The position numbers and the translations under genes were made by a program. From Candidatus Zhuqueibacterota bacterium (GTDB lineage: Bacteria > Zhuqueibacterota > QNDG01 > JABMRT01), in contig JABMRT010000088.1 of the NCBI GenBank assembly GCA_013202295.1, forward strand, positions 1-64,000: 64,000 bases of DNA, given 5' to 3'. The notes beneath the pieces were generated by a model. The model had not been told where the DNA came from. It searched no databases and saw nothing but the letters and a program-made list of their open reading frames with translations. Shown here in pieces: positions 1 to 64,000 of this stretch (position 1 is its first letter; each line of letters starts with the position of its first letter).

Positions 1-952
1 CTTGTTCCGGGATGGAAAATTCAATGGTCGTCGTCGGGTTAAACGGATTCGGGAAATTCTGTAACAAGACCATGCCTTCAGGCATGGTAGACAAAACCTC
101 AACCTGAATCAGATTATGCACCTGACGGTTGCCAGCCGCGTCCACATCAATCAAGCGGTAGCCATAAAACCGGCCCGTTTCCACATTCGAGTCACTGATT
201 TTATATTCAGAGGTTTCTGATGTATTGCCCTGTCCTGATAATTCGGGATGCGTCAGATAGGACGCGATTTCTACCCAATCTGAAAGCACATTTCCTTCGC
301 CATCCATGTCGCAGCGTTCAAGCGCGAAACCCAGATTGTCCACTTCACTTTGCGTGGTCCAGGCCAAGACAACCGCGCCTGATTCCATTTGTGCCATGAA
401 GCTTGTGAGAGAAACAGATAATGAGGTTTCAGTTTCACCGGCCAATATGGGAACACCGGGAGAATCTTCCCACGCCCAGTCATGCACTGTAAGACTGGTA
501 TACGGAATCAATGTAATCCCAATCCATGCGTAATGTGTGTTCGTCCCGAGATTGAGTTGCACCCCAATATATGCAGGCTCTGGTGGGAAGTATCTAAAGC
601 TACCCCACGGATCTAAAAACAGAAGAGATGGCCCTATTTGTTGCGATAAGGAATAAAATCCTGCAACATTAGGCGGTCCATTAATTGCTATTTGAGCGTT
701 TAAACCGGCAAAAACACGTCCAGATCCAAATATATACATATTTTGGAGAGTAGCAGAAGCACCTGCGCCTGTAAAAACAACAGTATAGGGCGCTACGATA
801 GAAACCGATGCATTCACCGGTTCCGACCATTGTACTTCTGCATGCGCATCACCACCAGCAATGACAGCACCCGCTGCCAGAGAATAGCCCAGCAGTTTTT
901 TGTCAAGCAGGTCAATCATCTTTTGTGTTGAGTTGCCATTCGCTTTTTGCAT
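1..952 (-). CDS. Secreted protein with C-terminal FlgD-like/T9SS-type sorting domain (partial, runs off window start); paralog of 1004..2152
   Basis: Minus-strand frame opens at ATG 952 (MQKANGNSTQKMIDLLDKKLLGYSLAAGAVIAGGDAHAEV...) and stays open to position 1, ending ...VLLQNFPNPFNPTTTIEFSIPEQ. Absent from the ORF track because it is truncated. Confidence 0.8.
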   Translation of the reverse strand, partial: MQKANGNSTQKMIDLLDKKLLGYSLAAGAVIAGGDAHAEVQWSEPVNASVSIVAPYTVVFTGAGASATLQNMYIFGSGRVFAGLNAQIAINGPPNVAGFYSLSQQIGPSLLFLDPWGSFRYFPPEPAYIGVQLNLGTNTHYAWIGITLIPYTSLTVHDWAWEDSPGVPILAGETETSLSVSLTSFMAQMESGAVVLAWTTQSEVDNLGFALERCDMDGEGNVLSDWVEIASYLTHPELSGQGNTSETSEYKISDSNVETGRFYGYRLIDVDAAGNRQVHNLIQVEVLSTMPEGMVLLQNFPNPFNPTTTIEFSIPEQ

Positions 953-1003
953 ATTTTCGACCTTCCTGCAAAAATTAAAAATCACTCACCCTATATCAGA
1001 ATG

Positions 1004-2152
1004 TTATTTGACCAACATCAACTTCCTGATTTCATGGTGACTGCCCGTGCGGAGTTCATAAAAATAGACACCCGCGGGTTGATCGGAACCGTCCCAGCTC
1101 ACGTAATGCGGCCCGGCGGACATTTGCTCGTTTACCAGGACATCCACAGTCTGGCCCTTGAGATTATAAATGGAGAGCGTCACATTATCCTGTTCGGGAA
1201 CACTGAATTCAATCGTCGTCGCCGGATTAAACGGATTCGGAAAGTTCTGTAACAACACCATGTCTTCAGGTAATGTGGAGGTAACTTCAACCTGAATCAA
1301 ATTATGTACCTGCCGGTTGCCAGCCGCGTCCACATCAATCAGGCGGTAGCCGTAGAATTTACCCATTTCCACATTCGGGTCGCTTATTTTATATTCAGAA
1401 GCTTCAGATGTATTGCCACGCCCTTCAAGCTCGGGATGAGTCAGATATGACGCGATCTCTACCCAATCTGAAAGCAAATTTCCTTCGCCATCCATGTCGC
1501 AGCGTTCGAGCGCGAAACCCAGATTATCAACCTCGCTTTGCGTGGTCCAGGCCAGAACCACGGCATCGGATTCCACAGCCGCAGTGAAACCGGTGAGCGC
1601 GACAGACAACGATACTTGTGATCCAGCTTGTATGAACCGCCCTGGAACATCTTCCCAGGCCCAGTCATGAAGAATTATATCATTGGGATATGGAGGTGTA
1701 TATACAGTCACACCAACCCATCCATAATGGACACCCAGGCTACTATTAAATTCAACACCGATATATTTCTTTCCTATTCCTGCAAACAGGGGACTTAATG
1801 GTATGTAACTTTGCCAGAAATTCTCATCATCTCCGATAACTTCAAGCGAGTTAAAAGGTTTCACACCCAGACTGGTATAAGCATTGCCAAGATTAAAGCT
1901 CCATGAACCTCGAACACGGGCATAATATGTACTAAGGTTGGTAATATACTCCCATCCGGAACTAGCAGGTCCAAAATCGAAATAAACGAAATACCCGGGA
2001 TATAAATGGAGATCGAAAATGCCAGAGTATTGCACTTCCGCATGCGTTTCACCACCGGCCAGTATAACCCCTGCTGCAAGTGAATAACCGATCAGCTTTT
2101 TGTCTAAAATATTTAACTTTTGGTGAGTTGGATTCATATTATCTTTTTGCAT
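1004..2152 (-). CDS. Secreted protein with C-terminal FlgD-like/T9SS type A sorting domain
   Basis: 382 aa; N-terminal LDKKLIGYSLAAGVILAGGETHAEV signal-like segment; C-term NFPNPFNPATTIEFSVPEQ...GVYFYELRTGSHHEIRKLMLVK. Confidence 0.85.
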   Translation of the reverse strand: MQKDNMNPTHQKLNILDKKLIGYSLAAGVILAGGETHAEVQYSGIFDLHLYPGYFVYFDFGPASSGWEYITNLSTYYARVRGSWSFNLGNAYTSLGVKPFNSLEVIGDDENFWQSYIPLSPLFAGIGKKYIGVEFNSSLGVHYGWVGVTVYTPPYPNDIILHDWAWEDVPGRFIQAGSQVSLSVALTGFTAAVESDAVVLAWTTQSEVDNLGFALERCDMDGEGNLLSDWVEIASYLTHPELEGRGNTSEASEYKISDPNVEMGKFYGYRLIDVDAAGNRQVHNLIQVEVTSTLPEDMVLLQNFPNPFNPATTIEFSVPEQDNVTLSIYNLKGQTVDVLVNEQMSAGPHYVSWDGSDQPAGVYFYELRTGSHHEIRKLMLVK

Positions 2153-2471
2153 CGGGCAACCTCCTTATCAATATGAATAGCCATTCTGCAACGAACAATC
2201 TGACATTCGGAGCAGTTTTAAATTAAACGAATATTGAACCCTAAGGACGGATAGTGCTGTTATTTTCTAAATTGTTTACAGTCTAATAAAACGAGCCGTT
2301 TTATGCAAGGATATTCTGGTGGTATTATGCATAAACATCCACCTGAATCCTCTATCACAGGCACATTACCATAGGCACTTCCTACGGTCGCCTACAATTT
2401 AAACCTCTTTTTTATTTGTCCGTTTTAAAAATTCTATTATATTGATGAACGATAACTGAATCCGAATTAAC

Positions 2472-3968
2472 TTGGAAGCCCAAATGTTTCAGGACACTTG
2501 GTACATTGCCATCCCCTTCATCGGCTACATCCTCTTCATGCTCGGCATAGGAGTGTATCAGTACCGACGCACAAAGAATATCGACGATTACATTCTCGGC
2601 AGCCGCGGGCTCGGTCGCTGGGTGGCATCGCTGAGTGCGCAGGCCTCGGATATGAGCGGCTGGCTCCTGCTCGGGCTGCCAGGCTATGCCTACCTCGCCG
2701 GTCTTGAAGCCGGATGGATCGCCCTCGGACTCTTGATTGGAACCTATCTGAATTGGCGATTCGTGGCATACCGCCTTCGGCTTTTTACAGAAATCGCGGG
2801 AAACGCCATTACACTGCCTGACTATTTCGAGAATCGCTTCGCGGTTCGATCCAGGCGGCTGCGCGTGATTGCTGCGCTATTTATCCTGATTTTCTTCCTC
2901 ATCTATACCGCCTCCGGATTCGTGGCAGGCGCCAAACTCTTCAGCACAGTCTTTGGTCTGCCCTACATTCTCGCGCTCGGTATAGGGATATTCGTAATCA
3001 TCAGCTATACCTTTTTAGGTGGATTTTTAGCCGTGTGCTGGACCGATTTTTTTCAGGGCATCATCATGTTTCTGGCCATTCTCATTGTGCCGATACTTGC
3101 CTTGCGAGAGGGGGGCGGGATGGTCTGGTCTCAACTCCGGGACTTTAATCCACACACTTTGAATCCGTTTACGAATGCGTCTGGTGATTCACTTGGATTT
3201 TTTGGCATCCTCTCCCTCATGGCCTGGGGATTGGGCTATTTCGGCCAGCCGCATATCCTCGCGCGCTTTATGGCAATCAAACGCCCCGATCATATCCCGT
3301 ATGCCCGCCGGATTGCCATGATCTGGGTCATGCTGAGTCTAACCGCAGCACTCTTCGTTGGTTTGACAGCACATGGTGTTTTGTTGGAGAACTTGGATGC
3401 CAGTACTTCTGAAACCGTATTCATGGTTCTGGTGGGGCAATTGGTCACACCGCTTCTGGCCGGATTTCTTTTAGCGGCCGTACTCGCCGCGATCATGAGT
3501 ACAGCGGATTCCCAACTGTTGGTTGCATCTTCGGCAATAGCGGAGGATCTGTACGGGAAATTGTTTCGGAAACAGGCAAGTCAATCCGAACTGGTATGGA
3601 TCAGCCGCTTCGCAGTAATCGGGATTGCGATCATCGCGGGTGGAATTGCTCTGAATCCCGAATCGAGCGTGCTTTCGCTCGTGGCCTATGCCTGGGCCGG
3701 ATTCGGTGCAACATTCGGCCCGCTCATTCTGTTCTCATTATTCTGGAAACGCATGACAGAAAAGGGTGCCTTCTTCGGCATCATTGGCGGAGGGTTGACT
3801 GTACTCATCTGGAAACAACTATCCGGCGGCCTGTTTGATCTGTATGAAATCGTTCCCGGATTTCTCATCTCATGTATCCTCATTATCATTTGTAGTCTTG
3901 CGGACAAGCCTCCCGCGCAATCCGTGCACAGCCAATTCGATCGCATGCATGACGCACTTCATCCTTAA
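2472..3968 (+). CDS. putP: Sodium:solute symporter, PutP-like sodium/proline symporter
   Basis: 498 aa, multi-TM; ...ILGSRGLGRWVASLSAQASDMSGWLLLGLPG, typical of SSS-family PutP. TTG start as given; ATG at 2484 is an alternative. Confidence 0.88.
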   Translation: MEAQMFQDTWYIAIPFIGYILFMLGIGVYQYRRTKNIDDYILGSRGLGRWVASLSAQASDMSGWLLLGLPGYAYLAGLEAGWIALGLLIGTYLNWRFVAYRLRLFTEIAGNAITLPDYFENRFAVRSRRLRVIAALFILIFFLIYTASGFVAGAKLFSTVFGLPYILALGIGIFVIISYTFLGGFLAVCWTDFFQGIIMFLAILIVPILALREGGGMVWSQLRDFNPHTLNPFTNASGDSLGFFGILSLMAWGLGYFGQPHILARFMAIKRPDHIPYARRIAMIWVMLSLTAALFVGLTAHGVLLENLDASTSETVFMVLVGQLVTPLLAGFLLAAVLAAIMSTADSQLLVASSAIAEDLYGKLFRKQASQSELVWISRFAVIGIAIIAGGIALNPESSVLSLVAYAWAGFGATFGPLILFSLFWKRMTEKGAFFGIIGGGLTVLIWKQLSGGLFDLYEIVPGFLISCILIIICSLADKPPAQSVHSQFDRMHDALHP

Positions 3969-3976
3969 TTTGGAAG

Positions 3977-4906
3977 ATGCAGAATATGACTTTTATAAAT
4001 AAAATTCGTTTCACCCTTCTGATTTGCGCAGGATTCTTTGGAGCTTCAGGATTAATTCACGCCCAAAATTATGATATCCAGCAGGTGGGTACGATAACCA
4101 GCCCCGCGTTGGAGGAGATCAGCGGGATCGCTCCCTCCCTTCAATACGACAATCGGTTATGGGGTATCAATGACAGTGGAAACAGCCCTTCACTCTATTC
4201 AATCGGCGTGGATGGAATCCTGGATGAAACCTGGACCGTGGAAGGTGTGGTCAATGATGATTGGGAGGAAATTGGCTGGGTGCATCGTAAGGGTGAATCC
4301 TTCCTCTTTATCGCGGATGTGGGCGACAATGCCAGCACCAGGTCATTTGTTCGAATTCACCTGATTCGCTCCACGGATTTGATTTCGAATGGATCATTGA
4401 AAGTCACACCCGCGTATTCATTTGCATTCCAATATTCGGATGGCCCCAGAGATTGTGAGGCCGTGTCGTATGATCCTGTGGAAGACCGCTTTCTTTTCAT
4501 CAGCAAACAATCCAAACCGCCTGTGCTGTACGAACTTCCACTCCATCCCATCAAGTCGCGGGTACTCCGTAAAGCGACCCGCGTTACAGACGTGACAGGA
4601 TTTCCAAAGCCCGCTGAGGGAGACAACCTGATAAAATCAAAACTCATTGATAAAGCTTACCAATCCACTGCCATGGATTTTTCACCCATTCAGGATCGTG
4701 CAGCTCTACTCACTTATGGCCCGCTGCTGATATATAAAAAATCTCCCAGCATGGATTGGCCCACTGCATTCCAGATGAAACCCACGGAGATTCCACTGCC
4801 TATCATGCGCCAGGTGGAAAGTGTCTGTTTTTCAAAGGATGGAAAATCCATTTATATTACATCGGAAAAAGTACCTGCTCCAATTTTCCGGGTTGACCTG
4901 AAATAA
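3977..4906 (+). CDS. Secreted hypothetical protein, probable beta-propeller-like
   Basis: 309 aa, signal peptide, ISGIAPSLQYDNRLWGINDSGNSPSLYSI... Confidence 0.6.
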   Translation: MQNMTFINKIRFTLLICAGFFGASGLIHAQNYDIQQVGTITSPALEEISGIAPSLQYDNRLWGINDSGNSPSLYSIGVDGILDETWTVEGVVNDDWEEIGWVHRKGESFLFIADVGDNASTRSFVRIHLIRSTDLISNGSLKVTPAYSFAFQYSDGPRDCEAVSYDPVEDRFLFISKQSKPPVLYELPLHPIKSRVLRKATRVTDVTGFPKPAEGDNLIKSKLIDKAYQSTAMDFSPIQDRAALLTYGPLLIYKKSPSMDWPTAFQMKPTEIPLPIMRQVESVCFSKDGKSIYITSEKVPAPIFRVDLK

Positions 4907-5072
4907 GGTTCACTTTATTCATTTATTTATATTCTCTTAGATCATTCATTTGTATCATAACATACTGATTATTAATTACCTAAGTAATTTAGTATTAGGC
5001 AGTATAATTATATGGTACTATTTTTGATGTATACTAAAACCTGTTTGGGAATAATTGTAAAAGAGGTCTGAT

Positions 5073-5465
5073 TTGGAAGTTGCTACAATTGCTGTAAAGA
5101 AACCTATATTCAAACGATTGACAAAAACTGCTCTCGTATTTGCTGTAGATTTTGACGGAACAATCGTCGAGCACGACTTCCCGGAAATCGGGTCTGAAAA
5201 ACCGGACGCCCTTCGCACATTAAAGGCCCTGCAAAAGGATGGACACAAGATCATCATCTATACCTGCAGGCGTCCGCCCTATATCGGACCTATTATTGAA
5301 TGGATGATTGACAGAGGATTCAAACCAAACGCGATCAACAAAAATCTCTCTTACTTGCCCACGAACCACCCTTCAAAAATCCTGGCGCACGTCTATATCG
5401 ATGATCGCAGCTTCCCGCCGTTTACAGACTGGTCCGATGTTCAGAAAACATATCTAAATAATTAA
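5073..5465 (+). CDS. Small HAD-superfamily hydrolase (BT0820-like)
   Basis: VFAVDFDGTIVEHDFPEIG (DxDGT motif), GHKIIIYTCR; paralog at 48386..48733. Confidence 0.75.
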   Translation: MEVATIAVKKPIFKRLTKTALVFAVDFDGTIVEHDFPEIGSEKPDALRTLKALQKDGHKIIIYTCRRPPYIGPIIEWMIDRGFKPNAINKNLSYLPTNHPSKILAHVYIDDRSFPPFTDWSDVQKTYLNN

Positions 5466-5484
5466 TTCACCCTCTCTTCTTCTA

Positions 5485-5520
5485 AAAAAACACTCCGTTC
5501 AACAGAACGGAGTGTTTTTT
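5485..5520. terminator. Bidirectional Rho-independent terminator between convergent genes
   Basis: aaaaaacactccgttc-aaca-gaacggagtgtttttt, perfect stem with A-tract and T-tract. Confidence 0.9.
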
Positions 5521-5544
5521 TAATTATATCCACATTCATTTACT

Positions 5545-8500
5545 TTATCGCATCAAGGTAATCTTTTCAACCGCGTGAAAATCATCTGTCTGCAATCTGA
5601 GCATATAGATGCCGGATGAAACCTTGCTGCCCTGCTCATTCCTGCCATCCCATTTATCCGTATAAGAACCAGCTTTTCTTCGCCCATCAACAAGCGTTCG
5701 AACACGCTCGCCCAGTGTATTATATATGAAAATGGACACATGATTATCTTTTGGAATTTCATAATTGATTGTGATTGTAGGATTAAACGGATTCGGATAG
5801 GGTTGATACAGCCTGTATTCCTTTGGGATTTTAGATGTTGCTTGAACCGTACTGTTTATGTCGATGTTCAGCAAATAATCCTCAACCTCTCCGTCAATTG
5901 CAAATCCATGAAACCATAATCCCGGCTGTGTGCTGAGTCGAACCCGGAACATATATTCTTTAGGTTCGAGCAATTCAATATCTGGGATATCCAGCACATG
6001 CACACCTGCCGGTAAAAAGTGATCATTGATTACATGATCTTCAGGTTCATAGAAGTGACCATTCATCCCGCGATCCATCCAGATGCTCAGGAAACCTTCA
6101 CGTGAGGTTATAACCTCCAATTGGGGCTGTGAATCAACACCCAATGCATACAGGATGGACAATCCGTCCTCATCATCACTGCCGTCCTCATCATCCCCTT
6201 CTGCGGTTGGATGAGGCTGACCATCAGGATCGGAATCCACAAATGCACCGAGGAACACATCTTTGCCAAGGAGATGATAGGGACCATTGCTCTCAATGGT
6301 CGTGCCATATGCAATATCAGGAGCATCCCCGAAATCATATTCAGGATATATCTCGACCGTGCCGAGGATAAAGGCCATATCCCAGTTATGTTCCATGTTT
6401 TCACCAGCCAGATACTTATCGCCTGGTCTCGGTTCCGGCGGCAGCCAAATACGATGCGCATCATTCTTGAAATGATGTTCACGCGAGAGCCAACCCCATT
6501 GATGCTCGTGAGGAATCGTGTCGTAAACTGCTGCTACATGAAGCCAGTATGAGGTGGAATCCCCATCCTGGTAGAAAATAGTGTCATTCGGAATATGATA
6601 GGTATATTGATAACACGTCCAGGGGGGTTCCGGCCGTTCTGGGAAGAAATGCATCTTTTCCGGTGTTTCCTGCACCTGTCCCCGACTGACGATCCACTCA
6701 TGTATAAGACGCTGAGGTCGGCTGATGTTCGGCCCCTCATCGGTTACAGATACGGTATCGGACCAGATCCCGATATGGAACGCATCGGGCGCTTCCAAAG
6801 GAGTATGCAGGGAATCCCAGTCTGTGTACGTGCCCCACCAGCGCACCCAGGTTACAGGCCGTGGATCAAAGCAGAACCAGTCATCTGCCACATAGGATTC
6901 CAGCAAATTGGACGGTTCATGCCAGCCCCAATAAACAGTGGTATCTTCACTCATCGGATCATAGAGAGGCGGCTGGCTCCACTTCAGAGCGCCAATCCCC
7001 GGATCTTCTCCTTCCAGACGATTGCCGAAAAGTACTCCTGCACTTGGCTGTGTTGGATCTGCCGTCACTGTATGGGTTCCTCCACCTCCGGGCCATGTCT
7101 GCATCCAGCCGGTCTGTATCTCTTCGCCAACCATATAGTTCCCAGTGGCCAATCCGTTAAATAGAAATTGTCCCGACGCATCCGTTTGCTCATAGGCATC
7201 GCCTGCGTCCTCAACACCATTCTGATTGGCATCCAGCCATATGGTCCAACCTTGAATGGGTGGTTCATTCATATCCCACATGGAGTTGCCATTCATATCA
7301 TTCCATTTAGCGCCGTATATTGTTCCACCCGGTGGATGTTCAGGGCCTTCAGGCTTGATCTCAACCTCATAATCACAGATTTCGCCGTAACAATCGGAAC
7401 CTGATGGCGACATCTGAATGCCTTCACCATGCACAATACGAAAACGTGCAAATGTATTCCCGACTTGAGCACCGGCCGGTACCTGAACGGTCCAGGTTGT
7501 CGCGTAGGTTCCAAGTGGTAGTTTACCATCACTCAATGCCAGGGCCTCGCCCGTGTCATCCCAATCCTGATCGCCATTCCAGTCGATCCACGCGCAAATG
7601 GAATATCCATCCGAGCCGATAATCGTAAAATAATGCCCGATCAACGCGGTTTGACCTGGGACCAGATCTGTCAATAGAATCAAGCCGTTCTCATCATCGT
7701 TGCCATCCTGATCATCACCCAAACCTGCGGGAGTGCGCTGCATGCCGGTTTCCACATCCGGCCCGTCTCCGAGCTTTCCGAGATAACTCTGATCTTTAAT
7801 GATATGATTCGCTTCCGGATAATTAAGCGGCGCGTCTCCATAATCCAGCTCATCTTCCGGGTATTCATGGATGGTGATTTTGTAATCCTCCACTTCGCCA
7901 TCTTTTGCCAGATGTCTCTTTGGATTTTGCAGAGAGACATAAAGTTGGTTCGTAGAGAACCGGAACCGCATAAAGGTATCTCCCGTGTTCGCGGTTCCCG
8001 GAACCAAATAGGACAAGCCATTTACTCCCGCAACGACTGGTGTTTGCTGAATCACCCACTCACCCGTATCATCCCAATCCCCGTCTTGATTCAGATCGAT
8101 ATAAGCGTTCAAATATCCTGCTGTGGAGACTGTGACACTCACAGTCCCGACCAGTCCTGCCATGGGCTGGGAATTATACACAACACCATCCTCATCATCA
8201 TTGCCGTTGTTGTCATCTCCCAAAGCGTTTGAGTCTGGCTGACCGTCTGATTCAGCGTCCACATCGGAACCCAAAGAAACACCCTGGACAATGGGATGCC
8301 TTCCCCCGTCATCGGGAATGGGACCCGTGATAAGTTTAACCGGATATTGAGACGGCGCGTCTCCGTAATCATAGGTGATATCTTCAGATCCGGTGTACAC
8401 CCACTGATAATCCTCCACTTCACCAGGTCCGCCATACCCAGTTGCCCGAGGCGGATTGGCATAGGTTGAATCTCCGTAAAGACGCCAGCGGACATTAATA

Positions 8501-11500
8501 ATCCCCTGGGTAATTGGAAGATTGAATGTTATGAGACCCAACTGAACAGTCGCACTAAATGGGGAGTCATTGTAAATTGTAAAATTAAATGATTCATTAT
8601 TCCAGCTGTTGTCCTGATTCATATCGATGGATAGGCCCATTGTTCTGCTTTGGTACGCGCCGATTATCAGATCGGATGGACCAGTTAATATGCTGCCGGC
8701 ATTGATTATTGGTGTACCCTCTTCATCATCATTTCCATCGTTATCATCTCCAAGTGCATTGGCATCCGGTTGACCGTCCGTCTCTGCATCCACAGAAGCA
8801 CCGAATTTATAATTTGAATCGATTAAATGATAGGCACCATTATCCGCATGCAATGTAGGATACGGCGACGGCGCATCTCCGAAATCATATCCTTCGAATT
8901 CGGTACTGTCAATAATTATAACCTCATGATCCTCGATTTCTCCATAGGGGCTTCCGTTTGGCGGAACGGGACCCGAGTCGACTATCTGGAATCTCGCAAA
9001 GGTCATCCCAGGCTGTGCATTGGCAGGCACCTGAACCGACACACTATTCTTAATTCCCTGAGTCAGTGAGATTCCTGAAAATTGCTCTCCTGTGTCATTC
9101 CAATCTCCGTTTCCGTTAAAATCGATGTACATCCAGGCCACCGGCGGATCAGGCATGACCGAGTGTGTGAGATCTATTTCAATCTGGCCTGTTTGCCCCG
9201 GAAACAGCGGACTCAGTATCTTGATGCCGTCTTCGTCATCCTGGCCGTTCTGATCATCCCCCAAAGCATGGGCGTCGGGCTGGGCGGCTGATTCTGAATC
9301 GATCAATTGCCCCATCTTGAAAGATTGATTGACACTACAATAGCGAGGCTGGGGGTAAGCCAAATAGGAAGCAGGAGCATCACCGAAATCGTATTGATCA
9401 TCAACACCTGTTTTAATATTTTTAAACGTGATGACAATATTTTCACCCGGATCAAAATCCACTGATACATCACTTCCATTAATTACAGAACCATTGTCTG
9501 CATCTCCTATTATATTAATGGATTGAAGTGTCCAACCGTTTGGTGTGTTTTCTGAAACAAGAAGAGTGTCTAAATCGCCAGGATTAAGGATGGTCCAGCT
9601 ATTATTTGATGGATCCATCAAGGTAAAAGGCCCACTCACGGATATATACATATTAGGATAATGAATTCTATAATACCAATTAAATTGGAATGGTGTATCA
9701 TCTTTTGGAGTTGCATCTTTAATAATAATGACCGATCCATCCCCCGGCTCATTTATTTTTACCACATAATCTTCCACTTCGCCATCCGGAGCCTGCCCAT
9801 TATAGCTCAGTTGCCGTACCGAACTGAAGCGGAAACGAGCATGCGTCAGTCCAAGGCTTGCCCCAGCCGGGACATTAAGCGTGAATGCATTAGTGCCCGG
9901 AACAACCGGTTGCGCAGCAATAAAATGTTCACCGGCATCAGCCCAGTCACCATCGATATTGAAATCGAGCCAGGCATTAATTACACCCGAATCAGATGCG
10001 ACAACCGTGATCGGTACAGCTTGCCCGGGAGCGATAAATGGGGACATCGTGACGCCGTCTTCATCATCAATTCCTCCCGAAGGATTTGTATCATCTCCAT
10101 CTGACAGAGGTGTACTCCACCCATCAGATTCCGCATCAATGCTGGAGCCGAGATAGTAGTTGGGTTTTATGATGTGCCGAGCCCCATTATTAGCCAGCAG
10201 CGTCGGGTAGGCCGGGCTTTCCAGGCTATCCGGTGCATCACCGAAATCCATTTCCTGATCACATTGACTAACGAGTATGTAATCAGCGACAAATATCGAA
10301 TCAACATAGCCATATTCACACGTTATTTTTAGAAAAACGCCATAAGAACCGGGACTTTGATATATAACTGTTGGATGTTGTTGTGTACTCGTTGTCGGAC
10401 TACCTCCTGGAAACATCCAATACCAAGTCTGGGGATTAGCTGATAGATCCGCAAAATTGACAGTGAGTGGAGCGCAACCATTCCCCGGACTTGCATCAAA
10501 AGCCGCCTGGCACTCTCCTACTGTTGTTATTGTCACAATCGTATTATCCGTATCTGTTTCTCCGAATGAATCCGTCACTCGAAGACCAATTGTTCCACTG
10601 TACACGCTATACCAGGTATTCTGAACCGTTACACCCGTAGCGTCATCGTATTGCCCATCATTGTCGAGGTCCCATTCATAACTCACAATACTGTCACCTG
10701 AATCAGGATCATAACTCGCGGAACCATCCAATGTGATGGATTGCCCGACGGTCCCTGTATAAGGTCCATTGGCGTCAGCGACCGGCGGGTTGTTTGCCGG
10801 TGCGGAGGTTCCTGTCCCCTGTATCGCGAATGTGTAGGGATTTTCATTCGAATCATTGTTCGGGATGGACACGGTTGCCTGCCGCAAACCGGTAGCCGAA
10901 GGATTGAATGTGATTCCCAGCGTGGATGAACCACCTGAACTGATCGAACTGGATGGTGTTGTAGTGACTGAGAAATCAGCGGAATGGGTGCCGGAGATTG
11001 TAATCGTTCCGATGGTGAGATTAGTAGTTCCTGTATTTTGAACGGTATAATTCTTAACCACCGTTCCACTGGCAACATCAGCACTGCCAAAATCTGTGCC
11101 ATCTGAAGTGGAAGGTGTGGTATCTCCATCCGGGATATCCGTACCTGATCCCTGAATATTGATTTCAGGAGCAAGTAACTTGATCCAAAACTTGTTTCCG
11201 GTGAGGGTTTGATCTGAAAGAGGCTCGCTAACAACGGAATATCGTATCTGAGTTGGTGTCAGAACCGTTCCATCCACCGATGCAGCAGCTGCCGAAGTAT
11301 ATCCGGAGGGAACCGTCTCAACAATGGTATAATATTCATACCCTGAATAAGCCTGGAGTTGATACCACCCGGTTCCATTTGTTGTTGTCTGATCGATTTG
11401 CGATCCCAATGATCCTGCATTACCTGATCCATACAATGTGAGCGTCACGCCTGACTTGGGTGTTGTTTCATCCCACTTGTTTCCGATATAAACACGCCCG

Positions 11501-11592
11501 GATAGGTAATCCTGTGCTAAGGCAGAAATTGATAGGCCCAGAATCAATATAAATATTGTAAAGAATGCGACAGATGAATTATTCAGCTTCAT
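5545..11592 (-). CDS. Giant secreted multidomain protein: SdrD/Cna-B-like, choice-of-anchor/HYDIN-like, PKD, six GEVED repeats, T9SS-type sorting domain
   Basis: 2015 aa; repeated 'DYGDAP...(L)GDD..G.DDEDG...GE(V/I)EDY' units; PKD-like '[15 protein letters not shown]...[10 protein letters not shown]'; C-term [19 protein letters not shown]... Confidence 0.85.
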
Positions 11593-11904
11593 GTTGCCCC
11601 CTGCTCAAATTTTATCAAATAGAGTTCGAATTTCGTTCAAGTATTCGAATGACAGGATTCTTCTACTGAGGTAGACAAACTTCTATTTTGATTATACTAT
11701 ACTAAAATTAGAATTGCAAGTAAGAAATTCAGTATATTTGTGCAGAAATATCAAATTCATAATTGAGCAACACATTTTGATTAAATATACCAGATCATGT
11801 TTACTTTAATAGTTATAGTATCACAATGTTCAATGACTGGATGAATGTGCATAGAGTATATTTGAATAATTGGATACTATTATACTCTCGTTTATTTTAT
11901 CTCA

Positions 11905-13419
11905 TTATCTCACTAACATCATTTTTCTGACTTCTGACTTTGTTTGGGAATTCATGCTGTAAAAATATATCCCTGTGGGAAGATTATCCGCTTGAAACGA
12001 GGCCTGATAGTGACCCTGTTGAAAAGTATCATCCACCAAAGTCTGGATCTCTCGGCCCAACACATCAAAAACCTTCAAAACAATGCGGCCCGTTTGATTC
12101 ACCTGAAATGGAATGATTGTCTCAGGATTAAACGGATTGGGGTAATTCTGCATAAGTTCACACGTCTGTGGAAGTTGATTCGAATCCTCATCTACATGGG
12201 TCGCAGGATCACCGAGCTCATTTTCAAACGCGCCAATATCTGGCACCGATCCGGCAGGATTAGGTCTTGGATTATCTTCAAAATCCATGGAAGGAGCATA
12301 ATACCATTTCAACCCCAATTGAATAGAATCTGCAGCGGCGCTTATACAGGGAGATGAATCCGAAAGATGATAATCATCATTGGCCTCATCAATAAATAAT
12401 GGATCTGAATCCAAGCAATCCTGATACGTACCCGTAAAGGAGGCACCTGAAAATCCGCTCTCTCCACCTTCAATCAGACAATTGTAAAAATCCAGCCCGG
12501 ATGCGGTTTCAAGTCTTACCTGTGCAGGACTGTTACCAACGATAATATTGTTGATAAACAACGGCGTTTTTCCATGATTTACAAATATCGCGCCTCCCTG
12601 ACCACTGCACGTATTGTTTACGATGGTGTTGTTTATGAGTACAGCCCTCCCACCAGCGTCAGCAAAATGTAAAATACCATGCACAGTAGAGTGGTTGTGT
12701 TCAATTAAATTGTTTATAAGTATTGGGGATGCACCACCACCAATATTAAGTAAACCATGGCCATTATTATCATGGAAATGATTGTTGCGGATAAGAGGAT
12801 CTGTTGAGCTACCATTAATTACCATTGCTGCACCATATACACTTTCATTTTCTCTAAATTCACTATCTTCAATTATAGGACCTCCTCCACCAATGGCAAT
12901 TGCTCCACCCGCACTTTCTAATATATTAGTAGAAAAAGTCATGTTATTCTGGAACAGGCAGTGTGAGATTCTAAGCATATTTATATTCGTACTGATGGCT
13001 CCTCCGGCTCTATTCTCTATTCCACTACTGGTATTTGCTTTTCCGTATTGGAATATACAATGTTCAAAAATCGTACTGTCGTTTGAACTGGAAATATTTC
13101 TCACTTTTATCCCATGCCAGCCCGCTTCATTATCCTGCGCTGTAAAAAAGATACTGTCCTGTTCAGTACCGATTGCAAGCAGCCTTCCCTGCACTTTGAA
13201 TTTGTAATTCCCTGTAAAAACGATCTGTACACCCGGCTCGATGATCAATGTGGAGTCATTGGGGATGGTTATCTCACCATTAATGGAATAGGGTGAATTG
13301 ACCAGACTCCATGTCCCGGATACCTCTCCTTCAGAAATATCTGTTTGAGCATATCCATGGGTGCCAATAAAACCCATGAGTAATACCAGAAAATATCGCA
13401 CTAATTTGGATTGATACAT
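11905..13419 (-). CDS. Right-handed parallel beta-helix repeat protein with T9SS-type sorting domain
   Basis: 504 aa; NNHFHDNNGHGLLNIGGGASPILINNLIEHNHS... repeats; C-term MQNYPNPFNPETIIPF... Confidence 0.82.
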   Translation of the reverse strand: MYQSKLVRYFLVLLMGFIGTHGYAQTDISEGEVSGTWSLVNSPYSINGEITIPNDSTLIIEPGVQIVFTGNYKFKVQGRLLAIGTEQDSIFFTAQDNEAGWHGIKVRNISSSNDSTIFEHCIFQYGKANTSSGIENRAGGAISTNINMLRISHCLFQNNMTFSTNILESAGGAIAIGGGGPIIEDSEFRENESVYGAAMVINGSSTDPLIRNNHFHDNNGHGLLNIGGGASPILINNLIEHNHSTVHGILHFADAGGRAVLINNTIVNNTCSGQGGAIFVNHGKTPLFINNIIVGNSPAQVRLETASGLDFYNCLIEGGESGFSGASFTGTYQDCLDSDPLFIDEANDDYHLSDSSPCISAAADSIQLGLKWYYAPSMDFEDNPRPNPAGSVPDIGAFENELGDPATHVDEDSNQLPQTCELMQNYPNPFNPETIIPFQVNQTGRIVLKVFDVLGREIQTLVDDTFQQGHYQASFQADNLPTGIYFYSMNSQTKSEVRKMMLVR

Positions 13420-13637
13420 GACTACCCTCCGTACTATTCGTTTATTAGATGGAATAGTTGGAGTATACTCAAAAAAAATGCCAAACTAAATTGGCAGGAT
13501 TTAATCACAATAATAACTTTGACTTAAGGATGTTGGGATAATTTTTAAATTAAGTGAAAAAGGGAGGTGTTTTTTGAAAATATCTGCGGACAATAATACG
13601 TGAGTTGTTTTTTAAGGCTTTAGGTTCGCTAATAATC

Positions 13638-15140
13638 TCAGGACTTCTCAATGCCCAGCTTCTGCATCTTGTATCGGATGGTTTGTTCTGAAATTCCAAG
13701 CGCACGTGCGGCTTTTGACTGGTTCCAGTTATTGTCTCCAAGCGCCTGCCGGATGAGTGTTTCCTCATAATCGGCCAAGCTTTCGTTCAATGGTTTGTTT
13801 AATTCCGTGGATTGTCTTAACTCTTCTATTTCTTTCTTGAATTCCGGGGGAATGAGTTTAATATCAATTTGTTTCTTTCCCTTTGGTACCAAAGTCACCA
13901 TGCGTTCCACAAAATTTTCCAACTCCCGGATGTTTCCAGGCCAGGAATGCGCTTTCATGAAATCGATCACCTCTTCATGGAAATTTTCAATTTCTTTATT
14001 CTGCTGTTTTGAGAAGATGCGCATGAAATGGGTGGCCAGTAAAGGAATGTCTTCGCTTCTTTCTTCCAATGAAGGGATGTGAATGGGATACACCATGAGG
14101 CGATAGAACAGATCTTCCCTGAACTGCTTGTCCTGCACCATTTCTTTCAATGAGCTACTTGCAGCGGTGATCACACGGACATTAACTTTGCGTGTTGTAT
14201 TGCTACCAAGAGGGCGAATCTCACCTTCCTGCAGGACGCGGAGTAGTTTAGCTTGCAGATCAATCGGAAGGTTGGTAATTTCATCCATAAACAGAGTGCC
14301 GGTGTGTGCTTCTTCAAACAATCCTTTACGGGTAGTTGCTGCACCAGTGAACGCGCCTTTCATATGGCCGAACAATTCGCTTTCCATCAAATGTTCGGGA
14401 ATCGCACCGCAATCAATCGTTATGAATGGACAGCTGAATCTGTCGCTTGATTGATGTATGGCTTTGGCAATGAGTTCCTTGCCAGTGCCGCTTTTCCCCT
14501 CCAGAAGCACTCGCACATCACAATGTGCTGCGGCTTCGATACTGTGGAGAAGTTCAATAAATTCCTTGCTCTTACCCAGCAAACCATGGGCTTCATATTT
14601 ACTTCGAAGGTTTTCTCTCAATATTGGTGAAGTAAAATATTGTTCAATACGCTGTACATTTCTCAAGAATGGCGAGACAATCGCAGCCAACTTTTCCAGA
14701 TTTGTCAGATTTTCATCTGAAAAAACCGATTCATCCTCGGAGATCAGCAAGAGAGTTCCAATAATGATGCACTCCGTTTTTAAGGGAACGCAAACAACGG
14801 AGTGAATGGAAGATTTCTTGAAAAGTTCTCTACGAAACCGTTTGTCTTTCAGAAGATTCGGAGTGATAAAGGAAGATTTATTGTCAATCACCCATCCACT
14901 GATATTGGTATGGATGAAATGAGTCATTTGTTCGTCAGCGTTTTGCCCCTCCCTGTGGATTGTTTTTATCGTATGCCGCGTCTGCGGATTAATCATCAGA
15001 ATGGAAGCCGACTCAGCCTTCATCATATCCGCGGCTTTTTTTGTTGTGAGACGAAGAATTTCCTGAAAGTCGTTTTGCTGAGCTAAAAGTGTGGCTAGCT
15101 CAATAATCGATTCCAATTCAATTGAATGGGCGTCTTTCAT
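13638..15140 (-). CDS. GAF-domain sigma54-dependent transcriptional activator (AAA+, Fis-type HTH)
   Basis: GKSGTGKELIAKAIH Walker A, ESELFGHMKGAFTGA (sigma54-contact motif), C-term HTH NWNQSKAARALGISEQTIRYKMQKLGI. Confidence 0.92.
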   Translation of the reverse strand: MKDAHSIELESIIELATLLAQQNDFQEILRLTTKKAADMMKAESASILMINPQTRHTIKTIHREGQNADEQMTHFIHTNISGWVIDNKSSFITPNLLKDKRFRRELFKKSSIHSVVCVPLKTECIIIGTLLLISEDESVFSDENLTNLEKLAAIVSPFLRNVQRIEQYFTSPILRENLRSKYEAHGLLGKSKEFIELLHSIEAAAHCDVRVLLEGKSGTGKELIAKAIHQSSDRFSCPFITIDCGAIPEHLMESELFGHMKGAFTGAATTRKGLFEEAHTGTLFMDEITNLPIDLQAKLLRVLQEGEIRPLGSNTTRKVNVRVITAASSSLKEMVQDKQFREDLFYRLMVYPIHIPSLEERSEDIPLLATHFMRIFSKQQNKEIENFHEEVIDFMKAHSWPGNIRELENFVERMVTLVPKGKKQIDIKLIPPEFKKEIEELRQSTELNKPLNESLADYEETLIRQALGDNNWNQSKAARALGISEQTIRYKMQKLGIEKS

Positions 15141-15155
15141 TATATGTTTCTCTCA

Positions 15156-17480
15156 CTATTGTTCATCATTTTCAGGGAATCCTATTCGATGGAGTAAATC
15201 CTGAAATCTAGGATGGGTATGTAATTCATCAAATGCTGGCATGGCTTTTATATGTAAAATATATGGCTGGCGGAACTGATAAGCTGTCTCAAGCCAGACC
15301 AGAGCAGAATCCATTTTGCCTGCATGAGCATAAAGCCGGGCTATGGCCATATAATCATTGAACTTGGGAACCCGTTTAGATAGTGCTTCAGCAAGATAAT
15401 AAGGTACACCTTGATAACCCAACTCTGAATACCCTTTTTCTATAGCATTCAAAAGTTCTTTGTCTTTTCCCCATGATTTTTTATATGCGTTTAATGCCTC
15501 TTCGTACAATCCATTAAGCCACAAAGCCTCTCGGTAATTCGAAAGATACTCTATCACATCTGGATTATTTGCAATAGCTTTCCTGCCGCCTTCAATAACC
15601 TCATCATATTGACGGCAGAGAATTCGATGAAAATCTAAAATTGTGCTCACCATATCAGAGAGCGGATCGTATAAATGACCAATTTCTACTTGTTTCAGAC
15701 TTCCTTCTAAATCACCCATGATCATCAAGTAATCAGCATAAGCATGCCGGATGAGAGCATCATTGGGATTGAGTTCCAGAGCCTTCAATAAGTTTTTTCG
15801 GGCCGATTCCCAATCCCAATCATAATACATCTGGATGTAGCCAAGAGTTGTGTACGCTCCAGGAATATTGTCATCAAGGGCCATTGCTTTAATTGCATAT
15901 TCGCGGGCTTTTGGAATCATATCAGATGCTGGTGCCCGTCCAAAGAATCCCATGACGAGATAGGATGCAGACATGCCGACGTAAGCGGGGGCAAATTCTT
16001 CATCTAGATCGATTGCTTGTTGATAGTATTTGAGACTTTGATCAAACTGAAAACGATCAAGATAATAACGGCCCTGAAGAACAAGTTCATGAACTTTTAT
16101 ATCCACAGGTTCTGCTTTTTCTAAGCGTTTTAATTCATGGGGATCGACAGCAATATTAATCTCATCGACAATTAATCTGGCGATCTCACTGATCAAAGGT
16201 AAAGTGTGAAGCAAGTCACGATCAAAACTTTTAGCCCAGAGATGTTCGTCTGTTGAACCGTATATAAGCTGTGCTGTAATTCGAACCTGATTTTCTTCAC
16301 GTAAAACGGAACCTTCAAGTACCGCATCAACGTTAAGTATATGCGCAATCTCAGGGATAGTCATCCTTGTTTCATCAAATTGCATAGTAGATGTTTTGGA
16401 TATAACACGCAAAGCACTTATTTGAGACAATTGAGTAATTAAAGCATCCTGCATGCCTTCTACAAAATAAACTTGATCAGGATTTCCGGATAGATTTTCC
16501 AATGGAAGGACAGCGATTGAATGGATATCGTGATCGCGATGGATAAAAAAGTGCAAACCATACACTATGATAATGATAAGGATAAGCCACTTACCCACAA
16601 TACTTCGCCAGTTAAGGAACGCCCTCACTCCTCTTCGGTTTCGGGAAAACCGGAAAGCCGAAACATCTTTATTTATTTGTTCCAGATCTTTCTTCAAATC
16701 TGTCGTATGCTGATACCGTTCTTTCGGATCCTTTTCCAATGCCCTGCTTATGATATGCTCCAGTGGTTTCGGAATTTTCTGATTTGTATCAGTAATGGAC
16801 GATGGCTCTTTATTTAAAATGGAATAGATGATGACCTGATCCACTTCACCGGGGAATGGCAGTTTCCCTGTGATCATTTCATACAGGATGACGCCCAATG
16901 ACCAGATATCAGTGCGATGATCAACCTCATTACCGGATGCCTGTTCAAAGGACATGTATGCAACCGTCCCAATGCTGGTACTCTCTTTGGTAAGACGGGT
17001 CTGCCCTAATGACCTGGCCAGTCCAAAATCCATTATCTTGACCTGACCATCACTCGTGATCATGATATTTGCGCTCTTTACATCACGGTGGATGATACCA
17101 TGCTGATGCGCTTCCTGCAATCCAGCGCAGATTTGAGTTCCAATCCGGATTATCTCATCGATAGGAAGGGAAGCAGATTTTATTTTATCCTGTAAAGTTT
17201 GCCCCTGGATGTACTCCATAACAATAAAGAGATGGTCATCCACTTCGTCTATTTCATGAATCGTACATATGTTGGGATGATTGAGTTTTGCTGCGGCTTG
17301 AGCTTCTTGAATGAATCGTTGTTTAGCTTCTAAATCAAGAATAAAAACTGGAGATAATAATTTTATTGCGACTCGTCGGTGCAGTTTTTGGTCCTCAGCG
17401 AGATAGACTTCTCCCATACCTCCCTGACCCAATTTATCAAGTATTTTATAATGTGAGAGTATCTTTCCAATCATGTACAA
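15156..17480 (-). CDS. Ser/Thr protein kinase with TM segment and C-terminal TolB/FlgO-like and TPR region
   Basis: LGQGGMGEVYLAED, HRDVKSANIMI, DFGLAR kinase motifs; TPR-like segments after ~residue 470. Confidence 0.9.
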   Translation of the reverse strand: MYMIGKILSHYKILDKLGQGGMGEVYLAEDQKLHRRVAIKLLSPVFILDLEAKQRFIQEAQAAAKLNHPNICTIHEIDEVDDHLFIVMEYIQGQTLQDKIKSASLPIDEIIRIGTQICAGLQEAHQHGIIHRDVKSANIMITSDGQVKIMDFGLARSLGQTRLTKESTSIGTVAYMSFEQASGNEVDHRTDIWSLGVILYEMITGKLPFPGEVDQVIIYSILNKEPSSITDTNQKIPKPLEHIISRALEKDPKERYQHTTDLKKDLEQINKDVSAFRFSRNRRGVRAFLNWRSIVGKWLILIIIIVYGLHFFIHRDHDIHSIAVLPLENLSGNPDQVYFVEGMQDALITQLSQISALRVISKTSTMQFDETRMTIPEIAHILNVDAVLEGSVLREENQVRITAQLIYGSTDEHLWAKSFDRDLLHTLPLISEIARLIVDEINIAVDPHELKRLEKAEPVDIKVHELVLQGRYYLDRFQFDQSLKYYQQAIDLDEEFAPAYVGMSASYLVMGFFGRAPASDMIPKAREYAIKAMALDDNIPGAYTTLGYIQMYYDWDWESARKNLLKALELNPNDALIRHAYADYLMIMGDLEGSLKQVEIGHLYDPLSDMVSTILDFHRILCRQYDEVIEGGRKAIANNPDVIEYLSNYREALWLNGLYEEALNAYKKSWGKDKELLNAIEKGYSELGYQGVPYYLAEALSKRVPKFNDYMAIARLYAHAGKMDSALVWLETAYQFRQPYILHIKAMPAFDELHTHPRFQDLLHRIGFPENDEQ

Positions 17481-17589
17481 TACTCCCGGTTAGGGGATCA
17501 ATTAGAGTACATTGAAGTTATAATCTGCCTGAGTCATTTTCTAATAGAATAATTACAAGTATTTAATCAATTCATGCGAAATTGTGTTT

Positions 17590-17919
17590 TTAATCACTAT
17601 TTTCTTTGCCTGTCAACCGCTCAATCTCCGCCTCAATTGCAGGAAGCACTGCTTCCATAATAAATTGATGCATCGACTTACCGGTCTTTTTATTGATAAA
17701 TTGTAGCTTAAGCATATCCGGTTCAGACAATCGGAGACTGAATAATTTCTTGACATCCTCACGCACATAAGGAGCTTCCCATGGATAAACTTCATCCTTG
17801 ATCTTTTCTGGAGTATCTTCAACCACATCTTCACCCACAATAAACCGTTGCCTGGCAGCTTCAAGTTCTTCACATGTTTTAGGAACAGGCGGCTTGCTTT
17901 TCAGATTACGCTCTTCCAT
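17590..17919 (-). CDS. Small ribbon-helix-helix-like DNA-binding protein (putative ParB-like partner)
   Basis: Start MEERNLKSKPP at 17919, 14 bp overlap with upstream parA; C-term FSLRLSEPDMLKLQFINKKTGKSMHQFIMEAVLPAIEAEIERL resembles RHH. Confidence 0.6.
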   Translation of the reverse strand: MEERNLKSKPPVPKTCEELEAARQRFIVGEDVVEDTPEKIKDEVYPWEAPYVREDVKKLFSLRLSEPDMLKLQFINKKTGKSMHQFIMEAVLPAIEAEIERLTGKENSD

Positions 17920-18559
17920 TATAAACCTCCTGATATAAGCGATCCATCTCATCAACAGCCCGTGAATCTGGCGGCTGTACTTCTTCGACACTCAATCCCT
18001 GAGCTGCGGCTCGTTTATAAGCAATTCGATCACGAATTACAAGGCCGGAGAAAGCAAGTTGTTGATATTCTTTGAGGATCTGTATTGTTTCCTCTGTCTC
18101 GGTTACGATGGGATTACTTGAAGCGCGATTGATGATCACAGATGCCTTGAGTTTGGGATTCACCCTCCGCGCCTCATGCACCAGATCATTCATGCGTTGC
18201 AATGTCCATATATCAAATTGTGAAGGCTGGATGGGAATGAACAGGGAATCTGCTATGGTCATGGTTGCGCGCAACTCCACACTGTTACGACCGCCCGCGT
18301 CAATAATTATATCTTCATATACCTGATACGGAGACTGTCCGAGCCTCAGTACACTACCACCCAACTTGAGCGCCGTCACAATCGGCTTGTTCTCTCTGGG
18401 ACTATCATTTCGAGTCAGGGACCAGAAATTAGCGCTTTCCTGCTTATCCGTATCAATTAAAAGGACATCATGCCCCCGGATTACCCGGAGCGCCGCCAAA
18501 TTGGTCGCGAGTGTGGTTTTTCCAGTCCCGCCTTTTTCTCCACCAAGAATCACTATCAT
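17906..18559 (-). CDS. parA: ParA/MinD-family Walker-type ATPase
   Basis: MIVILGGEKGGTGKTTLATNLAAL deviant Walker A; IIIDAGGRNSVELR. Confidence 0.88.
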   Translation of the reverse strand: MIVILGGEKGGTGKTTLATNLAALRVIRGHDVLLIDTDKQESANFWSLTRNDSPRENKPIVTALKLGGSVLRLGQSPYQVYEDIIIDAGGRNSVELRATMTIADSLFIPIQPSQFDIWTLQRMNDLVHEARRVNPKLKASVIINRASSNPIVTETEETIQILKEYQQLAFSGLVIRDRIAYKRAAAQGLSVEEVQPPDSRAVDEMDRLYQEVYNGRA

Positions 18560-18680
18560 CGTGTTGTAAAATATGCAATTGCGGACAAAAATGCAAGCAA
18601 TTTATGTGAAATGATGTGACTTGACATCAAATCAGTATCTGTGCATTGGGAACATAACAACATTGACACCGTTTTACATG

Positions 18681-18700
18681 CAAATTTAAACTTAAATTTG
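18681..18700. promoter_or_regulatory. Inverted repeat in divergent parA / superoxide reductase intergenic region
   Basis: CAAATTTAA-AC-TTAAATTTG, 9-bp perfect arms. Confidence 0.5.
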
Positions 18701-18797
18701 GACACTTGGGATAGACAGAGCACATTTTTATAAATAACTATTTTGCATAGTCCGGATTTTAGTTATATTGCACTCAATGATAGAATAAGGAGGAATC

Positions 18798-19184
18798 ATG
18801 ATTGAGAAAAAAGCAGTTTATCGTTGCGAACATTGCGGAAACCTTGTAGAATCACTCTGGAACGGCCAGCCCGATATTACCTGTTGCGGTCACACCATGG
18901 TGAAGCTGAACCCCAATACAACGGATGCAGCCACTGAAAAGCATGTCCCTGTAATCGAGAGAAGCGGAAATAAAGTCACCATCAAGGTGGGCGAAGTGGC
19001 CCATCCCATGACACCTGAGCATTACATCCTTTTTGTGGAGCTCCTCGCTGGGGATAAAGTCTACCGTCACGACTTCAATGAAAACGATACTGTAGCTGAA
19101 GCCACGTTTCTCGTGGATGAATCCGTGACCGGCCTTGTGGCGCGTGAATTCTGCAACAAACACGGATTCTGGGCAAGCAAGTAA
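18798..19184 (+). CDS. dfx: Desulfoferrodoxin (superoxide reductase, 2Fe-SOR)
   Basis: N-terminal CEHCGN...CC desulforedoxin motif; EKHVPVIE, HPMTPEHYI, CNKHGFW iron-centre motifs. Confidence 0.93.
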   Translation: MIEKKAVYRCEHCGNLVESLWNGQPDITCCGHTMVKLNPNTTDAATEKHVPVIERSGNKVTIKVGEVAHPMTPEHYILFVELLAGDKVYRHDFNENDTVAEATFLVDESVTGLVAREFCNKHGFWASK

Positions 19185-19211
19185 TTACATAATCTAAACG
19201 TAATTTTGGAA

Positions 19212-19245
19212 AAGCCTCCTGTGTATGCCGGAGGCTTCCATTTTT
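19212..19245 (+). terminator. Rho-independent terminator after superoxide reductase
   Basis: AAGCCTCC-TGTGTATGCC-GGAGGCTT followed by ccattttt. Confidence 0.75.
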
Positions 19246-19267
19246 CATATCCGATAAAGGTGAATGG

Positions 19268-20455
19268 ATGCATCCCTCCTATCCGATCCTCACACTAAAA
19301 CGAAATCGTGAGTATGCAATACTCAAAGGCCATCCCTGGATCTTTTCAGGAGCCATTGCGAATTTAGATGTGGATATTCAGCCAGGAACGGTTGTGCAGG
19401 TGCGCTCATATGATAATCAGGATTTGGGATTGGGGTTTTTCAATTCAAAATCTGATATCACAATTCGCATGATCTCCCGAACTTGTGATCAACCAGTCAA
19501 TCAGAATTTTTGGAGGAACCCGATTCAGTCCGCTGTTCAAATGCGGAAACGAGTCGTCTCATCGGACACAAATGCATTCCGCCTGATCAATGCAGAGGGC
19601 GATGGCATGCCCGGCCTGATCGTGGATCAATATCATGACTCCCTTGCAATCTCTTTTCAAACTGCAGGCATGGAATCCTTCCGTGACATGATTCTTGATA
19701 TCCTGATTGAGGTCGTATCTCCCTCAGCAATATACGAACGCAGCGACAGCCGCTCACGCCGCAGAGAGGGCCTGCAAGATCGAAGTGGATGGCTCAAAGA
19801 ACCGCAATCCATAGACCCGTTGATCATTCTGGAGAATGGACTAAAGTTCGAAGTGGATATCGTATCCGGCCAGAAAACGGGATTCTTCCTTGATCAACGC
19901 CCAAACCGTCAGATATGCCGTGAGGTTAGTCAGGGATTGCGGGTGCTGAATTGTTTTTCCTATACTGGAGGTTTTTCGATTTACGGTGCGGCAGGAGGGG
20001 CAAATCAAGTTGTCTCTCTGGAATCCTCTAAAACGGCCAATGAAACAGCGGTTCGTAATTTGGAATCGAACGGATTCTCGTCGAACATCCATCCGGTGAT
20101 CACAGGGGATGTGTTTGATTATCTGAAAAATGCGGAGGAAACATTTGACCTGATCATACTCGATCCGCCCGCCTTCGCCAAATCGCACAGGGATGTGCAA
20201 CGCGCATCTCGTGGTTATAATGAGATCAACCGACAGGCCATGCTGCGTCTCCAATCAGGCGGATTGCTCATGACTTTTTCCTGTTCCAATCCGCTTTCGG
20301 ATGAAATGTTCCATAAAATCATCCTCAATGCAGCCGCTGATGCAGGAAAATCTGTTCAACTACTTCAGCCATTGGGTCCCGGGCCCGATCATCCAGTGCT
20401 ACTCGCACATTCTGAGGGACATTACCTGAAAGGCCTCCTTTTAAGAATTATTTAA
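19268..20455 (+). CDS. rlmI: Class I SAM-dependent rRNA methyltransferase (RlmI-like, PUA domain)
   Basis: KGHPWIFSGAI, GLIVDQYHD, VLNCFSYTGGFSIYGAAGG, DLIILDPPAFAKS. Confidence 0.88.
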   Translation: MHPSYPILTLKRNREYAILKGHPWIFSGAIANLDVDIQPGTVVQVRSYDNQDLGLGFFNSKSDITIRMISRTCDQPVNQNFWRNPIQSAVQMRKRVVSSDTNAFRLINAEGDGMPGLIVDQYHDSLAISFQTAGMESFRDMILDILIEVVSPSAIYERSDSRSRRREGLQDRSGWLKEPQSIDPLIILENGLKFEVDIVSGQKTGFFLDQRPNRQICREVSQGLRVLNCFSYTGGFSIYGAAGGANQVVSLESSKTANETAVRNLESNGFSSNIHPVITGDVFDYLKNAEETFDLIILDPPAFAKSHRDVQRASRGYNEINRQAMLRLQSGGLLMTFSCSNPLSDEMFHKIILNAAADAGKSVQLLQPLGPGPDHPVLLAHSEGHYLKGLLLRII

Positions 20456-20543
20456 TCACAGTCCGACATTTCCCCGCTTGACTTTTTCATACATCTTTTT
20501 AAATTGAGAAATATCACATTGAAGCACAAAGGGAGGCACATCT

Positions 20544-21908
20544 TTGAAAAATCAAGACAAGGCAGATCAATCTTTATCAAGACGTCAGTTCCTGGGAGGG
20601 CTGACAGCTGCAGCAGCACTAACCATTGTGCCACGACATGTACTTGGAGGTCCGGGGTACACTGCGCCTAGCGACAAAATGAACATTGCTTGCGTGGGTA
20701 TCGGCGGCATGGGCGCTACCAATCTCAGTGCTCTGGAGGGAGAGAACATCGTCGCACTCTGCGATGTGGATGATGATTATGCTTCAAAAATCTATTTGAA
20801 ATATCCTGGAGCAAAACGTTATCATGACTATCGAGTCATGCTGGATAAGCAAAGGAATATCGATGGTGTGGTTGTGGCCACACCCGATCATATGCATACA
20901 GTCGTTACATTGGCTGCCATGCAATCAGGATTGCATGTCTACACACAAAAGCCGCTCACCCGATTGGTTTCTGAAGCGCGGGCGCTTACAGATGCCGCCA
21001 AGAAATATAATGTGGTCACACAAATGGGCAATCAAGGGCATAGCGGTGAAGACCTTCGCCTGATTTGCGAGTGGATTTGGGATGGCGCGATCGGCACAGT
21101 TCAGGAAGTACATGCATGGACCAACCGACCTGTTTGGCCTCAGGGCATTGCCAAACGACCCGAAACACAACCTGTTCCCGAAACATTAAATTGGGATCTC
21201 TATCTGGGTCCTGTGAAAGAACGTGGATACAATCCAATCTATCATCCGTTCCAATGGCGCGGCTGGTGGGATTTTGGCACAGGCGCACTTGGTGATATGG
21301 GATGTCACATCATAGATTCCGCCTTTGCTGCACTGGATTTACAGGATCCAACCAGTGTGGAAGCCAGTGTGGCCATGATCGTGAATCCGGATAACATTTG
21401 GGAAAAATTGGAAAATTTCGAGACCTTTCCCCATACATCCATCGTGCATTTTCAATTTCCTGAGAAAAACGGACGACCAGCTTTGAAACTGACATGGTAT
21501 GATGGAGGTCTTTTCCCGCCCCGCCCGGATGAACTGGAACCAGAGCGTCGTATGCCTGAGAGTGGATTGCTATTTGTGGGAGATAAAGGCAAGCTCATGA
21601 GCGGCGATGGAAGCACGCGTTTAATTCCTGAAACCTTCATGCAGAGCTATGAGCGGCCCGAGAAAACCCTCCCGCGAATCACAACATCGCACGAAGAGAA
21701 TTGGGTGCAAGCCTGTAAAACCGGACAGAATGCCTCATCTCATTTTGGCATTGCTGGACCGCTAACTGAGACTGTTTTACTCGGCAATCTGGCGGTTCGT
21801 TTCCCGCAACAGAAACTGGAGTGGGATACGAAATCCATGCAAGTGACCAACCACAACGAAGCCAATGCCTACGTACAACCCGATTTTCAGGAAGGGTGGT
21901 CATTGTAA
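20544..21908 (+). CDS. Gfo/Idh/MocA-family oxidoreductase with Tat-type signal
   Basis: SLSRRQFLGGLTAAAALTIVPRHVLG; NIACVGIGGMGATN; EKP-like loop (TQKPLT). Confidence 0.9.
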   Translation: MKNQDKADQSLSRRQFLGGLTAAAALTIVPRHVLGGPGYTAPSDKMNIACVGIGGMGATNLSALEGENIVALCDVDDDYASKIYLKYPGAKRYHDYRVMLDKQRNIDGVVVATPDHMHTVVTLAAMQSGLHVYTQKPLTRLVSEARALTDAAKKYNVVTQMGNQGHSGEDLRLICEWIWDGAIGTVQEVHAWTNRPVWPQGIAKRPETQPVPETLNWDLYLGPVKERGYNPIYHPFQWRGWWDFGTGALGDMGCHIIDSAFAALDLQDPTSVEASVAMIVNPDNIWEKLENFETFPHTSIVHFQFPEKNGRPALKLTWYDGGLFPPRPDELEPERRMPESGLLFVGDKGKLMSGDGSTRLIPETFMQSYERPEKTLPRITTSHEENWVQACKTGQNASSHFGIAGPLTETVLLGNLAVRFPQQKLEWDTKSMQVTNHNEANAYVQPDFQEGWSL

Positions 21909-21920
21909 TAGATTCAGATA

Positions 21921-21954
21921 AAAAAAGCCCTCCATTTTCCGGAGGGCTTTTTTA
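21921..21954. terminator. Bidirectional Rho-independent terminator
   Basis: aaaaaagccctcc-atttt-ccggagggctttttta hairpin. Confidence 0.9.
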
Positions 21955-21995
21955 TTGTTTCCCCTTTACTGTCTCCCGCCTCAATCCTCTCGCAC

Positions 21996-23009
21996 CTACC
22001 CCTTCACCTCCTCCACAATCTCACTCCATTTTCCAGACTGATACACCTTACGTCTCGGATTAGTTTCTTCACATTCCCATTTGATGAGGCGAATGGTATC
22101 GTTCTCAATCTCAAGCGTGGTTAGACCATCAGAGTAAATCCCGCAGCCAGTATTGAAATAACAGGGTAATGGATCGCCGGATGGATCGATAGTTAGAATG
22201 TCCCGCTTGTTCTTTTGCTCCTTCTTTATCGCAAGGTTGATGCTCTCTCGTTCATCATCACTTTTTGTGAATTTTAGCTTTTTTCTCAGTCGATCATAAT
22301 ATGATTCGGAGGCAAATATCGCACGATGTGAATGTCCGCATAATAGGATGACACGGTGCTTTTTCGCCCAGCCATAGAGGATGTGTTCATAATCCTTCAC
22401 AATACTGGCCTTGAGCATTTTACCCGTTACTTTGAACCCAAACTTCCTGGCAACCGGCTCAACATATCTATACAGACGGACCACAAACCTGCTGAACCAT
22501 TTGCATTTGTCCGCGTCCAGGCTGCCCTGGTGGCCATGTACAAGCAGTGCACAGGGGCGTCCATTAGAGTCCTCAAATTTTATCGCTTCGGATGCAGCCA
22601 CTGTAACCGGCGGATTGTTCTTGCCCGGATCCGATGGAGCTTCCCAATCCTGATCATGATTTCCAAACACGCGCACAATACGGTCGTCACCAAACGCGCG
22701 CATGGCTTTATAGACCGATTCATTGTAGCGTTTGCACACCTCATCAAGATCAAATTGCCAGAACTCTTCAATATCACCCAGAAGAATCAAACTGTATCCG
22801 TTTTTCGCGTAGAATCTGAGCGCCTCACACAAAGCATTCTCATTGATATGGAAATCATCCGCTGCACTCCCGTCGCCAAAATGCATATCGCTCATCATGA
22901 CAATGGATTGATTTTGCGGTTTCAGTACAGGATATCGCGGATCGGCCCACAGTGCATTCAAACGTTTTTCCGTTAAAGCAGGATCTTGTGACATATCCAA
23001 TCCCTCCAA
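21996..23009 (-). CDS. Calcineurin-like metallophosphoesterase
   Basis: SDMHFGDG, LLGDIEEFW, GNHDQDW, LLCGHSHRAIF. Confidence 0.85.
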   Translation of the reverse strand: MEGLDMSQDPALTEKRLNALWADPRYPVLKPQNQSIVMMSDMHFGDGSAADDFHINENALCEALRFYAKNGYSLILLGDIEEFWQFDLDEVCKRYNESVYKAMRAFGDDRIVRVFGNHDQDWEAPSDPGKNNPPVTVAASEAIKFEDSNGRPCALLVHGHQGSLDADKCKWFSRFVVRLYRYVEPVARKFGFKVTGKMLKASIVKDYEHILYGWAKKHRVILLCGHSHRAIFASESYYDRLRKKLKFTKSDDERESINLAIKKEQKNKRDILTIDPSGDPLPCYFNTGCGIYSDGLTTLEIENDTIRLIKWECEETNPRRKVYQSGKWSEIVEEVKG

Positions 23010-23213
23010 CTTTTAAATGGGATAAAAACCAAACGATGAGAAACATAAGCTACAGAATAGCGGAAAGATAGACAAGGAAAGCGGAAATTTCAAGAAGATT
23101 TTTTATACTTAAAAATTTACTCTGAACTTGGTGACCGAATTAGGAGGAACTCCAACAAAGGATTTGAAATCGGGAAAAGTCCACAGTGTTGATAATTTTT
23201 CAGGAATCTGAAA

Positions 23214-24434
23214 TCACTTCAACAGCAACATCTTTTGTGAACCATGGAAAGTGTCGGTGATCACCCGGCATGTATACACGCCAGAAGGCAATCCACTGGC
23301 GTTAAAGGAAAAAATATGCGGCCCGGCTTCGTATGCGCCATCTGCCAGGACGGACACAACCCGGCCAAGCAGATCATAGACTTCAATTTTTATTGGACCG
23401 GACTCCTGGAGCGAAACAGGAATCGTAGTCATGCTATTGAAGGGATTGGGATAGTTCGATTCAAGCTGGAATGTGTTCACCTCAGCAATCGGTTCATCCA
23501 CAGTGGAGTCGGGTTCAAGCCCGGCTATAACACCTGCAATGCCGACCATCAGCTGGGTTATTTTCTGAAAATAATCAGCATTGAAATGTGTAATCACATC
23601 CTCTGGCTCATGATAAAAGTCATTGGTATCGCCAAAAAAGTTTTCATGTAAACCGATCGCCGTTTGATCTGCGTCATGAAAGGTCGTTTGATCACTATTA
23701 ATGCGAATCGATGTCTCGGTTAGAGCCAACCCAATCTTATACTCCAGATTCACATCCTGAGCAATATCTGAAATTATTTTTGAAGAACCTTTCCCTCCTG
23801 TGCCGACCAGTACTACATTATCATCATCTGAATCCCAGGCAATCATATCCAGATTGATTACTGAGACAATCTCCTTTTGATCAATGGGAAAACTTTGCAT
23901 ATAGGCCTGGCTTCCCCAATACCCGTATTCTTCCTCATCCCACAATGCGAAGACAATTGAATAATCGCATGTCCAATTTGTGAGAATCCGGGCAGCCTCA
24001 AGCACAGCCACTACTCCCGAGGCGTTGTCATCCGCACCTGGCGCAACTGCTGCTTGCGGCATGCTGTCATAATGGGCACACAAGATGATCACCTTATTCG
24101 TGTCTACGCTTCCAGGAAGTGTCGCGATTACATTGCGACCTGTGGTACTGTAATCCTGTAACACAACTGTATATCCCCACTCTTCAAAACATTGCCGTAT
24201 ATAGTCTGCCGCCAATTCATTTCCCGGAAAATTTCTGTTTCGGCTAAGAATCTGCACTTGTTCTCCATCAACAATCACATTCACTTCGCCCGTTAACTCA
24301 CGTGCATATTGCATCATTGAATCAAGATTCACATCATTTATTAATTTCTGAATCGTAACATCAATTGCGAAAAGCCGTATGGATAACATACAGATGGAGA
24401 TAGTGGTTAGGAGTGTTTTCTTCAGGATTTTCAT
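23214..24434 (-). CDS. M28-family metallopeptidase with T9SS-type sorting domain
   Basis: LCAHYDSMP, APGADDNASGVVAVLEAAR, WDEEEYGYWGS; C-term ESNYPNPFNSMTTIPVS... Confidence 0.88.
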   Translation of the reverse strand: MKILKKTLLTTISICMLSIRLFAIDVTIQKLINDVNLDSMMQYARELTGEVNVIVDGEQVQILSRNRNFPGNELAADYIRQCFEEWGYTVVLQDYSTTGRNVIATLPGSVDTNKVIILCAHYDSMPQAAVAPGADDNASGVVAVLEAARILTNWTCDYSIVFALWDEEEYGYWGSQAYMQSFPIDQKEIVSVINLDMIAWDSDDDNVVLVGTGGKGSSKIISDIAQDVNLEYKIGLALTETSIRINSDQTTFHDADQTAIGLHENFFGDTNDFYHEPEDVITHFNADYFQKITQLMVGIAGVIAGLEPDSTVDEPIAEVNTFQLESNYPNPFNSMTTIPVSLQESGPIKIEVYDLLGRVVSVLADGAYEAGPHIFSFNASGLPSGVYTCRVITDTFHGSQKMLLLK

Positions 24435-24495
24435 TGGCTATTCCATAACTCAATTATTAATTGACACCTGCATGTCACAATATAAAAGATTGAAA

Positions 24496-27400
24496 TTAGA
24501 ATTGCCACAGTAAATGTCCTTCACATCGCACACGGCCTCTTGCATCACCATTGATTAATATCCCCGGCGTGACGAGGCGACCAGATTGCCTTAGGATGAT
24601 TTCATATGCGTGCCATATACCGAACCTGTCCCATAATCCAGTAGTATATAGAATCAGACGTTCCCGCTGACCCAATCCAAAACCGGCCACACCCGTGATA
24701 CCAGTCAAGGACTCCCCGTCCTCCTCAGTGAAACGGATCTCCCCTCCAATTCGGGATATCCGCCGATAATATAATCCGAAGGCCTTCTCCTCCAGCTCGG
24801 AATTTCGGATTGATCCGCACAACCGGAACAGTGTGGACCATGCCGGAGACACATGCCACGAGGTTTGTACTGATCCGCGTTTTCCCTGCAGGATTCGCGT
24901 CTCCCAGGATAACTTTCGTGAACGATGAGAAACCGCAAAATCACCGGACAGGATGGTGCCATATCGACCGTGGGACTCAAATCGCCATTTATCTACATAA
25001 TAAACTCCGCTGCAGAATCCGGATGGAGAAGATTGTTCATCCCAGCGGGATTGAACCGAAGCATATAACGATTTGCTGCTCCAAAATAAGGAGGAGCTGA
25101 ATTGGGCTGGATTCTCTTGCTTATTCCAGCTTTTATCCAAAGTTGTGTGAATTAGAAGTTGTGATAAAGCTCGCCAGGACTGGCTCCAGTTCAGACTGGT
25201 CAATCCTACAATCTCTTCAGTAATAATACGAAGGGTGGATGCAAATCGCGCGGATCGAAACATGCCCTGTGTTCGCATCGCCAGAGGTGTCTGTGAATCC
25301 GATCTGGAAAAGGCCGTTTCACCAGACCAGTGTGAAGTGACAAATCCAATCATGCCCGCCTTGTGCCCTGTTTCCTTGTTCCCTGAAATATCCACCCAGG
25401 TCCGGCCGTTTTCTTGCATCCGGGTTAAACGCATCTGTGCGGAATGATCATCTTTCCATTGTTCCACTGTGCCTTGAACATTATAATTGGAATGATTCAC
25501 TTCAACCGTCGTCAGATGATGTGAATCAAATAGATTTTCATGCATCAGCCAGAGCTGATCTTCCACAGCCACGCGATGGCGCCGGGCATTGAACTGTCCG
25601 TCGCGAAATTCACCCTCCTCATCATAACGAACGGAATGCCCGCCCATATCTTCAGTCCATGAAAATTGTTGAGGCAGATTGAATCCGGGTTTGCCAGTCT
25701 GATTAAACACGCTGTTCATGATGCCTGAAGTTACACCATACAAGTCAGCCGTCCGGCCGGAGGATCCAAGCTTTTGATCTGTCGCATGGATCGCGGATTG
25801 CCCCATCACCTGTACGATTTCATTGCGAAGCTGAGTAAGTTCATCCTGTGATAAATTTTGAATAATGGGATCCGGATCATGCAAATTGCCAAGCCGTGTC
25901 AAAATCGGCAGATTCTCATAAATCGCTTCATCAGTGCGAACCCGTCCGGATAATACACCCATTTCAAGAATCCCGCCTTGCAAGAAGGAAAAGGAAAGGA
26001 CACCTTCATTCCATTGATAAGGCGCGTCTTTTTTATTCAGAAGGACAATACCTGGATCGGTTGGCAATGTCAAGAATACTTTAATTGAATCCTGAATGAG
26101 TAATCCGGATTGTGCAACATCTAAAAATCCATACCAACCGGCTGGATCGAATATCAGTGTTAAATCCACAGGTATATCGGACTGAAAAACCTTCTCACCA
26201 TTTATGTTGAGGAAAGTCAAATGTGTGCCGGAAAAGAATCCTTCATCCATTTGCATTGGACGGAACACGGCTTCATCTGCATCGCTGGCAAGTTCGGAGC
26301 ATTCCCACGCACCTTCCGCTGTGATTAAATAATCCGTCCATCCTTTTTGGATTGAAACGATCTGCCGTGCCTGCGCTGGACTGTCTGAATGCACCGGGAA
26401 AGAGATTGATTCCAATTCGTCTTCACCCGGTTTTTGCGGCAGAAAAACAGTCATCATCTTTCTTGTGGCCTCTTGGGAGAAAGTCACGGTGGCGGCAGTG
26501 TGTATGCCCTCTTGATCCGGAAGAGTATGCAAACCCTCCTGGAGAGATATAAACGGGGGTTCGTCTGGATGGAGAAATTCGGCTTCCAGAGCAGCTTGAT
26601 CAGAACGCCAAATCACGCTGTTGGATTCCACTTGTTCACAAGTTCCCAATCCATGCCAAGGCAGGGTTACATGAGCGTTCGGATCTGCGTCAATCCGATC
26701 CGAGACCACAAAATATCGCTGTCCCACAAATCGCACCTGCCGATGAAACCGGGATGCCCGGTATTCAGCCAATACGGAGGCATTGGAAATCACAGGAGTC
26801 TCAAAATAATCTAAGAGCTGTCCGCCGGATTCGTCACGAACAAGCGGATTTAAATTGGGACCTTGTCCATTAATCAACGGAATATTATGTGCCTCACCAG
26901 ACACAAACCATGCCCGGTTATTGGATTTCACACCCTGACGACCATATCCCGCGTCGATCAGAAATTTCTGTCCGAAAGCCTGAAGTGTAAACGCCAGCGG
27001 TTCGGCATGATCATGACCCGATAAAAAAGGCCTTCCGGGTTCGCCCAGAAACAGACCGTAGAGATCAGAATCCTTTCGAAAAATAGCCATGCCTCCATGC
27101 GGATAAAATACGGCGCCGTTTCGATTTGGTGTAATCGACAGAACATGATCATCAAATCCGCAATAGGTCTCGATCCAGTTTGGGTCGGAAGGATTATAGC
27201 GGTCGGCATGGAGCTCGAATCGCGCACGAACTTCGCCGGACTCATCGAGCGATCCGACACCGATCGGTAGAAAAAGAAAGCGTTCGGGAAATGCGTCGTC
27301 AAAATCGGGAACCGATCCATCGGCATGTTCCAAATCCGCAAGCCATCGCACAAGCCGTCCCACACGCTTATGCGCAAACAAATTGATATTCGATGTGTTT

Positions 27401-28281
27401 TGTAAATAATGGAAAAACGGAAATATCCGGGAAGCCACAAAACGTGCATAATAAGCGCCTTCGCGATATGAGCCATCCGGTTCAATCTGAGACAGAGCCG
27501 CGCGGATCAGATCGAGTGCTGTGTCAAGCCACATCTGTGCCCGGGCATGGCTGGTCACAAGAGCGAACGTGCCCAGTCCCGCGCCAATTGCCGCCGCGTG
27601 ATTGTTCTTGGGAACAAGAATTAAATATCTGTGAATCTGATTCGCTTGAGAAACCAGCTTCCTTTCGATGGATGCAATTTGGCTGGAAGACAAATGTTCA
27701 TAAAGTAAATCCAGCGTCACGGCGTATTGCGCCAAGGCATCCGCCGCCTGCATCCAGTCTCCCCATCCTGTGGAATAAGTGCCTCCTTCAATCGAACGAA
27801 CCGGATCGGGTTCTGAAATGTGGGACAGCGCGGTGGCTGCGTCCTGCAAATTGGACTCAGATCCAGTTAGGAAATAAGCAAACGCGGATCGCTTGGCCAT
27901 GGAGCTGCGTTCGTATTCTGTGAGTAATGGAGAGGATGGGTCCCGATGATTCGTGTCAGCACTGCGCAGGATCTGATCTGCCCAATCCGAATAGGGTGTC
28001 CGGAATTGACGATCCCGAATTCTCATCGCCTCCGATTGCCTGAATAATAACGCGGGATGCCCAATGGATTGTGTTCGATATATTTTCGGAATGGCAAGAT
28101 GTGTCAGAGGAAGAATTTCATTCAGAGGAATTTCACGATAATTGGCCTGAATCACACCATCGATCAGCGCATTGCCCAATCGCTCTATTCGGGAGGATTC
28201 CGAAGCCACAGAATCACTGTGGGATAGAATACCCATCCCTATAATCATGCAAAAGAATGTGACTCTTTGCTTCACACGCAC
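24496..28281 (-). CDS. Heparinase II/III-like protein with C-terminal putative outer-membrane beta-barrel region
   Basis: 1261 aa; GHDHAEPLAFTLQAFGQKFLIDAGYG...RAWFVSGEAHN typical of heparinase II/III; C-terminal ~400 aa amphipathic, ends ...RCEGHLLWQF. Confidence 0.75.
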   Translation of the reverse strand: MRVKQRVTFFCMIIGMGILSHSDSVASESSRIERLGNALIDGVIQANYREIPLNEILPLTHLAIPKIYRTQSIGHPALLFRQSEAMRIRDRQFRTPYSDWADQILRSADTNHRDPSSPLLTEYERSSMAKRSAFAYFLTGSESNLQDAATALSHISEPDPVRSIEGGTYSTGWGDWMQAADALAQYAVTLDLLYEHLSSSQIASIERKLVSQANQIHRYLILVPKNNHAAAIGAGLGTFALVTSHARAQMWLDTALDLIRAALSQIEPDGSYREGAYYARFVASRIFPFFHYLQNTSNINLFAHKRVGRLVRWLADLEHADGSVPDFDDAFPERFLFLPIGVGSLDESGEVRARFELHADRYNPSDPNWIETYCGFDDHVLSITPNRNGAVFYPHGGMAIFRKDSDLYGLFLGEPGRPFLSGHDHAEPLAFTLQAFGQKFLIDAGYGRQGVKSNNRAWFVSGEAHNIPLINGQGPNLNPLVRDESGGQLLDYFETPVISNASVLAEYRASRFHRQVRFVGQRYFVVSDRIDADPNAHVTLPWHGLGTCEQVESNSVIWRSDQAALEAEFLHPDEPPFISLQEGLHTLPDQEGIHTAATVTFSQEATRKMMTVFLPQKPGEDELESISFPVHSDSPAQARQIVSIQKGWTDYLITAEGAWECSELASDADEAVFRPMQMDEGFFSGTHLTFLNINGEKVFQSDIPVDLTLIFDPAGWYGFLDVAQSGLLIQDSIKVFLTLPTDPGIVLLNKKDAPYQWNEGVLSFSFLQGGILEMGVLSGRVRTDEAIYENLPILTRLGNLHDPDPIIQNLSQDELTQLRNEIVQVMGQSAIHATDQKLGSSGRTADLYGVTSGIMNSVFNQTGKPGFNLPQQFSWTEDMGGHSVRYDEEGEFRDGQFNARRHRVAVEDQLWLMHENLFDSHHLTTVEVNHSNYNVQGTVEQWKDDHSAQMRLTRMQENGRTWVDISGNKETGHKAGMIGFVTSHWSGETAFSRSDSQTPLAMRTQGMFRSARFASTLRIITEEIVGLTSLNWSQSWRALSQLLIHTTLDKSWNKQENPAQFSSSLFWSSKSLYASVQSRWDEQSSPSGFCSGVYYVDKWRFESHGRYGTILSGDFAVSHRSRKLSWETRILQGKRGSVQTSWHVSPAWSTLFRLCGSIRNSELEEKAFGLYYRRISRIGGEIRFTEEDGESLTGITGVAGFGLGQRERLILYTTGLWDRFGIWHAYEIILRQSGRLVTPGILINGDARGRVRCEGHLLWQF

Positions 28282-28464
28282 TCAGATGAAAATTTAAGAG
28301 TGGGAAAATCAGTCTGCATTTTTAAAACTTGGAAAACCGGGTTATATCTGACAAATAACAGGTTTACGAGAATGGCCGATGGCCAATCACCAACAGTCAC
28401 TAACCTCTCACCACTTACCTCTTACCTTGTTCAGATCCGGAATTAAGGAAACGTCAACAATAAT

Positions 28465-29532
28465 CTATGGAGCAATATACTTCACATACGATTGTCGCAT
28501 GCCCTCAAAACAATTCCGGCACATCGGAAACAAGGCACGATCCTGCATGATTTGGATTTGAAATTTCCGGCGTTTGTCTCCATCCCACACATCTTTGAAA
28601 GAGGATTGGGATTGAAAAGCGTTCCCATACACAAATTCCCCATCCTTGTCAAAACAGCAAGGAGCAATGAATCCGTCCCAATTGAGCACTGCACCATACC
28701 ACAGAAATTTACACCAGTTGGGCAAGGTGCTTTTTATACACCGCGACATGCCATTGAAATCATAGCGCCTGAACGATTTATCCTCAGGGAGGTAAACCTC
28801 TGCTTGCTGATCTGAATAAACCTGTGCGCTTTTCAATGAAATAAGATCCACTTCCAATTGTCGTCCGAGCTCTAACACATTGTGGATCTGGCCCTCATTA
28901 TGCTTGAAAACAAGAAATTGCAAATGCACAAGTGGAGACTTTGAGCGGGCTTTCTTTTTGGCTGAGATAAGATTCCGGATTCCATCCAGGACTGTTTGAA
29001 ACTGTCCACCCACACGATACTTTTCATACGTTTCCTGATCCATGCCGTCAAGGGAAATAATGATCTCATCCAAGCCGGATTCGACCACAGTGCGAGCTTG
29101 TTCATCCGTTGTCAGAAAATGACCATTTGTACTTGTCATCGTGGCAATCTGTTTGGATTTGGCATACGCCACCATCTCCAGAAACTCAGTATGAATAAAT
29201 GGCTCACCCTGATTCCAAAATTGAATCAGTAATAGACGATCTCCGATCTGATCAATTATTTTTTTGTATTGCGCAACATCCATCCGTCCTCTTGCTCGTG
29301 TCATCTCACCCGCACCGGAGGGACACATCGGACATTTCAGGTTGCAGATATTGGTGGGTTCAACCATCAGCAATGCCGGATCACCCCAGACAATGGGCCG
29401 TTTCAGTAAACGACTGACTCCCATGGAAAGTGCGATTCGAAAGAGATTCGTTAGGCGCTTGATTGTGAAACGAAAGCGATAGATCCTGAATGTGCGCCAT
29501 AGCATTTTTATCGGATATTGAAACATCTTCAT
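28465..29532 (-). CDS. Radical SAM/SPASM domain protein
   Basis: PTNICNLKCPMCPSG CxxxCxxC motif; C-terminal cysteines CKFLWYGAVLNWDGFIAPCCFD...CRNC. Confidence 0.9.
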   Translation of the reverse strand: MKMFQYPIKMLWRTFRIYRFRFTIKRLTNLFRIALSMGVSRLLKRPIVWGDPALLMVEPTNICNLKCPMCPSGAGEMTRARGRMDVAQYKKIIDQIGDRLLLIQFWNQGEPFIHTEFLEMVAYAKSKQIATMTSTNGHFLTTDEQARTVVESGLDEIIISLDGMDQETYEKYRVGGQFQTVLDGIRNLISAKKKARSKSPLVHLQFLVFKHNEGQIHNVLELGRQLEVDLISLKSAQVYSDQQAEVYLPEDKSFRRYDFNGMSRCIKSTLPNWCKFLWYGAVLNWDGFIAPCCFDKDGEFVYGNAFQSQSSFKDVWDGDKRRKFQIQIMQDRALFPMCRNCFEGMRQSYVKYIAP

Positions 29533-29845
29533 GTGGCCGTATTAATAATTACAGATTCTGATAAAAATAAAATACAGGATTTTTTCAATATTATCCAGAG
29601 TATTTTTTGGATATGTTATAATTTAAAAAGAGTCTATTAAAGGTTGACTTGCATGATGAGGCGTCAAGTATCTCTTGAAAAATATTAGTAGTTTCACCGT
29701 GGGACGAAATTTCTATCCTTGATGTCAAAATGACTAATTGTTTCAATTCAGAAAATCATAGAGCCCAACTTGGGCACACGGAAAATTATTGATACGATGC
29801 AATTAATTAAATACAGACTCGAACCTAATGGTATTCCAATTTCAT

Positions 29846-30340
29846 TTAGAATTTTTTAATTGCAAACTTCACTTCAATGGAACCCAATCGCGATTGCATG
29901 TTAGCAGATAATGTAGCTTGATTCAGTAGATGCATTTCAAATTGGTTTCCTGCAATTAGTGAAGGAGTTGTAATAGAAACATCAATATTATTATCAGCAA
30001 ATTTTTTCATGGTATTTCCTGAAATAATATTCACCAGTTCTCCCAAACCGTCATAGAGTAAATCATCAAAATCCACAAAGTCTGGAACCCAACTTTGAAT
30101 CAACTGTTTTGCTGTATCAGATCTCATGCTGTATACAATTATGCCTGTACGGTTATAACCAGTAACTCCTGTGATTATTGCAATATCATTATCCGACATT
30201 GAATTATTCCAAACAGATATGGTTTGGCGGGTTATATCACAATGAAACATTTTCAAAAAAACATCCTGGAGTGACTCCAGAAACAGCTCAATAAAATTAG
30301 CGTCCACATCTTTTAATTGCATTTGAGATATCCTTTGCAA
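29846..30340 (-). CDS. cheX: CheX-like chemotaxis phosphatase (copy 2)
   Basis: VDANFIELFLESLQDVF...LYDGLGELVNIISGNTMKKFA; paralog of 32246..32755. Confidence 0.78.
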   Translation of the reverse strand: MQRISQMQLKDVDANFIELFLESLQDVFLKMFHCDITRQTISVWNNSMSDNDIAIITGVTGYNRTGIIVYSMRSDTAKQLIQSWVPDFVDFDDLLYDGLGELVNIISGNTMKKFADNNIDVSITTPSLIAGNQFEMHLLNQATLSANMQSRLGSIEVKFAIKKF

Positions 30341-31461
30341 ACTGGTAGAAATATTTCAAAAGTAGTCCCTTCACCAAAATCGCTATGAACAAATATATAT
30401 CCGTGAAATCGCTCTATGGCTTCACATGTAAGTGAGAGTCCCATTCCTGATCCTTTATCCTCACCCTTGGTTGTGAAGAATGGATTAAATATATTCTTTT
30501 GAGTTTCTTCATCCATGCCAATACCATTATCGGTAATGGATAACATAATATATTCTCCTGGGCGGGGATTTTTCTGTTCAGTACAAGAGTCACTGATTGA
30601 AACAATCCGAGATCTTATATTTAACTCACCCACATCCGGCATGGCAGCTTTGGCATTCATGCATATATTGTAAATAATTTGTTCAAATGTATATTCATCC
30701 ATCTCAATGAGACCCTGAGGGGTATGCAAGTCTGTAGTTAAGCGAATCGTATGACCCATTATGAATGGTAACACAGAGAGTTGATTCATAAGAGTATTTT
30801 GGACGTTTGTCTTTTTTGACTCAGAACCTCTGTTCCTTTTTACAACCATGAGAAGCCGATTTGTTAATTCTGAAGCACGCTGACTCACTTTAAGAACTGT
30901 CTGAAGATCTTCATACCCTTGTTGATTTTTGTCCATATCATGGTTCATTAATGCAGCACATCCCTCAATCACGCTGTGTAAATTATTTAAGTCATGTATT
31001 ATTCCTCCTGACATTTTACCCAATGTTTTCCAGGAGGATGCACGTAATAATTGATCTTCAAGATGATATTGTCTTGTTAAATCTTCTAAAAATCCATGAA
31101 ATCTCGGTAAATGATCATCACTATTAACCATACGTCCGGTCAGTCTGAAAAAGAGTTTATCCTTTGGATCTCTGGTAATACAGATCTTATAATCATGTAT
31201 CTCATCTTGCTGAGTGATGTAGTTTAGGAACTCTTGACGTTCAGTTTGATCGGATATGATATATTGCCAAATTGAAATATCAATACCTGCCTCGCCTTGT
31301 ACCAATCCGGTATTTTGCCAGAATGCGGGATTGGCATCGATTCGTTTCCCATATAGATTGCATGAGAAGAATGGAATAGGACAGACTTCAGTAAACATAC
31401 TATCCCACTGAGACATTCTCGGTATAATTGACTTTATTGGCATTCGTACATTCGCGATCAC
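30313..31461 (-). CDS. PAS-containing sensor histidine kinase
   Basis: GGIIHDLNNLHSVIEG H-box, N-box ICMNAKAAM, DNGIGM, GSGMGLSL. Confidence 0.9.
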   Translation of the reverse strand: MIANVRMPIKSIIPRMSQWDSMFTEVCPIPFFSCNLYGKRIDANPAFWQNTGLVQGEAGIDISIWQYIISDQTERQEFLNYITQQDEIHDYKICITRDPKDKLFFRLTGRMVNSDDHLPRFHGFLEDLTRQYHLEDQLLRASSWKTLGKMSGGIIHDLNNLHSVIEGCAALMNHDMDKNQQGYEDLQTVLKVSQRASELTNRLLMVVKRNRGSESKKTNVQNTLMNQLSVLPFIMGHTIRLTTDLHTPQGLIEMDEYTFEQIIYNICMNAKAAMPDVGELNIRSRIVSISDSCTEQKNPRPGEYIMLSITDNGIGMDEETQKNIFNPFFTTKGEDKGSGMGLSLTCEAIERFHGYIFVHSDFGEGTTFEIFLPVCKGYLKCN

Positions 31462-31464
31462 GTT

Positions 31465-31875
31465 TTACCAAACCCTTGAACAGGATTCAAGACTCTTTAA
31501 AATGGCTGAGCGGACGCGTTCTTTAGTAAATGGTTTGATAATATAATCCTTTGCTCCAGCAGCAAGGCATTGCTTGAATAGTTTTTCCTGTCTGAGAGAT
31601 GTAACCACAATAATGACAGCATATGGATCGTAGGCAATGATGGCCCTGGTGGCTTCGACACCATTCATTTCATCCATCGTGATATCCATGGTTACCACAT
31701 CAGGCTGGAACTCTTTATAACATTCAACAGCTTGCTGTCCGTTCCTTGCTTCAATTATTTCAACATCCCCTTCATTGACAAGCACACTTTTAATGATATT
31801 TCTCATCAACCGTGCATCATCTACAATCAGTATCTTGGACACTTTGTTGTTTCCTTTCATGTTTATTGTGCTCAT
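31465..31875 (-). CDS. CheY-like response regulator (MSTINMKGNN start)
   Basis: KILIVDDARLMRN...VVTMDITMDEMNG...VVTSLRQ...KPF; start overlaps stop of upstream RR by ATGA. Confidence 0.85.
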   Translation of the reverse strand: MSTINMKGNNKVSKILIVDDARLMRNIIKSVLVNEGDVEIIEARNGQQAVECYKEFQPDVVTMDITMDEMNGVEATRAIIAYDPYAVIIVVTSLRQEKLFKQCLAAGAKDYIIKPFTKERVRSAILKSLESCSRVW

Positions 31876-32234
31876 TGGTTCACGGTATTTTCTACGCTGG
31901 ATATTATCCGCTCCTTTGTGAACGGTTTGACAATGTAATCGCTTACACCAGCTTCGATACATTCCTGAAGCAGTTTTTCTTGTCCCAAGGATGTAACCAT
32001 GATAATTTTGGCATTTGAATCATATTCCAGGATTTCTTTGGCCGCTTCAACCCCATTCTTTTCTTCCATGGTGATATCCATTGTCACAATGTCCGGTTTT
32101 TCTTTTTTATACAACTCGACAGCCTGATGGCCGTTTTCTGCTTCCAATATTCGGTGATCACTATCTTCCTGAATTGAATTCTTAATAATATTCCGCATGA
32201 GTCGAGCGTCATCAACAATCATAATTGTACCCAT
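31872..32234 (-). CDS. cheY: CheY-like response regulator
   Basis: TIMIVDDARLMRN...VTMDITMEEKNGVEAAKEIL...VTSLGQ...KPFTKER. Confidence 0.9.
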   Translation of the reverse strand: MGTIMIVDDARLMRNIIKNSIQEDSDHRILEAENGHQAVELYKKEKPDIVTMDITMEEKNGVEAAKEILEYDSNAKIIMVTSLGQEKLLQECIEAGVSDYIVKPFTKERIISSVENTVNQ

Positions 32235-32245
32235 AATATGCCTCC

Positions 32246-32755
32246 TTAGGCTGCAATAGTTACGCTGTTTTTTCCATACCGTTTGATAGCAAGGTTGATT
32301 TCAATCGTTCCAAATTCAGATAACATATCTGCTGACAGTGTCGTTTGATTTGGTAAATGCATTTGGAAAGCATTCCCAAATATGATAGAGGGAGTTGTGA
32401 TGTCGATATTTATTTCATTCTTAGAAAAATACGTCATCGCACTTCCTGATATAATATTGATCACCTCTCCCAGACCATCAAATAATAATTTCAATTTGGA
32501 AGATCCTGAATATGTACTATCCAGGTGTTTGATGATTCGTTCAACAGTTTGGGTTTTCATACTATACACAGCCACGCCAATGTGCTGATTACCCGTTATA
32601 CCCGTTGTAACAGCCACATCATTATCTTTCAATTGATTACTCCAGGTCGAAAGATGCCCCCGTGACATATCACTGTTTAAGACCTTTGTAAATGTGGTCT
32701 CAACCGATTCCAAGAACAGGTTAATGAAGTTTGCATCTAGTTCTTTAAGACACAT
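32246..32755 (-). CDS. cheX: CheX-like chemotaxis phosphatase (copy 1)
   Basis: LFDGLGEVINIISGSAMTYFSKNEINIDITTPSIIFGN. Confidence 0.78.
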   Translation of the reverse strand: MCLKELDANFINLFLESVETTFTKVLNSDMSRGHLSTWSNQLKDNDVAVTTGITGNQHIGVAVYSMKTQTVERIIKHLDSTYSGSSKLKLLFDGLGEVINIISGSAMTYFSKNEINIDITTPSIIFGNAFQMHLPNQTTLSADMLSEFGTIEINLAIKRYGKNSVTIAA

Positions 32756-32770
32756 GTAATAACCTCCTGT

Positions 32771-33862
32771 CTATACTTTTATGTGATGCAATATTCTGGG
32801 TATAATTTGCTGAAGTGGCACGACTTCATCAACATATCCTGAATTGATCGCAAGCTTGTTCATTCCAAATATGGTGGATGTTTCCTCATCCTGCGCCAAG
32901 ACTCGCCCCCCTTTGTTCTTAATTGCTTTTACACCCCTGACACCATCTGAACACATCCCTGTCATAATGACGCCAATATTTCGATCCTCCATAACGTCTG
33001 CAGTTGATTGCATCAACACATCGATAGAAGGTCGGAACTGTGAGGCATGTCCATTTTGACTTAATGCAGTCATCAATTTGTTATGCTGCTGGCAGACAGA
33101 CAGATGATGATCACCCCGTGCAAGATAGACATGGCCATTTTTAATTGGTTGAAGATCAGAGGCCTCCATGACCGGAACAGATGCAATGCCATTGATCCGT
33201 TCAGCAAGCACTCTTGTAAATCCAACCGGCATATGCTGGACAATTAGAAATGCAGCTGGAATATTCGAGGGAATTTGGGGAATGATTTCCATCAATGCTT
33301 TTGGACCACCTGTTGATACGCCGATGGAAACCACATAATCAAGGTTTGGCCGGATTGCATTTTTTAGTGGGTAAGACATCTTGTTGGATTTTTCACTACA
33401 GACAAGTGAAGGCAGAGTTCGGGTTTTCGGATTTATCCTCTGGACACACACACGACTGGCAGTTCGGATCTTGTCAATGATTTTATCCTGAATTTCCTCA
33501 ACACTCTGTGAAAACATAGGATGAGGTTTTGCGATAAAGTCAACAGCCCCCATATCGAGAGCTTCAAATGTCAGATCAGCACCGGCTCTGGAATAAGAAC
33601 TTAACATCACTACCGGAGTTGGCATTTCAGACATGATTCGCTGAAGGGTCTCCAGACCGTTCATTTCAGGCATTTCTATATCAAGTGTGATGACATCCGG
33701 TTGAAATCTGGCGATTTTATCCAGAGCCATTTTTCCATTATGGGCAGTACCAACCAGTTCAAATTCAGAATATTTTGATAATATGGCTGTCATGATTTTC
33801 CGAATAAGTGGAGAATCATCGACAACCAGGACTCGTATTCTATTTTTGGAACTTGAATTCAT
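32771..33862 (-). CDS. cheB: Protein-glutamate methylesterase CheB
   Basis: REC domain VVDDSPLIRKIM; SIGVSTGGPKAL, VQHMPVGFT, GMCSDGVRG. Confidence 0.95.
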   Translation of the reverse strand: MNSSSKNRIRVLVVDDSPLIRKIMTAILSKYSEFELVGTAHNGKMALDKIARFQPDVITLDIEMPEMNGLETLQRIMSEMPTPVVMLSSYSRAGADLTFEALDMGAVDFIAKPHPMFSQSVEEIQDKIIDKIRTASRVCVQRINPKTRTLPSLVCSEKSNKMSYPLKNAIRPNLDYVVSIGVSTGGPKALMEIIPQIPSNIPAAFLIVQHMPVGFTRVLAERINGIASVPVMEASDLQPIKNGHVYLARGDHHLSVCQQHNKLMTALSQNGHASQFRPSIDVLMQSTADVMEDRNIGVIMTGMCSDGVRGVKAIKNKGGRVLAQDEETSTIFGMNKLAINSGYVDEVVPLQQIIPRILHHIKV

Positions 33863-33883
33863 TAATTGGCTCTATATTTTATA

Positions 33884-34357
33884 TTAATTATTCCACTGTA
33901 TTCTTTGTTGTAATGTGGTTATGGTAATCGATCCATCATTACAATTCATGGAAACTTTTCGGCCCATGATGCCGCCCACTGCTTCTGTTGTAATCTCGAT
34001 TCCCAGAACTTGGAGTTCTTGTTTAACTGCTTCTACGTTTCTGCTGCCAATTGATGAACCGTTTTTTCCAGATTGCATAAACATGGACGCTCCACCAATA
34101 CACATGGCATGCAATCTTGAAATATTTGCCCCATTTTGAGTCATTTGCTTCAGAAGTGACCTCACCCCTGTATCTGCATACTTTCCTATTGGAGCATCAA
34201 CATCTCCATTTTTTTTAGGCATGACAATATGTGCCATTCCACCAATCCGAACTTTGGGATCCCATAAGCAGAGGGCTATACAGGAACCCACAACTGTTTT
34301 TAAAACAATAGGTTCTTTTTCAACCTGAATCTCTGACATTCGAATAAAGAGTTCCAT
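33884..34357 (-). CDS. cheD: Chemoreceptor glutamine deamidase CheD
   Basis: VVGSCIALCLWDPKVRIGGMAHIVMP, GGA catalytic signature. Confidence 0.93.
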   Translation of the reverse strand: MELFIRMSEIQVEKEPIVLKTVVGSCIALCLWDPKVRIGGMAHIVMPKKNGDVDAPIGKYADTGVRSLLKQMTQNGANISRLHAMCIGGASMFMQSGKNGSSIGSRNVEAVKQELQVLGIEITTEAVGGIMGRKVSMNCNDGSITITTLQQRIQWNN

Positions 34358-34365
34358 AACCAGCC

Positions 34366-34998
34366 CTAAATTTGTTCTAAAGTGTGATAAAGGCGTTCTT
34401 TGTCGGACATTATGATAAGGCGTATATCATACCCTCCTAAGTGCTCTTCCCGTATTTTGGCATCAGCACAAATGATTTCACGATTCAAGAATTCCTCCTG
34501 CAGCACGATACTTTCGATAATAGCACCAAACATATCAAATGTATTGATCGGAGCTATACCATGAATTGTAATACCCAAATGATTGGCCAGGCTGTTGATA
34601 AAAGAACTACCAAGAATATTGTTCATTTCACCAATCCCTGCTATTACGTTTTCAGATATGACGTCACTGTTCTTTATTTGTTCACCCGAGATTAGTCTAT
34701 ATATATCAAGCCCCGCCTCCTCTTGTATTAAAAAGGCGATGTTGGTGTCCAAATCCTCTTCAACTTTAATGATGGATGCAAAGTACGACTGTTCAAATTG
34801 CTCTTCAACCTGAGCGGAAAATTCCTCGCTGGTTATCTGCTCAATTTTATACTGATCAATAATCATATTTTGACCTACGAGTTGAGAGAGCGATTTGGCG
34901 GCATCATGAAATGTTTTTTGAAATATATCTCTCAAATTATCTTGATTTGAATCGTTTAACATTACTTCAGAGATCTCTTCGCTTTTATATAGTTCCAT
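34366..34998 (-). CDS. cheC: CheC-like chemotaxis protein
   Basis: AGIGEMNNILGSSFINSLANHLG; position between cheD and cheA. Confidence 0.78.
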   Translation of the reverse strand: MELYKSEEISEVMLNDSNQDNLRDIFQKTFHDAAKSLSQLVGQNMIIDQYKIEQITSEEFSAQVEEQFEQSYFASIIKVEEDLDTNIAFLIQEEAGLDIYRLISGEQIKNSDVISENVIAGIGEMNNILGSSFINSLANHLGITIHGIAPINTFDMFGAIIESIVLQEEFLNREIICADAKIREEHLGGYDIRLIIMSDKERLYHTLEQI

Positions 34999-35025
34999 CG
35001 TATCCCTCGCTTTAAAATGAACGAT

Positions 35026-37077
35026 CTATAATGCATCTTTGATTTCAATTTCTTTAAGAATATGGATGACGCCTATAATGTCCATCACCAGAATAATAGT
35101 GCCGTCTCCTAATATGGCAGCACCGGATATACCACGTACTGACTTGTAATTTTCTTCCAATGACTTAAGGACAATTTCCTGTTTCCCTATTATCCGATCT
35201 ACAATCAGACCAATCTCTTTCTCTCGATATGAAACGATGACAATGCTAACCTCACCATGTGCATCAACAGACACTCTGTCTGATGGATCATCCAATATAT
35301 CATGCAGCCCAACCACAGGGATGACTTTGCCATCATGCTGAATTGCCTTAAAACAGTCACGACCCTGCAGATCTTCGATTGGCACCTTAATAGATTCTCG
35401 AATGTCTGTGATCGAAATGCCATAGAGATTTTTATTGGATTCAACCACAATCACACTGGATATTGCAAGGGTCAATGGAAGTGTAATGATAAACTCTGTT
35501 CCATGATTGAGTTCGGATTCAATTGTGACAGATCCGTTCAGGCTGTTAATCACATTATTCACCACATCAAGCCCAACTCCTCGTCCGGAGACAGAACTGA
35601 CTTTTTCAGCCGTACTAAATCCAGGCTCAAAAAGGAGATTTAGCATCTCCACTTTGGATGTTGAATCAGCCATGGCTTCATCCAATAGATCCTTTTGGAT
35701 TGCCATCTGCTTGACTTTCTCCACATCAATACCGCGTCCATCATCTTTCACTGTGATTACAATATGATTGCCAATTTGAGCCGCTGAAAGTTCAATACGG
35801 CCTTGACTCGCCTTGTTTAATCTTTTACGTTCATCCGGCAATTCCATGCCATGATCAATGGCATTTCGCACAAGATGGGTGAGTGGATCACCAATGACAT
35901 CAATGACCTTTTTATCCAACTCGGTTTCAGCCCCCTTTATAATCAGTTCAATCTCTTTATTCTCTTTTTTTGCTAAATCACGCACCACCCTTTTGAACTG
36001 ACTAAACTGTGTCTGTAATGGAAGCATCCTGGTTTTCAGCACACTGCGCTGAATCCCTGAGGATATTTTCATTAACTTGTCTATGAGCTGATTCAACTCC
36101 TGACCATATAAATCATCATCAAGCGTCTTTCGAATTTTTGATTCCAGCATTTTAAAACCTGAATTGGTTACAACCAATTCACCAACCATATGCATTAAAT
36201 CATCCAGTTTCTTCACAGGAACACGGATGGAGTTGACCGAAGTGGGCCGTTGTGAGTCTGTCCCTTGTAGTTCCGTCACCTCGGTCAATTGCTCTCCACC
36301 GCTCCTTACATTTTCTTCTTTATTTAAATCATCCATCGATTTAATCAAACGAATATCCAGATGTTTAATCAGATCAATATTTGCTGATTTTTGAATGGAT
36401 GTTTTTGTCAATCTTGAATGAAGTACCAACGTGAATTTCCCTGTGAACCGATCTGTGTGAAACGATGCCTTCTCTGGATCAAGATGGATAATCTCTCCCA
36501 ACTTTGAGAGATGGCTCAATAACAGTTCCGCCCTGAGCCACTTAATCGGTTCTGCAGGATCAATTTCAACATAAATCCTATATATTTTTTGCTTGGACTT
36601 GAGTGCCTTTTCTACTGCTTTATATACTGTGTCTGGTATTTGTATTTCTTGAATTATGGATTTTTCAATATCGGCCTCGGATTTTGAGCGAGCATGAGGG
36701 GCTACATTTTCAATCTGATCCAGCAAATCATGGAAAGTCACTTTCGATTCTGTATTCTGTTTGGCTGCATTTAGAAATACCGTAATTCTATCGAATGCGA
36801 TAAATAAAATATCAATGATTTCAGCGCTGATCGATTTCTTTTCATCCTTAAGATTCTGAATTAGATCTTCAGCAGCATGGGCAAATCGGCTGAGGTCATT
36901 ATACCCCACAGCCGCTGCAGAACTCTTCAAAGTATGCATAACCCGGAATATACTGTCAATCCGCTTTCGATTCTGAGGATCTTTTTCAAGTGTGATCAGA
37001 TCTTCATTTAAAAGCGCCAGATGCTCTTCACTTTCTTCAATAAAATTAGAGCGAAATTCACTAAAGACATCATGCAT
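35026..37077 (-). CDS. cheA: Chemotaxis histidine kinase CheA
   Basis: Hpt VMHTLKSSAAAVGY; VRNAIDHGME N-box, DDGRGID, SGRGVGLDVV; CheW-like C-term. Confidence 0.95.
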   Translation of the reverse strand: MHDVFSEFRSNFIEESEEHLALLNEDLITLEKDPQNRKRIDSIFRVMHTLKSSAAAVGYNDLSRFAHAAEDLIQNLKDEKKSISAEIIDILFIAFDRITVFLNAAKQNTESKVTFHDLLDQIENVAPHARSKSEADIEKSIIQEIQIPDTVYKAVEKALKSKQKIYRIYVEIDPAEPIKWLRAELLLSHLSKLGEIIHLDPEKASFHTDRFTGKFTLVLHSRLTKTSIQKSANIDLIKHLDIRLIKSMDDLNKEENVRSGGEQLTEVTELQGTDSQRPTSVNSIRVPVKKLDDLMHMVGELVVTNSGFKMLESKIRKTLDDDLYGQELNQLIDKLMKISSGIQRSVLKTRMLPLQTQFSQFKRVVRDLAKKENKEIELIIKGAETELDKKVIDVIGDPLTHLVRNAIDHGMELPDERKRLNKASQGRIELSAAQIGNHIVITVKDDGRGIDVEKVKQMAIQKDLLDEAMADSTSKVEMLNLLFEPGFSTAEKVSSVSGRGVGLDVVNNVINSLNGSVTIESELNHGTEFIITLPLTLAISSVIVVESNKNLYGISITDIRESIKVPIEDLQGRDCFKAIQHDGKVIPVVGLHDILDDPSDRVSVDAHGEVSIVIVSYREKEIGLIVDRIIGKQEIVLKSLEENYKSVRGISGAAILGDGTIILVMDIIGVIHILKEIEIKDAL

Positions 37078-37086
37078 GATGAATCC

Positions 37087-37917
37087 TTATTGATCTGCTT
37101 TTTGATAAATGGCCGGCTGAATAAATTGAAATAGATTCTGGTTGTTCAACAAGCTTTCTGCATAACCAGTGATCAGGTATCCTTGTGTTCTCAAGCCGCC
37201 ATACAGATTGGTAAGTGCTCGTGATTTACTATCCTGGTTAAAATAGATCATCACATTACGGCAGAAGATAACATCAAATTGTCCATGCCTGAAGGGCTCA
37301 AGCAAATTACTTTGATAAAACTGTACCTGATTCTGAATTGTATCAGAGAGCATAAATAAATCTTCTACATCTGTGAAGTACTTTTTTTTATAGTCAATTG
37401 GCATGCGTTGTACAGCATATGGTTTATAAAGGCCTGCTTTTGCCTTTAGAATCATATTGCGGTTAATATCTGAGGCTATTATTTCGATTGATTTGAGAGC
37501 ATTGCAGCCCATTTTTTCACGGATCTGCATTGCTATTGAATAAGGCTCTTCTCCGGAGGAACAAGCTGCACTCCAAATCCGGATTCTTTTCTGTTTTTCC
37601 ATCATTTGAGGTAAAATTATCTCAGTCAAGTATTCAATCTGTTCACTATGCCGAAAGAAAAATGTTTCATTGGTTGTCAGGCAATTCACAAACTCAGTGA
37701 GCTCTTGCTTGCCATCAGGATTCTTCGTTAGAAAATCATAATATTTCTTATAAGTATCCATCCCGCAAGTCTCAAGACGCTTTCTTAACCGATTAGAAAC
37801 CATGGATCGTTTATGATCTTTTAGATAAACGCCAGTTTCACTAAATATCAATCGCTTAATCAGCTTAAACTCCATCTCATTGATAGACTGCATGCCTGTT
37901 TCCAAAACCAGCATCAT
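37087..37917 (-). CDS. cheR: Chemotaxis protein methyltransferase CheR
   Basis: NETFFFRHSEQIEYL, IRIWSAACSSGEEPYSIAM, DVIFCRNVMIYFN. Confidence 0.95.
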   Translation of the reverse strand: MMLVLETGMQSINEMEFKLIKRLIFSETGVYLKDHKRSMVSNRLRKRLETCGMDTYKKYYDFLTKNPDGKQELTEFVNCLTTNETFFFRHSEQIEYLTEIILPQMMEKQKRIRIWSAACSSGEEPYSIAMQIREKMGCNALKSIEIIASDINRNMILKAKAGLYKPYAVQRMPIDYKKKYFTDVEDLFMLSDTIQNQVQFYQSNLLEPFRHGQFDVIFCRNVMIYFNQDSKSRALTNLYGGLRTQGYLITGYAESLLNNQNLFQFIQPAIYQKADQ

Positions 37918-37923
37918 AAATCC

Positions 37924-39528
37924 TTATGCTTCAACTAGTTTAAATTGACCGACCACCGCACGGAGTTCTTGCGTTTGTGTACTTAATTCCTGTGCAGCCG
38001 CCGACATTTGTTCGGCTCCTTCAGAAGTTTGTTTTGAAACAGCATTCATTTCTTCGACACTGCTCGATATTTCTTCTGCTCCTGCGCTTTGTTCTTGAGA
38101 GGCTGCTGCAATTTGTTGAATCATGTCTACTGCCTGCCCCACAGTTGCTAATATATCAGAGAGTACATTTTCTGTTTTAATTGAAGCATCTCGGCCCGTA
38201 TTGACTACTGTTTTGGTTTCTTTCATCGAGTCAGAAACTTCAATAGTATCTTTCTGAATGGCATCAATCGTCTGTGCAATTTCTTTGGTCGCATCAACAG
38301 TTCTCTCTGCCAATTTGCGAACTTCATCTGCCACAACCGCAAAACCACTACCCTGTTCTCCGGCCCGTGCCGCTTCAACCGCTGCATTCAGTGCCAATAA
38401 ATTGGTTTGATCAGCGATTTTGTCAATCACCTGAGTAATCTCACCAATTTGTAATGCACGATCCGTCAGAGATTTTATGATAGTCTCCATGTTTTCCGTA
38501 GACCGGACTATTTCATCCATACCTTCACGTGTGCTTAACATGGCTTCTGATCCCTGCTTCGCTTTGCTTCCAGCATCCTCAGCGATTTTCGCTGTCTGAC
38601 CGGCATTCTGAGAATTTTGCATGATTGACGCACTCATCTCCTCAACACTTGCAGAAACTTCACCGGCCTGACTGTTATGCTCTTCCGATCCAGCCGCCAT
38701 TTGAGACGAAGTCGCTGTGATTGTCTCAACCGCATTTGAAACATGCTCAGTATTCTTGCTGACACGATCAATGATATCATGGATTTTATCAACAAAAATA
38801 TTAAACCATTTTGCCAGATCACCAATTTCATCATTGGATTGCGCATCGATCCGTTTGGATAAGTCGCCATCTCCCTCAGCGATATCCTGCATTATACTCA
38901 CAAGACCTTGTATGGATTTCCCAATGGCTCTCCCAAAAAACAATCCGATACTGAGTGCGGCCAATGTAAGAAACGTGAAAACCAAGATAACATTCATCAG
39001 CGTCTTATGACTGCTGTTTGAAGTCACAAATGCTTCACTCATATCTTCTTGTTTTTGAATTCTTAAATCACCAATGAATTGATTGATATTATTATAATCT
39101 GTTTGCATCTCTTTTAAAGAATCGAACAATGACTCATCTGTATCATCAATGATCATCTGCAATGTAGTTTCTCTGGCAAGGACATAATAATCCTTGAATA
39201 GTCTTTCAAAATCATCCAGCTCATTAGAATTTAATGTTACATTTTTTTTGCCTTCGCTCAACCGCTGGAGGAATTTCTCCTTCAGTGCATCAGCATCATT
39301 TAGCTTATCTACATCAGCAGCCGTACTAGCATCAAGCATGCTCCGTTGAATATCTGAGAGAGTCTCTTCCAGATCACGACTCATCTCCAGTGCTGGAAAA
39401 TATCCAGATTCAATGCGTGTTAACAGATTTTCTGTTCGTTTTCCCAAAAATAATGCGACGAAAAAGATAATGAGAAACAAAATCGCAGCACCAAATGGGA
39501 CCAGGTTGATTTTGTACATAATTTTCAT
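37924..39528 (-). CDS. Methyl-accepting chemotaxis protein
   Basis: TM-periplasmic-TM-HAMP; hairpin tip [43 protein letters not shown]. Confidence 0.95.
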
Positions 39529-39617
39529 GATGCCTCTACTCCTAACAATTAATATTCAGGTAAAAGTTTGTGACTATGCCTGAAAATAAATTTCAGACAT
39601 AGCCACCATCTTACCCA

Positions 39618-40040
39618 TTATTCAACTTTCAGCTTTTTAACGCCAGTTGTGGATGTGCCTGCTGGAACATAGCCTACTGCTCCTGAAGTATTCTTTACAA
39701 AAGCCACCAACTCAGCTGCACTTTTGAAGGACCTAGGGGGTGTTCCTTCACCCGTGAAAATGGCCTGTTTCCAGAATGAGGAGAACTGAGAGGATGATTT
39801 CTGAACATAAGCACCCAGAAATGCCTCATGTGTATTTCCAGATTTTAAAGTGACAGGCACAATTTTCGAGCCGTCGGACCATGAATTCTTTTTGCCTAAA
39901 AAGATGAGTTTCAGAGTGGCGCTGTTAATCGAAGAAACTGAAACACTGTTATTGGCAATCACAACCACATTCCCATCCGCTGCTACTAAATTGTTTGAAA
40001 GCAGAAAGAGTACTATTAAGGAAAGAATTATTTTTTTCAT
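39618..40040 (-). CDS. Short secreted PstS-like (PBP-like) domain protein
   Basis: 140 aa, signal peptide; LKLIFLGKKNSWSDGSKIVPVTLKSG...FWKQAIFTGEGTPP. Confidence 0.75.
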   Translation of the reverse strand: MKKIILSLIVLFLLSNNLVAADGNVVVIANNSVSVSSINSATLKLIFLGKKNSWSDGSKIVPVTLKSGNTHEAFLGAYVQKSSSQFSSFWKQAIFTGEGTPPRSFKSAAELVAFVKNTSGAVGYVPAGTSTTGVKKLKVE

Positions 40041-40061
40041 AATGTCTTTCTCCTTTCTTTT

Positions 40062-41408
40062 TTAAAAGTTAAATGAGCTTTTAAGTACCAGCAGAGACCA
40101 GTCTTCTTTCAATCCATCCGGATTGTGAAGTCCTTGAACCTGACCGGTTCCATTGATCATGTGGTATTCTGCTTTAAATAACCAGTTATCATTGATATCC
40201 AGACGTCCGGTGAAACAGAGATCCTTTTGCCATGCAGAATGATCCGGTCGACCCAGTACAACCTGATCCGCTCCTTCTTTGTCATCTGAATTGGCGTAGA
40301 ACACAGAATAATAAGTACTGAACGCAATCCGATGGTTTACCTGATAGGTACCCATGCCATAATACATTTCGCGAGGTGTTTTTGTATGACTTTCAGTGGT
40401 ACCAATTACAATGTCGCCTTCAATATCAAATGTGCGATATTCACCGGCAACGGTCAGCTTGTTCCACTGAAATTCGCCAAAGAATATTTTCGTGCGAATA
40501 TCATATGCACCCGCTATGGGTACAGCCTGAGACATTGTATAGGGGCTGGCTGGATCAGCGGTTGGGAAAACCATATCGATGTTGGCATCATAATTCCACA
40601 AGAATTCAAGCTGATTTATACTTGAACCCAGAAGCAGACCAGGAACCGGTGTATTCCAGCGAAGATCGATCCCGCGAACATTCTCAATTGTGGATAACTC
40701 ATTTGAAGTTCCGGTGAGTGTTGATGAAATAATTCCCGGCATAGCCATCATACCCATAGCAATAGGTTCAGCGGTCATATAATACTGATTCTTAAAAAAG
40801 CTGCTTTGCTGGTCAACGATATTATATCCGCCGTAGACTACTTCATAATCAAGATCGCCGAGAATACTGATCGGCCGATTGCCATAGAGACCCACGCCGT
40901 TAATGGCAAGATTCAAATCCCGTTCAGATTCAGCGTAGATACTTTGGGGAAGAAATGCCGGAACACGGGCCATATCTACATCGCGCAGTTTAGCATATAA
41001 ACCCACGGGATTCTTAAACCGACCTATACGAAAACCCATATAATCTTTCCAACGGTAGTCACCATACGCCCAATCAATGGTGACAAAGAGATTTCCATCT
41101 TCATCCATATCTCTCGCGTAGAGTTGCGTGCCGATGTTAAGGCGATCTACGGGTGAGGTCATAAAATTAATTGTTGCTTCACTGTAGGACATGCAACCTT
41201 CTTTTGAGTCGCTGGCAAGGTAGTTATTTTCAGTTGTTTTCAAATATCCCTGGCTTACAAAGCCATGAATGTTCAGTTGGTCTGAAAATCCTTGTGAAAA
41301 CAGAGGGGCAGTCAGAATTAGTCCGACCATAACCACAAGTGAAATAAATTGTTTTTGCTTTGACATTTTTTTCTCCTTCATTTTTGTTACTGAAAAGCCA
41401 CTGCACAT
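40062..41408 (-). CDS. Outer-membrane porin-like protein
   Basis: 448 aa, signal peptide, alternating amphipathic strands, C-term ...LLVLKSSFNF. Confidence 0.72.
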   Translation of the reverse strand: MCSGFSVTKMKEKKMSKQKQFISLVVMVGLILTAPLFSQGFSDQLNIHGFVSQGYLKTTENNYLASDSKEGCMSYSEATINFMTSPVDRLNIGTQLYARDMDEDGNLFVTIDWAYGDYRWKDYMGFRIGRFKNPVGLYAKLRDVDMARVPAFLPQSIYAESERDLNLAINGVGLYGNRPISILGDLDYEVVYGGYNIVDQQSSFFKNQYYMTAEPIAMGMMAMPGIISSTLTGTSNELSTIENVRGIDLRWNTPVPGLLLGSSINQLEFLWNYDANIDMVFPTADPASPYTMSQAVPIAGAYDIRTKIFFGEFQWNKLTVAGEYRTFDIEGDIVIGTTESHTKTPREMYYGMGTYQVNHRIAFSTYYSVFYANSDDKEGADQVVLGRPDHSAWQKDLCFTGRLDINDNWLFKAEYHMINGTGQVQGLHNPDGLKEDWSLLVLKSSFNF

Positions 41409-41415
41409 TTTTGTG

Positions 41416-42078
41416 CTATTTCTTTGGCGCCTTCGTGGTTCTCGTACTTTTTATAGCGGATGCTTTTTTTTGAGTTTGCCTCCTCTCTTTACCTGATTTT
41501 TTAATATCAATAATTCTCTCTTTCTTGATTAGTTTATCTTTTTGTTGCAGAGTTGTGTTTGAATCTGCTTTTTCTGTTTTATTAAGGACTGCTTTTTTCA
41601 TCATCTCAAGGTCTTCGAGATTCACAATCTCCTCAACTGAAAACACCTTTTCCATATTGAGCAAAATGATCATTTGGTCTTCGATCTTCCCCACACCTGT
41701 GATATATTCCTGTATCTTTCCAATACCAATGTCTGGTGGCGCCTCAATTTGATCTGTCTTGAGACGAATAACGCGTTCTACGAGATCGACAATAACACCA
41801 ATCTGTTTTTCTTCGAACAGGAAAACAATAATCCTGGCCTTGTCGTCTCTCTCAATTTCATCCAGACCCAATTTCTTTCTTAAGTCAATGACCGGGATTA
41901 CATTCCCTCTTAAATTGATAACACCTGCCACTGAAGCGGGTGTTTGAGGTACTTTGGCAATCTCCTGAAGACGGACAATTTCCTTGACTTTCAGTATGTT
42001 GACACCAAACTCATCATTCCCGAATTTGAAACATACAAGCTGAATTTGTTTTTGTAGAGCAGGAGTTTTTTCAATCAT
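41416..42078 (-). CDS. cheW: CheW coupling protein with Lys-rich C-terminal extension
   Basis: FGVNILKVKEIVRLQEIAKVPQTPASVAGVINLRGNVIPVIDLRKKLG...; tail KKERIIDIKKSGKERRQTQKKASAIKSTRTTKAPKK. Confidence 0.9.
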   Translation of the reverse strand: MIEKTPALQKQIQLVCFKFGNDEFGVNILKVKEIVRLQEIAKVPQTPASVAGVINLRGNVIPVIDLRKKLGLDEIERDDKARIIVFLFEEKQIGVIVDLVERVIRLKTDQIEAPPDIGIGKIQEYITGVGKIEDQMIILLNMEKVFSVEEIVNLEDLEMMKKAVLNKTEKADSNTTLQQKDKLIKKERIIDIKKSGKERRQTQKKASAIKSTRTTKAPKK

Positions 42079-42377
42079 GTTTTTTATCCTATTCGCATTT
42101 TCAAAGTTTGTAGGGAATTATCCGTTTATATTTATAAATACTTTCTGCACATTGATCATCACATCACTACCCTTTACAATGCCTGTCTCAATTACACACC
42201 AGATTAATGCAGCCATATTTAAAGAGGTATTCTGAACCTGCATTCTCACGAATACAGGTCCAGAATGTGAGAGGAATAAAGAGGGAGAGAGAGATGAATG
42301 ATCAATAAATTTCATTTTTATGCCTGCAGTTCAATCATGTTCTTTATCCTATTCAACTTTTCAAGGGTTTTGGATCA

Positions 42378-45300
42378 TTATCCATTAGCAGCGACAGTGA
42401 AACACGTACCCTTATTTTTTTGGATCGATACCAAACCCTTCAGGTGATGCTCAGCAATACTGATCACGAGGTTCAAACCCATTGATTCCAAAGAGTGAAG
42501 ATCAAATTTTTTAGGCAAGCCCTTACCATTATCCTTTACAGAGAGTTGGACTTGATTGTTTTCCAATCGCTTTAAAGCAATTTTAATTTTATTATTCTTT
42601 TGTTTGGTATTTTGAAAGGGATGTTCAACTGCATTGCTGATAAGTTCGTGTACAATCAATCCCCAGTAAATTGCGCTATCTGCAACAACGCAGACTGGTT
42701 TGCAATCTGAATCAATCGTAATGTCATTCTCGTGGATCTGATAAACGTAATACAATGAACGTACATAGGATTGAATGAACTCTGCCAGATTAATATGCGA
42801 CGGATTGTCTAAGTGATAGATCCGGTCTTGGATCATATCTATGGTATGGATTCTTTGATATGCAGAATCAATGATTCGCTTTGAGTGTGGATCTTTAATA
42901 CGGTTACTTTGAAGTCGCAATAAACTGCAAATGATTTGAAGATTGGTATTAATCCGGAATTTCATTTCAGTTGACAATACTTCTTTATCTTGATTTAAAC
43001 GGTTGATTTCAATGTCAACAGTGCCTCGACCTTTAACAATACATTTTGTCTCATATATTTGTTGGAATTCTTCACCCTTCAACCGACGAATATGCATGTC
43101 TGCAATACGTGCACGATCCTGTTCATCAATATAGTTTGTGAAATCAGTTCCTAATAATTTGGGTAAAGAAATGCCAAGAAATAAAGGCACGCGATTATTT
43201 GCAAATAATATTTTACCATCTTGCAGGATCAGAATACCATCAGTGGCCAATTCGACAAGGTGCCTGTATTTCGCTTCACTTTCTTTTAAAGCCATTTGCG
43301 TCATCACGCGGTCTGTGATATCGTTACTCATATAAACAGTATGGGTCGTATTTCCTTCGTGGTCTTTAATTGGAAAAATGATTACATCTCTCCAAATGAT
43401 TTGTTCTGAAGGTGATGGCACTTGTATCGTACCTCGCCATTCAACTCCCTTACTAACAACCACTTCCTGGATTTCTGAAAATTTTGCCAATAACGGCGAG
43501 TCTTTTGGCACATAGGTATTCCAATGTTTTCCAATGATCATTTCAGAATCATAATGATATAATTCAAGATATTTTGGGTTTGCGTATTCAACAATTTGAT
43601 CTTTGTTTAAAACATTGATTGAACTGGTGCTCTGCTCAACAACAGATGATAATACTTTTAATTGTTTTTCCACAGCCTTCAATTCTGTAACATCTCGAGA
43701 TGTACTGCTGATGCGATATCCTTTACTAGTTTTTATAGGATTCACGATTATTTGAATCACTTTATGTTTCTGATCAGCACTGACAATCTCAAGTTCACGG
43801 ACTTCATTGAACCATGTTGCTTTTCCGGTGTTGCATACATCAAGATAGACAGTTTTTAATTCCCGTAGAGAAAATTGGTGTTGTTGTTCAATGAGTGATA
43901 GTTGAGCAAGAATTTCCCATATGGGTTTATGAATCGCATCTGATCTCTTGATAGCTGTCATAGATTCTTCACCCTTGTTCCATACAATAATAATCCCCTT
44001 TTCATCAGTCAGAATGATACCATCTGAGGATTGTTCAACCACACTACGAAAGCGTTCTTCGCTGTTCCGCAAGGCTTCTTCGGCCATTCTTCTATCCGTA
44101 ATATCGCTTATAAAATGAAGTGTTGCTGGTTGTCCTTCCCATTCAAAGACAATGGAATTGTTATATACCCATTTCATTTGTCCTTTTTTATCAATGATCC
44201 GTATTTCGTTTATAAGAGGTAGATCATCGCCATTTTGTCTTCTTTGCCGATGTTCCACGACTTTTGTAGTATCATCTGGATACAAAAACTTTTCGATTGA
44301 AGAATTTTCAATGTCATTTTTCGTATAATCCAGTAGTTCTATTGTTTTTTGATTGTAAAACATGATTTTCGAATTTTGTACGACAAGAATAGCCTCATTG
44401 GCGTTTTCAACCACCAGCCGGTATTTTTCTTCGCTCTGTTGGAGTGCAATTTCTGCTTTCTTGCGTTCAGTAATGTCGAGAGAAACATTGGCCAAATACA
44501 GCGGCTTATCCGTATCGGAATCCTTTACGGTGAATGTGGTAGAATGGACGTCAGTAAGTTCACCTGTTTTCAGGTTGCGGTATTGCAGATCACCTTCCCA
44601 GATACCCCCGCTCATTAGTGTGGGCAGCATCTCTTTCTCCACCAGATCAACCAGATGTTCAGGAATGACCTCCATAATGTGTGTCTGTTCGACTTCTTCG
44701 GGATCTATGCCGAGCATCCTGCCGCCGGCTTCATTCAGAAAAATCATTTTTCCTTCAAGCGTACCCAGGTTGACGAGTTCACTGCTGTGTCTTATCACGG
44801 CAGCAAGCTTCTCCATTTCCTCAATAGCACGCTTTCGCTCGGTAATATCAGAGAAAACGCCAAATGCAACACTCTTGCCCCCAATTTTCCGTGTTGTCGA
44901 GGCTCTGTCGATCAGCCATATCCATTTACCATCTTTCCGCTGAATACGATATTCGACCTCGTATTTCTTGTTGTTCATAAACAGTTGATTAAAAGCCTTT
45001 TGGACATGAATGACATCATCTTTATGAATTCGATTAAAAAATAATTCTTCTCCATTTTCATAGATTTCTTCAGGTGTATAACCATATACATTTTTCACGT
45101 TTGGACTGATATAGGTCGTTTTCCCATCCTCATCGGTTGCCCAGATGACAGAAGGAAGGTTTTCAATAAGCAGCCTGTTGTGTTCTTCACTTTCACGTAG
45201 AGCTGCTTCAGTCGCTTTAATGTCTGAAATATCTATGGCCAGACCAATAACATATTTTTTCTCATTGACTGTTACTTGCGTACCATTAGCCAAGAAGGGG

Positions 45301-47798
45301 ATGATTTCACCGGCTTTTGTAATAATTGAGTATTCAGCTTGAACAGACTCCCCCTGAAAAACTCTTGATAACTCCTTTCCAATACGTTTCTGGTCCTCAG
45401 GGATGATATGGGCCATAGAAGATTTACCTTTTAATTCCTCTGCTGTGTAACCAAGTATCTTCTCCCGATTCTTATTCCAGCGCATAATTGAACCTGTTTC
45501 ATCGATAATGAAGAAATCACCCGGTAATCCTTCAATAATGCCATTTAAGAATTGTTTCTCTTCTTGAAGAGCCAATTCCATCATTTTGCGTTCTGTGATA
45601 TCTTTGGTGATACCAATGAATGCAACAGGATTCCCAGCATCATCCTTTCGAATACTTGCAGACAATTCTCCGGGGAATTCGGACCCGTCTTTTCTGACAA
45701 GATCATATTCAACATTTCTTATTGAACCCATTGTGAACGTCTGATTCGTATTCTCAATGGCCCTTTGATGATCCCTTTTAGAAATTAATTGAAGAACATT
45801 CATTCCAATTAATTCATCAACAGAACCATACCCATGTAAAGCACACGTTGCTTCATTGCACTGTGTGATTATTCCCTCACCATCTGTCACCGTAATAGCA
45901 TCTGGAGATGAATTGATAATGTCCCTAAGTTTCTTTTCACTTTCCCTTATAGCTTTTTCAGCTTCTTTTCTTTCAGTGACATCTCGAATTGCTGTAACTC
46001 GAATCGAACGACCATCAAGCATTATCGATCTGCCACGTGCCTCAACATGAAAAATTGAACCATCTTTCCGTATGGCTTCATGTTCATAATCTTCCTCAAT
46101 CGCGGTTTTGATGTTATCAATCACAATCTTGTGGGAGGAAGGCGCCACGAATTTCATAACCTCCATGCCAATCATCTCATCCCTTGTATAACCAAGCACA
46201 GTAGCCATTTGTTGGTTTACATCAATAACTTTACCCTTATCTGTGAATGCGATTCCTTCAAAAGTGGATTCAGATAGCCTTCTGAGCCTGTTTTCACTTT
46301 CCAATATTGCCTGCTCAGCATGTTTCCGCTCTGTAATATCTCTTAAAATGGCTTGAATGTAAGTCACTCCTTTTAAAAACAATGGATTTAAACTCACTTC
46401 AGCGTCAAAGGGTGTCTCATCATGCTTTGTGTGCTTCCATTCAAAAATCTGATGTTCTCCAGCCTCTGTTTTATAAATTTTTTCAAGCGCCTTCTCTTTA
46501 GAATTTCGATTATCTGGTTGTTTTAAAGGCGAAAAATCATGAGGTGTGCGTCCGATAATTTGATCTTTTTTACATCCAAATATTTTAAGTGTTTGCGCAT
46601 TGCAATCAATAATTTTGTCACATTTCATAATAAAAATTGCATCATTGGTCGATTCAAAAAGTAACCGATATTTTTCTTCGTTTGCCAATAGATCGGCATC
46701 TAATTTTTGTCTCTCCATTGCATTGGCAAAAATCTGGGAAACAATCTTCAATAAAACGATCTGTTCATCCGGCCATACGATATCTTTTGAACTGGATGCC
46801 AAACCCAAAACACCAATTAATTTCTTTCCATGCTGAATTGGCACCTCTAATCCGGATTGGATCATGGCCGTCTTCAATATCTCGATCATATATTCTTCAG
46901 TCTCTGGAATTTTATCTATATTTGAAATCGATTGAACTTTACACCTTTTTATCTTTTTTGTCCACCATGGAAGCTTATCAGTTGAAATATTTTGCATTTT
47001 TGACTTCATATCTTTCAGCCTATCCCAGTGCCACTCTGCAACACAGGAGAGCTCACTATGATCTTCAGATAATTGCAATACATAACTTCTATCACAACCT
47101 GTTACGCTACTGATTTGTTTAAGTGAAGCTTCGAATTCGGTATAAATCTCCTCAGTATGCAGGTTGATATATCTAGTAGAAATTTCAGCAATTAATTGTT
47201 CAAAATTTAATCGAAATTGAATTTCATTCTCTGCTTTTTTCCGATCAGTTATATCTCGGATAACTGCCAGTATGTGTTCTTTTTCACCAATCTCAGCGAC
47301 ACGAAGCGTCACTTCACTGTCGAACAACTCACCTGATTTTCTTTTGGAGTACCAGTTAAAAACTTGAGTTGTCTCCTTACTAGCTTCTTGAATCCAGTAG
47401 TCTATGTTCTGATCAGAATCGATCATACTACTTGCACTAAGATCATTGAAATACATTCCAATTAACTTCTTCGGATTGTATCCGAAAATAGATTTCACGG
47501 CTTCATTGGCCTCAAGGATTTTCCCAGTATCCTTATCAAGTATTAAAATCGCTTCACTTGCCGCGTTAAGAATTTGTTGGTACTTTAATTCCTGCTCCTG
47601 CATCTGTTTTTGAGTTGAGTGTTTATATAGTGCGATCTCTATTTGGGCACGAAGCTCCTTAATATCATTCAGAGGTTTAGAAATATATCCATAAGGTTGT
47701 ACTGTTTTTATTTCATTTAATGTTTTTTCATCCCCATAAGCAGTTATAAAAATAACAGGTATCTTATATTTAGCAGCAATCTTCTCTGTTGTCTTGAT
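42378..47798 (-). CDS. Giant multi-PAS/GAF histidine-kinase-like protein (HisKA_2/HATPase type); in-frame C-terminal part of a frameshifted REC-PAS-kinase
   Basis: Eleven PAS cores and one GAF recognised; HATPase LIVHELISNAVEHPF and DNGKGLP; open frame upstream of Met 47603 encodes the second half of a REC domain (IKTTEKIAAKYKIPVIFITAYGDEKTLNEIKTVQPYGYISKP...ALYKH). Confidence 0.9.
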   Translation of the reverse strand: MKTTEKIAAKYKIPVIFITAYGDEKTLNEIKTVQPYGYISKPLNDIKELRAQIEIALYKHSTQKQMQEQELKYQQILNAASEAILILDKDTGKILEANEAVKSIFGYNPKKLIGMYFNDLSASSMIDSDQNIDYWIQEASKETTQVFNWYSKRKSGELFDSEVTLRVAEIGEKEHILAVIRDITDRKKAENEIQFRLNFEQLIAEISTRYINLHTEEIYTEFEASLKQISSVTGCDRSYVLQLSEDHSELSCVAEWHWDRLKDMKSKMQNISTDKLPWWTKKIKRCKVQSISNIDKIPETEEYMIEILKTAMIQSGLEVPIQHGKKLIGVLGLASSSKDIVWPDEQIVLLKIVSQIFANAMERQKLDADLLANEEKYRLLFESTNDAIFIMKCDKIIDCNAQTLKIFGCKKDQIIGRTPHDFSPLKQPDNRNSKEKALEKIYKTEAGEHQIFEWKHTKHDETPFDAEVSLNPLFLKGVTYIQAILRDITERKHAEQAILESENRLRRLSESTFEGIAFTDKGKVIDVNQQMATVLGYTRDEMIGMEVMKFVAPSSHKIVIDNIKTAIEEDYEHEAIRKDGSIFHVEARGRSIMLDGRSIRVTAIRDVTERKEAEKAIRESEKKLRDIINSSPDAITVTDGEGIITQCNEATCALHGYGSVDELIGMNVLQLISKRDHQRAIENTNQTFTMGSIRNVEYDLVRKDGSEFPGELSASIRKDDAGNPVAFIGITKDITERKMMELALQEEKQFLNGIIEGLPGDFFIIDETGSIMRWNKNREKILGYTAEELKGKSSMAHIIPEDQKRIGKELSRVFQGESVQAEYSIITKAGEIIPFLANGTQVTVNEKKYVIGLAIDISDIKATEAALRESEEHNRLLIENLPSVIWATDEDGKTTYISPNVKNVYGYTPEEIYENGEELFFNRIHKDDVIHVQKAFNQLFMNNKKYEVEYRIQRKDGKWIWLIDRASTTRKIGGKSVAFGVFSDITERKRAIEEMEKLAAVIRHSSELVNLGTLEGKMIFLNEAGGRMLGIDPEEVEQTHIMEVIPEHLVDLVEKEMLPTLMSGGIWEGDLQYRNLKTGELTDVHSTTFTVKDSDTDKPLYLANVSLDITERKKAEIALQQSEEKYRLVVENANEAILVVQNSKIMFYNQKTIELLDYTKNDIENSSIEKFLYPDDTTKVVEHRQRRQNGDDLPLINEIRIIDKKGQMKWVYNNSIVFEWEGQPATLHFISDITDRRMAEEALRNSEERFRSVVEQSSDGIILTDEKGIIIVWNKGEESMTAIKRSDAIHKPIWEILAQLSLIEQQHQFSLRELKTVYLDVCNTGKATWFNEVRELEIVSADQKHKVIQIIVNPIKTSKGYRISSTSRDVTELKAVEKQLKVLSSVVEQSTSSINVLNKDQIVEYANPKYLELYHYDSEMIIGKHWNTYVPKDSPLLAKFSEIQEVVVSKGVEWRGTIQVPSPSEQIIWRDVIIFPIKDHEGNTTHTVYMSNDITDRVMTQMALKESEAKYRHLVELATDGILILQDGKILFANNRVPLFLGISLPKLLGTDFTNYIDEQDRARIADMHIRRLKGEEFQQIYETKCIVKGRGTVDIEINRLNQDKEVLSTEMKFRINTNLQIICSLLRLQSNRIKDPHSKRIIDSAYQRIHTIDMIQDRIYHLDNPSHINLAEFIQSYVRSLYYVYQIHENDITIDSDCKPVCVVADSAIYWGLIVHELISNAVEHPFQNTKQKNNKIKIALKRLENNQVQLSVKDNGKGLPKKFDLHSLESMGLNLVISIAEHHLKGLVSIQKNKGTCFTVAANG

Positions 47799-47989
47799 CC
47801 ATCCAATTTTCCAGATAGCATTATATCCATAAGTATTAAGTCGGGTTGAGAATTCTCAAGATATTTTAATGTGGCTTCTCCAGATGAAATTGTATCCATG
47901 ATATGGTATCCAACGGTTTCAAGTTTCTGCTGAATATCCAGTGCGATGACCACATCATCTTCAACGATTAATATTTTGGATGTTTCCAT
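47744..47989 (-). pseudogene. N-terminal half of REC domain, frameshifted relative to the kinase ORF
   Basis: METSKILIVEDDVVIALDIQQKLETVGYHIMDTISSGEATLKYLENSQPDLILMDIMLSGKLDG then loses homology; restoring 1 nt near 47799-47800 joins both frames. Confidence 0.85.
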
Positions 47990-48343
47990 ATTCTTTTGCC
48001 CTTCATTTTAACCTGAAGCAGAAACGGAGAAATTAGAATATGCGACACTCTTGGTGTATAAAAATTATCAACTTATTAATTATGGATATTTTTTTTGGTT
48101 AAATCAATAGGAAATTAATATTTGGATAAAATGGGATCATTTAACCGGGATATCCGGCGCTGAATAAATTTATTAAAAATGAAGACAAACTACTTTTAAC
48201 ATCCTCAAAAAGTAACTCCAATGCCTATGATGATGTTTAATAAATTCAAACATGGATGTGAAAATCAATGTGGATTATCATGAAAATGTTAGGTTTGATT
48301 TCTCTTGCAAGAACGCTGCATATAACAGGTGTGATTGGATAAG

Positions 48344-48378
48344 AAAAAGGGTGACTGATAATTCAATCACCCCTTTTA
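48344..48378 (-). terminator. Rho-independent terminator after 48386..48733
   Basis: AAAAGGGGTGA...TCACCCTTTTTCTT on minus strand. Confidence 0.7.
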
Positions 48379-48385
48379 AAAGTAC

Positions 48386-48733
48386 TTAACAACTGATGGA
48401 CTTTTCAGGTAGAAAAGTCTGTCTCACATGATCCCAACCAGGAAATGGCGGAAAATTACGGTCATCAATATAGACGTTGGCCATAATTTTGGAATACCCG
48501 GGTTTATGACGTCGGACCACATTCTTGTTAATCGCATCAGGCCGAAATCCTCGATTCTCAAACCATTCTATAATTGGGGCCAGCCTAGGTGCAACCCTGC
48601 ATGTGTAGATGATGATTTTATGACCTTTGTTTTGTAAATCCTTAAGTGTATTTACTGCACCTGGGATCTCTGGCCCGATCTCAGGATACTCATGTTCGAC
48701 GATAGTCCCGTCGAAATCGATTGCGAAAATCAT
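48386..48733 (-). CDS. Small HAD-superfamily hydrolase (paralog of 5073..5465)
   Basis: IFAIDFDGTIVEHEYPEIGPEIPGAVNTLKDLQNKGHKIIIYTCR...DAINKNV. Confidence 0.8.
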   Translation of the reverse strand: MIFAIDFDGTIVEHEYPEIGPEIPGAVNTLKDLQNKGHKIIIYTCRVAPRLAPIIEWFENRGFRPDAINKNVVRRHKPGYSKIMANVYIDDRNFPPFPGWDHVRQTFLPEKSISC

Positions 48734-49088
48734 TTTCCCCCTCTTTCTTCGTCTCTCCTCGTTTGACAGGATGTGGCATTTGTGATATCTGAATTAGCAA
48801 AAACATTGCCAAAATGGAAATGGTGAAATTTAGCCTCAATTTGGACGGGAGATCTGACTATAGGAGGAAGTCGCGGTTTATTTCTGACCATATTCCGGTC
48901 ACATATCATCCAGCCGGAGTAAAAACCGGGAGATGCCTGTATATAACTGGAAGCCCGCAATGAACCGTTTCTCAATTGAATACGAAAATCGGTTTCCGGT
49001 GGAATAAAAATGTTGTTACACAAAAATATTTACGGAGTCGGTGCCGAGAGATTGAGGCGGAATGTTCTTTATATATTTACCAATGTTT

Positions 49089-49214
49089 TTCTAACGGCTT
49101 GACTAACTGGTTTTAAAACTAAACGAATACTTGCTTTGAAAAAACAATTCCACAAAGAGTAAAATTAAAAAAACAAACATGCTTTTTAAAATCCAGTTCA
49201 GCCAATTGATATGT
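49089..49214 (-). repeat. attC-like recombination site 1
   Basis: Minus strand ACATATC...GTTAGAA ends; imperfect inverted arms; about 70% identical by eye to 53782..53906. Confidence 0.55.
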
Positions 49215-49229
49215 GCTATATTACTTGAT

Positions 49230-50273
49230 TTAAATATCTTCATCGATATTAAATGTTGGGTATTCTCTTATTACTTTTATTGCATCATCGTATGACATTT
49301 CTCCTTTTTCGACCCCATCATAATAGTAATTCCAAATAATATATTTAAGATGAAGAGAATCTCTGCCAAACTTAAAAATATCTTCCATTGTCAGATAACC
49401 GTCTTCATGAATTGGTTCATCAACGCCATTTCTTATGTCATTTTTATGATGCTTATACGAACAATCTTGAACCGAGCAAAATAGTGTCAGTTTATCTTTA
49501 TATTCATCATACATTGGGTAAGTCACTTTTCTCATCCAACGTCGATATGGAAGAATATCTGGACCACCCATAAAAATTCCGTAATAAATTATCGTATCTG
49601 CTATTTGTCGTAAATACTCATTACCATCACCCAGGAAATTTGAATACCAAAAAACATTACTATTTGGGATGCCATTATGAAGGCCAATTAAAATTTTAAT
49701 CAGTGCATCTCTGTATTTCTCGTCTGTATATTTATGTATTTCGAATCCCTCTTTAGTAACATTTAGTGAAGATTCCTGAATTGCGATACCTTCAAAGTTT
49801 GGGTGTGTATCAAATTGCTCTCCAATTGCTTTTCCTAAAGCAACAAATCGCTCAACAACATACGGATCCCAACGAATAGGACAGTATCCTGCCTCCTTAG
49901 AATAATATTCATAATCAGATAAATATTCTGGCATAGCTCCTTTTTCTCCAAAAGAAACATCGATAAGAAAAACAACAAGTTGCTTGTCACGTGCACTTAA
50001 GAAATCTAAGTCTTTCTCAATTTGTGAAAAATCATATACATTCTTTTCAGGCTCTAAATGTCTCCAAAGATATCTTTTATTTACTCCCTGAACTGATGGT
50101 TCATTCAAGTATTTGATGTCTTTCATTTGTTCATACGGACTAAGGGCAACATAATGGCCTGGGTTATACTTTTTTTCTAATTTTCTATTTGTACAACTAA
50201 ATAAATGAATTAATAATGCTGAAAATACTATTACTCGAAATGTTGTCAAAATTTTTGTTTTATTATTTCTCAA
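49230..50273 (-). CDS. Lipoprotein, putative glycoside-hydrolase-like (TIM-barrel) protein
   Basis: Lipobox LIHLFSC; VNKRYLWRHLEPEKNVYDFSQIEKDLDFLSARDKQLVVFL. Confidence 0.6.
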   Translation of the reverse strand: MRNNKTKILTTFRVIVFSALLIHLFSCTNRKLEKKYNPGHYVALSPYEQMKDIKYLNEPSVQGVNKRYLWRHLEPEKNVYDFSQIEKDLDFLSARDKQLVVFLIDVSFGEKGAMPEYLSDYEYYSKEAGYCPIRWDPYVVERFVALGKAIGEQFDTHPNFEGIAIQESSLNVTKEGFEIHKYTDEKYRDALIKILIGLHNGIPNSNVFWYSNFLGDGNEYLRQIADTIIYYGIFMGGPDILPYRRWMRKVTYPMYDEYKDKLTLFCSVQDCSYKHHKNDIRNGVDEPIHEDGYLTMEDIFKFGRDSLHLKYIIWNYYYDGVEKGEMSYDDAIKVIREYPTFNIDEDI

Positions 50274-50312
50274 AATTCAATTCTCCATTTAGAAATGGTG
50301 TGTTACTGTTAC

Positions 50313-50443
50313 GCTTAACGATGGTTATAAGGGGACGAAAACCCTACGGCGATGTGTTTCGCGTCGCCAGCACCTGAGCCCGAATTAAAACCTGAACATG
50401 CAACCGGAACGCGTTTGCGTTCCGTTGCATGCCCGGGTTATAC
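50313..50443 (-). repeat. attC-like recombination site 3 (weaker)
   Basis: Minus strand GTATAAC...GTTAAGC ends (GTTRRRY match), partially complementary arms; 131 bp; immediately after stop of 50453 gene. Confidence 0.4.
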
Positions 50444-50452
50444 GCGATTTTT

Positions 50453-52306
50453 TTAGTTACTTATAACTGGTAAAGTGATTTTCGAAGCCAATTGGCTATT
50501 TCGGTAAATTGTTATTTCAGGGACAGGTTTTTCCTCTAGTATCTCATCCCATTTTTCATTTGCGCAACTAATACTGACGCGAATTCGATGCCCTTTGTTA
50601 AATATGTTAGAGAGCGGCATTAAATCGAATTTAAGTTCAACAGGTTGGTCTTCTGGAATTGGCATTATATCTTCCTCAAAATGACGATGATACGGTAAAT
50701 CCATATTATCAAAAGGTGGTTTTGCTTCCTTTCGATGTGAAGCCCGTAAACAACCATCTGTGATTAAATAAGATTTGCCATCATTATCAATTTCTTCCAG
50801 ATAAACATAAAAATTACCGTCACCAAAACTTGAAGATACAAAAAGTGTAACAACAGGACTTCCGATAACGGTCACGTCTGTATCCAGAAGAGGTGTTGTA
50901 TAAGTTAAACTCTTTAGGTCGTTTGGGGTCATATCCGGAGCGTTGAGATTTTGAATCGGCGCCCGAGGAAGGTGGATTTTACCAATACTGGTGCTGTAAT
51001 CTACTTTGTAAATATCCTTGCATATTTTATCTGCTGAAATCTTTACTGACAAACCACCATCATTAACAGATGAAACACTCTCTGATTGTCCTCCCGAAAA
51101 ATAGTAGTCTGCCTGGTCAATTTTTGGGAGCGGCCACCTATTCGTGCTGTGCCAGGTATATTCACCCGGATTATTTATAACAGCGTATAAAATTGCAGGC
51201 TCCTCCATAATCCCATTAACGATGTCCTTTAGCCAATAGTCGAACCAACGCAATTGTTCAATGGTGTATAATTTATAACGCTCAGTACGTACAGTGGAGT
51301 CTAAATCGGAATGAGCCCAGGGTCCTATAACAAGTTTCTGTGGATTTTTCAGATTTCTGAAATATTGAAACACATCACGGGGAAAGCCATCAAACCAGCC
51401 AGCCCAATGATAGACAGCAATGGAAGATGAGCTTATTCGCTTGATATGGGACATCGGGTTGTCCAATGTCCAGGGTTTTGTTATTTCACCCTCGCTATCA
51501 TGAAAAGGGAAATTAGCCATAAGTATTGGATCTACATTTTCTCGATGTTGTTCTCTTGCAGCAGCTGTGTAAACACCATCTACATCCTCATCCACGTGAA
51601 TAAACGGCGCCTCAAAATCCTGCCATTTAAAATTTTTGCTGACCATTTCAAGAATAATTTTACGAAGAATTCCACCTGGATAAATGAGCTGATATAGATC
51701 AAAGGCCCCCATTGAAGGAAAAATAGCTTTCAAATGCGGCGGGGAAAGAGAAGCAGTCATTAATTGGATATGTGCGCTGTATGAATGTCCGAACATACCC
51801 ACATTGCTATCACACCATGATTGACTTGCCAGCCATTCAATAATATCGTAACCATCCTTTGCCTCCTCCATGGAAACCGGACCTGTTACTTGTCCGAATG
51901 AGGCGCCTCTTCCCCTACTATCTACAATAGCGATAATGTAACCGTGACGCACGAGCGTTTGCAAAGATGTGCTTCGGTCCACCATTGAGATCACTTTCCC
52001 ATTTTCCATTCTTGCCCGCAAATACGAATAATAATTCAAGAGTGCTGGTAGTGGATTTTCTTCTACTTTTCCATCTATTGTGGGGCGGATGATATCGATA
52101 GCAATTTTGACACTATCGCGCATGGTGACGTATTTTGATGTACGTTCCCAACCATTATATTTTTCTTCCGAGTAGCCTTCGTATTTTCCAAATTCAGATA
52201 TGGCGCCCGGTTTCGGGGATTTTGTTTTTTCAAAAGAAATCACACCGAATAGAAGAAGAACCAATATATATAGAAAAATCTTTTGCCATTGCTTAGACGT
52301 AATCAT
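50453..52306 (-). CDS. CocE/NonD family (X-Pro dipeptidyl-peptidase-like) hydrolase
   Basis: GMFGHSYSAHIQLMTAS nucleophile elbow; YVTMRDSVKIAIDIIRP; C-terminal jelly-roll RIRVSISCAN. Confidence 0.87.
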   Translation of the reverse strand: MITSKQWQKIFLYILVLLLFGVISFEKTKSPKPGAISEFGKYEGYSEEKYNGWERTSKYVTMRDSVKIAIDIIRPTIDGKVEENPLPALLNYYSYLRARMENGKVISMVDRSTSLQTLVRHGYIIAIVDSRGRGASFGQVTGPVSMEEAKDGYDIIEWLASQSWCDSNVGMFGHSYSAHIQLMTASLSPPHLKAIFPSMGAFDLYQLIYPGGILRKIILEMVSKNFKWQDFEAPFIHVDEDVDGVYTAAAREQHRENVDPILMANFPFHDSEGEITKPWTLDNPMSHIKRISSSSIAVYHWAGWFDGFPRDVFQYFRNLKNPQKLVIGPWAHSDLDSTVRTERYKLYTIEQLRWFDYWLKDIVNGIMEEPAILYAVINNPGEYTWHSTNRWPLPKIDQADYYFSGGQSESVSSVNDGGLSVKISADKICKDIYKVDYSTSIGKIHLPRAPIQNLNAPDMTPNDLKSLTYTTPLLDTDVTVIGSPVVTLFVSSSFGDGNFYVYLEEIDNDGKSYLITDGCLRASHRKEAKPPFDNMDLPYHRHFEEDIMPIPEDQPVELKFDLMPLSNIFNKGHRIRVSISCANEKWDEILEEKPVPEITIYRNSQLASKITLPVISN

Positions 52307-52320
52307 AAGCGCCTCCTGAT

Positions 52321-53745
52321 TTAGTGACCTTCAATCAACTTAACACGATCCAATAACCTGCCATCTTTGATGACAGATTCTATTGTTCTGGTATTACGAA
52401 TATCATCGAGTGGATTTGCGTTTAAAATGATTAGATCGGCTCGTTTTCCTTCCTCTATCGTCCCAAACAAGTTTTCAGCGCTAAGCATTTCTGCACCTTT
52501 TCGTGTAGCTGCGACAAGTATTTCCATTGGAGATAAGCCCGCCTTTGCCAGAAGTTCCATCTCCAAATGTGAACTGTATCCTGGAAAGTTAAAAATAAAT
52601 CCTGCATCAGTTCCTAATACTATTTTCACACCTGAGCGATGTGCTTCCCCGATACCTCTAATAATATTTTCCACACGAGGACGAACCCAGGCTGCTGTGC
52701 GCTGTTTATGTGCATTAAGGAATAATGGATTGTTTAAGCTTTCTATTGTATGTCTTGAAACGCCGTCTCTTAGAAATGGATCAGCAAAAAGTGTTGGATC
52801 ATCGATATAACGGTAGAACCCGCAATAAAGAGCGAGAGTCGGAATATAGTAAATGTCGTTTTCTTTCATAGTTTGAATTAGTGATTCATCGAGAATTGGT
52901 TTATCCATAACGCCATGAGCTATTGCTCCGACACCTGCCTTGACAGCATCTTGCATTTCGTCTAATGACGATATATGGGCATATACAGGTAATTTAAATT
53001 TATTGGCTTCATCGAGGATGTATTGAATTAATTCTGGAGACATTCGCGGATGGTTGTTACCCCAAGGTGGGGGACCAGATTCAATGATGATCTTTACACC
53101 ATCCATGCCTAAGGCTGCATTGTTGGCAATAGCCTCACGGACTTGCCTATTATTTCTGATGATTGTGTAGCCCCTTGATTCCCAATCAATCGTTTCAAGG
53201 TCTGTACCTGGTGGTAATGACGCTGCAACAGTTGTGGCAATCGGATGGCCACCGGGTACAGTCAACATATTGCCTGTTCCATAGATACAAGGTGCAAAAA
53301 CAAAACCCTCACGCTGTCGTTTATGAAGTTCAGCGATTTCGCTGGTGCTGCCGCCATCAGCGCCTAAGTTCAATACTGTAGTTACACCATAATATAAAAA
53401 TTGTCTGAATACACGCTCATTGGTGTGTGAAGCATGAGGCTCAAGACCTCCGCTACTGAAGTGTACATGAACATCAACCAGTCCGGGCATCACATATTTA
53501 CCAGTGGCATTAATGAGGATTGTACTTCCCGGAACATGTTTGATATCTTTCGATGATATGTGAGATATAATGCCGTCTTTGATAAATATATTTACGTTTG
53601 AAACCGGTACATTTCCAGTCCCGTCAATAAGTGTCGCATTAGAAATAATAAGATCCACGTCCTGTATATTTGGGGAAGAACATGCCGAAAACATGAGAAT
53701 GGACAGGATGAATAGTATTGCAATACGGTTTTTTATAAGTTTCAT
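52321..53745 (-). CDS. Amidohydrolase-family lipoprotein (imidazolonepropionase-like)
   Basis: Lipobox MFSAC; GKYVMPGLVDVHVHF, VYAHISS, LGTDAGF, KRADLIILNANPL. Confidence 0.9.
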   Translation of the reverse strand: MKLIKNRIAILFILSILMFSACSSPNIQDVDLIISNATLIDGTGNVPVSNVNIFIKDGIISHISSKDIKHVPGSTILINATGKYVMPGLVDVHVHFSSGGLEPHASHTNERVFRQFLYYGVTTVLNLGADGGSTSEIAELHKRQREGFVFAPCIYGTGNMLTVPGGHPIATTVAASLPPGTDLETIDWESRGYTIIRNNRQVREAIANNAALGMDGVKIIIESGPPPWGNNHPRMSPELIQYILDEANKFKLPVYAHISSLDEMQDAVKAGVGAIAHGVMDKPILDESLIQTMKENDIYYIPTLALYCGFYRYIDDPTLFADPFLRDGVSRHTIESLNNPLFLNAHKQRTAAWVRPRVENIIRGIGEAHRSGVKIVLGTDAGFIFNFPGYSSHLEMELLAKAGLSPMEILVAATRKGAEMLSAENLFGTIEEGKRADLIILNANPLDDIRNTRTIESVIKDGRLLDRVKLIEGH

Positions 53746-53781
53746 ATTTGTTCCCTCCCCTTCTAAAGATATTTGTTTGCG

Positions 53782-53906
53782 GCCTAACGTCGTGGCTAAC
53801 TGGTTTTAAAACTAAACGAACACATAAGTTGAAAAAGTAATTCCATAAAATTTAAAACTGAAAAATAAAGGTACGTTTTAAAATCCAGTTGAGCCAGTTG
53901 TTATGT
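53782..53906 (-). repeat. attC-like recombination site 2
   Basis: Minus strand ACATAAC...GTTAGGC; arms CCTAACGTCGTGGCT-AACTGG-TTTTAAAA vs CATAACAAC-TGGCTCAACTGGATTTTAAAA with an unpaired base. Confidence 0.65.
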
Positions 53907-54888
53907 TTTGTTTTTTATGGTTTATAGTTATAACAACATTTCCCTTTTTATGACCTTTATCAACATACCGGTGTGCTTCTGCGGTCTCTTCTAAGGGATA
54001 GCATCTATCAATGACCGGTTTGATTTTTCCCTCTTCTACAAGTTCTCTGAGCAAATGTAAATCTTCGATCTTATTCGCTATACCATAGATGATTTTCTTT
54101 TTACTTGTCAGGGATATCCAAAGGGCCTCAAGAATCGGCCAATCCACCGTAATAAAGGCCCCTTTCTCTGTCAGAGAATTTTTACATTGGGAATATGAGG
54201 TTTTCATGACCGCATCAAAAATGATGTCATACCGTTCTCCGCTATTGGTAAAATTCTCCTTTGTGTAATCAATCACTTTGTCAGCACCAATAGATTTTAC
54301 CAATTCTATATTATCTGTACTGCAAACACCGGTTACCTCCGCTCCAAAATATTTGGCCAGCTGGACTACAAAAGTACCGACACTCCCGGATGCTCCATTG
54401 ATCAACACGCTCTGTCCTTTTTGGATTTTCCCTTTTCTTAACAACACCAAGGCGGTTAATCCCCCGATGGGAACAGCAGCAGCTTCTTCATAGGAACTGT
54501 TTATCGGTTTTAGTGCGACCCTGTTTTTCGGCATACATTTGTATTCAGCATTGCCGCCGCCATTGCTCACTTCCCAGACTATAGCATACACCTGATCGCC
54601 CGGTTTAAATTCTGATACATTATTTCCTATGGCCTCAATCTCACCGGCCAGTTCATTTCCCGGCGTCGGTTTTCTCGGCCTTCGAAAACCGAACCAAATT
54701 TTCCCTGGGAGCAGGAACCAGCGGGCCCAGGTAAAGCTTCGCATTCGTACATCTCCTGCGGCTACCGTACTTGCATATACCTTAATTAACACTTCATTAT
54801 CCCCGGGTGTCGGTTTTAGTACATCTTTAAGCTGAAGCACTTCGGGTGGACCGTATTGAGTACAGACTATTGCTTTCATTTGTGTCAC
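53878..54888 (-). CDS. NAD(P)-dependent alcohol dehydrogenase / quinone oxidoreductase-like MDR protein
   Basis: GNELAGEIEAIGNNVSEFKPGDQVYA, VLINGASGSVGTFVVQLAKYFGAEVTGVCST. Confidence 0.9.
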   Translation of the reverse strand: MTQMKAIVCTQYGPPEVLQLKDVLKPTPGDNEVLIKVYASTVAAGDVRMRSFTWARWFLLPGKIWFGFRRPRKPTPGNELAGEIEAIGNNVSEFKPGDQVYAIVWEVSNGGGNAEYKCMPKNRVALKPINSSYEEAAAVPIGGLTALVLLRKGKIQKGQSVLINGASGSVGTFVVQLAKYFGAEVTGVCSTDNIELVKSIGADKVIDYTKENFTNSGERYDIIFDAVMKTSYSQCKNSLTEKGAFITVDWPILEALWISLTSKKKIIYGIANKIEDLHLLRELVEEGKIKPVIDRCYPLEETAEAHRYVDKGHKKGNVVITINHKKQNITTGSTGF

Positions 54889-54941
54889 TCCGAGATGATT
54901 TTAAGCATAATATTTAAAACATAACATAGTATTAACGACCC

Positions 54942-55039
54942 TATATGCATATTTTAAATGCATATAAATATAGAAACCATGTATCTATATATAGAGACTT
55001 GTATCTATTTATAGATACCTATATGCATTGTATATGCAT
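54942..55039. repeat. AT-rich cluster of iterated palindromic elements
   Basis: TATATGCAT-attttaa-ATGCATATA; GTATCTAT-at-ATAGAGAC; GTATCTAT-tt-ATAGATAC; TATATGCAT-tg-TATATGCAT. Confidence 0.75.
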
Positions 55040-55387
55040 CTATAACGGACCGCGCTTCACAATGCGGTCTTCTAAATCAAGTTCAAAAACAGTCGGAAGA
55101 GGGAGCTCCCAGACTTTTTGAATCGGATTCCATTTTCTACCGGCCATTTTAACATTTTGCCGTAATTCGGTCTCCTGAATGTGAATTTGAAGCCCCACTT
55201 TCTTGTCATGAACAATACCCTGATAGCATTCCAGCTTCCAGTACTGTTCATCAACAATAATCTCCGCAGTCTTCAAGCGTCTCTTTGATATCGGATCATA
55301 ACGGTACCGGACACACACGAGTTCGGCGCCGTGTGCCTGCATTTCCGATTTGGTGCCGCGTTGTCCTGGCTTCAATACCAGACGCAT
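55040..55387 (-). CDS. Conserved hypothetical protein
   Basis: 115 aa MRLVLKPGQRGTKSEMQAHGAELVCVRYRYDPISKRRLKTAEIIVDE...; coherent charged composition. Confidence 0.6.
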   Translation of the reverse strand: MRLVLKPGQRGTKSEMQAHGAELVCVRYRYDPISKRRLKTAEIIVDEQYWKLECYQGIVHDKKVGLQIHIQETELRQNVKMAGRKWNPIQKVWELPLPTVFELDLEDRIVKRGPL

Positions 55388-55667
55388 AGCAGCGTTTCCG
55401 TGGGTTTCTCATTTATACAGATTCATACACCTGTCTCTCCTGATCGTTCAAGGGTAAGAGTCAGGGTGCCTGTGCAGATGGTGACGATGTAGCGCTCTAT
55501 TAAAATAAGTTGAATGTAATTTACAAAGCCTGATTGAAAATGCAAGTGGTTTTTACTGAGATTGCCCCGGGGCGTGAAACAAGAAGGTTTGGCCCTTTTC
55601 AAATCGGCATTATTTATCAAGTTAATGCGAGCGAAGTTAGAAGACCATCATCCTTCTACAATTAAAA

Positions 55668-55697
55668 AATCCCGGAAACCTCTCGATCTCCGGGATT
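55668..55697 (-). terminator. Hairpin/terminator downstream of pepF
   Basis: AATCCCGGA...TCCGGGATT with T-rich flank in the minus direction. Confidence 0.65.
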
Positions 55698-55714
55698 GAA
55701 ATTTACAGTATTTA

Positions 55715-55774
55715 CTCGTTCCAATGCTCCGCGTTGGAACGTCATCCCATTCCCACGCAGAGCGTGGGAACGAG
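55715..55774. repeat. REP-like double hairpin element
   Basis: ctcGTTCCAAtgctccgcgTTGGAACgtcatcccaTTCCCACGCagaGCGTGGGAAcgag. Confidence 0.75.
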
Positions 55775-55790
55775 ATGTTTGAAAGGAATA

Positions 55791-57683
55791 TTAAATCCCC
55801 TTCTTATCCAAAATCTTCTCAATCTCATCCATAGTACGATTCATCGCCTGCATCGTCTTGTCAAACGGCTCAGAACCCGTCATGTCCACACCGGCATCCT
55901 TTAAAATATCGATTGGATATTTGGAGCCGCCTGAAGACAAGAAAGTCATCACATGATCCACCGCACCCTTTTCATGGGCCAACACCTTCTCGGCCAGAGC
56001 GGTGGATGCGGTAAAGCTGGTGGCATACTGATATACATAAAAATTATAGTAGAAATGAGGAATGAACGCCCACTCAACCGTCACATGATCTTCGATAAGC
56101 GTCACACCCTGTTCATGACCATAATACCGTTTCAGAATATCGGCATACAATTCAGTCAAATTGTCCCCTGTCAGAGGTTGATCCTTTTCCGCAAGTTCAT
56201 GCATCCGCAGTTCAAACTCAGCGAACTGTGTCTGGCGGAACAGGGTGCCCTTGATCCCGTCGAGATATTCCATAAGAAGAGATAGCCGGACGTCATCATC
56301 CTTGATCTTCTTCATCATATAATCCTGCAGCAGTGCTTCGTTTAATGTAGACGCCACCTCTGCCACGAAAATAGAATAATCTGAGAGCGGATAAGGTTGA
56401 TTCTTGTTGGACAAATAACTGTGCATCGTGTGTCCCAATTCATGCGCAAGCGTGCTCACATCATTATACTGTCCGTTATAATTTAGCAGGATGTAGGGAT
56501 GCTCATCGTAGGCGCTGCCGTTGGAATAAGCGCCGGAACGTTTGCCTGGAGTGGGATACACATCGACCCAGCGATTTTCAAGGCCATTTTTCACAGTCTG
56601 GATATATTTCTTGCCAAGTGGTTTAAACGCCTGAAGTACCATTTCTTTGGCTTCATTATAATCGTATTTCAGATCCACATTTTTCACGGTGGGCGCGTAA
56701 AGATCGGAGTATTTCAGGGTATCGACGCCCAACATGCGTTTCTTGATCTTGAGATAGCGATGAAACGAATCCAGGTTGTCGTTCACGTTTTTTATGAGGG
56801 AGTGATAGACTTCTACCGGGATATTGTTCTGATCCAGTTTCGAGTGCAGCGAAGAGTCATAGCCTCGGACCCGCGCATAAAAAATATCACCCTTAATATT
56901 TGAATACATGGATGCGCCCAGCGTCTGCCGGAACTGATTCATGGTGCCCCAGAACTCTTTGAAAACCAATTCACGATCATCGCGATTGGGTGAAGTGCGG
57001 TGCAATCCATACCCGGATTGATTCAGCGTCACTTTTGAACCATCGGACAATTCGACTTCGGGATAGGGCAATTCCGCGTTCGCGAAAATATTATAAATAC
57101 TGGATGGGCCGCCTGCCATGGCACCGGCCTCGGCAATGATTTTCTCTTCTTCCGCGGATAGCTTATGCGCTTTCCGGCGGAGAATATCATTGAGGTAGAA
57201 TCGATGCACTTCCAGACCTGGTTCCTTCTGGATGAACTTGTCAATCGTCTCTTTATCCAGGTTCACAAGTTCAGGTTCAATAAAGGACGCCTTGCTGTTA
57301 TAATTGGTGCCGAGTTGTTGCAGTTCCTGCTTCATGGACATATTGTCCGCATTGCGAGTGTCCAAATCGGATTTCATACCCGCATAGGAGTAGAGCTTGC
57401 TGAACTCTTTGCCAAGATTGCTGTCAAATTCAAGACAGGCCAGCAAATCATTCGGGGAGGTTGCCAGTTTGCCCTGATACTCGAGAATTTGTTCCATGGA
57501 CGCAACCAATTCATCTTTGGATGCACGCCATGCCGCATCGTCTGGATAAAGATCTTCGAGCTGCCACGTATCCGATTGGGGTACATCGGCTCGTTCGCGA
57601 GCCTGAGCTTGACTATCATTGACACTCATCAGCAGCCCTGTGCATAGAGTCAATGTCAAAATTATACCTGTGATTCTGGTCAT
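55791..57683 (-). CDS. pepF: Oligoendopeptidase F (M3 family), exported
   Basis: LAHELGHTMHSYLSNKNQPY zinc motif; signal peptide. Confidence 0.94.
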   Translation of the reverse strand: MTRITGIILTLTLCTGLLMSVNDSQAQARERADVPQSDTWQLEDLYPDDAAWRASKDELVASMEQILEYQGKLATSPNDLLACLEFDSNLGKEFSKLYSYAGMKSDLDTRNADNMSMKQELQQLGTNYNSKASFIEPELVNLDKETIDKFIQKEPGLEVHRFYLNDILRRKAHKLSAEEEKIIAEAGAMAGGPSSIYNIFANAELPYPEVELSDGSKVTLNQSGYGLHRTSPNRDDRELVFKEFWGTMNQFRQTLGASMYSNIKGDIFYARVRGYDSSLHSKLDQNNIPVEVYHSLIKNVNDNLDSFHRYLKIKKRMLGVDTLKYSDLYAPTVKNVDLKYDYNEAKEMVLQAFKPLGKKYIQTVKNGLENRWVDVYPTPGKRSGAYSNGSAYDEHPYILLNYNGQYNDVSTLAHELGHTMHSYLSNKNQPYPLSDYSIFVAEVASTLNEALLQDYMMKKIKDDDVRLSLLMEYLDGIKGTLFRQTQFAEFELRMHELAEKDQPLTGDNLTELYADILKRYYGHEQGVTLIEDHVTVEWAFIPHFYYNFYVYQYATSFTASTALAEKVLAHEKGAVDHVMTFLSSGGSKYPIDILKDAGVDMTGSEPFDKTMQAMNRTMDEIEKILDKKGI

Positions 57684-57860
57684 AATCCTTCTCCTTTGAG
57701 TTAATTGTTTTCAATTTAAAATAAGCCTCCTTTAAATTCGGTGCCAGTTTAAATCGATGAACGGTCATTTCATCCGATCAAATTATATTTTAACGCCTCT
57801 AAGTGAAATAAGTTCTAATAATAAAAGGTTTAATTTCATAATTTTGGACAGCTCGCCATA

Positions 57861-60323
57861 TCAGAAAAATCGGTAGCCAAATGAGAAAAACAGATTGGTT
57901 TGTACGTGATCTGTCTCATATGCGCCTTTACTGCCTCGACTCAGGATAATATTCACCGGGCCCAGCAACGAAATCATCTTAAGACCAATACCATATCCCC
58001 AGATTTGACCAACCTCAGGGTAATGGGGGTCATCTATATATTGCAGTCGATATGTCACATTCCCGATCAACCGCAGATAAAAGGATTCTACCAGCTTGTA
58101 ATGATACTCTAAACGAATAAAGGACACACCCTGCATGGCTACCTGATGATAATCTGGACCGATTAAATGTTCAGGATCATCATTATAATAGTGTTTATAA
58201 ACAGGAAGTTTGCTAGATGATTCTCGCCAGTAGTTAAGCATTCTCACTGTGTGTGTGTTATTGAATGTATGATAGAGATCTGCGAAGAAGTGAATCCATT
58301 GATAAGTCACGTCTGTTTGCAACTCATCAAAACTGCCTTCATATTGAAAATGGGCGTACAATCCATCAGTCGGTGTTAAGCGACAGTCCAAATTATCAAA
58401 CGTTGCCGTGGCACGCACCTCTCGCAGTCGCTCCTTCCATGTGGGAAATAGAGTTGCATCGGATATGGCTATTTTAGGCTCAACAAACATATGCTCCTGG
58501 ATTAAAGCGATATCTGCATGAAAACCATTTCCCAGCAGGAGCCCAACACCCGCACCCATTGAAATGGATTTGTCTTTATAACTGGCAACCTGATTTCCAT
58601 CTCCATCATAGATTGAAACCGGTGCATTACGATAACGCGCAGCAGTGAATGGATATACAGGAAGATTTAATGTTTGAGACGGATAATAAAATTTTGTTTT
58701 CAGCTGGAATAATCCCGCCATTTGCATCTCGGCGTCGAATCGAAGTCCTGAAATGAGCAGATCATTTCTTTGAAATGCAATGCTGGCCACCATCTTGTGA
58801 AATGTATCATACCACAATCCCATCCGCAACTTGCGATAGGGCAGCTCTTTTACATAGATCTTTAAAAATACACGATTCTCCCCGATCGGTTCAATATCAT
58901 AGCGAATGGTTTCAAAATATCCAAGACCATAAACCTTCATGATTCGGCGATTTAACACTTCGGTGTCCAGGATATCGCCTGGACTGATCCCAAAACAGTG
59001 GTAAAGAAATTGAAATCCAATTCTTTCATTCCCATCAATGGTGATTCCGTGAATCTGGGGACGGCGACGTTCCTTCACGCGTATTAGCAGTTTGACGTAC
59101 TTATCTGAAATGGGAATCACATCAAATCCTGCAGATTCAAACTGTCCACTTGCCTTCATCTCCACCAGCCTGGTGTGAATTACATCAGGATCACATGGAT
59201 CGCCTGGATGAATGCCCAGCATGTCATACAGATCAGAAAACGGGATGGTTGTATGGCCCGTGATTTGAAGATTGAAAATCTGAGGATGAGTTTCATAATG
59301 CGTCAGTTTTAAGGGATTGCGGATATTTCCCAGATTCAGTGCATGCTTAAGCATAACCAGTTCGGTTTCAGCCTGCCTGGCTGCAACCTCCCCGTCATGG
59401 AGAATTTGAGCGATCTTCTCATCCATAAAATCACCCATGGCCAGTTCTTCCAATTCCGGATGGATTAGAAAATCAACCTGCTGTATATTCTCCTTCCACT
59501 TCTGAATACCAAGCATGTTAATAGATTGATCGAGCACTTTAAGTGCGGAATTTAAGTTTTCTTTCGGACGAAGCCGATTGCCCACATCCACGGCAATGAC
59601 TATATCCGCACCCATAGAGCGCACGACATCAACAGGCAGGTTGTTCATGATGCCGCCATCCACGAGCAGAGAGTCCCCCCATTCCACGGGACTGAAGACG
59701 GACGGAATTGCCATGGTCGAACGCATGGCCCGGGCCAGAGATCCTTGATTTAGGACAACCTCATTTCCGGTTACCAGATCTACAGCCACACAGCGGAATG
59801 GAATGGGTAGGTCATCAAAATACCGTATGTGCTCATAAGGAAAGGTCAGGCTGGAAAACAGCAGGGAGACCTTTTGCCCGAATATCAATCCGCTGGGAGG
59901 AACTGGATGGATCCCCTCCATGCTGAACACAAGCTGGAATCGTTTAGCCATCTTCTTTTCAAAATAAGGCAACTTGTTACGTGGTGGATGATCTCTGAAC
60001 AGATCAATCCAGTCGGTTGACTGAACCAGATTCTCCAGTTCCAATCCATCATACCCAATGGAATAGAGTGCACCCAGAATGCCACCCATGCTGGTCCCCG
60101 CTATATAATCTATCGGGATTTCGAGAGAGTCGAGCATCTTCAGCGTGCCGATATGCGCAAAACCAAGCGCTCCCCCACCTGAAAGAACCAGACCGATCTT
60201 GGGCCGGTCTGAAACATTTGCCTGTGTCGAAGTGAAAAAACAAAGTGTTAATAAAACACCGAGAAAGGTTCTTTTTAACAATATTCCCAATATGCATTTA
60301 TCATTCAATATATATATATCCAA
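57861..60323 (-). CDS. Patatin-like phospholipase with POTRA and Omp85-type barrel (PlpD-like, type Vd)
   Basis: GLVLSGGGALGFAHIG, GTSMGG, VDGGIMNNLP; two POTRA-like segments; barrel ending FFSFGYRFF. Confidence 0.88.
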   Translation of the reverse strand: MDIYILNDKCILGILLKRTFLGVLLTLCFFTSTQANVSDRPKIGLVLSGGGALGFAHIGTLKMLDSLEIPIDYIAGTSMGGILGALYSIGYDGLELENLVQSTDWIDLFRDHPPRNKLPYFEKKMAKRFQLVFSMEGIHPVPPSGLIFGQKVSLLFSSLTFPYEHIRYFDDLPIPFRCVAVDLVTGNEVVLNQGSLARAMRSTMAIPSVFSPVEWGDSLLVDGGIMNNLPVDVVRSMGADIVIAVDVGNRLRPKENLNSALKVLDQSINMLGIQKWKENIQQVDFLIHPELEELAMGDFMDEKIAQILHDGEVAARQAETELVMLKHALNLGNIRNPLKLTHYETHPQIFNLQITGHTTIPFSDLYDMLGIHPGDPCDPDVIHTRLVEMKASGQFESAGFDVIPISDKYVKLLIRVKERRRPQIHGITIDGNERIGFQFLYHCFGISPGDILDTEVLNRRIMKVYGLGYFETIRYDIEPIGENRVFLKIYVKELPYRKLRMGLWYDTFHKMVASIAFQRNDLLISGLRFDAEMQMAGLFQLKTKFYYPSQTLNLPVYPFTAARYRNAPVSIYDGDGNQVASYKDKSISMGAGVGLLLGNGFHADIALIQEHMFVEPKIAISDATLFPTWKERLREVRATATFDNLDCRLTPTDGLYAHFQYEGSFDELQTDVTYQWIHFFADLYHTFNNTHTVRMLNYWRESSSKLPVYKHYYNDDPEHLIGPDYHQVAMQGVSFIRLEYHYKLVESFYLRLIGNVTYRLQYIDDPHYPEVGQIWGYGIGLKMISLLGPVNIILSRGSKGAYETDHVQTNLFFSFGYRFF

Positions 60324-60325
60324 AT

Positions 60326-63169
60326 TTATTCTGGATTGTGTTCAGGCATTAATACAAATTGCATATACCGATCTTTGTTGAAATACAATTCTAAAGTATT
60401 TCGGACAATTTCAGGTGTCAGCATGTCAACCTGATCAAGAAAACCAAAAAGTCGAAGTGGGTCCTCATTAAAGAACGAGGATTGATACAAATAGTCAAGC
60501 CAGAATCCATTTTCCTTGAGCTGAGTTTCATACTGACGTCTCTGTGTTTCCTGAACCTTTGCCACAGTTAATGAATCTGGGCCGAACTGGACAAGACTGT
60601 CTAATTGGCTGAAAACAGTATTTGTCAACTCCTCCACGCGTTCCGGATTACATCCAAATGAGACAGTGAGGGAATAATCCTCTCGTGGTACGCGGGATAA
60701 TCCGCCTGATACACTCACGCCATAGGTTCCGCTCATATCCTCGCGAATCACCTCCCGAAGCCGGATACGTAACACATCAATCATAGAATCCATTTCATAA
60801 TTACCTGTGCGAGACCACTCAGCAGGACCTGTGAACATTAAACGGACTCGACTTTTAGGTTCAATCCCCTTTCGAATGGTCTTTTCAATCACACCATCCG
60901 GGAATGTAATTCCGATATCCTGCCAGGTTTCCTGACGTTGGATGGAGGGCAATCCGCCAAGGTAGGTCTGAACAAGGGATGCGATGGAATCCGGTTCGAA
61001 ATTGCCCACAAAGAAAAAAGTAAAGTCACTTGCATCCGCAAAGCGATCTTGATAATAGGTCAAGGATTTAGTCAGATCCATCTCATCCAGAAGGGCTTCG
61101 GACCAGGGACGTGATCTGTAATGATATTGCGCAGTCGTCACCTGAATGGTGTCGGAATAAACTGCATTTGGATCAGCGGATCGATTCTCAATGTACCCCT
61201 TGATGCGGCTTTGAAAGGATTTATAAGCCGTGCTATCCACTTTTGGAGCGGTAAAGGAGAGATATATAAGCTGAAACATCGCTTCGATATCTTTCGGAGA
61301 AGCCGAACCGGACACCCGTTCTGTGAGTGCGGAGATTCCCGGCCGGACCCGAACTGCTTTGCCAGCTAATTGTTTTTCAAGTTCAATTTGCGTAAACGGG
61401 CCCAGGCCGCTTTCAAGGACGATGGATGTGGCTGTGATCGCGGGGAGATAAAGACTGTCAGGAATCAGTGAATGCCCGCCTGGACTGAACGAGGAGAACC
61501 GCACTTCATCATTCCTGAAATCCGTGGGTTTCATGATCACCCGCACTCCATTGGAAAGCGTCCACTCGGTAACACCTAAAGTATCAATGGTTTCTGTGTG
61601 AACAATCGTGCCCGGTTCGGGTGGATTCTCAACGAGGGGAATATCAAGTATCTGATCGATATACGGTTCAATCTCTATCGTTTGTACAGCTTCAAATACC
61701 GCCAACAGTTCATCCTCGGTTGGAACCTGTACACCCTCCTTTTCCGGAGCGTCCACAAGGATCACTCGATTGAAGTCTGTAATGGTCTCGGCAGTCAATG
61801 CGTTGATCTCATCCATAGTAATCTCAGGCATGAACCGTTGGGTCATGGCATATTCAAATGCAATTCCAGGCACCGGCTCCTGCACCAGATAATTTCTCGC
61901 ATATTCTGACGCCAGCCGGCTCGACCTCACTTTATCCCGCTCCTCATACGCACGCTGCATGCCGCGAAGTATCTCTTTTTTCTTTCGTGCGAGTTCAGTG
62001 TGAGTAAATCCGAAACGTCGAACACGTTCAGATTCGATCAGCAGTGTTTCCAATCCACGGGGAATCCCGTTCTCTTTCACACTGGCGGACAAGGTATACA
62101 CGCCCTTGGTTCGGACAAACCGGCCGCTTCCGGCCATTCCATAGAGATACGGGGGATCCGCCTTTTTGGTCAGTTCAATCAGCCGGTCGTTCATCATTCC
62201 GTCATACAGATTCTCGACCAGCATGCGACGGTAATCCCCAATTGTAGTCTCAGGTTTGAGCGGTTTTTTGAAATAAATGGAGATGTTATTGTATGTCGCT
62301 TCCGGATCTGTGGCAATGGCAAACCGGGTTTCTTTGTGATCAAGGATCGGATAATCAATTCTTGGTTCGGGATCGACTGGTTTGGGAAGTTTGGAAAAAT
62401 AGATCTGGATCATATCTTCCATGTGCTTGGGATCAAAATCACCCACTGCGATGACAGCCATTAAATCAGGACGATACCAGGTTTCATAATATCGACGGAG
62501 TGATTCATGGCGGAACGTATCAAGTACGGTGCGGTTCCCGATTGGCAGTCTCTCGGCGTACTGAGATCCCTTGAAGAGAATGGGAAACTGTTTGTCTAAC
62601 ATTCGTGCGTCAGCACCTCTGCCCTGACGCCACTCCTCAATAATCACACCGCGTTCCTTCTCCACTTCAAGACTGTCGAACTGGATCGAATGGGCCCAAT
62701 CCGCAAGGATCTGAAATGCTTGTTCCGTTATCTCGAGACTGTCTGCGGGTAATTCGAGAGTGTAAATCGTCTGATCGAATCCGGTCGAGGCATTGATCTC
62801 GGGTCCAAATCGCATACCGATGGATTCTAAAAAGTTGACCAGCGCCTGTTTCTCAAAATGCGCTGTACCATTAAATGCCATATGTTCCGTAAAATGAGCC
62901 AGGCCTTGCTGATCGTCTTCTTCCAGCACTGATCCCGCATTGACGACCAGACGCAATTCTATCCGGTTCTCCGGTCGTTGATTGGGACGGATGTAATATC
63001 GCAGCCCGTTATCGAGCGTACCCACTTTGATTGATGGATCAAACGGGATTGCTTCATCCATCTGCCAGGATTCAATCGGCTTTTGTGTGTCCTGGACGGT
63101 TTGCCGCAATGTGGGCGCACATCCGAAAATGAATAAAGGGATAATTAAAAGCCATCGGATGGATTTCAT
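60326..63169 (-). CDS. M16-family (pitrilysin-like) zinc peptidase lipoprotein
   Basis: LAHFTEHMAFNGT (HxxEH); lipobox LFIFGCAP; duplicated M16 halves. Confidence 0.93.
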   Translation of the reverse strand: MKSIRWLLIIPLFIFGCAPTLRQTVQDTQKPIESWQMDEAIPFDPSIKVGTLDNGLRYYIRPNQRPENRIELRLVVNAGSVLEEDDQQGLAHFTEHMAFNGTAHFEKQALVNFLESIGMRFGPEINASTGFDQTIYTLELPADSLEITEQAFQILADWAHSIQFDSLEVEKERGVIIEEWRQGRGADARMLDKQFPILFKGSQYAERLPIGNRTVLDTFRHESLRRYYETWYRPDLMAVIAVGDFDPKHMEDMIQIYFSKLPKPVDPEPRIDYPILDHKETRFAIATDPEATYNNISIYFKKPLKPETTIGDYRRMLVENLYDGMMNDRLIELTKKADPPYLYGMAGSGRFVRTKGVYTLSASVKENGIPRGLETLLIESERVRRFGFTHTELARKKKEILRGMQRAYEERDKVRSSRLASEYARNYLVQEPVPGIAFEYAMTQRFMPEITMDEINALTAETITDFNRVILVDAPEKEGVQVPTEDELLAVFEAVQTIEIEPYIDQILDIPLVENPPEPGTIVHTETIDTLGVTEWTLSNGVRVIMKPTDFRNDEVRFSSFSPGGHSLIPDSLYLPAITATSIVLESGLGPFTQIELEKQLAGKAVRVRPGISALTERVSGSASPKDIEAMFQLIYLSFTAPKVDSTAYKSFQSRIKGYIENRSADPNAVYSDTIQVTTAQYHYRSRPWSEALLDEMDLTKSLTYYQDRFADASDFTFFFVGNFEPDSIASLVQTYLGGLPSIQRQETWQDIGITFPDGVIEKTIRKGIEPKSRVRLMFTGPAEWSRTGNYEMDSMIDVLRIRLREVIREDMSGTYGVSVSGGLSRVPREDYSLTVSFGCNPERVEELTNTVFSQLDSLVQFGPDSLTVAKVQETQRRQYETQLKENGFWLDYLYQSSFFNEDPLRLFGFLDQVDMLTPEIVRNTLELYFNKDRYMQFVLMPEHNPE

Positions 63170-63257
63170 ATCAAAGCTCCGGTTTTATATGTTTGGCATA
63201 TGTGGTCAACAATTTAATCATATCTCTGAAAATAATCGTCGTGATATTTTTTTCTGA

Positions 63258-64000
63258 TCAATAAGTGTGACCATGGACTCTTGAAGTTCTAAAGCCGAAT
63301 ACAGCAATAACTATAAAACAAATCAAAGGCAGTACGAATGAGGCCCGTGTGCTGGACATGGTAATAAGCCCCAGATTGAATGCATCCATATCCATGATGG
63401 AAGCCTGAAGCGGTGGCAGGATGGATCCGCCGCCAATGGCCATGATCAATCCGGCTGCGCCAAGTTTGGCGTCATCACCCAAACCCTTCAAAGCAATTCC
63501 GTAAATAGTTGGGAACATAAGTGACATGCACGCTGATACACCGATGAGAAAATACAAACCGATCATTCCATGGATAAAAATTGTACCGAGAACCAAAGCG
63601 AAACCACCTGACGCCAAACTCAACAATAAACTCCCTGGATTGAAATATTTGAGGAGATATGTGCAAATAAACCGGCTGCCGCAGAAAATCGCCATTGCAA
63701 TAATGTTATATCCTTGTGCGGTTTCTTTTGACATGCCGAGTTCGTTCATGGCATATTGAATGATAAAGGTCCAGCACATGATCTGTGCACCCACGTAAAA
63801 AGTCTGCGCGATAACACCTTCGGTGTATTTCTTATTGCTGAATAGACGCTTCAATGTGGGACCCACATCCAGATGCGTTGTTTCTTCACCCTTGCTCTTC
63901 GGCAGTTTGGAAAAAAGAAAAATAAAAAAGAACAGAAGGACGATCAACCCAATCGCCACATAAGGACCGCGTAAAACACTCAGATCGTGCGCTTGTAACA
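63258..64000 (-). CDS. MFS sugar permease, FucP-like (partial, runs off window end)
   Basis: Frame remains open past 63959 to window end (LQAHDLSVLRGPYVAIGL...); C-terminal TM helices. Confidence 0.8.
   Translation of the reverse strand, partial: LQAHDLSVLRGPYVAIGLIVLLFFFIFLFSKLPKSKGEETTHLDVGPTLKRLFSNKKYTEGVIAQTFYVGAQIMCWTFIIQYAMNELGMSKETAQGYNIIAMAIFCGSRFICTYLLKYFNPGSLLLSLASGGFALVLGTIFIHGMIGLYFLIGVSACMSLMFPTIYGIALKGLGDDAKLGAAGLIMAIGGGSILPPLQASIMDMDAFNLGLITMSSTRASFVLPLICFIVIAVFGFRTSRVHGHTY

Follow-up and report, generated by a model that had tools for sequence, protein, structure and literature searches.

An integrase-less cassette array with an attI-like site and an adjoining ORF115 gene in a Zhuqueibacterota genome: a putative integron platform recurring in many bacterial phyla

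Introduction

The attI1 site of class 1 integrons carries accessory repeats to which the integrase IntI binds. Outside class 1 integrons, attI sites are hard to locate; they are poorly described and are not detected by IntegronFinder (PMC9024848). In the chromosomal integrons of Treponema, the integrase gene intI is transcribed towards attI (PMC3607928). Arrays that combine at least two attC sites and same-strand cassettes but have no intI in the vicinity are known as CALINs, which are usually taken as degraded or off-target products and for which off-target insertion, loss of intI or rearrangement have been given as origins (PMC8618304).

The array described here lies in a 303-contig draft genome of Candidatus Zhuqueibacterota. 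The whole stretch analysed, 64,000 nt in length and termed the window below, is part of a 66-kb contig; other contigs and loci are designated by C and L numbers. With three attC sites, the window array falls under the formal definition of a CALIN, but it adds an attI-like site, palindromic repeats and a small gene, here called ORF115, all of which lie outside that definition. Set against a complete integron, the array has an attI-like site at its head whereas intI is missing beside it. It shares with class 1 attI1 the presence of repeated sequence beside the crossover site; the repeats described here differ in being palindromes of about 18 nt with a locus-specific sequence and in having a dedicated small gene adjoining them. 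The sedentary chromosomal integron of Treponema is resembled in that the intact intI of this genome, on contig C8, shares its strand with attI and the first cassette, and in that the genome is rich in attC sites. In the C8 locus, however, ORF115 separates intI from attI, and the window locus lacks intI, retaining just ORF115, attI and cassettes. The text of the Treponema integron paper makes no mention of an ORF115-like gene (PMC3607928). The main new result, as read from sequence, is this candidate ORF115–attI platform and its recurrence in many bacterial phyla.

attC Sites and Cassettes of the Window

A covariance model was built from eight attC sites on other contigs of the same genome, without any window sequence. 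Over the 64 kb of the window it recovered exactly three sites, all on the minus strand. The sole further match below E = 1 was the opposite-strand reading of the first site, and nothing unrelated was hit. The sites and the cassettes they delimit are as follows.

53782–53906, minus strand: attC of cassette 1; R'' ACATAAC, R' GTTAGGC, two extrahelical bases; covariance model E = 1.4e-26
50313–50443, minus strand: attC of cassette 2, diverged; R'' GTATAAC, R' GTTAAGC; covariance model E = 6.9e-4
49089–49214, minus strand: terminal attC, of cassette 3; R' GTTAGAA, R'' altered to ACATATC; covariance model E = 2.8e-22
53788–54924, minus strand: cassette 1, with an ADH gene (53878–54888); boundaries from attI and R' box
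50319–53787, minus strand: cassette 2, with an amidohydrolase (52321–53745; PF01979) and a CocE/NonD hydrolase (50453–52306; TIGR00976); boundaries from R' boxes
49095–50318, minus strand: cassette 3, with a putative lipoprotein gene (49230–50273); boundaries from R' boxes

An earlier sequence-only reading had reported two elements of about 125 bp with a common core at 49089–49214 and 53782–53906, and both are present as described (80% identity over 82 nt, with CTAACTGGTTTTAAAACTAAACGAA common to both). The attC architecture that it assigned to them is borne out as well. In the L box of 53782–53906, TGGCT[C]AACTGG[A]TTTT lies opposite TGGCTAACTGGTTTT, with two extra bases (C and A) on one arm six nt apart (C-N6-A), and sister attC sites in the same genome carry their extrahelical bases in the same register. 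In the weaker site that had been proposed at 50313–50443, AT[G]CAACGG[A]ACG, the two extra bases are likewise kept in register. Two extrahelical bases so arranged are the classical attC pattern, as in aadA-type sites. Tested against RYYYAAC/GTTRRRY, the boxes of the attC sites of cassettes 1 and 2 fit, while both boxes of the terminal site are degenerate. In an independent box-plus-duplex scan, 53782–53906 ranked top among 163 candidates. Furthermore, the helix of the eight sister sites covaries (14 cells changed on both sides; 0/500 shuffles as high), and this signal is lost when the partner is slid by one to three columns. Because the covariance model trained outside the window recovers them and the sister sites covary, the three sites are, on this sequence evidence, real attC-type sites, that at 50313–50443 being diverged and the terminal one having damaged outer boxes.

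The sequence-only reading had suggested folding of the bottom strand as a check. In standard thermodynamic folding, z values were -1.6, -0.1 and -2.8 for the three sites, only one of which (-2.8) is unusually stable. The attC evidence consists of the box pattern, sister-site covariation and homology, not of folding stability. A scan of the window against Rfam at gathering thresholds returned no match.

The three cassettes share one orientation, as had been claimed. The gene of cassette 1 encodes a zinc-type alcohol dehydrogenase/quinone oxidoreductase (Pfam ADH_N, ADH_zinc_N_2), while the putative lipoprotein gene of cassette 3 has no match in Pfam or NCBIfam and falls into no known family. 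Since the R'' box of the terminal attC is damaged, the array may be partly frozen.

Ordinary non-cassette genes occupy long stretches on both sides of the array. Its head is bordered by an M3 peptidase gene, and ORF115 sits between the ADH cassette and this gene. M3 peptidase orthologues elsewhere in the order are accompanied neither by ORF115 nor by any cassette, and a gene order conserved in relatives without cassette boundaries was not seen. An empty-site comparison in relatives found the two flanks not to be syntenic, with the flanking HAD phosphatase unmatched in the rest of the order. The contig carries two paralogous small HAD-type phosphatases (48386–48733, minus strand; 5133–5459, plus strand) with 61% identity, and a comparison with the other 11 genomes of the order matched neither at E <= 1e-15. 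At 42378–47603 (minus strand) lies the gene for a sensor histidine kinase of 1741 aa, in which about ten PAS domains are combined with a GAF domain.

The Head of the Array

Upstream of cassette 1, three further features were found on the same strand.

54921–54940, minus strand: attI-like core GGTCGTTAATACTATG/TTAT; exact second copy downstream of the C8 intI only
54941–55042, minus strand: palindromic repeat block between ORF115 and attI, with four palindromes, e.g., GTATCTATAAATAGATAC and TATATGCATTTAAAATATGCATATA
55040–55387, minus strand: ORF115 (115 aa), member of an unnamed family associated with attI and integron integrases

The interpretation offered by the sequence-only reading, a CALIN-like cluster, is thus right about the attC sites, the placing of the three cassettes on one strand and the lack of intI in the window, but the label is incomplete, since the array has its own attI-like site, palindromes and ORF115 beyond the coordinates given in that reading. 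The genome has just two exact occurrences of the 20-mer GGTCGTTAATACTATGTTAT, one at 54921–54940 and the other after the ORF115 paralogue on C8; a reversed-pattern control gave none. By sequence, the head of the array therefore bears a core identical to an intI-linked copy, at the place expected for attI. The crossover is presumed to fall between 54925 and 54924, because the two core copies diverge there and the attC sites of the genome have GTTATRY R' boxes. Divergence of the window and C8 directly past TTAT is expected if different cassettes were joined at G/TTAT.

The repeat block of the window has a palindrome score of 69; dinucleotide shuffles score 27 +/- 11, and none of 500 reaches the window value. 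Its direct-repeat count alone is not significant (9/40), nor is the palindrome score of the C8 repeat block. The window and C8 share an exact attI core, while their ORF115 proteins are 43% identical and their repeats differ.

Integrase and attC Sites Elsewhere in the Genome

No intI is present in the window, in agreement with the sequence-only reading, which had called for a genome-wide search for the gene and for sister repeats. C8 carries an intact intI (450.8 bits; cut-off, 265), which ends directly before the only ORF115 paralogue of the genome. A second intI-like gene (C241:1-1166; L018, minus strand) is broken, between positions 272 and 274 of the profile, by an insert of about 300 bp, which holds a small GIY-YIG-type reading frame and is flanked by 12-bp inverted repeats (CCCTGTGAGATA / TATCTCACAGGG).

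Scoring of 150 out of 1290 candidates gave 54 distinct attC sites with E < 0.01, a minimum for the genome, distributed over 31 contigs; the window attC sites belong to this family. Homologous elements occur on C183, C57, C242 and C139, and a box scan of C57 and C139 revealed further attC sites in arrays of same-strand genes. That the elements are transposon-linked MITEs, which the earlier reading had named as a possible refutation, is rejected, as the sites on the contigs examined follow same-strand genes in cassette arrays. Unusually large genes occur in cassettes on C139 (L022) and C57 (L020); their products include two sulfatases, each of 536 aa, a protein with a beta-lactamase fold, a lactonase, and a sortilin-domain protein of 1121 aa that bears a secretion tail.

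The ORF115 Family

ORF115 has no match in Pfam, NCBIfam, PHROG or the PDB sequences, a weak DUF5710 signal (E 0.015 at best) not being used, and a search in plasmids gave no match. Its predicted structures have mean pLDDT values of 77.8 and 85.8, and Foldseek searches with these models returned nothing better than E = 1.5 and no fold match. A literature search, with subscription papers and preprints outside its scope, found no description of ORF115, and an earlier report is possible.

Within the phylum, ORF115 is found in 27 of the 82 genomes examined, where the matching records are labelled candidate division KSB1, Calditrichaceae or Caldithrix. Most full-length copies adjoin intI, which commonly stands directly before ORF115 on the same strand, and the two genes co-occur per genome with an odds ratio of 6.4 (p = 2.4e-4). 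A strong intI is absent in seven of the 27 ORF115-positive genomes, though many are incomplete.

A scan of reference genomes yielded 108 loci, of which 80 were kept, in Chloroflexi, Acidobacteria, Geobacter and relatives, Beta- and Gammaproteobacteria, Nitrospirota, Fibrobacteres, Cyanobacteria and others. Relative to ORF115, intI lies divergently upstream in 23 loci, upstream on the same strand in nine and downstream in two; the remaining 46 have none in the flank examined, some of these flanks being short. ORF115 is commonly followed by repeats and then by an attI-like GTT site. The repeat signal beside ORF115 is common but not universal, because two different tests were positive in 28/89 loci (direct or inverted repeats above all 40 shuffles) and in 37/89 loci (palindrome-rich at 3/60 or better).

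Integrase-Less ORF115 Loci

Among genomes with an integrase-less ORF115 locus, 21 of 24 have an intI over the cut-off elsewhere, as opposed to 0/14 control genomes. In the 25 such loci with flanking sequence, the best attC-like score is higher downstream than upstream of ORF115 (Wilcoxon p = 2.3e-4). Several integrase-less loci have attC sites after ORF115. One of them, L117, carries four consecutive attC-like sites; their type is that of the intI array in the same genome (L189), one of whose cassettes the first cassette of L117 resembles. Similarly, L132 shares cassette sequence with the intI array L195 of its own genome.

An attI core common to an intI locus and an integrase-less locus whose ORF115 and repeats differ was found in three genomes, including that of the window. 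In the pair L121/L209 the attI match is 24/24 with ORF115 at 54% identity; in L097/L202, the weakest of the three cases, the core is shared less strictly and ORF115 is 67% identical. In most of the other genomes compared, the best match of the attI of the integrase-less locus is not the intI locus of the same genome (rank 1 in 5/23), and at least one of these five rank-1 matches, that of L139, is probably due to chance.

Across 73 loci, repeat similarity correlates with ORF115 identity (r = 0.21, p = 0.001), compared with r = 0.02 (p = 0.27) for a control cassette region. The correlation is not significant within the 30 intI-bearing loci, and a Mantel test does not distinguish between ORF115 and IntI as the partner linked to the repeats.

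Origin of the Integrase-Less Array

The preferred reading, to which a probability of about 0.72 is given, is that the window locus is a secondary, integrase-less integron platform to which IntI is supplied in trans. ORF115, the palindromic repeat block and attI would form the fixed base, onto which the three cassettes would have been inserted in one orientation. The C8 enzyme is the most likely source, because the attI cores are identical and the attC sites belong to one family; its presumed substrates are the attI of the window and the attC sites folded from the bottom strand. ORF115 itself is most likely a DNA-binding accessory factor seated on the palindromes beside attI, where it might help recombination or control the expression of the first cassettes. 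It probably binds these palindromes, as suggested by its position, by the operator-like palindromic units and by the correlation between repeats and ORF115.

Alternatively, a complete intI–ORF115–attI–cassette locus may have lost intI by deletion, leaving a CALIN that keeps attI. As intI commonly precedes ORF115 in the phylum, such a deletion would yield the layout of the window; CALINs have already been proposed to be degraded integrons (PMC9024848), the R'' box of the terminal attC has decayed, and a small number of other loci with ORF115, including L082 and L118, have intI remnants alongside. Degradation is nevertheless considered the less likely, though a serious, alternative. A search beside the window ORF115 and array found no intI relic, and ORF115 is uninterrupted here and in 46/46 integrase-less loci (themselves found via ORF115 matches), with a dN/dS of 0.07–0.38 between such loci that indicates purifying selection. 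Moreover, the attI core has stayed unchanged while ORF115 diverged. The two histories may coexist, in that a locus deprived of its own intI may go on in trans.

Off-target insertion, by which the C8 IntI would have put cassettes at a chance secondary site and produced an ordinary CALIN, is a recognised CALIN origin (PMC8618304) and agrees with the window attC sites coming from the genome's own family, but it is largely excluded, as a chance site leaves unexplained an insertion point that is the exact intI-linked attI core, preceded by ORF115 and palindromes. It is equally improbable that a misjoined contig set part of the main integron array in chromosomal sequence: repeated attC sites break assemblies and the draft is fragmented, yet the window ORF115 and repeats are unlike the C8 copy, the array is short with long non-cassette gene stretches on either side, and the same layout recurs in isolates and long contigs of other phyla (L151, Geotalea sp. 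SG265, on a 122-kb scaffold; L097, on a 172-kb contig).

Beyond the trans-supplied platform proposed for the window, the layout suggests that ORF115 is a dedicated integron accessory protein. More tentatively, and at somewhat less than even odds, ORF115, palindromes and attI may act together as an independent module that distributes cassette landing pads among genomes of many phyla, with one IntI filling the pads in trans and each ORF115 acting as an accessory specific to the palindromes of its own pad. If so, a share of present-day CALINs would be active secondary integrons. A conserved gene and palindromes that mark attI in many phyla could make attI findable and allow landing pads to be told from debris.

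A separate observation concerns the Fibrobacteres genome fen_1185, in which two intI genes are present and, elsewhere in the genome, three integrase-less ORF115 loci (L123, L127, and L129) have closely similar attI-like cores (GGGTAG/TTGT).
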